Source: Candidatus Tiamatella incendiivivens
GTDB taxonomy: Archaea > Thermoproteota > Thermoprotei_A > Sulfolobales > Acidilobaceae
Direction: 5' to 3'
DNA: 32,848 nt
Assembly: GCA_015522635.1 (NCBI GenBank)
Contig: WALW01000014.1
Location: 1-32,848, forward strand
The notes below the pieces were generated by a model. That model did no database searches, had not been told where the DNA came from, and saw only the letters and a program-made list of their open reading frames with translations. A program made the position numbers and the translations under genes. This document shows positions 1-32,848 of this stretch, one piece after another (within the stretch, counting starts at the first letter, position 1; each line of letters starts with the position of its first letter).

Positions 1-1027
1 CAGTACTAGAATCGAAGGGATAAGGTGTACCGTCTTTTCCTCCTACTGCATAAGTGTACTTATAAGGCTCAATGAGATGTGTTACATTATCTTTGTCAGG
101 AGAAGGTACATTATAAATTAGATCCGATATTAATGCCAATGCTCGTATAGCAACCGGCCCAGCTCCTCTTACTAAAGCCAATTCTTCCGGGTCACGTGGC
201 TGATAATTGTACAGCATTTCCAGGGATTTCACGAGTTGTTTGTTGGGTTTGACAGGTATATAGTATCCCTTCTTACTTCGTTTTTGAATAGCTGTTCCAG
301 TGTTTATGTAGTCAAGTATGGTCGGGCGGATGAGGGAGTTTGCTTCATTTACTTGGTTTAATATTTTCCCAGGCGGATCTTTAGACAGATCTGTTATAAA
401 CCTTAATGGCTCTAAGGCTTCTTTTACAGAAAGATTCAGAGTTACCCTAGTTTCAGGTATACCTGCTATTCCACTGTGTATGTTATGTATTAGTAATTGA
501 TCGATGTGATATCTTCTAGCCATTCTTTCCTTCTTACTCATTCCCTGTTGAACTACAATCCACGAACCTGCCTCAGATACTATAAGAGTATGATGGTATA
601 GTTGGTATCCATCCTGGAAGAATGCTGTATCAGCTTTAGCTGCCAATCTAGATGCTTTCTTTAGGTCTTCCATTTTCTTTGATGAAAGATTGTAAAGTTC
701 TCCTACAGCTTTTATTTCATCTGGAACCTTCAGTCCTTTAGATCCTTTCCCACCCAACACTATGAAGCCTAGTTCAGGGTTCTTCCATGTTAGATCTTTT
801 AGAATTCCTGTGAGAACTGTAGTCGATCCTGAGCTATCCCAGTCCATTCCTATCACGTTGTTAAATGCTTGGAACCACAGAGGATCCTTGAGTCCCTCTA
901 ATATTGTATCAGGACCAAACTCCAAAATAATTACGTCTAATATATTTCTTGCTAATTCTCTCATTAGTTTTAGCATCCATCTTGGAACATGGCCTGAGTG
1001 AAGTGGTAGATCAGCTATTCCAGTCAT
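1..1027 (-). CDS. DUF763 family protein (C-terminus beyond window)
   Basis: Reading leftward from an ATG at 1027, the frame stays open to base 1, giving at least 342 residues. The N-terminus reads MTGIADLPLHSGHVPRWML, the hallmark opening of DUF763, a family found in archaea and some bacteria whose biochemical role is not established. Further blocks also fit the family: FGPDTILEGLKDPLWFQAF, a middle VQQGMS stretch, and conserved HIHSGI near residue 184. No signal peptide or membrane segment is visible. The gene diverges from the CBS-pair gene at 1175, and the roughly 150-bp AT-rich gap between them must hold both promoters. The 3' end is cut by the window edge, so total length is unknown. The family call is firm; no function is claimed. 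Confidence 0.9.
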   Translation of the reverse strand, partial: MTGIADLPLHSGHVPRWMLKLMRELARNILDVIILEFGPDTILEGLKDPLWFQAFNNVIGMDWDSSGSTTVLTGILKDLTWKNPELGFIVLGGKGSKGLKVPDEIKAVGELYNLSSKKMEDLKKASRLAAKADTAFFQDGYQLYHHTLIVSEAGSWIVVQQGMSKKERMARRYHIDQLLIHNIHSGIAGIPETRVTLNLSVKEALEPLRFITDLSKDPPGKILNQVNEANSLIRPTILDYINTGTAIQKRSKKGYYIPVKPNKQLVKSLEMLYNYQPRDPEELALVRGAGPVAIRALALISDLIYNVPSPDKDNVTHLIEPYKYTYAVGGKDGTPYPFDSST

Positions 1028-1174
1028 ACTTAAATGCGCTCCAACATTACCGTTGTTTTAAGTCTAATTTACTGGATTAATATATGAGGGGGATAAAGTT
1101 TATCCCTTTATTCTGTAAAATATGTCTATTAATTTTTATTTTTTTGGACAATAATTAACAATTAGGGGATAAAA

Positions 1175-1600
1175 ATGGTTCTTCTTAAGAAACAGAGAAA
1201 GATTCCTCTTAAAGTCGAAGACATAATGTCTGTACCTCCAATTACAGCACCAGAAGACGTTACAGTCAGTGACGTATCACATTTAATGTATGAGAATAGA
1301 ATAGGATCCGTTCTTATAGTTGATAATCAGGGTAAGCTAATTGGAATTGTAACTGAGAGGGATATCACTCACGCTTGTGCAATGGGTATTCTTGGAAAGG
1401 AAACCAAAATCTTCGCAATTATGACCGAGAATCCTATAACCACAACTCCTCAAGAATCAATCGAAGAGGCTTTCAAAAAGATGAAAACCGGAAATATACG
1501 GCACTTACCTGTAGTCGATGAAGAAGGAAGACCTATCGGAGCATTATCGATGCGTGACATTACAGATGCACTATTTAGTTTCATATTAGTACTATTCTAA
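1175..1600 (+). CDS. Tandem CBS-domain (Bateman) protein
   Basis: This 141-residue protein is essentially one Bateman module. The first CBS domain spans roughly residues 12-66 (IMSVPPITAPEDVTVSD, then IGSVLIVDNQGKLIGIVTERD) and the second roughly 78-136 (IMTENPITTTPQ, then IRHLPVVDEEGRPIGALSMRD). CBS pairs bind adenine nucleotides or S-adenosylmethionine and act as energy or metabolite sensors, usually on a partner protein. No effector domain is attached, so the partner is unknown. The start is an ATG preceded by an AGGGGAT Shine-Dalgarno. A close paralogue lies at 21070-21465. It converges tail to tail on the MBL hydrolase at 1607 with only 6 bp between. Confidence 0.9.
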   Translation: MVLLKKQRKIPLKVEDIMSVPPITAPEDVTVSDVSHLMYENRIGSVLIVDNQGKLIGIVTERDITHACAMGILGKETKIFAIMTENPITTTPQESIEEAFKKMKTGNIRHLPVVDEEGRPIGALSMRDITDALFSFILVLF

Positions 1601-1606
1601 TCTTTT

Positions 1607-2290
1607 TTACACTTCAATATTCCATACATCACCAGGGTTTAATACCACTACCTTTACACCAGGAGCTTTTTCTTTTACTAGATTCCTAAACTCTTCAGGT
1701 GTTCCATATAGTACCGGGAACGTCTTGTAGTGCATTGGAATAGCTACCTTAGGCTTAATCATGTCAACGGCGTATGCAGCCTCTACAGGGTCCATTGTGA
1801 AATGGCCTCCTATTGGTAGGATTGCTATATCGGGTTTGTAAATTTTCCCAATTAATTCCATTTCAGATGCTATACTAGTATCTCCTGCATGGTATATAGT
1901 AGCCTCTTTGCCCATAACTATAACTCCAGTGGGTGATCCTATCGGGGAACTATGGTTTGCTGGAACGAAAGCTGCTTTCAGCCCATCCAATAGGACAGGG
2001 CCTCCCATGTTTGCTCCTATCCCTCTTCCCGTATCGCCTAGTTTCTCCGCAATGTAGTTAGCTAATTCGAAGATTGCGACGACCTTCGCTTCAGGATTAT
2101 TCTCCATTATTTCGATTGTATCACCAACATGATCGTCATGCCCGTGTGTTAGTATGATATAATTAACGTTCTCCAGATTAGAAGGTTCCTCTACTTTCAT
2201 AGGATGAGTTAGCCAAGGGTCGATCAGTATCTTTTTACCATCCAAGTAGAGCTCAAAAGCCGAGTGACCATAGTATTTGAGGTATCCCAT
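1607..2290 (-). CDS. UPF0173 metal-dependent hydrolase (metallo-beta-lactamase fold)
   Basis: This 227-residue protein shows MBL-fold signatures: the opening MGYLKYYGHSAFEL, the metal-binding THGHDDHVGD (HxHxDH), a later histidine in NHSSPIG, YHAGDTS supplying the bridging Asp, and a C-terminal MHYKTFP histidine. It matches the UPF0173 group of small Zn-dependent hydrolases, whose physiological substrate is unknown. An ATG 36 bases upstream (2326) is in frame, but a GGAGGTG Shine-Dalgarno sits 9 bases before the ATG at 2290. The family also normally starts just before the YxGHSAF motif, so 2290 is preferred. No signal peptide is present, so it is cytosolic. Confidence 0.9.
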   Translation of the reverse strand: MGYLKYYGHSAFELYLDGKKILIDPWLTHPMKVEEPSNLENVNYIILTHGHDDHVGDTIEIMENNPEAKVVAIFELANYIAEKLGDTGRGIGANMGGPVLLDGLKAAFVPANHSSPIGSPTGVIVMGKEATIYHAGDTSIASEMELIGKIYKPDIAILPIGGHFTMDPVEAAYAVDMIKPKVAIPMHYKTFPVLYGTPEEFRNLVKEKAPGVKVVVLNPGDVWNIEV

Positions 2291-2415
2291 TTCATGCACC
2301 ACCTCCAATATGATTTGTTCCACCATGTTATAGTAGCATTGAATTGTTTTAAGCTAATCTCATAGTATTCTTATATTACCCCAGAATGCATACGTCAAGA
2401 TTTTGGTGTTAGAGC

Positions 2416-2967
2416 TTGGTTTCGAGGGTTACTTTCGTCAGGGTTTTGAAAAAACTGTCCTCAAGAAAAGTTAAGTATGTAGTTATAGGGGACTCTGTAT
2501 TACACATAGCGACCGGAGGCTCGTCTATGGGAAACGACATAGACCTATTCGTTTTTCAACCCGATTTACTGGCTGAGGAGGAGTTTTACCATAAGCTTGC
2601 AGATGAATTAGGGTGGAGTGTTGGCCAGACATGGTTGGGTACTCCAAAGCTTATTGCCAGAGAAGTCGGTGAGAGTGTTGATGTCGACTTATACACTAAC
2701 CTATTCGATTTCTTCATCTCACCTGAACTTTTAAAGACAGCTAGCCGTGTTAGAATCAATAATTTCAGGGTTAAAGCAATGGAACCTGAGGCTTATCTTC
2801 TTCTAAAGGCAAAGTTCGCTGATGCGTCTAAAATGAAGGAGTTGAAATCTTTTTTTGGTAGCCGGGGTTTTAATCAGAGGAAAATAGAGGAATACCTTAA
2901 GCTTATGCCTAGAGAAGATGAACGTGTAGTTAGAAGGAAACTCAGAGATATAGGGTTCAACGTTTAG
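2416..2967 (+). CDS. Nucleotidyltransferase-fold protein of unknown role
   Basis: This 183-residue protein starts at TTG behind a GGTG motif. Residues 18-46 contain the nucleotidyltransferase (MNT-like) pattern: a hydrophobic strand and glycine (YVVIGDS), a glycine-rich turn (ATGGSSMG) and the acidic pair NDIDLFVF. A third acid follows in ESVDVDLY. These three carboxylates would bind two metal ions and a nucleotide. The C-terminal part (AYLLLKAKFADASKMKELKSF) resembles helices seen in MNT-type or abortive-infection transferases. No HEPN partner gene is adjacent; the next gene, L40e, is convergent with 1 bp between stops. The substrate is unknown. Confidence 0.65.
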   Translation: MVSRVTFVRVLKKLSSRKVKYVVIGDSVLHIATGGSSMGNDIDLFVFQPDLLAEEEFYHKLADELGWSVGQTWLGTPKLIAREVGESVDVDLYTNLFDFFISPELLKTASRVRINNFRVKAMEPEAYLLLKAKFADASKMKELKSFFGSRGFNQRKIEEYLKLMPREDERVVRRKLRDIGFNV

Positions 2968-2968
2968 A

Positions 2969-3136
2969 TTACTTCTTGAACCCCGCTCCTTTCTTCTTAG
3001 GTCTCAAATCTCTACTTTTACATCTCCTACATTTAGTGGCTCCAGGCGGATTTATTGCACCACAACGCCTGCATATCATTTTATTTAATACTCTAGCTTC
3101 GACGATCGCAATTTTCTCCGGGTCAGTCACCGGCAT
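2969..3136 (-). CDS. rpl40e: 50S ribosomal protein L40e
   Basis: A 55-residue protein too short for many gene finders. From an ATG at 3136 it reads [20 protein letters not shown], then a four-cysteine zinc ribbon ([18 protein letters not shown], spacing C-x2-C-x10-C-x2-C) and a basic tail ending KKKGAGFKK. This is the complete archaeal L40e, a zinc-binding large-subunit protein. A GGGTGAG Shine-Dalgarno lies just upstream of the start. Its stop is 1 bp from the stop of the convergent nucleotidyltransferase-like gene. Length, cysteine spacing and the basic C-terminus all match the family. Confidence 0.95.
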
Positions 3137-3304
3137 TTTTTCTCACCCATTAGCCCTCTTCAAATCCTTGAAGTAAACAGGCTTTTAAGAATTACCTTAC
3201 CATACTCTATCCTAGTATGTTAATGTTTAAAGTCTATACACATTAAAGCTTAACCATACTGGGGATACGGGGTACTCTGATTAACAATAATGATGAGGTG
3301 ATGA

Positions 3305-3829
3305 ATAACGGTAAAAATTCCGCTGGACACTATTTGCGTTAAAAGCGGTGTTCTCTGCCCGAACTGTAGGAGAAAAGTAGAGAGCGGCCTTTACGACCCT
3401 TTCGAAGTTGATTTAATGAGAGTTCTCCTCGACCTTGAGGAAAAAGGTGAGTCTTGGTTAAGGAACAGTGAGTATGTGAAAGCCTACATGTTCGACGGTT
3501 TCCTCGTTATATTAATACGAATAAGAAATGCCTTTGGTTTCAACCTGAATAGAACGGCGAGGGAAATCGCAAAAGAAGTGGGGGCAAAATTCGTCAAGAT
3601 AATTGACTACAGAGGTAAAGATCTACGTTATCTAGCACAACAACTGCTTGCACCGGCTAAAGTTCACGGCGTTAACATAGTCTACCTGCCAGATGGTTCC
3701 ACTATGTATACTATAAGAGTTAGCAGACGAGATCTCCATAGACTCCAAGTTGACAGAGAATTACTTGAAAAGGCTTTAAGTAAGATTTATGGGGAAAAAG
3801 TAGCTATAGTTCCAGAAACCTTATCCTAG
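3305..3829 (+). CDS. Zinc-finger/KH-domain RNA-binding protein (NusA-like), start codon abnormal
   Basis: The protein combines a short N-terminal cysteine module (KIPLDTICVKSGVLCPNCRR, three cysteines) with a KH-type RNA-binding region (IRNAFGFNLNRTAREIAKEVGAKFVKIIDY) and a basic C-terminal part. It resembles an archaeal family often labelled NusA-like or KH-domain protein. The frame is clearly coding upstream of the first ATG (3416), since the cysteine module lies there. However, between the in-frame stop at 3302-3304 and 3416 there is no ATG, GTG or TTG. The first codon after the stop is ATA (3305), placed right behind GAGGTGAT. Alternatively an ATG at 3301 is in another frame, and one A fewer in the A5 run at 3313-3317 would join it. 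Identity is fairly safe; the start is unresolved. Confidence 0.75.
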   Translation: MTVKIPLDTICVKSGVLCPNCRRKVESGLYDPFEVDLMRVLLDLEEKGESWLRNSEYVKAYMFDGFLVILIRIRNAFGFNLNRTAREIAKEVGAKFVKIIDYRGKDLRYLAQQLLAPAKVHGVNIVYLPDGSTMYTIRVSRRDLHRLQVDRELLEKALSKIYGEKVAIVPETLS

Positions 3830-4876
3830 CTAACTGAACCACTTGTCTAAACTAGTCATTTGTGTCCGTAGGTTCTCTCTATAAGCCTTTCTGAGACGCT
3901 CAATAGCCTTTTCTACTCTTGTAGGATTGAAATCATGTATCTCAACTAGTATCCTATAAATCTCCTTCTCGTTAGGCTGACTCCACGTTATGATATAGTC
4001 ATTTGTAACTACAGGATTCATGAAGTAATCGAATACCCGTCTTACGTCAATATTCGCACTTACTTCAATATACTTAATGATCTCTTCCATATTACCAAGA
4101 GTTTTAACTAGTTTCAAAGCAGTCTTAGGACCTACTCCTTTCAGCCCGCCTGGATTATAGTCGGTTCCTAGCATTATCCCAATAAGAACTAATTGCTCCC
4201 TAGATATTCCTAGTGATTTAAGTAAGATGTCTAGCTCGACTACTTCAGGTTTTATATCTGTATACAAGTCTCGTCCAGGAAGCTTCCGCCTCCCAGTTAT
4301 ACCTAGATTTCTCACCAACCTAGGTGTACCAAAGAGAAATGAATCGTAATCTTGGCTTCCTGAAGCCCACGCATCTCCCTTTCTTGCGATATATGCTGCC
4401 TGGGCTTCCCCTTCTTGCGGAGCTTGGATAAAGGGTATACCCATCGACTTAAGGAGTAATTTGGATTCCTCTACCATTTCACTGGTAAGTCTAGCAGTTG
4501 CTTGAGCATATTTCCTCATGGCCCCTATGTCTCCTGCCTCCACGGCTTTCTTATATTTCTTATCAGCCTCTAACTTCATCTCCATTCTTTTCTTGATTTC
4601 AGCTCTCTTCATTTCAGGAGGATTGCCGTCAAATACATAGGCAGGCTTGACACCTTCTTCAGCCATATTGATTGATCTATAGAATAGGCCGCTCAAATGG
4701 CTTGTTATTCTGCCTTCATGATCCATTAGAGGCGTCCCGTCAGGTTGCCTAATGGCTGCGAGAAATTGGTACAGCATATTATATGCATCCAAAGCTATGA
4801 TTCTTCCCTTCAAATCCCGTAGGTCTACTTCTTTCTTAACATCACCTGGAATTAACCCCCTAAGATTAACCCCCAT
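3830..4876 (-). CDS. fen: Flap endonuclease 1
   Basis: A 348-residue structure-specific 5' nuclease that removes RNA/DNA flaps in Okazaki fragment maturation and repair. The N-terminal region (GRIIALDAYNMLYQFL) and internal region (IPFIQAPQEGEAQAAYI, SQDYDSFLFG, IGIMLGTDYN, GLKGVGPKTALKLV) carry the two-metal acidic residues and the helix-hairpin-helix of XPG/FEN nucleases. Length is normal for archaeal FEN1. The C-terminus QMTSLDKWFS is a PCNA-interacting peptide, but with Q one residue too early (or Met at the Gln position), so slightly degenerate. It starts at an ATG 6 bp after the stop of the 72-residue gene upstream (4883-5101), so the two are probably cotranscribed. Confidence 0.96.
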   Translation of the reverse strand: MGVNLRGLIPGDVKKEVDLRDLKGRIIALDAYNMLYQFLAAIRQPDGTPLMDHEGRITSHLSGLFYRSINMAEEGVKPAYVFDGNPPEMKRAEIKKRMEMKLEADKKYKKAVEAGDIGAMRKYAQATARLTSEMVEESKLLLKSMGIPFIQAPQEGEAQAAYIARKGDAWASGSQDYDSFLFGTPRLVRNLGITGRRKLPGRDLYTDIKPEVVELDILLKSLGISREQLVLIGIMLGTDYNPGGLKGVGPKTALKLVKTLGNMEEIIKYIEVSANIDVRRVFDYFMNPVVTNDYIITWSQPNEKEIYRILVEIHDFNPTRVEKAIERLRKAYRENLRTQMTSLDKWFS

Positions 4877-4882
4877 TTCTCA

Positions 4883-5101
4883 TCATTCCCCTCTAAGTCT
4901 TATTAGAAGCTCATCACCGCTCACTGATACAAAGATTAAGTCTCTCATTTCAAGGATCATTAATGCCTTATAAAATTCTGATTTACCTATACCATATTGC
5001 CTGAATAACCGTATAAACAGTTCTTTATCAGTAGTCCCCCCTTTCACATTCTGTAATTCTTCATATACTATGTTTATTACAGGTAAAGGCTTCCATACCA
5101 A
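4883..5101 (-). CDS. Small winged-helix-like protein upstream of FEN1
   Basis: This 72-residue protein is not recognised by name. It starts at TTG (5101) behind a GAGGTGC Shine-Dalgarno 8 bases upstream. The sequence looks like a compact winged helix-turn-helix: helix VYEELQNVKGG, recognition-like helix GIGKSEFYKALMILEMRDLI, then a beta wing FVSVSGDELLIRLRGE. It lies 6 bp upstream of fen in the same direction, suggesting an operon and a possible link to DNA metabolism, but that is inference. No cysteines, membrane segments or catalytic motifs are visible. Confidence 0.7.
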   Translation of the reverse strand: MVWKPLPVINIVYEELQNVKGGTTDKELFIRLFRQYGIGKSEFYKALMILEMRDLIFVSVSGDELLIRLRGE

Positions 5102-5228
5102 TGCTAAAGCACCTCTCTTTCATTTCCGATGGATATCCATCCGATAAGCTGACTAAAAACCTCATAGAGAGGTTGTCATTTTTATATTGGCTGTAATCCC
5201 TGTGATATATTTAACTCAAAAATAGGTT

Positions 5229-7442
5229 TTATGTATATATAGTTGGTTTAGCCCTCATCATATCCTTGCTATACCTTTGTTTAGCTTTTTCCATCCATTC
5301 CTCATAGTATCTTACCATTTGCTCGTTTATACTAGGGCGTACCTTCTTCAAGGCCTCATCGAAATGCCGCATTCTCACAATAGTTGTAGATAAATCTTCT
5401 CTAAGTGCTATTAGAGCAGCTTCCCTTACTAAAGCTTCTATATCCGCTCCTGTATATCCCTCTGTATTCTCGGCTAGCTCTATGAGGTTTACATCTGTAG
5501 ACAGAGGTACTTCTCTTGTATATATCTTTAGTATTTCTAGTCTAGCCCTCTTATCTGGAGGTGGTACGTAAACTAGCTTCTCAAGTCTCCCTGGCCTGAT
5601 TAGAGCAGGATCTATCATATCGGGTCTGTTGGTAGCTGCAATAACTATAACGTTTTCCAACCTTGCAATTCCATCCAACTCTGTTAGAAGCTGTGAAACT
5701 ATCCTCTCCGACACACGGGAGTCTAATGCATATCCCCTTGCAGGAGCTATCGCATCTATCTCATCGAGAAATACAACAGTCGGTGAATATTGCCTGGCCT
5801 TTCTGAATATTTCCCTTATAGCCTTCTCACTTTCACCAACCCATTTACTCAATACTTCGGGGCCCCGTACTGCAATGAAACTCGCTCCACTCTCTGTTGC
5901 TGCTCCTCTAGCGAGTAATGTTTTCCCCGTCCCAGGAGGACCGAAGAGCAGTATTCCTCTGGGAGGCCTTATTCCAAGCCTGGTAAAAGCCTTAGCGTAC
6001 TTTAAGGGCCATTCTACAGATTCGATAAGCTCCATTTTAGCTTCTTCTAACCCTCCAATATCAGTCCATTTAGTTTCAGGAACCTCGATGAAAATTTCTC
6101 TAAGCCCACTAGGTACTATTTCGTTAAAAGCAGCCATGAAATCCTCCATTCGAACCTCCATTTTCTCCAGTATCTCAACAGGAATCTGCTCTTCTTCCAA
6201 GTCGATCTCAGGTAAGTATCTTCTTAGTGCATGCATTGCTGCCTCTCTTACTAGTGCCGCTAAATCTGCCCCTGTATAACCATGTGTTATTTCTGCCATC
6301 TTCTCTAAATCCACATCATCGTTTAGGGGCATATGTCTTGTGTGAATTTGTAGGATCTCCAGTCTCCCAGTCTTGTCCGGTAATGGAACCTCTATCTCCC
6401 TGTCAAATCTACCCGGCCTTCTAAGGGCAGGATCCACAGCGTTAGGCCTATTAGTAGCTGCAATGACAATGACGTTCCCTCTCGACCCAAGGCCGTCCAT
6501 TAAAGCCAATAATTGCGCTACAACCCTTCTCTCTACTTCTCCTACAACCTCGTCTCTTTTAGGTGCTATTGCATCTATTTCATCGATAAATATTATACTT
6601 GGAGCATTCTTCCTAGCCTCTTCGAATATTTCTCTGAGCCTTTGCTCGCTTTCTCCGTAAAACTTACTCATAATCTCAGGTCCATTTATGGCAATAAAAT
6701 AAGCATCACTCTCGTTTGCAACAGCTTTAGCAAGAAGCGTTTTACCTGTTCCGGGAGGTCCATATAGCAATACTCCTTTGGGAGGTTCTATGCCAAGTCT
6801 CTTGAATACCTCAGGATGTCTTAGCGGTAACTCAATGAGTTCCCTTACTCTTTGAACTATCTGTTTTATCCCACCTATATCTTCATATGTTATACGAGGA
6901 ACACCTATCTGGGAAACCGGCTTACCTAGAATCTCAATTACTGTATCTTCGGTTACAATAACAGGCCCCTTAGGTTTTGTTGAAACCACCATTAATGGGA
7001 TAGCTTGGCCTATAACAGCCACCATTATAATATTTTCTTCTAGCAAAGGCTGGTTTATCAATTTCTTCTTAACAAATTTCTTGAACCCCTCATCAATACT
7101 CATAGTATAGTTAGTGGGAGCAAGTTTTACTTTCACGGCTTTTCTCGAATCAGCTTTCCTAACTATTACCTTATCTCCTATATTTACTCCTGCATTTTTC
7201 CTTGTCACACCGTCCATTCTAATTATATCCAGACCACTGTCCTCAGGTAAAGCAGGCCATACTATTGCTACAGTTTTCTTCTTTCCTTCAATCTCCACTA
7301 TATCTCCAGGTTCTAATCCTAGCTTTCTCATTATAGCCATGTCAATCCTAACTTTGCCCCTACCACTATCCCTCGGCTTTGCCTCGGCGACACGTAAAGT
7401 TACTTCCTTTTTATCGTCTTTCTCAGGTGCCTGTGCTGCCAT
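5229..7442 (-). CDS. cdc48: Cdc48/VCP-type AAA+ ATPase with C-terminal HbYX motif
   Basis: About 737 residues: a Cdc48 N-domain (double-psi barrel plus second subdomain, roughly residues 10-180), then two AAA modules. The first has GPPGTGKT near residue 228, [12 protein letters not shown] and an arginine-finger stretch. The second has GPPGTGKT near residue 500, [12 protein letters not shown] and [10 protein letters not shown]. It unfolds substrates with ATP hydrolysis. The last three residues, I-Y-T, fit the hydrophobic-Tyr-X tail used by proteasome-activating ATPases to dock on the 20S core, implying coupling to the proteasome. A GTG at 7451 is in frame but lies inside the GGTGGAG Shine-Dalgarno; the ATG at 7442 ([10 protein letters not shown]) is preferred. 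It has its own upstream region and stands alone on the minus strand. Confidence 0.96.
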
Positions 7443-7582
7443 AATCTCCACCTTTAGGCGAATTTACCCATTTTATTATTGCTAGTATTCGAGGGTTTTT
7501 TAACTAATGGATAATATTTTTGCAAAGTCTAACTAGGTAGATCGGAACCTGGAATGAAGAAAACTTGCTTAAGAAATCGAGC

Positions 7583-7861
7583 TTAGAACTCACTAAGTCT
7601 GTGAACAGCCTCTATCTCAACTTCATCGACTAACTCGTGGCTCTTAAGTATTTCCTCTAAAGTATCTGTACCTCCCTCAGTTTCCTCGGGAATCACAACA
7701 TAAAGTTTCAGAGCTTTATATCCGTATGCTATGGGTTCCTCAACTGTTTTAGCGATATCATAGCCCTCAGGGAGTTTCCTCCTAATATCATCCACTAGAG
7801 AGTCAAAATCAACATCTACTCCGCTCGGAAACACTTTTGCAACTACTAGTACCTTAGCCAT
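7583..7861 (-). CDS. ef1b: Translation elongation factor aEF-1 beta
   Basis: A 92-residue protein matching archaeal elongation factor 1-beta in full length. It is a ferredoxin-like domain with alternating strands (MAKVLVVAKVFPSG, DIAKTVEEPIAYGYKALKLYVVIPE) and the acidic end DEVEIEAVHRLSEF. It acts as guanine-nucleotide exchange factor for aEF-1alpha. The GYKAL and final VEIE blocks are diagnostic. It follows the zinc-ribbon gene (7876-8085) by 14 bp on the minus strand, an arrangement common in archaea, so the two are probably one transcript. Confidence 0.95.
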   Translation of the reverse strand: MAKVLVVAKVFPSGVDVDFDSLVDDIRRKLPEGYDIAKTVEEPIAYGYKALKLYVVIPEETEGGTDTLEEILKSHELVDEVEIEAVHRLSEF

Positions 7862-7875
7862 CTAATCTCACCACT

Positions 7876-8085
7876 CTAAGGGCCTTCAAACCCACATACT
7901 GGGCACTTGTATTTAACCCCTAGTGATCTACATCTAGCACAGCGCCAGATAACTATCTTACCACAGTTAGGGCAAACGAAACTGGTTGCTCTGTCTCCCG
8001 GGTGTATTATTCTACCGCAACTAGTACAGACTGGAGTTTCAACAGTATCGTAGAGGCTTATCTGATTTGGTTGACCGACACTCAC
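7876..8085 (-). CDS. Small zinc-ribbon RNA-binding-type protein
   Basis: A 69-residue protein with eight cysteines in four CxxC pairs (CTSC, CPNC, CARC, CPVC), enough for two treble-clef or ribbon zinc sites. It begins at GTG ([14 protein letters not shown]) behind GGAGGGTG. The pattern matches the HVO_2753-like family of small archaeal zinc-finger proteins predicted to bind RNA and typically encoded next to aEF-1beta, exactly as here. The precise role is unknown; a translation link is inferred from this neighbourhood. Confidence 0.85.
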
Positions 8086-8178
8086 TTCTCTACACCCTCC
8101 TAAACATCCCTCATAGCTCTTGGGGTTATTTAATATTATATTAATATACAGTAACGTGAATTTTTATGGGATAGGAAC

Positions 8179-8547
8179 ATGGCTGGTTACAAACAGGCAT
8201 TAGTTCTTAGAAGAGATCTTGGAATGGGGCCTGGTAAAGCGGCTGTACAAGCTGCACACGCATCTGTGGAGGCTGTATTCCTAGTACTTGATTCTCCCAA
8301 TAGGAAATGGAAGCTTTGGCTCTCAGAGTGGAAGCTGAGTGGACAGAAAAAGGTAGCATTGCGGGTTAACAGTTTCGATGAACTGATCAACATTTACAAT
8401 GAGTGTAGAAGTATGGGTTTACCTTGTAGTATTATACGTGACGCCGGGCTAACTCAATTACCCCCAGGGACTGCTACTGCCATTGCTGTTGGACCGGGAC
8501 CGGGAGAAACTGTGGATGAAGTCACGGGGGAGTTGAAACTTTATTGA
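8179..8547 (+). CDS. pth2: Peptidyl-tRNA hydrolase Pth2
   Basis: A 122-residue enzyme that cleaves peptidyl-tRNA released from stalled ribosomes, recycling tRNA. The motif series is that of the archaeal/eukaryotic Pth2 family: KQALVLRRDLGMGPGKAAVQAAHAS (active-site Lys/Asp and Gly-rich turn), KVALRV, RDAGLTQLPPGTATAIAVGP and the terminal VTGELKLY. No membrane anchor is present, in contrast to eukaryotic homologues. The start is an ATG behind GGGATAGG. The TGA stop overlaps the TTG start of truD by 4 bases, so the two genes are translationally coupled. Confidence 0.97.
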   Translation: MAGYKQALVLRRDLGMGPGKAAVQAAHASVEAVFLVLDSPNRKWKLWLSEWKLSGQKKVALRVNSFDELINIYNECRSMGLPCSIIRDAGLTQLPPGTATAIAVGPGPGETVDEVTGELKLY

Positions 8548-9575
8548 AGAACAAAAACTATCGTTTCACTGAATCCTTATACGGATTTCCCCAAGGCCTC
8601 ATTAAATGCAGAGCCCGGATAAGAGATTTTGTGGTAGCAGAACATCTGCTGAGAGATGGGGGATCTAAATATCTGTATATGATAAGGAAGCCCAGTGGAA
8701 TTGGTTTCCTTGCATTTCTAGATAGGCTTACCAAAAAAATTGGAAAAGTGAGTTTTGCCGGAATTAAAGATACGTCAGCAACTGCATACTTCTATGTTTC
8801 AAGTGATCAAAAAATCAGTAATCCAAGTAGGATAATGTGGTTTATAGGTAAAACCAAAGAGCTATCACCTGCTTCCAATGCAGGAAACTCCTTTAGAATA
8901 AGTATTGAAATAAACGAGCCGAAAGGTTGTAAGGGTTATTTAGATTTAATAAAACAAAGGCTATGTGAATCACGCCCTACGTATTTCGCGAATTTTTATG
9001 GATACCAACGCTTTGGTTTTAGTCGGCCTACAAATCATATCATAGGAAAAGACCTGAAAAACAAAAACCTATTTAGTATTTGGCTTTACGTTAGATCTAA
9101 ATACAGCAAAAGTCTCCCGCTGATTGAAAGGAATATTCTTAAAAGAGGAATAGATCGTTTAAATATTAACCCTTCGATTCCGAGTGATCTTAAAGGCATA
9201 ATACTTGAGTCGTATACTTCGTACATTTTTAATAGAGTAGTTTCCAGGTTGGTAGATGTAACTAAACCAATCATATTCGAATCGGATTATGCCTTCCTGG
9301 AAAGCATGTTTCGTGGAGGCAAAATTTATTGTGGTAGCAGTGTAACCAATGCTTTCTTTGCTAGAATAGGAATCATAGGAGAAACAATAGATAGTGTAGT
9401 ATTTGAGGAGGTAGTTAAACCTAGAGCAAATGTATTCAAGAGAAGGCCCGTTTTTGCCCCAGTCTGTAATTATACTTGTTCTAGAAATGGAGACATTTTT
9501 GATTTGTCTTTCACATTACCAAGTGGAAGTTATGCTACAGTATTATTGGGTGTTCTAGGCATTTTAGCCGTATAG
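8544..9575 (+). CDS. truD: tRNA pseudouridine(13) synthase TruD
   Basis: A 343-residue TruD-family enzyme that isomerises U13 of tRNA. The catalytic Asp is D76 in GIKDTSA. The RDFVVAEHL block near residue 28 and FYGYQRFGFSRPTNHIIG in the middle are family signatures, and the C-terminus ends LPSGSYATVLLGVLG as usual. It is shorter than most archaeal TruD proteins (commonly about 400 residues or more), apparently through a small insertion domain. It starts at TTG overlapping the pth2 stop by 4 bp, linking tRNA recycling with tRNA modification. It converges on the universal stress gene, 15 bp away. Confidence 0.92.
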   Translation: MKNKNYRFTESLYGFPQGLIKCRARIRDFVVAEHLLRDGGSKYLYMIRKPSGIGFLAFLDRLTKKIGKVSFAGIKDTSATAYFYVSSDQKISNPSRIMWFIGKTKELSPASNAGNSFRISIEINEPKGCKGYLDLIKQRLCESRPTYFANFYGYQRFGFSRPTNHIIGKDLKNKNLFSIWLYVRSKYSKSLPLIERNILKRGIDRLNINPSIPSDLKGIILESYTSYIFNRVVSRLVDVTKPIIFESDYAFLESMFRGGKIYCGSSVTNAFFARIGIIGETIDSVVFEEVVKPRANVFKRRPVFAPVCNYTCSRNGDIFDLSFTLPSGSYATVLLGVLGILAV

Positions 9576-9590
9576 AAAGATGTTTAAAAA

Positions 9591-10463
9591 TCACTTACAA
9601 ATGTAAACTGGTATATCGATTTTACTCAAAAGCGAGGTAAGCCGAAACCCTAAACTGAACCCCTTATAGGAGCCCTTGGACCCGACGACGACAATATCTG
9701 CATTAAAGGATACTGCAGCCTTTATTAAGTCCTCTACAGGATCCCCTGTCCATACAATGCTATCATATTCAAATTCCTTAAAGCCTTCAAATACTCCTTT
9801 AATTCTATTCTTTGTTTTTCCTACAATTTCCTTATCAATTTGTGTTACTATAATGAACACTCTGACGAATGGTTTCTTACCTGTTGCCCCATATATTGAT
9901 CTAGCAAGCCTTTTGGCGTCCTCTAAACTACATATTAGTGTTTTTACTTCATTCTCGTCATCCGGATTTTCTAGCCAACCTGATACAAGTATGTGATCGA
10001 AGTTAGGCTTGGCTCTATTTTCCATCCACTCTTTTTTAACAAGTAGAACTGGTTTATTTGACAGTTGAGCTACTTTACGAGAAGTTGACCCTAAGACAAG
10101 CTCTCTGAACCATCCCTTTCCCCCAGTTGCCATAACTATAGCATCTACATTGAGCTCGTCTGCTTGTTTTACAATAACTATAGCAGGATCGCCTGCCCAC
10201 ATAGTACAGATGTTTACTTCCTCGAATAAATCCTTTATTTTATCTTTGTATTCATTTAGTGTCTTCTCAGCCTCTTTGATATACTGTCTCATTATATCTC
10301 CAATATCGTAGCCCGCAGCAGGGTGTTCTATTTTCAGTTCATCCAAAACATGTAAAAGCCATATCTTTTTTATACCCATCATATTAAGGGTAGGAAGCCA
10401 CTCCATAAGTGTTTCAGAATGACTAGAGAAATCTATAGGTACGAGTGCCTTTGTTATAGCCAT
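9591..10463 (-). CDS. Tandem universal stress protein (UspA) domains
   Basis: A 290-residue cytosolic protein with two Usp folds. The N-terminal copy (residues 1-145) opens KALVPIDFSSHSE and ends with an ATP-binding signature ATGGKGWFRELVLGSTSRKVAQL, then KPVLLVKK. The C-terminal copy (about 155-290) opens DHILVSGWLENPDD, has VVVGSKGSYKGFSLGFRL and ends IPVYICK; its nucleotide loop is less canonical. AGGAGGT precedes the ATG. It lies 14 bp downstream of the DUF1646 transporter on the same strand, so it probably senses or modulates that transporter. That link is inference from operon structure. Confidence 0.9.
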   Translation of the reverse strand: MAITKALVPIDFSSHSETLMEWLPTLNMMGIKKIWLLHVLDELKIEHPAAGYDIGDIMRQYIKEAEKTLNEYKDKIKDLFEEVNICTMWAGDPAIVIVKQADELNVDAIVMATGGKGWFRELVLGSTSRKVAQLSNKPVLLVKKEWMENRAKPNFDHILVSGWLENPDDENEVKTLICSLEDAKRLARSIYGATGKKPFVRVFIIVTQIDKEIVGKTKNRIKGVFEGFKEFEYDSIVWTGDPVEDLIKAAVSFNADIVVVGSKGSYKGFSLGFRLTSLLSKIDIPVYICK

Positions 10464-10477
10464 CCCACATACCTCCT

Positions 10478-11587
10478 TTATAGTTTAAGTATTTCAACTA
10501 GGATGAAATAAATACTCATCAGTACAAGTCCCACGGGAACTCCTATCCTTGCCCATTCTCGAGAGGTTATCTTAAGCCTCCCAGCAGCCACTATATTAGG
10601 GATATTGCCTGGTATAAGCATTCCTCCTGAGATTATTAACCCCATTAAAGCGCTTTTTATCTGAGCTACAGCCAAGAACGGGGCTATTTCAGCGGCTGTT
10701 AAGGTAGCGTTGTCTAGTATTGCGGAAACCATGTTAACCCAGAAAAGTATGTATGCAGGGATTTTAGAGAAATACCATTTTACTAGAGGAGTAAAACTAT
10801 TGCCTAGTAATTCCAAAGCCATAACGAACATGTAGACTTTAACTGCTCTCCAAGTAATCGTTCTAAGAGTCTCCTCATACTCACCCATGATTGCTTCTCT
10901 TGATCCTTCCTTCGCTGCATCCTTTTTGAGCCTATAGCCTGTATACAGAGATATAGCTATAACTCCTGGGACTATAAAGGGACCTAGTAGCCAGAGAAGA
11001 TAATCAAAACTCTCTCCAAGCTTTGATATAGCAATAGTTGCTAAAGGCTCGCCAACAGGGGTCAAAGCTGCTCCCATTCCAACAGCAAAAGAGGATATAA
11101 CAACGAACTCTATTCTAGCTCTTCTGGGCACGGGAAGTGCGGCAGCTATTTCTGCTAGGATTACGGCTGTAACTATGACAGAGATAATACTAGATGTAAG
11201 CCCAAATACGGTTACAAATATAACACTAAACCAGAAAGGCCCCACTCGATTATACAATGCTAGTATCCCTGAATTTATTTGTCTATGGTAATAGTAGAAA
11301 AAGAGGCCCGCTAGGAACACCACCTGTGTTATTCCGATAGGTTTCCCTGATATGAACAAAGGTGTCCTTAACGCTATTACCAGCAAGTGCTTTGCCTGTT
11401 CCACACCTATCAAGCCGGAGAAATAGAGAACAGCAACACCTATACTTCCCATAAGCAAGAAAAAGGGTTCAAGGTTTTCCTCGATTTTCTTACTTTTAAA
11501 CGGTAGTACAAGAACAAGGAGAAGTATGACTCCTAGTGAGATGACAACGCTAGTGATAGGTTGCTCTGGAACCTCTAAATGGAACAT
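10478..11587 (-). CDS. DUF1646 predicted cation transporter (membrane)
   Basis: A roughly 369-residue polytopic membrane protein with about ten hydrophobic segments, beginning VVISLGVILLLVLVLPF. It matches DUF1646, distantly related to the ArsB/NhaD ion-transporter superfamily. The family signature GMGAALTPVGEPLATIA lies near residue 185, and a second half-repeat signature (WVNMVSAILDNATLTAAEIAP) follows near 285, with the polar residues expected in discontinuous helices. The ion is not known; Na+/H+ antiport is a reasonable guess. An ATG at 11587 follows GAGGTG by 8 bases; a TTG one codon earlier is the alternative. It is first in an operon with the Usp gene. Confidence 0.87.
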   Translation of the reverse strand: MFHLEVPEQPITSVVISLGVILLLVLVLPFKSKKIEENLEPFFLLMGSIGVAVLYFSGLIGVEQAKHLLVIALRTPLFISGKPIGITQVVFLAGLFFYYYHRQINSGILALYNRVGPFWFSVIFVTVFGLTSSIISVIVTAVILAEIAAALPVPRRARIEFVVISSFAVGMGAALTPVGEPLATIAISKLGESFDYLLWLLGPFIVPGVIAISLYTGYRLKKDAAKEGSREAIMGEYEETLRTITWRAVKVYMFVMALELLGNSFTPLVKWYFSKIPAYILFWVNMVSAILDNATLTAAEIAPFLAVAQIKSALMGLIISGGMLIPGNIPNIVAAGRLKITSREWARIGVPVGLVLMSIYFILVEILKL

Positions 11588-11731
11588 CAATCGTGCACCT
11601 CGAACCGGTGGGAAACCCTTGGATTATAATGAACAGAGAGAAACCTCCTTTTAACTATTATATACCAATCCCTAAATCTACCTGATATTTGGATAAGAGA
11701 TCGGCATGAAAGGCAGTAATGGTGCGGTCAA

Positions 11732-13117
11732 ATGCTTAGATCCAGAATTACTAGGAATATGCTAGTCATGGGAATGGGATGGATAATTCTAATGGCATTT
11801 ATAACCGGCATACTAACAGGGCTCGTAACGATTATATTTAGCTTATTTCTCCATTATATCGAGGCAATAATCTTACCTTGGATAGGTATCCTTCCATTCG
11901 AGCCCGGTAAACCGATAAATGCTTTATATGCTGTAAATTTCGTTAAACATAATTTCAATCCCACAAAGCTTTTAATAGCGTATCTAATAGGTTCAGCATT
12001 TTCTGGATATATAGTCTATAGAGTTGCACCAGAAACCGCTGGACATGGTACAGACGTAACAGTAAAAGCAATACACCACTACTGGGGTGCAGTTAGAGCT
12101 AGAGTTCCCGCCGTAAAACTATTTACCTCGGGTATTTTTGTAGGAATGGGAGGTAGTGCCGGTACTGAAGGGCCCCTCGTTCAATCTGGTGCAGGAATGG
12201 GCTATTTGGTTGCTCAACGTATTAAAGCCGATAAATATCTGAGGAGAATGTTCGCCATTGTAGGTATAGGAGGAGCCATAGGAGCAGTATTTAGGGCTCC
12301 ACTAGGAGGATCCGTATTCGCCATAGAAGTACTCTATAGAAAAGACTATGAAACAAGCGCTTTCGTTCCCGCTATAGTAACATCAATAACCAGTTACACT
12401 GTTTATAGCACATATTATGGTTTTAAGCCTCTTCTACCTCTAGGAAAAATACCTATAGGTGCATGGGACATTCTCTTCGCCATTCTCATAGGAATATTTA
12501 TAGTACCTTTCAGCATAGCGTTCGTCAAAATATTTTATTGGTTTGAAGAAGGTACACCACAATATTTACCAAATCTATATCAAAGAATTCTTGTCGGCGG
12601 GATACTAGCAGGAGTAACTGCTTTTATTATAACTAAAATAGATCCACTCTCTGCTCTTGGACTCGTTTCCAGAGGTTATCTAGCTGTCGAGGTAGCATCA
12701 AAGATGGGAAGCATCCCATTAACAACCCTATTCCTCATAGCAATAGGAAAAATATTAACCACAAGTATGGGTGTAGGGATGGGAAATAGCGGTGGAGTGT
12801 TCTCTCCAATGATTGTAATAGGATCTTCTGTCGGATTACTTTTAGGGGAAATAATGCAATCTTTGGGGATGCATCTAGCAGGGCCTACATACTTTATTGT
12901 TGTGGGAATGTCTGCTATGATTGCAGCTACAGCCAAAGTTCCACTAACCGCTATAGTTATGACGAGTGATATGATGGGAAGTAATTGGATGATACCTGCA
13001 AGTGCAATAGGAGCTGTAATAGCTTATGCACTGTCAGGAACTAAATACACTATATATGGAAGTCAGTTAATGGATAGAAGTAGAAGCGTTGCCGGTCGCA
13101 AATCCATTCATTTCTAA
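11732..13117 (+). CDS. ClC-family chloride transporter/channel
   Basis: A 461-residue ClC membrane protein with about 11 hydrophobic helices and no C-terminal CBS pair. The anion-site motifs are visible: ETAGHGTD (position of GSGIP, near residue 105), GGSAGTEGP with the gating glutamate E146, and GNSGGVFSP near residue 350. The position matching the proton-pathway glutamate of E. coli ClC (second E of FIIEE) is valine here (FAIEVLY), which would favour passive chloride conduction over Cl-/H+ exchange; this is inference from alignment by eye. The ATG follows GGTGCGGTCAA. Two separate CBS-pair proteins elsewhere in the window are not adjacent. Confidence 0.95.
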   Translation: MLRSRITRNMLVMGMGWIILMAFITGILTGLVTIIFSLFLHYIEAIILPWIGILPFEPGKPINALYAVNFVKHNFNPTKLLIAYLIGSAFSGYIVYRVAPETAGHGTDVTVKAIHHYWGAVRARVPAVKLFTSGIFVGMGGSAGTEGPLVQSGAGMGYLVAQRIKADKYLRRMFAIVGIGGAIGAVFRAPLGGSVFAIEVLYRKDYETSAFVPAIVTSITSYTVYSTYYGFKPLLPLGKIPIGAWDILFAILIGIFIVPFSIAFVKIFYWFEEGTPQYLPNLYQRILVGGILAGVTAFIITKIDPLSALGLVSRGYLAVEVASKMGSIPLTTLFLIAIGKILTTSMGVGMGNSGGVFSPMIVIGSSVGLLLGEIMQSLGMHLAGPTYFIVVGMSAMIAATAKVPLTAIVMTSDMMGSNWMIPASAIGAVIAYALSGTKYTIYGSQLMDRSRSVAGRKSIHF

Positions 13118-13161
13118 GTAAGAATTCTTATTTTCTATTTACTAGAAATACGAAAGGGAGC

Positions 13162-13239
13162 TGGCGCCGTGGCCGGGATTTGAACCCGGGTCACGGGCTT
13201 GACAGGCCCGCATACTAAGCCAGGCTATACTACCACGGC
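13162..13239 (-). tRNA. tRNA-Asp(GTC)
   Basis: On the minus strand the acceptor GCCGTGG (13233-13239) pairs with CCACGGC. The anticodon stem CGGGC/GCCCG closes the seven-base loop CTGTCAA, giving anticodon GTC. The T-arm is CCGGG TTCAAAT CCCGG, the discriminator is G and the CCA is encoded at 13162-13164. No intron is present. The gene lies between the convergent end of the ClC gene and the start of the GRC3-like gene, transcribed opposite to both. Confidence 0.97.
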
Positions 13240-13302
13240 TTCCAGTGGTTTCTTTTTAGGTATCTTGATGGTTTATATAGTTTCCTGGAGGGTTGCAGGG
13301 AT

Positions 13303-14520
13303 TTGAGCATTCTAGAAAAAGGCTTTTACAAAATAAGGGGCCCAGGAAAGCTTAGACTTACAGGATGTAACATAGATATAATGGGAATAACATGTAGTGG
13401 GGAGTGTGATTTTGTAATCCCTACGGGAAGAACCTATCTTTTTAGAGTCAAGGGAAGTAAATGCACGTACATGGCTTCCCCTAGGGAAGCCATGGTCGTA
13501 GAGGATGATTGGGGAGGTCTCATATACAGTATTCGGGATAAAATAATATCCATACTAAAAGAAAGCAGTCATGATGGAGTAGTATTCATAGGACCACCGG
13601 ACTCCTTTAAAAGTACAATTTCAACTCTAGTATTCAATACCATTTTCTCAGCAGCCGATCATCTAGAAGTGAGACCTTGTTATATAACTACAGACGTAGG
13701 GCAAAACGAAATATTCATGCCTACTTTCATCTCAGCGACAATCTTACCTGTATATCCAGGCATACAGGTTAACAATACAATTAACTGTTTTACAGGAGCA
13801 ATCTCGCCTGCCTTTAATACTGAGAAATATCTATGGTGTATCACACATTTAGTCGGTAGACTGCGTTCGGATAGAAATTTTTTCATTGTCGATACAGATG
13901 GATGGATAAACAGTTACAAGGCTATATATAGCAAAATGATGATAGCCGAACTCTTTGATGATCCACTAATAGTATACACGGGCTTGGATGAGGAATTTAA
14001 GAAGTATCTTTATTATCATTTCAATGACATAACCGAATACAATATACCGAAGAGTATCATAACAAACAAAACCTCTAGTGAAAGAAGAGTTCATCGTGCC
14101 CGGCTCGTCTTGAGAGCCTTTAGGGATCCTTGTAGAATTATAATAGATTGCCAGAAGTCCATGATAGCAGGTCTACCCATTTTCCACGGATCCAAAACCG
14201 ATATATCTCGATTTGGAGTACCAACTGTTATCTACGCGGAAAACTGGAATGGTAAAATTATCGCTGTTTTAGAGGATAAATTCTCATACAAACTACAGGA
14301 CAAAGATATCGAAGTTCTAAGAAAAAACTGGGAACAAGGGCTTATTGCAGCACTTTACAATAAAGGTGAAGTTAGAGAGGTAGGACTTGTAGAGAAGGTT
14401 GATTATAGGAAAAAGAGATTAGCTATAATCACTAATAAAGGGGCGTCCTTTGACTATATTGAAATTGGTAGGACATCATTTCCAGGAGTTCTAGAAACTT
14501 TAGAACACTCGTTACAGTAG
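13303..14520 (+). CDS. GRC3/Clp1-type polynucleotide 5'-kinase homologue with atypical P-loop
   Basis: A 405-residue protein of the Clp1/Grc3 RNA kinase family, which phosphorylates 5'-OH ends of RNA using ATP or GTP. The order is as expected: an N-terminal beta domain (RLTGCNIDIMGITCSG, IPTGRTYLF), a P-loop region near residues 97-105 (GPPDSFKST), a Walker-B-adjacent block YITTDVGQNEIFMPTFIS, VDTDGWINSYKA near residue 200, and a C-terminal beta domain. The P-loop has Phe where the invariant Gly before Lys should be, so normal kinase activity is uncertain. The start is TTG after GGAGGG. It is followed 17 bp later by an unknown small gene in the same direction. Confidence 0.82.
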   Translation: MSILEKGFYKIRGPGKLRLTGCNIDIMGITCSGECDFVIPTGRTYLFRVKGSKCTYMASPREAMVVEDDWGGLIYSIRDKIISILKESSHDGVVFIGPPDSFKSTISTLVFNTIFSAADHLEVRPCYITTDVGQNEIFMPTFISATILPVYPGIQVNNTINCFTGAISPAFNTEKYLWCITHLVGRLRSDRNFFIVDTDGWINSYKAIYSKMMIAELFDDPLIVYTGLDEEFKKYLYYHFNDITEYNIPKSIITNKTSSERRVHRARLVLRAFRDPCRIIIDCQKSMIAGLPIFHGSKTDISRFGVPTVIYAENWNGKIIAVLEDKFSYKLQDKDIEVLRKNWEQGLIAALYNKGEVREVGLVEKVDYRKKRLAIITNKGASFDYIEIGRTSFPGVLETLEHSLQ

Positions 14521-14537
14521 TATGGGGGAAATGATAG

Positions 14538-14903
14538 TTGAGGATAAAAGAAATAGTAGTTAACAGTGAAGGATTATCCTTTGTTAGAGATAGTAGGAGA
14601 GTGAAAAACCAAGTTATCAACATCACTTTACCCCTAGAAATTCTAGAATGGATAAAATGCGAGAAAAATAGGCGCATTCTACTTAGCGTGTGCAATTTAC
14701 CTATTTTGAAAAAGAGAATCGAGAACCCTAGATCTCTTAGGAGTCTTATACTTCTGTTTTACTCTATAGCTAAAAATATTCCTCCTTATAAGATAGCCTT
14801 GAAATTTGGTGTACACCCTGAACAACTTTACAGACACCGTAGAGCATTAACATCAGCTGGCTTATATAGTGCATTAACTATGATTCTAGAAGAGAGATGT
14901 TAG
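14538..14903 (+). CDS. Unknown small protein with HTH-like C-terminus
   Basis: A 121-residue protein I do not recognise. It starts at TTG behind GGGGGAAA. The N-terminal half is basic and hydrophobic by turns (ITLPLEILEWIKCEKNRRILLSV). The C-terminal half contains a helix-turn-helix-like pattern, PPYKIALKFGVHPEQLYRHRRAL, followed by a short helix. It therefore may bind nucleic acid. It follows the GRC3-like gene by 17 bp and probably shares its transcript. Its stop codon lies 9 bases from the tail of the tRNA 5'-half-like sequence on the opposite strand. Confidence 0.65.
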   Translation: MRIKEIVVNSEGLSFVRDSRRVKNQVINITLPLEILEWIKCEKNRRILLSVCNLPILKKRIENPRSLRSLILLFYSIAKNIPPYKIALKFGVHPEQLYRHRRALTSAGLYSALTMILEERC

Positions 14904-14912
14904 TTAAGAAGG

Positions 14913-14955
14913 GGCGGACGGGGTCCGCCGCTCTCCCTGGCTGAGCTACGGGCCC
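14913..14955 (-). tRNA. Lone 5' tRNA half (tRNA-Lys-like), candidate split tRNA
   Basis: On the minus strand bases 14955 to 14923 read as the 5' part of an archaeal elongator tRNA. The acceptor strand is GGGCCCG, then TA, a perfect D-arm GCTC/GAGC with loop AGCCAGGGA, base G26, and an anticodon 5' stem GCGGA followed by C. The block resembles archaeal tRNA-Lys. The match stops there: position 33 is C, not T, and no T-arm or acceptor 3' strand follows, because the HTH-like gene begins. Instead the trailing GTCCGCC (14919-14913) pairs perfectly with GGCGGAC across CCC, then a T-rich end CCTTCTTAA follows. A TATA-like box lies about 50 bases upstream. It is either a trans-spliced split tRNA half, as known for tRNA-Lys(CUU) in Staphylothermus, or a remnant. 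Confidence 0.55.
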
Positions 14956-14972
14956 AACCAACTCAGCCAAGG
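14935..14972. repeat. Imperfect inverted repeat joining tRNA-half leader and D-arm
   Basis: CCCTGGCTGAG (14935-14945) and CTCAGCCAAGG (14962-14972) are inverted copies with 10 of 11 positions paired, or 11 with a G-U pair. One arm is the D-arm of the tRNA half, the other is its predicted leader. In the transcript the leader could pair with the D-arm. Confidence 0.7.
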
Positions 14973-14983
14973 CATATGAGAAT

Positions 14984-15023
14984 ATGTTTTACAGGAAGGG
15001 ATTTAAGTATTCCTGTAAAACAT
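14984..15023. promoter_or_regulatory. Perfect 14-bp inverted repeat flanking a TATA-like box
   Basis: ATGTTTTACAGGAA (14984-14997) and TTCCTGTAAAACAT (15010-15023) are exact reverse complements separated by 12 bases. The spacer contains ATTTAAGTA, which reads as a TATA-like box on either strand (CTTAAAT on the minus strand). It is about 50 bases upstream of the tRNA 5' half and about 60 bases upstream of the GC-rich segment at 15074. It could be an operator around a bidirectional promoter. Confidence 0.6.
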
Positions 15024-15073
15024 GACTAACTCCATGATAAAAACTAAAGACTGCAAAGAAAATTATTCCATAT

Positions 15074-15162
15074 CCGGGCCGTTGACATGGGAACCCGGGG
15101 CAATTGCCCTACGGACCTGTCTATGGGATGATGATAAGGCCCGCATGTGAGGCCCCACACCG
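15074..15162. ncRNA. Unassigned GC-rich structured segment, candidate ncRNA
   Basis: An approximately 90-base GC-rich island in an AT-rich intergenic gap. It holds a perfect palindrome GGGCAATTGCCC (15098-15109), enclosed by GGCCGT (15077-15082) pairing with ACGG-A-CC (15111-15117), and CCGGG/CCCGG that could compete. Downstream lies GATGATGA, resembling a box C or K-turn strand, then GGCC/GGCC and an ACA near the end. No CTGA D box was found, so a standard C/D guide is unlikely, and an H/ACA fold is not convincing. On the minus strand a TATA-like TTTATTTTTA lies upstream and a T-rich TAATTTTCTTT lies downstream, so strand is open. Confidence 0.4.
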
Positions 15163-15190
15163 ATTGAAGTAAAAATAAATGGTGAAGGCG

Positions 15191-15676
15191 TTGAAAGCGG
15201 CTGTTCTGGTTGCATATGATAACAAAGGTGTTCTAATGGTACATAAAACATGCAAGGACGGCTATCCCTGGAGCTGTGATCTTGCATTTCCCGGTGGGAG
15301 GCTAAAGCCGGGTGAGACTATAATTGAAGGAGCATTAAGAGAAGCTGAAGAAGAAGTTTGTATGAGTAGTGATAACTTGAAGATAAGAAGTATATTACCT
15401 CTAGAGCGGCCTTTAAACGTTCCTGATATTATCGTGTATCCTGTATTAGCCGAGATGCTTCCCGGGGCGACAAAACATGTATGCAGTAATGAAATAGATA
15501 AAATCCTAATCGTTCCCTGGAATAAAGTCTGTAGTTTCCGTTTAGAACCATGGGTTCATCCTCTTAGGAAAATAGCCATCGAAGGAATAGTCCTGAAAGA
15601 AGGGTTGGCAGTCTGGGGAATGTCTTTAAGAATACTAAAAAGAGTTAAAGACCTCATGTGCAGGGACTGGGATTGA
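15191..15676 (+). CDS. NUDIX hydrolase (CoA-pyrophosphatase-like)
   Basis: About 161 residues with a full Nudix box: GGRLKPGETIIEGALREAEEEVCM, i.e. G-x5-E-x7-REAEEE, with Cys at the usual Gly near the end. The enzyme would hydrolyse a nucleoside diphosphate linked to another group; the layout resembles short CoA diphosphatase-like members, but the substrate cannot be told. An ATG at 15179 is in frame, yet GGTG lies inside its second codon region, 6 bases before a TTG at 15191. The TTG is preferred given the Shine-Dalgarno habit of this genome. The stop is 3 bp from the start of the TtuA-like gene, so the two form an operon. Confidence 0.88.
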   Translation: MKAAVLVAYDNKGVLMVHKTCKDGYPWSCDLAFPGGRLKPGETIIEGALREAEEEVCMSSDNLKIRSILPLERPLNVPDIIVYPVLAEMLPGATKHVCSNEIDKILIVPWNKVCSFRLEPWVHPLRKIAIEGIVLKEGLAVWGMSLRILKRVKDLMCRDWD

Positions 15677-15679
15677 TCT

Positions 15680-16675
15680 ATGTATAATAAGATATGCCCA
15701 GGCGATCCGGAGATATATCAGGTACATAAGAGAAGGGCTATTTCAAAGAAGTGTTTCAAAGAAGATATAAGGAAACGGGTTCAGAATACTGTGTCAAAAT
15801 TTAACATGTTCACCCCCCACGATAAACTAGTCTTAGGTTTATCTGGTGGCAAAGACAGTTATGTATTGTTAGATGTTCTAGCACAAATACATGATCCAGG
15901 GAAGATTATTGGCGTATCAATAATCGAGGGAATCCCTGGATATAATAAACCAGGAGATATCAGATATATGAAGGCTCTTGCCCGGGATAGAGGAGTCGAT
16001 GTTATAATAACTAGCATCAGAGAATATGTAGGAGAGACATTATATGAAATTGTAAAGCATTCGTGGAAAAATAACTTAAACGTCTCTCCTTGCACTTTTT
16101 GTGGGGTATTGAGACGTAGAATACTAAACTATTATGGCAGAATTCTAGGTGCCGATAAAACGGTGACGGCCCACAACCTGGATGATACTGCACAAACAAT
16201 GTTGACTAATATTTTTAGGGGGGATATAATTGGTTTAATCAGGCAAAATCCGAAGACGACCTGCTCTAATCCCAAATTTGTTAACAAAGTAAAACCACTC
16301 CGATATGTTTATGAGTATGAAGCTGCACTATACGCAGCGATCGATGGATTTAAGTTCCAAGACACAGAATGTATGTTCATTAACCAAACTCCGACATTTA
16401 GAGCTAAAATCAGGGAAGTACTCTACAAGCTTGAAGCGGAATATCCTGGTGTTACTCAAGACATAGTAGAAACCTTGGATGATGTGACAAGTAAAATGAT
16501 TAAGAAAAATCTTCTAAAAACAATAAATCTTCCTTTATGCAGGCTCTGCGGAGAACCAACCAATGAAGGTAGAACCTTATGTAAGCTCTGTGAATTACTC
16601 GGGAAGGCGGGTATATACAATCCTATATATCAAGTAAACTTTAAAGAATATACCAAGACCATGAGTATAAATTAA
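15680..16675 (+). CDS. TtuA/NcsA-family tRNA 2-thiolation enzyme
   Basis: A 331-residue PP-loop ATPase that adenylates a tRNA uridine for sulfur transfer (U54 for TtuA, U34 for NcsA; the two cannot be separated by eye). The ATP motif is GLSGGKDSYVLL near residue 54, the central Fe-S/sulfur-carrier cysteine pair is in SPCTFCGVLRR, TAHNLDDTAQT follows, and a C-terminal zinc ribbon is present (CRLCGEPTNEG then CKLC). The N-terminal zinc finger usual in the family appears degraded: only C6, H16 and C25 are seen. ATG start 3 bp after the NUDIX stop. Together with downstream L13e it forms a translation-linked operon. Confidence 0.9.
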   Translation: MYNKICPGDPEIYQVHKRRAISKKCFKEDIRKRVQNTVSKFNMFTPHDKLVLGLSGGKDSYVLLDVLAQIHDPGKIIGVSIIEGIPGYNKPGDIRYMKALARDRGVDVIITSIREYVGETLYEIVKHSWKNNLNVSPCTFCGVLRRRILNYYGRILGADKTVTAHNLDDTAQTMLTNIFRGDIIGLIRQNPKTTCSNPKFVNKVKPLRYVYEYEAALYAAIDGFKFQDTECMFINQTPTFRAKIREVLYKLEAEYPGVTQDIVETLDDVTSKMIKKNLLKTINLPLCRLCGEPTNEGRTLCKLCELLGKAGIYNPIYQVNFKEYTKTMSIN

Positions 16676-16700
16676 GAGGAACCCGAGGGGGGTGTTAAAG

Positions 16701-16919
16701 GTGTTGAAAGCCTGGGTGAAGATACCTGTTCTGATTAAACAGGGAAGCATGGATAAAGGATGGCGGGTCGGTAAGGGGTTTAGTATAGGAGAACTAAATG
16801 AGGCTAGCTTATCAGTTAAAAAAGCCCGTAAAATGGGATTACCTGTTGATACGAGACGGAGAAGCATCCATGAGTATAATGTTAGCAAATTGAAAGAGAC
16901 ACTTGGGAAATCAGAGTAG
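16701..16919 (+). CDS. rpl13e: 50S ribosomal protein L13e
   Basis: About 72 residues matching archaeal L13e: KGWRVGKGFSIGELNEASLSVKKARKMGLPVDTRRRSIHEYNV is the family core in full. L13e occurs in crenarchaea and related TACK lineages but not in most euryarchaea, which helps place the genome. A GTG at 16692 is in frame, but GGGGGTG overlaps it and sits 6 bases before the GTG at 16701, which is preferred. It follows the TtuA-like gene by about 25 bp and precedes tRNA-Glu by about 47 bp. Confidence 0.94.
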   Translation: MLKAWVKIPVLIKQGSMDKGWRVGKGFSIGELNEASLSVKKARKMGLPVDTRRRSIHEYNVSKLKETLGKSE

Positions 16920-16966
16920 AACGATTTTTATTAACCAGTCTGATAGGTTATATGACATTGCAGGAT

Positions 16967-17044
16967 GCCGCGGTAGTATAGCCCGGCCAAGTATGCGGGC
17001 CTTTCGAGCCCGTGACCCGGGTTCAAATCCCGGCCGCGGCACCA
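16967..17044 (+). tRNA. tRNA-Glu(TTC)
   Basis: The acceptor GCCGCGG (16967-16973) pairs with CCGCGGC (17034-17040). The anticodon stem CGGGC/GCCCG closes loop CTTTCGA, anticodon TTC. The T-arm CCGGG TTCAAAT CCCGG is canonical, the discriminator is A at 17041 and CCA is encoded at 17042-17044. No intron. A TATA-like TTTTTATTAA lies about 40 bases upstream. Confidence 0.97.
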
Positions 17045-17075
17045 TAGAATTTATTTCATAAGGGTGTATGGATGC

Positions 17076-17852
17076 TTGGAATTGCATGACTTTAAGAACA
17101 TTTTTGTCGACTTGGATGGAGTCATCTAGCTAGAAGGAAAACCTTTAGAAGAGAATGTCAAGTCACTAAGGAATGCACTTAAACGTGGACTGAATGTGTT
17201 TGTAGTCACCAACAATTCAACGAGGAGTAGAAGAACCTACAGTTACCTACTGTGTTATATAGGATTGGAAATCGTTCCCTCGAATATGATAACAAACTCT
17301 TACAGTGTAGCTATGTATATAAGGAAAATAGGATGAGAAGGCATTCCAATTCTCCCTATAGGAGAGGCAGGATTGATAGAAGAGCTCTCTTTACAAGAAC
17401 ATGATATTCTAACTATGAGTGAATGGCAGTATGCATGATATGTCGTTGTCGGTTTGAATAGAAATGTTAGCTATGAACAAGTCTCAGCAGGGATCAGAGC
17501 TGTCAGAAATAATGCTAGGCTCATTGCCACGAATAGAGGTGAATTATTGCCGTCTTCCACTGCCCCCAAGCTAGGTGCAGGGGGTATTGCAAGTATGATA
17601 GAAATCTCTGGTGGTTTGAAGGCTTGGGCAATAACTGGTAAGCCTAGTGATATTCTAAGAGATATTCTTATCGATCTCGTTGGAAGCCTATGGAACTCTG
17701 TTTTTATCGGAGACAAGCTTTCTACTGACGGAGAACAAGCTAGGATTATGGGTATTCCAGCGATAATGATGGGCAAACAAAGTTATGATGTCACACGAAA
17801 AGATAATATTATGAATGTTTTGTTTGTTAATAATCTTCTTGAGGTTTCATAG
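17076..17852 (+). pseudogene. HAD-family (NagD-like) phosphatase, three in-frame stops
   Basis: A single reading frame from TTG at 17076 to the TAG ending at 17852 (about 258 codons) reads as a NagD/4-nitrophenylphosphatase-type HAD hydrolase. It has KNIFVDLDGVI (nucleophile Asp), VFVVTNNSTRS, YVVVGLNRNVSYEQ, ARLIATNRGELLPSS, AWAITGKPSD and SVFIGDKLSTDGEQARIMG. It is broken by TAG at 17127-17129 right after DLDGVI, TGA at 17334-17336 and TGA at 17436-17438. There are no frameshifts and the rest is well conserved, so decay looks recent, or the stops are base errors. The fragment from 17454 onward could start at a TTG but lacks the nucleophile. The aldo/keto reductase follows 27 bp downstream. 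Confidence 0.85.
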
Positions 17853-17879
17853 ACAATTGTTGGGTTATGGCGGGCTGAT

Positions 17880-18701
17880 ATGTATATGGATGCACCTTCT
17901 AAACAAGAAATTGGTAGAACTGGCGAGTATGTCTCTTCTGTAGGTTTAGGTACTTGGAGTATTAGAGATTACAAGAGAGCTTTTGAAGTATTTGTGGAAG
18001 CGTTGAATAGTGGAATTGATAATATCGACACTGCTGAAATGTATGACTCTGGTCGGGCAGAAGAATTTGCTGGGAGAGTGGTAAGAGAAGTCGGTAAGGA
18101 AAATGTGTTTATAACCACAAAGATGCTTCCTAGTCATTTAGTAAGTAGAGACCAGGTGATAAAGGCTTCCAAAGCAAGCTTAAGAAGGCTTGGATTAGAT
18201 ACTGTCGACCTGTTTCTTATACACTGGCTTAACCCGAGTTTACCTATTGAAGTTCAAGCTAGGAATTTTGAGGCGGTAGTAGAGGAAGGTTTATCCCGAT
18301 ACATAGGGGTGAGTAATTTCGATATAGACGAACTTCGGGAAGCCGTAGCTTCTACCAAGAAGGCTGATATTGTAGTAAATCAAGTACACTACAGTGTTTA
18401 TCATAGATACCTTGTTGAACGTGGGCTAGGTGACTTCTGTGTTAAGGAAGGAATAACTATACAAGCGTACACGCCTATAGAAAGGGGTAGAGTAGCAAAA
18501 GATGATCTCTTAAAACGGATTGCTTCTCAATATGACAAGACACCTATCCAGGTAGCTTTAAACTACGTAGTATCCCATCCAAAAGTAATAGCCATAATTA
18601 AAACTGAGAACCATAATCATTTAATAGAGATTCTTGGTTCATTAGGATGGAACCTTAGTGTAGAAGATATTAGACTAATACAAGAAAAGATTGGTTCTTA
18701 G
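17880..18701 (+). CDS. Aldo/keto reductase
   Basis: A 273-residue NAD(P)H-dependent oxidoreductase with the full AKR tetrad: D50 and Y55 in NIDTAEMYDSG, K81 in FITTKM, H115 in FLIHWL. Further family blocks are GLGTWSI, VGVSNFD-like IGVSNFDID and VNQVHYSVYHR, and a cofactor region KVIAIIKTENHNHL near the C-terminus. Length is typical of short archaeal members. The substrate is unknown. The start is ATG (MYMDAPSKQE) after GGCGGGC. Its stop overlaps the stop of the convergent MBL gene by 4 bp. Confidence 0.94.
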   Translation: MYMDAPSKQEIGRTGEYVSSVGLGTWSIRDYKRAFEVFVEALNSGIDNIDTAEMYDSGRAEEFAGRVVREVGKENVFITTKMLPSHLVSRDQVIKASKASLRRLGLDTVDLFLIHWLNPSLPIEVQARNFEAVVEEGLSRYIGVSNFDIDELREAVASTKKADIVVNQVHYSVYHRYLVERGLGDFCVKEGITIQAYTPIERGRVAKDDLLKRIASQYDKTPIQVALNYVVSHPKVIAIIKTENHNHLIEILGSLGWNLSVEDIRLIQEKIGS

Positions 18702-19438
18702 AGGCTTATTGTCAAGCCATCTTTAGGTATAATCATGTTTTTCAGTTTCTTTGTTAACAGTTCCTTAAGGCTGGACTCCGACAAGTGTATCGGAACAATA
18801 AGCGACGGGTTTAATAGTGATGCAATTTTTATCGCCTGTGTTACTGTTAAATGGCCTGTAGTTTCAGCTACTTCTTCAAAGTTTGATGGTAAAGTAACTT
18901 CTATAAATAAAACCTGTGGTTTCTTAGGTATCGATTCAACTAGGTCTTCTCTATATCCAGTGTCTGAAGTATATACAAGAAGTGGTTTGTCATTCTCATC
19001 GTGGAAAACAACGCCATACGTGGGTACCTTGTGGTAGACCTTAAATATACACCCCCAATAACGCCCTGCAAATAATTTCTCACCTGAAGATATCTTCTCT
19101 AATTCCAGGTTTAGCGTAGAAGGCATAAATATAGATAGATATGAGCTCAATTCGCTATAAGCGTCTTGATGCGTGAAAACCTTCAAGTATGGACATTTTT
19201 TTTCAATAAGTTTTACACCTAGAGATGGTAGCCCAGCCCAATGATCAATATGAACATGTGTTATGTATACATAGTTTATTTCGCAAGGATCTACTCCATG
19301 AAGAGTGAGGGTGGATAAACAATTTTCTCCACAATCAATTACAACATTGTTATTATCAGTTGATAGAAAGAGACTAGGACCTCCGTATCCGGGGGGAGGT
19401 GCTGATCCACCAGCTCCTACTATCATTGCTTCGAGCAT
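18698..19438 (-). CDS. Metallo-beta-lactamase-fold hydrolase (RNase Z-like group)
   Basis: A 246-residue MBL protein with MIVGAGGSAPPPGYGGPS at the N-terminus, VVIDCGENCLSTL, metal motif THVHIDHWAGLP (HxHxDH), a central histidine region, YTSDTGYREDL (bridging Asp) and a C-terminal PIHLSESS histidine. The GSGGSxPxPG-like opening resembles RNase Z, CphA and phosphodiesterase-type MBL members, but the exonuclease arm of RNase Z is not evident, so substrate is open. The frame extends upstream to 19597, but that stretch runs through tRNA-Ser and is not protein. The ATG at 19438 has GGTG 6 bases before it. An ATG 12 bases further in is an alternative. Confidence 0.88.
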   Translation of the reverse strand: MLEAMIVGAGGSAPPPGYGGPSLFLSTDNNNVVIDCGENCLSTLTLHGVDPCEINYVYITHVHIDHWAGLPSLGVKLIEKKCPYLKVFTHQDAYSELSSYLSIFMPSTLNLELEKISSGEKLFAGRYWGCIFKVYHKVPTYGVVFHDENDKPLLVYTSDTGYREDLVESIPKKPQVLFIEVTLPSNFEEVAETTGHLTVTQAIKIASLLNPSLIVPIHLSESSLKELLTKKLKNMIIPKDGLTISL

Positions 19439-19490
19439 GATTGACACCAATGCTATCGAATAAATGGTGAGGGTAGCTTTGAACCCGAAA

Positions 19491-19577
19491 TGGCGCCGCG
19501 GGCGGGATTTGAACCCGCGCGGGAGACCCCCCACCGGCTTAGCAGGCCGGCGCCATACCAGGCTAGGCGACCGCGGC
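19491..19577 (-). tRNA. tRNA-Ser(GCT)
   Basis: On the minus strand the acceptor GCCGCGG (19571-19577) pairs with CCGCGGC. The anticodon stem CCGGC/GCCGG closes loop CTGCTAA, anticodon GCT. A long variable arm (GGGGGGTCTCCC region), typical of Ser, precedes the T-arm GCGGG TTCAAAT CCCGC. Discriminator G; CCA encoded at 19491-19493. It lies 53 bp upstream of the MBL gene on the same strand. Confidence 0.97.
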
Positions 19578-19696
19578 TTCCATTTTTGTTTTGGCAACAG
19601 TAAGCGTTTTTAAGGATTCTCCCATCCCTACCATGTTTATATAAGATAGATTTGCCTACTCATCCATTCGGTCGAATAACCTGAACCAGGAGGAGC

Positions 19697-20686
19697 ATGT
19701 TCATGAGATTCGCTATATATGGTTTAGGTCCTATAGGGGGTCTTATATCCAAAGTTGCTATAGCTAGAGGCTATGAGCCTATTGCGGCGATAGATATTGA
19801 TCCAAATAAGATTGGTAGAGATATGGGTGAGATCATTAGTATAGGTGAAAAGATGGATGTTCGAGTTTCAGGAGATCCTAAGGTTTTATATGAAGTGAAA
19901 CCTGATATCGTTTTCCATGCTACAGGAACATGGTTTCACGACATCTATAAACAGCTTGTTCACGCGATAGATAGTGGAGCAGATATAGTATCTACCTGTG
20001 AAACGTTATCCTATCCCTATTATAGGTATCCTGAGCTCTCAAGCCTTCTAGATGAATACGCTAAGACTAGAGGTGTAACTGTTTTAGGTACGGGTATAAA
20101 CCCTGGATTTTTACTAGATTCCCTCCCAGCATTCATGAGTACAAGTATGGCTATTCTGGAGAAGATAGTAGCGGTCAGATCCCTTGATGCATCTAAGAGA
20201 AGAACCTCCTTCCAAAAGAAAATAGGGGTTAATATGGATCCAGAACAATATAAGAAAGCTTTGGCTAGTGGTGAGTTAACAGGCCACGTAGGTTTCGCCG
20301 AGTCCGTTTTACTTCTCTCCCAAATAGCAGGTTTAGATATTGATAGAATTAAAGAGGGCCAAGAACCTATTGTGGCTACTGAGAAAGTAAGCGTCAATGG
20401 AATGGAAGTGGATGAGGGGAGGGTTATTGGAGTGATTGGTTTTGGTAAGGGCTTTATAGAAAATAAAGAAGTTTTAAGAATAGAAATGAGGGCAGGAATA
20501 GGCTTCAAAAACTATGAAGAGATTAAACTAATTGGTGAACCGGAAACGACTTGGAGAAGCACCGGAACACACGGTGATCTCGGAACAGCAGCTGTCATAG
20601 TTAACATAGCTTCTAGAGTACTCGATCAACAGCCTGGTCTTATAACAATGGCTGACTTAGTTAAAGGCGGGCACCATATAGTTTAA
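19697..20686 (+). CDS. Amino-acid/diaminopentanoate dehydrogenase-like oxidoreductase
   Basis: A 329-residue NAD(P)-dependent protein with an N-terminal Rossmann fold (RFAIYGLGPIGGLISKVA, then VAAIDIDPNK-like IAAIDID). A dihydrodipicolinate-reductase-like continuation (PDIVFHATGTWF, ADIVSTCETLSYP) and a conserved VTVLGTGINPGFLLDSLP block follow. This combination is typical of the 2,4-diaminopentanoate dehydrogenase / DapB-like group, which acts on diamino acids. The exact substrate is not readable, and no other ornithine- or lysine-fermentation genes are nearby. GGAGGAGC precedes two ATGs (19697 and 19703); spacing does not decide between them. Confidence 0.8.
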   Translation: MFMRFAIYGLGPIGGLISKVAIARGYEPIAAIDIDPNKIGRDMGEIISIGEKMDVRVSGDPKVLYEVKPDIVFHATGTWFHDIYKQLVHAIDSGADIVSTCETLSYPYYRYPELSSLLDEYAKTRGVTVLGTGINPGFLLDSLPAFMSTSMAILEKIVAVRSLDASKRRTSFQKKIGVNMDPEQYKKALASGELTGHVGFAESVLLLSQIAGLDIDRIKEGQEPIVATEKVSVNGMEVDEGRVIGVIGFGKGFIENKEVLRIEMRAGIGFKNYEEIKLIGEPETTWRSTGTHGDLGTAAVIVNIASRVLDQQPGLITMADLVKGGHHIV

Positions 20687-20734
20687 CCCCCCATTCTATA
20701 AACTATAATTAGTTTAATACACTATTTTTTCAGT

Positions 20735-21046
20735 GGCACGCGGGTAGGGCTGAGGGGCTCGCCCTCCCTCATTCCGAAACGGGCGTAATGCGGGGCCAGT
20801 AACCCCTCTAGGGGGCAGGAACCCGGGGGTACCGGGAGCTATGGCCTACGAGGAACCCCGCCCTATGGGGCCGGCGGAGGCGGGGTCGTAGCTGGAGGGC
20901 TATGGCCACCGTCTTTACCGGGTGAACCTGGCCAGGCCCGGAAGGGAGCAACCTGTGCCCGGACGTCGGCGTTCATGGGTCTACGGGGGGAGAAGGGCCT
21001 TGGTTTCCCGCCCGGTTCCATGTCCTCTGGAGCGGAGCCGCGTGCC
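20735..21046 (+). ncRNA. Signal recognition particle RNA (7S)
   Basis: About 312 bases, very GC-rich. The termini pair perfectly: GGCACGCGG (20735-20743) with CCGCGTGCC (21038-21046). The conserved helix-8 SRP54-binding hairpin is seen at about 20922-20961: GTGAACCTGGCCAGG, then CCCGGAAGGG (GGAA tetraloop) and AGCAACC, the symmetric-loop signature. The 5' part with GCGTAATGCGG and GGCCAGTAACCCC fits the Alu-domain loops. It scaffolds SRP19/SRP54 for membrane targeting. A TATA-like AGTTTAATAC lies about 25 bases upstream. Exact ends are approximate. It is followed 23 bases later by a CBS-pair gene in the same direction. Confidence 0.95.
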
Positions 21047-21069
21047 GTTGGTTTGTGTGGTGTATATCT

Positions 21070-21465
21070 ATGGACTGGAAGGAGAGCGTTGTAAAGATAA
21101 TGAGCTCTCCACCTGTCGCTATTAAGCCCTCTGACAGGTTGATAGATGCTGCCCGGAAAATGTATCAAAGTAATGTAGGTAGCATAGTTGTTGTAGACAA
21201 TAAAAACTATCCTGTGGGAATATTAACTAAGAGTGACTTTCTCTATTTTATCGCTACGGGTATTGTTAAGAGGGATCCTTTGATTAAGGAAGTAATGAGA
21301 TCAGAACCTGTTGTCGTTAAGGTCAATGAAAGTATTAAGGATGCCTATGAAAGAATGAAAAGCCTAGGAATCCGGCATTTACCTGTAGTTGATGATGACG
21401 GAGAGGTTGTTGGAATTATTTCAATGCGTGATATACTAATATACGTTTGCAAACCTATTGCTTAA
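21070..21465 (+). CDS. Tandem CBS-domain (Bateman) protein downstream of SRP RNA
   Basis: About 131 residues, again only a CBS pair: IMSSPPVAIKPSDRLIDAA ... VGSIVVVDNKNYPVGILTKSD and VMRSEPVVVKVNESIKDAY ... IRHLPVVDDDGEVVGIISMRD. It is clearly paralogous to the protein at 1175-1600. A ligand such as an adenine nucleotide is expected; target unknown. The ATG at 21070 has GGTG 8 bases upstream; a longer frame from 21055 would start within the Shine-Dalgarno. The gene begins 23 bases after the SRP RNA 3' end with no visible terminator, so readthrough cotranscription is possible. Its end overlaps the convergent PGI/PMI gene by 11 bp. Confidence 0.9.
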   Translation: MDWKESVVKIMSSPPVAIKPSDRLIDAARKMYQSNVGSIVVVDNKNYPVGILTKSDFLYFIATGIVKRDPLIKEVMRSEPVVVKVNESIKDAYERMKSLGIRHLPVVDDDGEVVGIISMRDILIYVCKPIA

Positions 21466-22429
21466 ACTTTTCCTCTAACACTTTTCTATAGGCCTTTATA
21501 TCGGATATATCGTTTGGATTCAATTCTTTCTTCAATGCAACGAATACACTAGTAAAGCCGAATAACCATGCACCATCCAACATTTTTTCAATAATATTAC
21601 TACCTTCAAGTATAATCTTTTTATTCATAATGCCCTGAACCTCCAGAAAGGATTCCAGCACAGTATCACATCTCTTTTCACCGGAAAAGGCCCCTAAAAC
21701 CAGCCAATCAACCCTGCTTCTTGCATAACCTACTAAGATGTTATGACCGGCGTCTGGAACTTCTTCTGCTATTGAGACTAGTTTAGCGTTTTCAGCTAAC
21801 TCCTGTCTACCCCGCAATACAACTGGATAGTATTTTCTACAGGTAATCAAAACCGGGATTTTAGGCTGGTTTTCCACCAGCTTATCTGCAAGTTCTGATG
21901 CTTCATTAACAATTCTACTTTTCACCGAGTCCAAGTGGAAAGATGCTTTATTCAATGTAGTTTCTTTAACGTCAAGCACTCCCTCACTAACAAGTATTCT
22001 CACAGCAGAAATGAATAAATATGGGAATGAAGCCCTAGGAGGAAAACCTCCTGGTACTTTGATGGTATTCTCCCTTCCTAGCAGCTCTTTAAGCTTTCCA
22101 CCACTCGTTACCCCCTTGACAGTAGCTTTAGCGTTAATTGCTTCTTTAACAGCCGTCAGAGTCTCTAGAGTGTTACCAGAATAGCTGACAGCTATTACCA
22201 ATGCCGACTTGTCAACAAGTTTTTTAGGCATATCTATATCCTTCACAGCTACCATAGGAACTTTCGCCTGAAATTCATAGCTGAGGCGGTTTAAGAAATC
22301 TCCGACAATACCAGAACCCCCCACTCCAACTATAACGACTTTCGTATAGTTACCTGGGCCATGTTTAGGTAGTTCTAATTTAAAGGACTCACCCACCTGT
22401 TTAGGCCATTTCTCATAGATTTCTAACAA
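21455..22429 (-). CDS. Bifunctional phosphoglucose/phosphomannose isomerase
   Basis: About 324 residues with SIS-domain signatures of the archaeal PGI/PMI family: VVIVGVGGSGIVGDFL, LVIAVSYSGNTLETLTAV (sugar-phosphate-binding serine/threonine cluster), GGFPPRASFPYLF and, near the C-terminus, VPDAGHNILVG (catalytic Glu/His region reading EEVPDAGHN). It interconverts glucose-6-P, mannose-6-P and fructose-6-P in the cytosol. The open frame extends to 22585, but that would overlap surE by 101 bp. A TTG at 22429 has GGTGGGG just upstream and yields MLEIYEKWPK, so it is preferred. It diverges from surE across a compact 60-bp promoter region. Confidence 0.93.
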   Translation of the reverse strand: MLEIYEKWPKQVGESFKLELPKHGPGNYTKVVIVGVGGSGIVGDFLNRLSYEFQAKVPMVAVKDIDMPKKLVDKSALVIAVSYSGNTLETLTAVKEAINAKATVKGVTSGGKLKELLGRENTIKVPGGFPPRASFPYLFISAVRILVSEGVLDVKETTLNKASFHLDSVKSRIVNEASELADKLVENQPKIPVLITCRKYYPVVLRGRQELAENAKLVSIAEEVPDAGHNILVGYARSRVDWLVLGAFSGEKRCDTVLESFLEVQGIMNKKIILEGSNIIEKMLDGAWLFGFTSVFVALKKELNPNDISDIKAYRKVLEEKFKQ

Positions 22430-22442
22430 GATACCCCACCTG

Positions 22443-22450
22443 TTTATATT
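22443..22450 (+). promoter_or_regulatory. TATA box for the surE operon
   Basis: TTTATATT on the plus strand, about 26 bases before a likely start site near 22473 and 44-51 bases before the surE start. It is preceded by a purine-poor stretch; a separate box for the divergent PGI/PMI gene was not clear. Confidence 0.55.
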
Positions 22451-22484
22451 ATTAGGGGTTTCAAGGCTATATGTCCAATATAGT

Positions 22485-23306
22485 GTGATAGCATTGGCTG
22501 AAACTGTACTGGTAGCAAATGATGACGGGGTTAATGCTAGCGGTTTTTGGCTTCTAATAGATGTAATCCGCGACTTAGGGTTCAATGTCGTTTTCGCTTC
22601 AACATCCGAACCTTACAGCGGAGCAGGCAAATCCATAACGTGGAGTTTCAGGGCTGTTAGGAAAGAGATCAATGGAGTTGAAGGCATAATTGTTGATGCG
22701 TCACCATCAACTGCCGTATTATTCTCGCTCAGAAATTTAGGCATCAAACCTAGTTTCATAGTGTCAGGTATAAATCATGGCGCTAACTTAGGTATAGAAG
22801 ACATTCATACATCTGGTACATTTGGTGCTGCTCTAGAGGGAGCACTTCAAGGGTATCCTTCTATGGCTATCTCTAAATATTTAGCTGGAAATAACCATGC
22901 AAACAAACTGTTCAATGACCATGACAAACAATCTGTTAAAACAGTAATAGAGGCTTTCTGGTCCTTTATACTAGACGAAGATTCCATTGAATGCATGCCT
23001 CTTAATGTGAACCTACCTTGGAAAAAACATAGAGGTTTCGCTATTACTAGACTATCAAGTAAAGTATACAATACCGTTGAGTTTAAAGAGAAAGGCAATG
23101 TTTATAGTCTATCAAGAGGGTTAACAGGGTTCTATGACGACGGTCTAGAAGAGTGTAATGATATATGGGCCGTTTATAACTCATATGTATCAATAACTCC
23201 CGTATGTACAAGATGTTTACTTTACAGGAATATCCAGAGATGTTTACAGCAATGCAACTTGAGAAAACTGATTGAGGGAATAGAAAATGGCGTTTACTGC
23301 TTATGA
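22485..23306 (+). CDS. surE: 5'-nucleotidase SurE
   Basis: A 273-residue SurE-family phosphatase acting on nucleoside monophosphates. Family motifs in order: VLVANDDGVNASGFWLL (metal-binding NDDG), ASTSEPYSGAGKSIT, FIVSGINHGANLG (metal Asn) and TSGTFGAALEGALQGYPSMAIS. The C-terminal third is cysteine-rich (VCTRCLLYRNIQRCLQQC), unusual for SurE. It starts at GTG 22485, or possibly TTG 22494. Its end overlaps the start of pus10 by 20 bp in another frame, showing tight packing of this operon. Confidence 0.93.
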   Translation: MIALAETVLVANDDGVNASGFWLLIDVIRDLGFNVVFASTSEPYSGAGKSITWSFRAVRKEINGVEGIIVDASPSTAVLFSLRNLGIKPSFIVSGINHGANLGIEDIHTSGTFGAALEGALQGYPSMAISKYLAGNNHANKLFNDHDKQSVKTVIEAFWSFILDEDSIECMPLNVNLPWKKHRGFAITRLSSKVYNTVEFKEKGNVYSLSRGLTGFYDDGLEECNDIWAVYNSYVSITPVCTRCLLYRNIQRCLQQCNLRKLIEGIENGVYCL

Positions 23307-24603
23307 AGACCTCATTCATTTAGCTTTGAATATTCTGAGAAAGTACCCTCTTTGCGATAGATGCCTTGGAAGAATGTTTGCTAGACTAGGTATAGGTTTA
23401 AATAATAAAGATAGGGGAAAAGCACTGAAAATACTAATTGTTATGTATCTCCACAATAGAATAATCACAGGTGACCAGGAAGCAGTTAAAATATTCCGCG
23501 AAACAGCTCCTAACATAGGAGAACCTGCTAGAGGTCTATATGAAAAATTGTTTAACGAAGAGTTACGTGTTAGAAAGTGTTCCATATGCGAAGATAGACT
23601 AGATGAAACTATAACTAAAGCCTCAATTATAGCATATAACAAATTAAAGGAATGGGACATAGAAAAGTTCCTCGTAGGTGGACGTGCCCCTTTCGAAACT
23701 GTTAGATCAGAGGAATCTATTAAAACCGAGTATAATTTAGCGTATTCTGAGAGCATTAAAAACGAAGTTAAAAGAGAAGTAGGGAAGAAACTACAGGAAT
23801 ATGGGTTGACTGTAGATTTTGATAATCCAGAAGGAGTTATTATGATTGAACTATGGAAGCCGGTTGCAACGATACAGGTTAACCCCGTATTCTTCAGAGG
23901 ATACTATTGGAAGACTGGTAGAAAAATTAGCCAGTCTTATTGGCCTACCAGGTGGGGATTAAAGTATGATTTCTCTGTTGAACAGGCAACTTGGAACCTC
24001 AAAAAGAATATGAAATGTGAGAAAACTATCATACATGCCGCGGGAAGAGAAGATGCAGATGCAAGAATGTTGGGAACTGGCAGACCTCTCATTATAGAAG
24101 TTAAACGTCCTAGAAAAAGGAGGATCAATATCGATGAAGTTGAAACAGTTTTGAATGAGGGGGGTAAGGGGTTCGTTCATTTTAAAATCAAAGGATTAGC
24201 TAGCAGGCTTGATGTGCGATTATATAAGAATGAATTAGCTAGCATGAGAAAATTATATAAGGCACTTGTTGTATCTGAATCACCTATACTTTCAAGCGAT
24301 TTGAGTAGGATAGAGTCCGAGTTCCGTGAACGTGTTATTAGCCAGCAAACTCCCATTAGAGTACTTCATAGAAGGAGCGATCTTGTAAGAAATAAAAAAG
24401 TATACAAGGTCAAGAATCTTCCTATATCAGAGTATGCCTTCTATAGTTTCATACTAGCGGAAGGCGGCCTTTATGTTAAAGAGTTAATTAGCGGAGATGA
24501 AGGAAGGACAAAGCCTAGTTTCGCTGACGTATTGGACGCATCAGTTCATTGCGTTGACTTGGATGTTATAGGTGTTGACTTTGAAGTTCCAGGGCACCTG
24601 TAA
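23287..24603 (+). CDS. pus10: tRNA pseudouridine synthase Pus10
   Basis: A 438-residue archaeal Pus10, which makes pseudouridine 54 and 55 in the T-loop of tRNA, replacing bacterial TruB. The N-terminal zinc-binding/THUMP-like region has LCDRCLGRMFARLG and CSICEDRL (two CxxC pairs). The catalytic domain has YWKTGRKISQSYWP and the catalytic-Asp motif AAGREDADARMLGTGRP. RPLIIEVKRP and the terminal YVKELISGDEGRTKPSFADVL complete the family pattern. The ATG start overlaps the end of surE by 20 bp. It is followed by L21e after 46 bp with a TATA box in between. Confidence 0.96.
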   Translation: MAFTAYEDLIHLALNILRKYPLCDRCLGRMFARLGIGLNNKDRGKALKILIVMYLHNRIITGDQEAVKIFRETAPNIGEPARGLYEKLFNEELRVRKCSICEDRLDETITKASIIAYNKLKEWDIEKFLVGGRAPFETVRSEESIKTEYNLAYSESIKNEVKREVGKKLQEYGLTVDFDNPEGVIMIELWKPVATIQVNPVFFRGYYWKTGRKISQSYWPTRWGLKYDFSVEQATWNLKKNMKCEKTIIHAAGREDADARMLGTGRPLIIEVKRPRKRRINIDEVETVLNEGGKGFVHFKIKGLASRLDVRLYKNELASMRKLYKALVVSESPILSSDLSRIESEFRERVISQQTPIRVLHRRSDLVRNKKVYKVKNLPISEYAFYSFILAEGGLYVKELISGDEGRTKPSFADVLDASVHCVDLDVIGVDFEVPGHL

Positions 24604-24604
24604 A

Positions 24605-24613
24605 CTTTATATG
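24605..24613 (+). promoter_or_regulatory. TATA box upstream of L21e
   Basis: CTTTATATG, about 37-45 bases before the L21e ATG, placing a start site near 24636. This gives the ribosomal-protein cluster its own promoter within the long plus-strand run. Confidence 0.55.
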
Positions 24614-24649
24614 GCGAATAAACATCTTTTTCGCTTGGGGTGTGTCTAA

Positions 24650-24949
24650 ATGGTCAGAGCACCTAGAGGATTCAGGCATAAGACTAGGAAGCTTTTGAAG
24701 AAGCATACTAGAGAAAAGGGAGGAGTTCCCCCTATTAGCTTACTGCTCCACGAGTATCAGGTGGGAGACAAGGTACATATAATCATTAACCCAGCCATAC
24801 ATAAGGGAATGCCCCATAGAAGATATCACGGAAAGACCGCAGTCATTGTTGGGAAAAGAGGAAAATCATATTTAGTAAATGTTTCCCTGGGTAATAAAAG
24901 GAAACTGTTAATAATCAGGCCGGAGCACTTGATACCGGCAAAAGAATAA
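24650..24949 (+). CDS. rpl21e: 50S ribosomal protein L21e
   Basis: A 99-residue protein matching archaeal L21e end to end: MVRAPRGFRHKTRKLLKKH, GVPPISLLLHEYQVGDKVHI, INPAIHKGMPHRRYHGKTA, VGKRGKSYLVNV and RPEHLIPAKE. Basic, cytosolic, part of the large subunit. ATG start with GGGGTG upstream. It precedes rpoF, DUF655 and ksgA, a gene order conserved in many archaea. Confidence 0.97.
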   Translation: MVRAPRGFRHKTRKLLKKHTREKGGVPPISLLLHEYQVGDKVHIIINPAIHKGMPHRRYHGKTAVIVGKRGKSYLVNVSLGNKRKLLIIRPEHLIPAKE

Positions 24950-25024
24950 TTTTTACGTACTATCCAAGCTTTAATTACCATGAACCTTTATCATATCTAA
25001 AACAGCTTAATGGGTGGGTTTAAT

Positions 25025-25366
25025 TTGGTGTCAAAAAACATTATTAAATCGAAAGCCCTCTCGCTTTCTGAAGCTTATGATGTTATGGTTAAGCGGAGTG
25101 AGCAGGAGCCTATGCTTACTGAGATCCAGAGTAAATCTTTAGATTACCTAAAAGATTTTGGTGGCGATAGAGATAAGAACAGAGTTAGAAAGTCGGTTGA
25201 GAAGCTTTTGAACCTAGGATTAAAGCCTGAGGTTTCTGTTATCCTCGTGGATGTATGCCCGTCAACAATTGACGAAGTTTTCTCTGTAATGCAAATAGAC
25301 AAGGAATTCGACCTAACACCTGAAATTGCAAGAGAGGTACTTGAAATAGTAAAGTATTCCTGCTAG
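25025..25366 (+). CDS. rpoF: RNA polymerase subunit Rpo4 (RpoF)
   Basis: About 113 residues of the Rpb4-like subunit, which pairs with Rpo7 to form the RNA polymerase stalk. Signatures are ALSLSEAYDVM, QSKSLDYLKDFG, DKNRVRKSVEKLLNLGLKPE and SVILVDVCPSTIDEVFSVM. An ATG at 25010 is in frame but is followed at once by GGTGGG, the probable Shine-Dalgarno for TTG at 25025. The gene sits between L21e and DUF655 in the conserved archaeal order. Confidence 0.93.
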   Translation: MVSKNIIKSKALSLSEAYDVMVKRSEQEPMLTEIQSKSLDYLKDFGGDRDKNRVRKSVEKLLNLGLKPEVSVILVDVCPSTIDEVFSVMQIDKEFDLTPEIAREVLEIVKYSC

Positions 25367-25464
25367 TCATACTCTACGTCTAGTTACACCATGTATTTAA
25401 GGCATCTAGTCTATATTTTAGGTATGGTTTATTAGTAACGAGAAGAGTTATATGGTGAACACTT

Positions 25465-26364
25465 ATGTATAGACCTGGAAGAAAGCCTCCTAGAAGATAT
25501 GCTTCCCGTCAACCACCAGGCAGATGGCATAAGGAGCAAGCCTTTCATCCCGCCAGAGTTGAAAGGGAGGCTGTTGTCCTTGACTATATGCCACGGGGTA
25601 ATCCCTTTGATGTACACCCAGAGCATAGGAGCGGAGTTCCTATAGCGGTTGGTGTAGGAGTAAGGAAATTTACTTTAGTGGACGGGATCCCTCTCATAGG
25701 AGAACCTGAGTTCATGGAAAAGATTTCATTATCATTTCAATTTAGGGCAGGTAGCTACAGGCTTTACTGTATTGAAATACTTAAAAATAGCGTAGCCTGC
25801 TTTTCTAAGGAGCCTATTGATAATGCTGTAGCAGAAAGTATAGCTAAGGAAATTGGAAGGTTTTCTTCTGTTAAAGTATTCAGCGATCCCACTGTGCTTT
25901 CTAAGTACATAGAGGCCTTCGGTTTTTCACCTAGAGTTATAGATACTCATAGAATTCCATTGAAATATGATGATCTAACAACTGTGGCAAAGGATAATTT
26001 GAAAGAAGCGTTAAAGAAAATCATAAAAATGAGAGAAAAAATCTTTATCGAGTTTTATAATACCGCGGAACCCATAAGCTTACGGCTCCATACGTTAGAA
26101 CTCCTGAAAGGCATAGGTCAAAGAACACTTAGAGAATTCCTTAATGAGAGAAAAAAGCGTGGTAAATTCAAGAGCTTTGAAGAACTTTCAAGTGTATTAA
26201 GAAGTGATCCCATTGAAATGATAGCTGATAAAATCATTGCTGAGCTCGGAGGAGAAGATAGGTATTATATTTTTATAAAACCTCCGCTTCCACAGCCCAG
26301 TGAATCTAGTAGGCAAAGAATCTATCTAGGCTACTTAGACCGTCTGGCTCGGGAAGAAGAGTAA
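25465..26364 (+). CDS. DUF655 protein with an internal insertion
   Basis: A 299-residue DUF655 family protein, predicted RNA-binding and almost always next to ksgA in archaea. The N-terminal OB-like strand block has AVVLDYMPRGNPFD and PIAVGVGVRKFTLVDG. The C-terminal helix-hairpin-helix region has DDLTTVAKDNLKEAL, FIEFYNTAEPISLRLHTLELLKGIGQRTL and IADKIIAELGG. About 60 extra residues (roughly 80-145, with two cysteines) separate these blocks compared with the usual 190-220-residue family members. ATG start with GGTGAAC upstream. Stop and the ATG of ksgA overlap by one base. Confidence 0.85.
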   Translation: MYRPGRKPPRRYASRQPPGRWHKEQAFHPARVEREAVVLDYMPRGNPFDVHPEHRSGVPIAVGVGVRKFTLVDGIPLIGEPEFMEKISLSFQFRAGSYRLYCIEILKNSVACFSKEPIDNAVAESIAKEIGRFSSVKVFSDPTVLSKYIEAFGFSPRVIDTHRIPLKYDDLTTVAKDNLKEALKKIIKMREKIFIEFYNTAEPISLRLHTLELLKGIGQRTLREFLNERKKRGKFKSFEELSSVLRSDPIEMIADKIIAELGGEDRYYIFIKPPLPQPSESSRQRIYLGYLDRLAREEE

Positions 26365-27188
26365 TGATATATTCTATTGCAAGCGCCCCTCCTTTATCTT
26401 ATCCTGGTTTACTTCGCTGGACAAAAACTATTTTGAATGCCTATAGTATTAGGCCTAGTGATAGGTTCGGTCAGAACTTTGTCGTTAAACCCCAAATAAT
26501 TATTGACATTCTAGATTGCCTACTATCATTCTCGTGTTCAAGGATACTAGAGCTGGGGGCAGGATTGGGGTCGCTTTCCTATTATCTGAATGCCGTTTGC
26601 GGCTCTACACTTTCAGTTGAAATAGATCCTAAGCTAGCTAGGATTGTTTACAATGTTGTTGAAAATGTTAAAGGTAGCGTAATAAACGGGGATGGATTGG
26701 ATTTCATTTCAACTGGACTTTTCCACCAGTTCGTCTCCAACACTCCATATCATTTGTCAGGCAAGATAATTGCCAAACTCGCGTCAAGTAATTCTATTCA
26801 TGGAGCCTCACTACTTGTCCAGAAAGAGGTTGGAGATAGATTATTGGCACAGCCTGGTGATAGGGATTATGGAAGATTATCTATAATTGGGCAATTATTC
26901 TTTGATGCTTCAGTGAAACGTTTCTATCCCCCAAGTTTCTTCTACCCTAAACCTGAAGTTTCTGGTGAACTGATTTGTCTTCGAAGGAAAAAATCATGGG
27001 ACAACAAGTTGCATGGGAAGCTAGAGGAGGTTACCGCTTGCTTATTTTCAGGTAGGAATAAGATTGCTTATAAACAGGTTTCAAAATGTACAGGTTTACC
27101 CGTTATGGAGCTTGAGTGGTTATCCGGGATAAGGATTAGGGAGATGACACCTTGGGATATAGAGAGGTTACTAGAGGTTTACGGGTAA
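26364..27188 (+). CDS. ksgA: 16S rRNA dimethyladenosine transferase KsgA/Dim1
   Basis: A 274-residue SAM-dependent enzyme that dimethylates two adjacent adenines near the 3' end of 16S rRNA, present in this window. Motifs are DRFGQNFVVKPQII, ILELGAGLGSLSYYL (SAM motif I), LSVEIDPKLARIV and the catalytic SNTPYHLSGKI (family NxPY, with Thr at the second position). YPPSFFYPKPEV follows. The ATG overlaps the DUF655 stop by one base, and its end overlaps the HemK-like gene by 37 bp. Confidence 0.95.
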   Translation: MIYSIASAPPLSYPGLLRWTKTILNAYSIRPSDRFGQNFVVKPQIIIDILDCLLSFSCSRILELGAGLGSLSYYLNAVCGSTLSVEIDPKLARIVYNVVENVKGSVINGDGLDFISTGLFHQFVSNTPYHLSGKIIAKLASSNSIHGASLLVQKEVGDRLLAQPGDRDYGRLSIIGQLFFDASVKRFYPPSFFYPKPEVSGELICLRRKKSWDNKLHGKLEEVTACLFSGRNKIAYKQVSKCTGLPVMELEWLSGIRIREMTPWDIERLLEVYG

Positions 27189-27817
27189 GAAATACCCTCC
27201 ATAAGGGATTTAGAGTTAACTATGCGATACACCCTTGTGTTTATGAACCAGAGGAAGATAGTTTTCTTTTGGCCGATTCTCTAGTTAATGCTTTTCATAA
27301 TGGTTTGCAACCGAATAGTGTCATCGAACTTGGGGTAGGATCAGGCTATATTTCTAGTTTGATTTTCAGTCTGTGGGATCCCAGGCTTTTTGTGGGAACA
27401 GATGTTAACCGGTTCGCTATTGAAGCGACTAAATCGTCTCTGTCTATGCATGAGAGAGCCTTGAAGAAAAGTTCTATAGTTGTATGTGATAGAGATTCCT
27501 GTGTTAGTGATGAATGGACCTTTGATTTAGCGATTTCCAATCCTCCTTACCTTCCTGTGGAGGACGAAGTTAAAGATGAATGCAACGAACTGCTCATTAG
27601 GGGCTGGAGTTGCAAACGGCAATGCCTAGAAGGTTTCTGTGCCTCATTATGCAAAAGAGGGAGAGTTGTTTTTATGGTCCTATCAAATCTCTCCCCTTTA
27701 GATGGTGTATTTGAGTGCATGGAACAATTCAACTGTAAACCAAAGATTATAAGGAAGCGTAAGGTTTTCTTTGAGGAAATACTAGTTGTTATGGGTGAAC
27801 ATGCTCTTGATGATTAG
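27152..27817 (+). CDS. HemK/Mtq2-like protein methyltransferase
   Basis: A 221-residue class I SAM methyltransferase of the HemK family, likely methylating a Gln in the archaeal release factor aRF1. VYEPEEDSFLLADSL is the family opening, VIELGVGSGYISSLI is SAM motif I, FVGTDVNRFAIEAT follows, and the substrate-binding motif is AISNPPYLP. Cysteine content in the C-terminal half is higher than usual (WSCKRQCLEGFCASLC). ATG at 27152 overlaps ksgA by 37 bp; no later in-frame start before the family core fits. Release-factor methylation is established for the family, not shown here. Confidence 0.9.
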   Translation: MGYREVTRGLRVRNTLHKGFRVNYAIHPCVYEPEEDSFLLADSLVNAFHNGLQPNSVIELGVGSGYISSLIFSLWDPRLFVGTDVNRFAIEATKSSLSMHERALKKSSIVVCDRDSCVSDEWTFDLAISNPPYLPVEDEVKDECNELLIRGWSCKRQCLEGFCASLCKRGRVVFMVLSNLSPLDGVFECMEQFNCKPKIIRKRKVFFEEILVVMGEHALDD

Positions 27818-28520
27818 AATTGTTCTCATCGGAACTGAGGGTGAAATCAACCTTGGAATGATTGCTAGGATAGCTGGGAATTTCTGCATCAATGAGCTTT
27901 ACCTAGTTTCGCCTCAAGCTGATATAGGCAATGAAGCTGTTCGATATTCTGTCAGGGCTGCGGATATCCTTAAGAGGTCTGTTATAGTTGACAGTCTGGA
28001 GAGGGCTTTGGATGGTGTTGATGTTTCATTTTGTTCTACTGCCATAAAGAGGGGAGGCGATTTTCTGAGGAAAACAATAGAGTTAAACTCTGTTATTCAG
28101 ATAGTTGAAAAACTTATTCCCAGCAAAGTCGCTTTCGTTTTTGGGAGAGAGAGTACTGGGTTGACACGTGGAGAGTTAGCACGATGCGATTACAGATTCA
28201 CCATAGAAACTTGTCCTAGTTATCCGACACTGAATTTAGCTAACTCTGTTGCAATAACTATGTACGAGATATACCGTAACATAACTAGGAAACCCTTGCA
28301 TGAAGGCTTAAGTGGAAATAAATTCATAGAACAGAGAAACAGGTTGATTACCGTATTTGAGCATTTATCCTCTCAAGTTTTCAGAGATGAATATAGAGTA
28401 AAGAATTCTAAGCTTCTTGCTATGAAATTAGCTGATCCTCGGTTTCTTGATGACGTGGAAATAGGCTTACTTCTCACCCTGATGTCCAGGTTGAAAGGGC
28501 GTTTAGAGAGGTGTTCCTAG
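27801..28520 (+). CDS. SpoU/TrmJ-like tRNA 2'-O-methyltransferase
   Basis: About 239 residues of the SPOUT superfamily, closest to TrmJ, which 2'-O-methylates position 32 of tRNA. Motifs: VLIGTEGEINLGMIARIAGNF (motif 1), ELYLVSPQAD, VAFVFGRESTGLTRGEL (motif 2, knot) and CPSYPTLNLANSVAITMYE (motif 3). The start is uncertain: ATG 27801, TTG 27807 and ATG 27810 all lie after GGGTGAAC. It overlaps the end of the HemK-like gene by 17 bp, and its stop overlaps the next gene's GTG. Confidence 0.88.
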   Translation: MLLMIRIVLIGTEGEINLGMIARIAGNFCINELYLVSPQADIGNEAVRYSVRAADILKRSVIVDSLERALDGVDVSFCSTAIKRGGDFLRKTIELNSVIQIVEKLIPSKVAFVFGRESTGLTRGELARCDYRFTIETCPSYPTLNLANSVAITMYEIYRNITRKPLHEGLSGNKFIEQRNRLITVFEHLSSQVFRDEYRVKNSKLLAMKLADPRFLDDVEIGLLLTLMSRLKGRLERCS

Positions 28521-29572
28521 TGAGGCTTCTTTTTACATGTAACCCTGGAACAGAGGATGTAGTATCACTTGAAGCAGCTGAATTACTGGGAGCTACGCCT
28601 CTGGAAAACAGGAAAATGTACGGTAGAATAGTTGTAGAAACGCCAATAGAGGACTATGAATTACTAGCTGAAAAAATCTATGAGATGAGGACTATACATT
28701 ATGCTGGTATCCTTCTCCTATGGGATGAGTCCGAGGAACCCAATTTAGATTGGATTAAAAAATCCGCTGAGGAATCATTTATATGGAGGTATATACCGGG
28801 TTCCTCTTCTTTCGCCGTAAAATCGGTCAGGGAAGGTAGCCATGACTTCACATCGATGGATATATCAAAAGTTGTTGGTGGGATAATATATGATTCCATT
28901 AAAAATGGGGGAGTAATTCCTATAGTTAGACTTAATTCACCATCCATTCTAGTGCGTGCGGATCTCATAGAAAACGAGTTATACATTTCGCTTTCACTCA
29001 CAGGGGACTATTCCAGGCATATAAGACGATATAGGGTTTTTGACCATCCTGCTGCACTTAAATCCACTTTAGCAGCGGTGATGTTACGATTAGCACAAGC
29101 TGTAGATGGAGACATTATTCTAGATCCTATGTGTGGCTCTGGAACAGTAGCTCTGGAAGCAACGCATATTTTTGAAGCATCTCGCATAATATGTAATGAT
29201 GTGAATGCCAAGCATATTAGGAGTGCCAAAGCGAATGCTTTTCTAGCGCGTGTGAAAGATAGGATAAAATTCACAGTTAGCAACGCATTGGATCTAGATA
29301 GTAAACTTGAGGAGCCTGTGGATGTAATAGTCTCTAATCCTCCTTATGGTATTAGGTTGGGGAGTGCACGTTCGGTAAAGGTTCTCTACAAGAAACTAGT
29401 GTCAAAACTGCCATTCATATTATCTCCTGGGGGTAGGGTTTCATTCATAACACCGGAAGGCAGGTATATGAAGAGGTTGCTTGTAAATAACGGGTTTGAG
29501 ATAATCGATTATAGAAAGGTGAAACATGGAGATTTGTGGGTATCTATTATAACTGGTCAGCAAGCTGTTTAA
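28520..29572 (+). CDS. Trm14/TrmN-like THUMP tRNA methyltransferase
   Basis: About 350 residues: an N-terminal THUMP domain (LLFTCNPGTEDVVSLEAAELLG ... SSFAVKSVREGSHDF) followed by a Rossmann methyltransferase domain. The latter has DHPAALKSTLAAVMLRLA, ILDPMCGSGTVALEAT (SAM motif I) and VIVSNPPYGIRLGS (N2-guanine/NPPY motif). This is the architecture of archaeal Trm14/TrmN, which forms N2-methylguanosine at tRNA position 6. The GTG at 28520 has GAGGTG 6 bases upstream; GTG 28511 lies in the Shine-Dalgarno itself. It ends the run of tRNA/rRNA modification genes. Confidence 0.9.
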   Translation: MRLLFTCNPGTEDVVSLEAAELLGATPLENRKMYGRIVVETPIEDYELLAEKIYEMRTIHYAGILLLWDESEEPNLDWIKKSAEESFIWRYIPGSSSFAVKSVREGSHDFTSMDISKVVGGIIYDSIKNGGVIPIVRLNSPSILVRADLIENELYISLSLTGDYSRHIRRYRVFDHPAALKSTLAAVMLRLAQAVDGDIILDPMCGSGTVALEATHIFEASRIICNDVNAKHIRSAKANAFLARVKDRIKFTVSNALDLDSKLEEPVDVIVSNPPYGIRLGSARSVKVLYKKLVSKLPFILSPGGRVSFITPEGRYMKRLLVNNGFEIIDYRKVKHGDLWVSIITGQQAV

Positions 29573-29643
29573 AAAGGAATCTTTAATAATGCACATTAAT
29601 GCTTCAATATGTAGTATAGTTGATTGGAGAGAGGTGCATGAAT

Positions 29644-30153
29644 ATGCCGCTCAGACCAGCTAAGTGTTATACACACTTCACGACACCAGCCTATACTAGG
29701 AAGGAATATATTCACGGTGTTCCTCAGCCTAAGATAACAAAGTTCGAAATGGGTAACCCACGTATTGACGCCGATATATTAGTTCAATTAGTAGTACTGG
29801 AGTCAGGTCAGGTAAGGCATAATGCTCTTGAGGCTGCTAGAATGGCTGTTAACAAATACCTTACCATAAAGGTCGGGTCGAATAACTTCTACTTCAGGAT
29901 AAGAACATATCCACATCAGGTTCTAAGAGAAAACAAAATGATGGCATTTGCAGGTGCTGACAGACTTCAGGATGGGATGAGGCAAGCCTTTGGAAAACCC
30001 ATTGGTACAGCCGCCAGAGTATTCCCCGGCCATGTAGTTCTAGAAGCAAAGGGTAGGAGGCAAGACCTTCCTCATTTAAAGGAAGCTCTTAGAAGGGGGG
30101 GAGACAAACTACCCTTACCTACTAGGATAGTAATAAAGGAAGCAACTCAATAA
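29644..30153 (+). CDS. rpl10e: 50S ribosomal protein L10e (uL16 family)
   Basis: About 169 residues matching archaeal L10e: [91 protein letters not shown] and [13 protein letters not shown] at 29644 follows GAGAGGTG at 7 bases and gives the usual MPLRP start; the ATG at 29638 is an alternative. A TATA-like CTTTAATAAT at about 29580 suggests its own promoter. Confidence 0.96.
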
Positions 30154-30246
30154 AGCAATGCTTCTTTACTTATACTATCCATAACCTCTTCGAATTCTTT
30201 GTAAACCAATAATTAATAGCCTCTCTATGAAAAACTCTTATACACA
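30154..30246. other. AT-rich intergenic stretch before the GC-rich island
   Basis: No open frame or known RNA. Contains TAATTAATAG near 30211 and CTTATACAC near 30234, either of which could serve as a TATA box for the GC-rich island beginning at 30247. Confidence 0.4.
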
Positions 30247-30335
30247 CCCGCGGCTACCCGGCGGCGGCGCGAGGACAACACGGGGCTGAGCCCCGGGTAT
30301 ATAAAGGGATGAGCCCTACAGCCTCCAGCCGCGGG
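30247..30335. ncRNA. Unassigned GC-rich structured segment upstream of 16S, candidate ncRNA
   Basis: About 90 bases enclosed by a perfect 9-bp pair CCCGCGGCT (30247-30255) / AGCCGCGGG (30327-30335). Directly inside, ACCCGG (30256-30261) pairs with CCGGGT (30293-30298). A perfect hairpin GGGGC-TGA-GCCCC lies at 30282-30294, overlapping and so competing with that pair. A TATATAAA at 30297-30304 would read as a promoter for the minus strand, with T5 at about 30225-30229 as a minus-strand end. The surrounding sequence is AT-rich. It lies before the probable 16S promoter (30397), so is not simply rRNA leader. No known RNA class was recognised. Confidence 0.4.
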
Positions 30336-30396
30336 AACAACCTCCCAGACTTTACGAACCGTATAAATCTTACAGAACTAACCACGTGAGAAAACC

Positions 30397-30404
30397 TATA
30401 TATA
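30397..30404 (+). promoter_or_regulatory. Probable TATA box of the 16S rRNA gene
   Basis: TATATATA preceded by AAAACC. It would place transcription start near 30427, giving a leader of about 180 bases before mature 16S. Confidence 0.6.
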
Positions 30405-30426
30405 CCCCGCATAAGATAACTATAAG

Positions 30427-30608
30427 CTTGCGTAAAATCTAGCACACAGAAAGAGTGACACTTGGAAATGGGGTCCTAAACACCCTCGGAAGCTATCCGA
30501 GGAAGTTTGGGGCCGACAGGGGTCGCTTACGTGGTGCTCCCTCCCACAGCATGGAGCGCCGCGCCACGAAAAGGGATCCGCCATCCTCCAGGGCGGCATG
30601 CGGCCGTC
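30427..30608 (+). other. 16S rRNA precursor leader
   Basis: GC-rich stems precede mature 16S: CCTCGG/CCGAGG (30484-30489 with 30497-30502), GTGCTCC/GGAGCGCC and CGTGG/CCACG (about 30530-30568). GTCGCTT (30522-30528) is exactly complementary to AAGCGAC (32126-32132) downstream of 16S, and GGCC at 30511-30514 can pair with GGCC at 32141-32144. Together these would close the processing stem around pre-16S. Confidence 0.6.
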
Positions 30609-32111
<1,503 letters not shown>

Positions 32112-32159
32112 GCCGAAGTAGGGCGAAGCGACAATAGAGGGGCCTACACAGAGAGAGGT

Positions 32160-32184
32160 AAGAGAAAACCTATTTTTTTCTCTT
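32160..32184 (+). terminator. Likely 3' end signal of the 16S transcript
   Basis: Perfect inverted repeat AAGAGAAAA (32160-32168) / TTTTCTCTT (32176-32184) with T7 at 32173-32179, then TTAATTTTTAA. Archaeal polymerase terminates at such T-runs. It supports a 16S-only transcript. Confidence 0.6.
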
Positions 32185-32445
32185 AATTTTTAACACAATG
32201 CAACTATTTTTTAGTATTTAGTTAACATTTTGTAAAATTAGCACTTTATGAGCGAAAAGCATAAAATAAACGACATTAAGTTAAACAAAAGTTAAGTTTT
32301 TTTCACAAATACTGATCATAGTGTAAAAGTAGGGACTAGGAAGGCCCAGAATATGTATGCATTATTTCAATGTTATGTATTTTTTAATCGTTTGGATTAG
32401 TAATGAGGTAGTGTATTTCATAGATGATGACTTCTAAGTATAGAA
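32185..32445. other. AT-rich gene-free stretch after 16S
   Basis: About 260 bases of strongly AT-rich sequence with no open frame of note, no tRNA and no start of 23S. Only runs of A and T are seen. Confidence 0.5.
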
Positions 32446-32643
32446 TTAAATTCTAAACTTAATTTTATTGACATAATCCTCTAATTTTCTTCTTTTGGAG
32501 TAATCAGCATCTTGAATAATAGATTTTGCGACTTCATATGCTTCCGCATCTCCAGAGCCCTCAAACAAATCGTAAATAGCATAAAATACAGTTTTTTTAT
32601 CTAAGTTATCATCATCTATGTAGGGCTTCAATAATTCTAGCAA
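32446..32643 (-). CDS. Unknown 65-residue protein
   Basis: Not recognised. It starts at TTG (32643) after GGAGAGGGAG and overlaps the end of the next gene upstream by 7 bp, so it is the second gene of a small operon. The protein is helical, acidic in its first half (ELLKPYIDDDNLDKK, YDLFEGSGDAEAYEVAK) and basic at the end (SKRRKLEDYVNKIKFRI). No cysteines, no signal peptide. Base composition is more AT-rich than most of the window. Confidence 0.55.
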   Translation of the reverse strand: MLELLKPYIDDDNLDKKTVFYAIYDLFEGSGDAEAYEVAKSIIQDADYSKRRKLEDYVNKIKFRI

Positions 32644-32822
32644 TCTTTTATCTCCCTCTCCTTGTGTAAACCGTAGAATATCATTGGATGAGCATAGTAT
32701 AATATGGCTTTTTTTCTTTCTAAAAGAACAGCAATCCTTCGTGTTAAATTATCCCAAATATTAGTTGTAGTTTCTTTTATACTATGTCCTGTTATCAGAA
32801 GTTTTCCAATTTTAAATTTCAT
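32637..32822 (-). CDS. Unknown 61-residue basic protein
   Basis: Not recognised. It starts at ATG (32822) just behind AAAGGTGAT, a strong Shine-Dalgarno for this genome, which supports it as a true gene. The sequence (MKFKIGKLLITGHSIKETT ... RRIAVLLERKKAILYYAHPM) is basic with a hydrophobic centre but no clear membrane segment. It overlaps the following small gene by 7 bp. The pair, in AT-rich sequence next to 16S, could be lineage-specific or derived from a mobile element, but nothing proves that. Confidence 0.6.
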   Translation of the reverse strand: MKFKIGKLLITGHSIKETTTNIWDNLTRRIAVLLERKKAILYYAHPMIFYGLHKEREIKDC

Positions 32823-32848
32823 ATCACCTTTAAATCTTATGTCTGAAT

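What the first reader, a model, noticed from the sequence alone, without database searches (positions are those of the whole stretch)
14903..14975. Orphan 5' tRNA half: candidate split (trans-spliced) tRNA
The minus strand carries a clean tRNA 5' portion (acceptor GGGCCCG, complete D-arm, anticodon 5' stem GCGGA-C) that stops after position 32. A coding gene lies immediately downstream, so there is no T-arm and no 3' acceptor. It has a TATA-like box upstream and a T-rich end downstream. Split tRNA genes are established in Desulfurococcales (tRNA-Lys(CUU) in Staphylothermus; tRNA-Asp in Aeropyrum and Thermosphaera). Here the match to Lys is by resemblance, and the break before the anticodon would be a non-canonical position.
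Basis: partly seen in the sequence, partly recalled or inferred. Interest (0 to 1): 0.75.

Follow-up and report, generated by a model that had tools for sequence, protein, structure and literature searches.

The report
Split tryptophan tRNA gene in archaeon
The lone tRNA front half in this window has a matching back half on another contig of the same heat-loving archaeon; together they spell the cell's only detectable tryptophan tRNA, so this essential molecule is apparently made by joining two separately transcribed RNAs.

Summary
The orphan 5' tRNA half is real (mature part: window 14955->14925, minus strand) and is half of a split, trans-spliced tRNA. It is not Lys: both Lys tRNAs are intact. 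The partner 3' half lies on another contig (G000:C27:181115-180953, minus). Its leader GGGGCGGACGGGG is the exact 13-nt complement of the 5' half's trailer, and that 13-mer occurs nowhere else in the genome. Joined at 30/31 through a canonical bulge-helix-bulge, the halves give a complete tRNA-Trp(CCA), otherwise missing from the genome. The 3' half also carries a 91-nt intron at 37/38, so maturation needs one trans and one cis splice. The same split occurs in both other genomes of the genus (Tiamatella, Acidilobaceae) and in a second genus, where the paired sequences differ but stay perfectly complementary. Sister genera have intact tRNA-Trp, several with a cis intron at exactly 30/31, in a gene neighbourhood whose members now flank one half or the other. 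So a 30/31 intron was probably broken by rearrangement, once. Papers I could read report no split tRNA-Trp. The trans-spliced RNA itself is inferred; no RNA data were available.

The parts
14925..14955 (-). 5' half of tRNA-Trp(CCA): mature exon, 31 nt, standard positions 1-30
   Evidence: Sequence; conserved in G001, G002 and in second genus G012
14911..14924 (-). Trailer: bulge base A (14924) and 13-nt pairing arm CCCCGTCCGCCCC (14923-14911), complementary to the leader of the 3' half at G000:C27:181108-181096 (minus)
   Evidence: 13-mer found at only these two places in the genome, up to 1 mismatch; cofold
14906..14910 (-). Short T-rich end (TTCTT), possible terminator
   Evidence: Sequence only; partly kept in G002, not in G001
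15001..15007 (-). TATA-like box CTTAAAT of the 5' half, inside a 12-nt block CTTAAATCCCTT identical in three genomes
   Evidence: promoter function inferred
14538..14903 (+). geneX, 121 aa, no Pfam match; its homologue lies directly beside intact tRNA-Trp in sister genera
15179..15676 (+). NUDIX-domain gene, ancestral upstream neighbour of tRNA-Trp (also in G015, G014, G009)
15680..16675 (+). PP-loop (PF01171) protein gene, ancestral neighbour of tRNA-Trp (also in G015, G009)

Best explanation
Split tRNA-Trp(CCA). Two short RNAs are transcribed from separate loci: the 5' half in the window, and the 3' half on contig C27 between tRNA-Asn and tRNA-Val. Each carries an arm that pairs with the other (13 bp). 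The hybrid forms a canonical bulge-helix-bulge: 5' half GAG-CGGC-GG|A-CCCCGUCCGCCCC with 3' half GGGGCGGACGGGG-GCCG-AU|G-CUC. The tRNA splicing endonuclease cuts both bulges and the ligase RtcB joins positions 30 and 31. The 91-nt intron at 37/38 in the 3' half is removed in cis by the same enzymes. Shown by sequence: both halves, their pairing, the motif, conservation, covariation, and no other tRNA-Trp found. Inferred: transcription, cutting, joining, and the order of the two splices.
For: Unique 13-nt complement between the two halves. Joined in silico they give a 77-nt tRNA-Trp(cca) by ARAGORN in four genomes. Cofold gives the hybrid with both splice bulges, as for the known split Lys(CUU) of S. 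hellenicus. No other Trp in the genome. Both halves in G001 and G002 and in second genus G012, whose arms differ in sequence but pair perfectly over 14 nt and are likewise unique in that genome. Sister genera carry a cis intron at exactly 30/31 in intact tRNA-Trp; in A. pernix an intron 31 bases from the 5' end of tRNA-Trp is confirmed by cDNA (PMC4307357). Synteny ties both halves to one ancestral locus; the split genomes form one group in a protein tree. Endonuclease and RtcB genes present.
Against: No RNA evidence. The genome is a draft (about 96% complete), and Pro(CGG) was also not found, so absence of an intact Trp is not proof by itself. In G000 alone the T-stem has an A49-C65 mismatch (G-C in the other three). 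The second endonuclease subunit expected in crenarchaea was not detected with PF01974. A shuffled-leader control occasionally gives equally long pairing runs because the arms are GC-rich, although never the same energy.
Confidence: 0.95

Rival explanations
1. The 5' half is a dead remnant, such as a tRNA pseudogene or the attachment-site scar of an integrated element, and an intact tRNA-Trp lies in the unassembled part of the genome.
For: This genome does hold other tRNA fragments that look like integration scars, near tRNA-Arg(TCG), Val and Ala genes. The draft is not complete.
Against: The half is conserved in four genomes of two genera together with a cognate 3' half whose pairing arm co-varies. 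It keeps the gene neighbours of the ancestral tRNA-Trp. The other fragments are 3' ends of tRNAs or diverged copies, not 5' halves with a matching partner.
Confidence: 0.03
2. Split tRNA-Lys(CUU).
For: The 5' half resembles tRNA-Lys, and Staphylothermus splits Lys(CUU) at 30/31 with the same type of motif.
Against: Lys(CTT) at C27:105586-105691 and Lys(TTT) at C27:198556-198663 are intact, and the paired 3' half carries anticodon CCA.
Confidence: 0.01
3. One long transcript with a giant intron, spliced in cis, or a permuted tRNA, instead of two separate transcripts.
For: Both forms use the same splice motif.
Against: The halves lie on different contigs in all four genomes. In G000, if they were on one strand, at least about 49 kb with convergent genes would separate them (contig ends: 14.9 kb and 34 kb away). 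Each half has its own TATA-like box.
Confidence: 0.01

Closest known systems
Split tRNA-Lys(CUU) of Staphylothermus marinus/hellenicus and Nanoarchaeum equitans (PMC3218864)
   Same: Two halves from separate loci, join at 30/31, canonical bulge-helix-bulge with the same GCCG helix in S. hellenicus, 13-bp pairing arms, similar 31-nt 5' half.
   Different: Here the tRNA is Trp(CCA); Lys is intact. The 3' half carries a further intron at 37/38; no split tRNA in Table 1 of that paper lists one. Halves are at least about 49 kb apart or in trans, not 4.5 kb.
[quoted passage not shown]
   Same: Same broad group of archaea (Aeropyrum is in the same GTDB family by my identification of G014); trans splicing of halves.
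   Different: Asp, split at 37/38, halves adjacent. In Tiamatella Asp is intact (window 13162-13239).
Intron-containing tRNA-Trp(CCA) of Aeropyrum pernix and other Acidilobaceae
   Same: Same tRNA, disrupted at exactly the same position with the same splice motif; the A. pernix intron is confirmed by cDNA (PMC4307357).
   Different: One gene, spliced in cis; no 37/38 intron.
Archaeal pre-tRNA-Trp 37/38 intron with box C/D guide (Clouet d'Orval 2001, Singh 2004, cited in PMC3218864)
   Same: Long 37/38 intron with a segment (GTTACTGGAGC) complementary to the anticodon-intron junction, conserved in four genomes.
   Different: Here it sits in a half gene. Boxes not clearly assigned; no Rfam match.

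Membership tests
Split (trans-spliced) tRNA | Two separate gene pieces that together give one complete tRNA | tested here: met
   77-nt tRNA-Trp(cca) on joining, four genomes
Split (trans-spliced) tRNA | Trailer of the 5' half and leader of the 3' half are complementary | tested here: met
   13 bp perfect and unique in the genome; 14 bp in G012 with different sequence
Split (trans-spliced) tRNA | Bulge-helix-bulge motif at the junction | tested here: met
   Cofold and reading by eye: bulges GG|A and AU|G around CGGC/GCCG; known split Lys as control
Split (trans-spliced) tRNA | No intact gene for the same tRNA | tested here: met
   No other Trp(CCA) among 43 tRNAs; Trp 3' exon signature exact only once. 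Draft genome
Split (trans-spliced) tRNA | Each half has its own promoter | tested here: inconclusive
   TATA-like boxes at -50 to -52 of the 5' half in the genus and 33-39 nt before the 3' half's leader there; no expression data
Split (trans-spliced) tRNA | Joined RNA made in the cell | not testable with these tools
   Needs RNA
Split tRNA-Lys(CUU) | Anticodon CUU in the 3' half | tested here: not met
   Anticodon is CCA; Lys(CTT) intact
Permuted tRNA | 3' part directly upstream of the 5' part on one transcript | tested here: not met
   Halves on different contigs, more than 14 kb from contig ends
Box C/D guide intron of tRNA-Trp | C/D boxes and guides for tRNA-Trp methylation | tested here: inconclusive
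   Guide-like complement to the exon-intron junction in four genomes; no Rfam match, boxes not assigned

The most novel reading that the evidence does not exclude
The 3' half transcript does two jobs: it is a tRNA half and, through its 37/38 intron, a methylation guide that must act before cis splicing. The tRNA would then be made by an ordered pathway of guide-directed modification, trans splicing at 30/31 and cis splicing at 37/38, a combination not listed for the split tRNAs in the papers I read.
Probability: 0.35. Interest if true: 0.75.

Novelty: new member of a known kind. Interest (0 to 1): 0.64.

Why it matters
It adds Trp to the tRNAs known to be split. As the only tRNA found for UGG, its supply would depend wholly on trans splicing. 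It also captures a splitting event with its 'before' state in sister genera: the same tRNA, an intron at the same position, and flanking genes of each half traceable to one ancestral locus. That makes the question whether split tRNAs are ancestral or derived directly testable in one family, and here it favours derived, by rearrangement inside an intron. The ARAGORN and Rfam searches used here simply miss this tRNA, so more cases may hide in draft archaeal genomes.

Tried and rejected
Lys identity: both Lys tRNAs intact. Orphan 3' fragment at C10:106818 as partner: its leader is not complementary and it is a diverged copy of the tRNA-Arg(TCG) 3' end. Fragment at C16:55: the contig start repeats the 3' part of tRNA-Arg(CCT) from C6. 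Phage relatives of the locus: none. Rfam on both half loci: nothing beyond ordinary tRNAs over cut-off. An alignment of two 3'-half loci in opposite orientation was useless; sequences were compared directly instead. A single inversion explains geneX's orientation but not the shared orientation of tRNA-Asn and the 3' half, so at least one more rearrangement is needed; not resolved. tRNA-Trp could not be located in genera g3 and g6 (incomplete drafts).

Full report
What is there. The minus strand of the window from 14955 to 14925 is the first 31 nt (standard positions 1-30) of a tRNA, followed by a C-rich trailer ACCCCGTCCGCCCC, TTCTT, and a convergent gene; no T-arm or 3' acceptor follows. ARAGORN and Rfam call tRNA-Asp, Glu and Ser in the window but not this piece. 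The window is contig C14 of a 1.45-Mb archaeal draft genome, about 96% complete.

Which organism. The same-genus relative G002 has a contig C44 of 11,520 bases that matches WALV01000044.1 (11,520 bases), 'Candidatus Tiamatella sp. isolate S016_46'. NCBI places Tiamatella in Acidilobaceae. The window genome is therefore, by inference, a Tiamatella.

Which tRNA is missing. The genome-wide tRNA search gave 43 tRNAs over cut-off. Lys(CTT) and Lys(TTT) are both intact with cis introns, while Trp(CCA) is absent. This removes the Lys reading. Pro(CGG) was not identified either, so absence alone would not be enough.

Finding the partner. I listed every T-arm followed by a GGGCCC-type acceptor and read those that were not known tRNAs. 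One, on C27 minus, is preceded by GGGGCGGACGGGG, the exact reverse complement of the trailer CCCCGTCCGCCCC. Allowing one mismatch, that 13-mer occurs at just two places in the genome, the two halves themselves. The 3' half reads: leader GGGGCGGACGGGG (181108-181096), GCCG, AT|G, then CTCCAG, a 91-nt intron at 37/38 (181082-180992), ACCCGTAGGTC, T-arm, CGGGCCC, ACCA, ending at 180953.

The splice motif. Read by eye, the hybrid has helix GAG/CUC, helix CGGC/GCCG, bulge GG|A on the 5' half, bulge AU|G on the 3' half, and a 13-bp outer helix: a canonical hBHBh' motif with the join at 30/31. Energy-based cofolding gives nearly this pairing in all four genomes. The split Lys(CUU) of S. hellenicus, read at its published coordinates in genome G053, behaves the same way. 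Joined in silico, all four genomes give a 77-nt tRNA-Trp(cca). None of 20,000 shuffled leaders reaches the duplex energy.

Conservation and covariation. Both halves occur in G002 and G001, the other two genomes of the genus. G002 keeps the pairing through one G-U in the arm helix and one in the 4-bp helix. G001 has lost one trailer base, so its duplex has one bulged A, and it extends the helix (UCAA/UUGA). G012, a different genus, has trailer CCTGCCCCGTCCCC and leader GGGGACGGGGCAGG, a perfect 14-bp helix of different sequence; that 14-mer too occurs only at the two halves of G012. Pairing a trailer with a leader from the other genus loses about 8 to 19 kcal/mol.

Where it came from. In sister genera tRNA-Trp is one gene: with a cis intron at exactly 30/31 in G005, G006, G010, G013, G014, G015 (and in G044 and G073 outside the family), without intron in G003, G008, G011, G020, and with a 37/38 intron only in G009. 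Most of the cis introns end in YCGAN, like the leader of the 3' half; that of G013, ACCCCACAGGGGGCCGAA, is close to the two split arms closed by a short loop. In A. pernix an intron 31 bases from the 5' end of tRNA-Trp is confirmed by cDNA (PMC4307357); G014 has the length of that genome, which I recognise from memory.

Synteny. In G003, G008, G013, G014 and G015 the order is tRNA-Trp, geneX (homologue of 14538-14903), tRNA-Asn, all on one strand. A NUDIX gene lies just upstream of tRNA-Trp in G015 and G009 (divergent) and G014. In Tiamatella the 5' half keeps the NUDIX and PP-loop genes upstream and geneX beside it (inverted), while the 3' half lies next to tRNA-Asn. G012 has the same two loci with a local inversion. 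In a tree of the Cdc48-like protein 5229-7451 the four split genomes form one group (100/100 support). One split, by rearrangement inside the 30/31 intron, fits all this; the exact steps are not resolved.

Machinery. One splicing-endonuclease gene and one RtcB gene were found. Crenarchaeal endonucleases have two different subunits (PMC3218864); the second was not identified with the Pfam model.

Literature. Open papers and reviews list split Lys, Gln, Glu, His, iMet, Asp, Gly and Ala tRNAs; none reports Trp, and text searches for one found none. Subscription papers are largely not held, so an earlier report could exist that I could not see. In Table 1 of PMC3218864 no split tRNA lists an additional intron.

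What is not shown. There is no RNA evidence here. Transcription, cutting, joining and charging are inferred from sequence and from well-studied split tRNAs.

Noticed in passing
G000:C10:106841 and 107783 (near Arg(TCG) 105806); C21:6438 and 8866 (near Val(GAC) 5018); C27:176898 (near Val(CAC) 180023); C19:280161 (near Ala(GGC) 281271): Several copies of tRNA ends, mostly 3' ends, lie about 1-4 kb from the matching intact tRNA genes; the two near Arg(TCG) are spaced about 1 kb. They look like scars of small elements that integrated into tRNA genes.
   Followed up: partly
window 13303-14520 (+): A CLP1-family polynucleotide kinase gene (PF16575) lies one gene away from the 5' half. CLP1 relatives act in tRNA splicing in eukaryotes; a link here is only a guess.
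   Followed up: no
G000:C27:181082-180992 (37/38 intron of the 3' half): The intron holds a 12-nt copy of its own spliced exon junction (GCTCCAGACCCG) besides segments complementary to it (ACGGGTCT, CTGGAGC); the copy is kept in the three Tiamatella genomes.
   Followed up: partly
G000:C19:261797-261863 (minus): The initiator tRNA-Met appears to carry an intron in its T-loop, so the general tRNA model scores it below cut-off.
   Followed up: no
window about 15066-15157: A block between the 5' half and the NUDIX gene is far better conserved in the genus (86-92%) than its flanks; a weak C/D-box-like match lies at 15124-15186 (+), well below Rfam's cut-off. Possibly a small RNA.
   Followed up: partly
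G000:C23:1216-3918 (minus): The RtcB gene is one 957-codon frame in which the RtcB profile is interrupted by about 400 codons: probably an intein.
   Followed up: no
G000 whole genome: tRNA-Pro(CGG) was not identified; it may carry unusual introns, be split too, or lie in a gap.
   Followed up: no
window 14962-14972 (minus): The 5' leader CCTTGGCTGAG is kept in the genus and is complementary to the D-arm of its own tRNA half; a similar NGGCTG motif is absent within 40 nt upstream of 34 intact tRNAs tested.
   Followed up: partly
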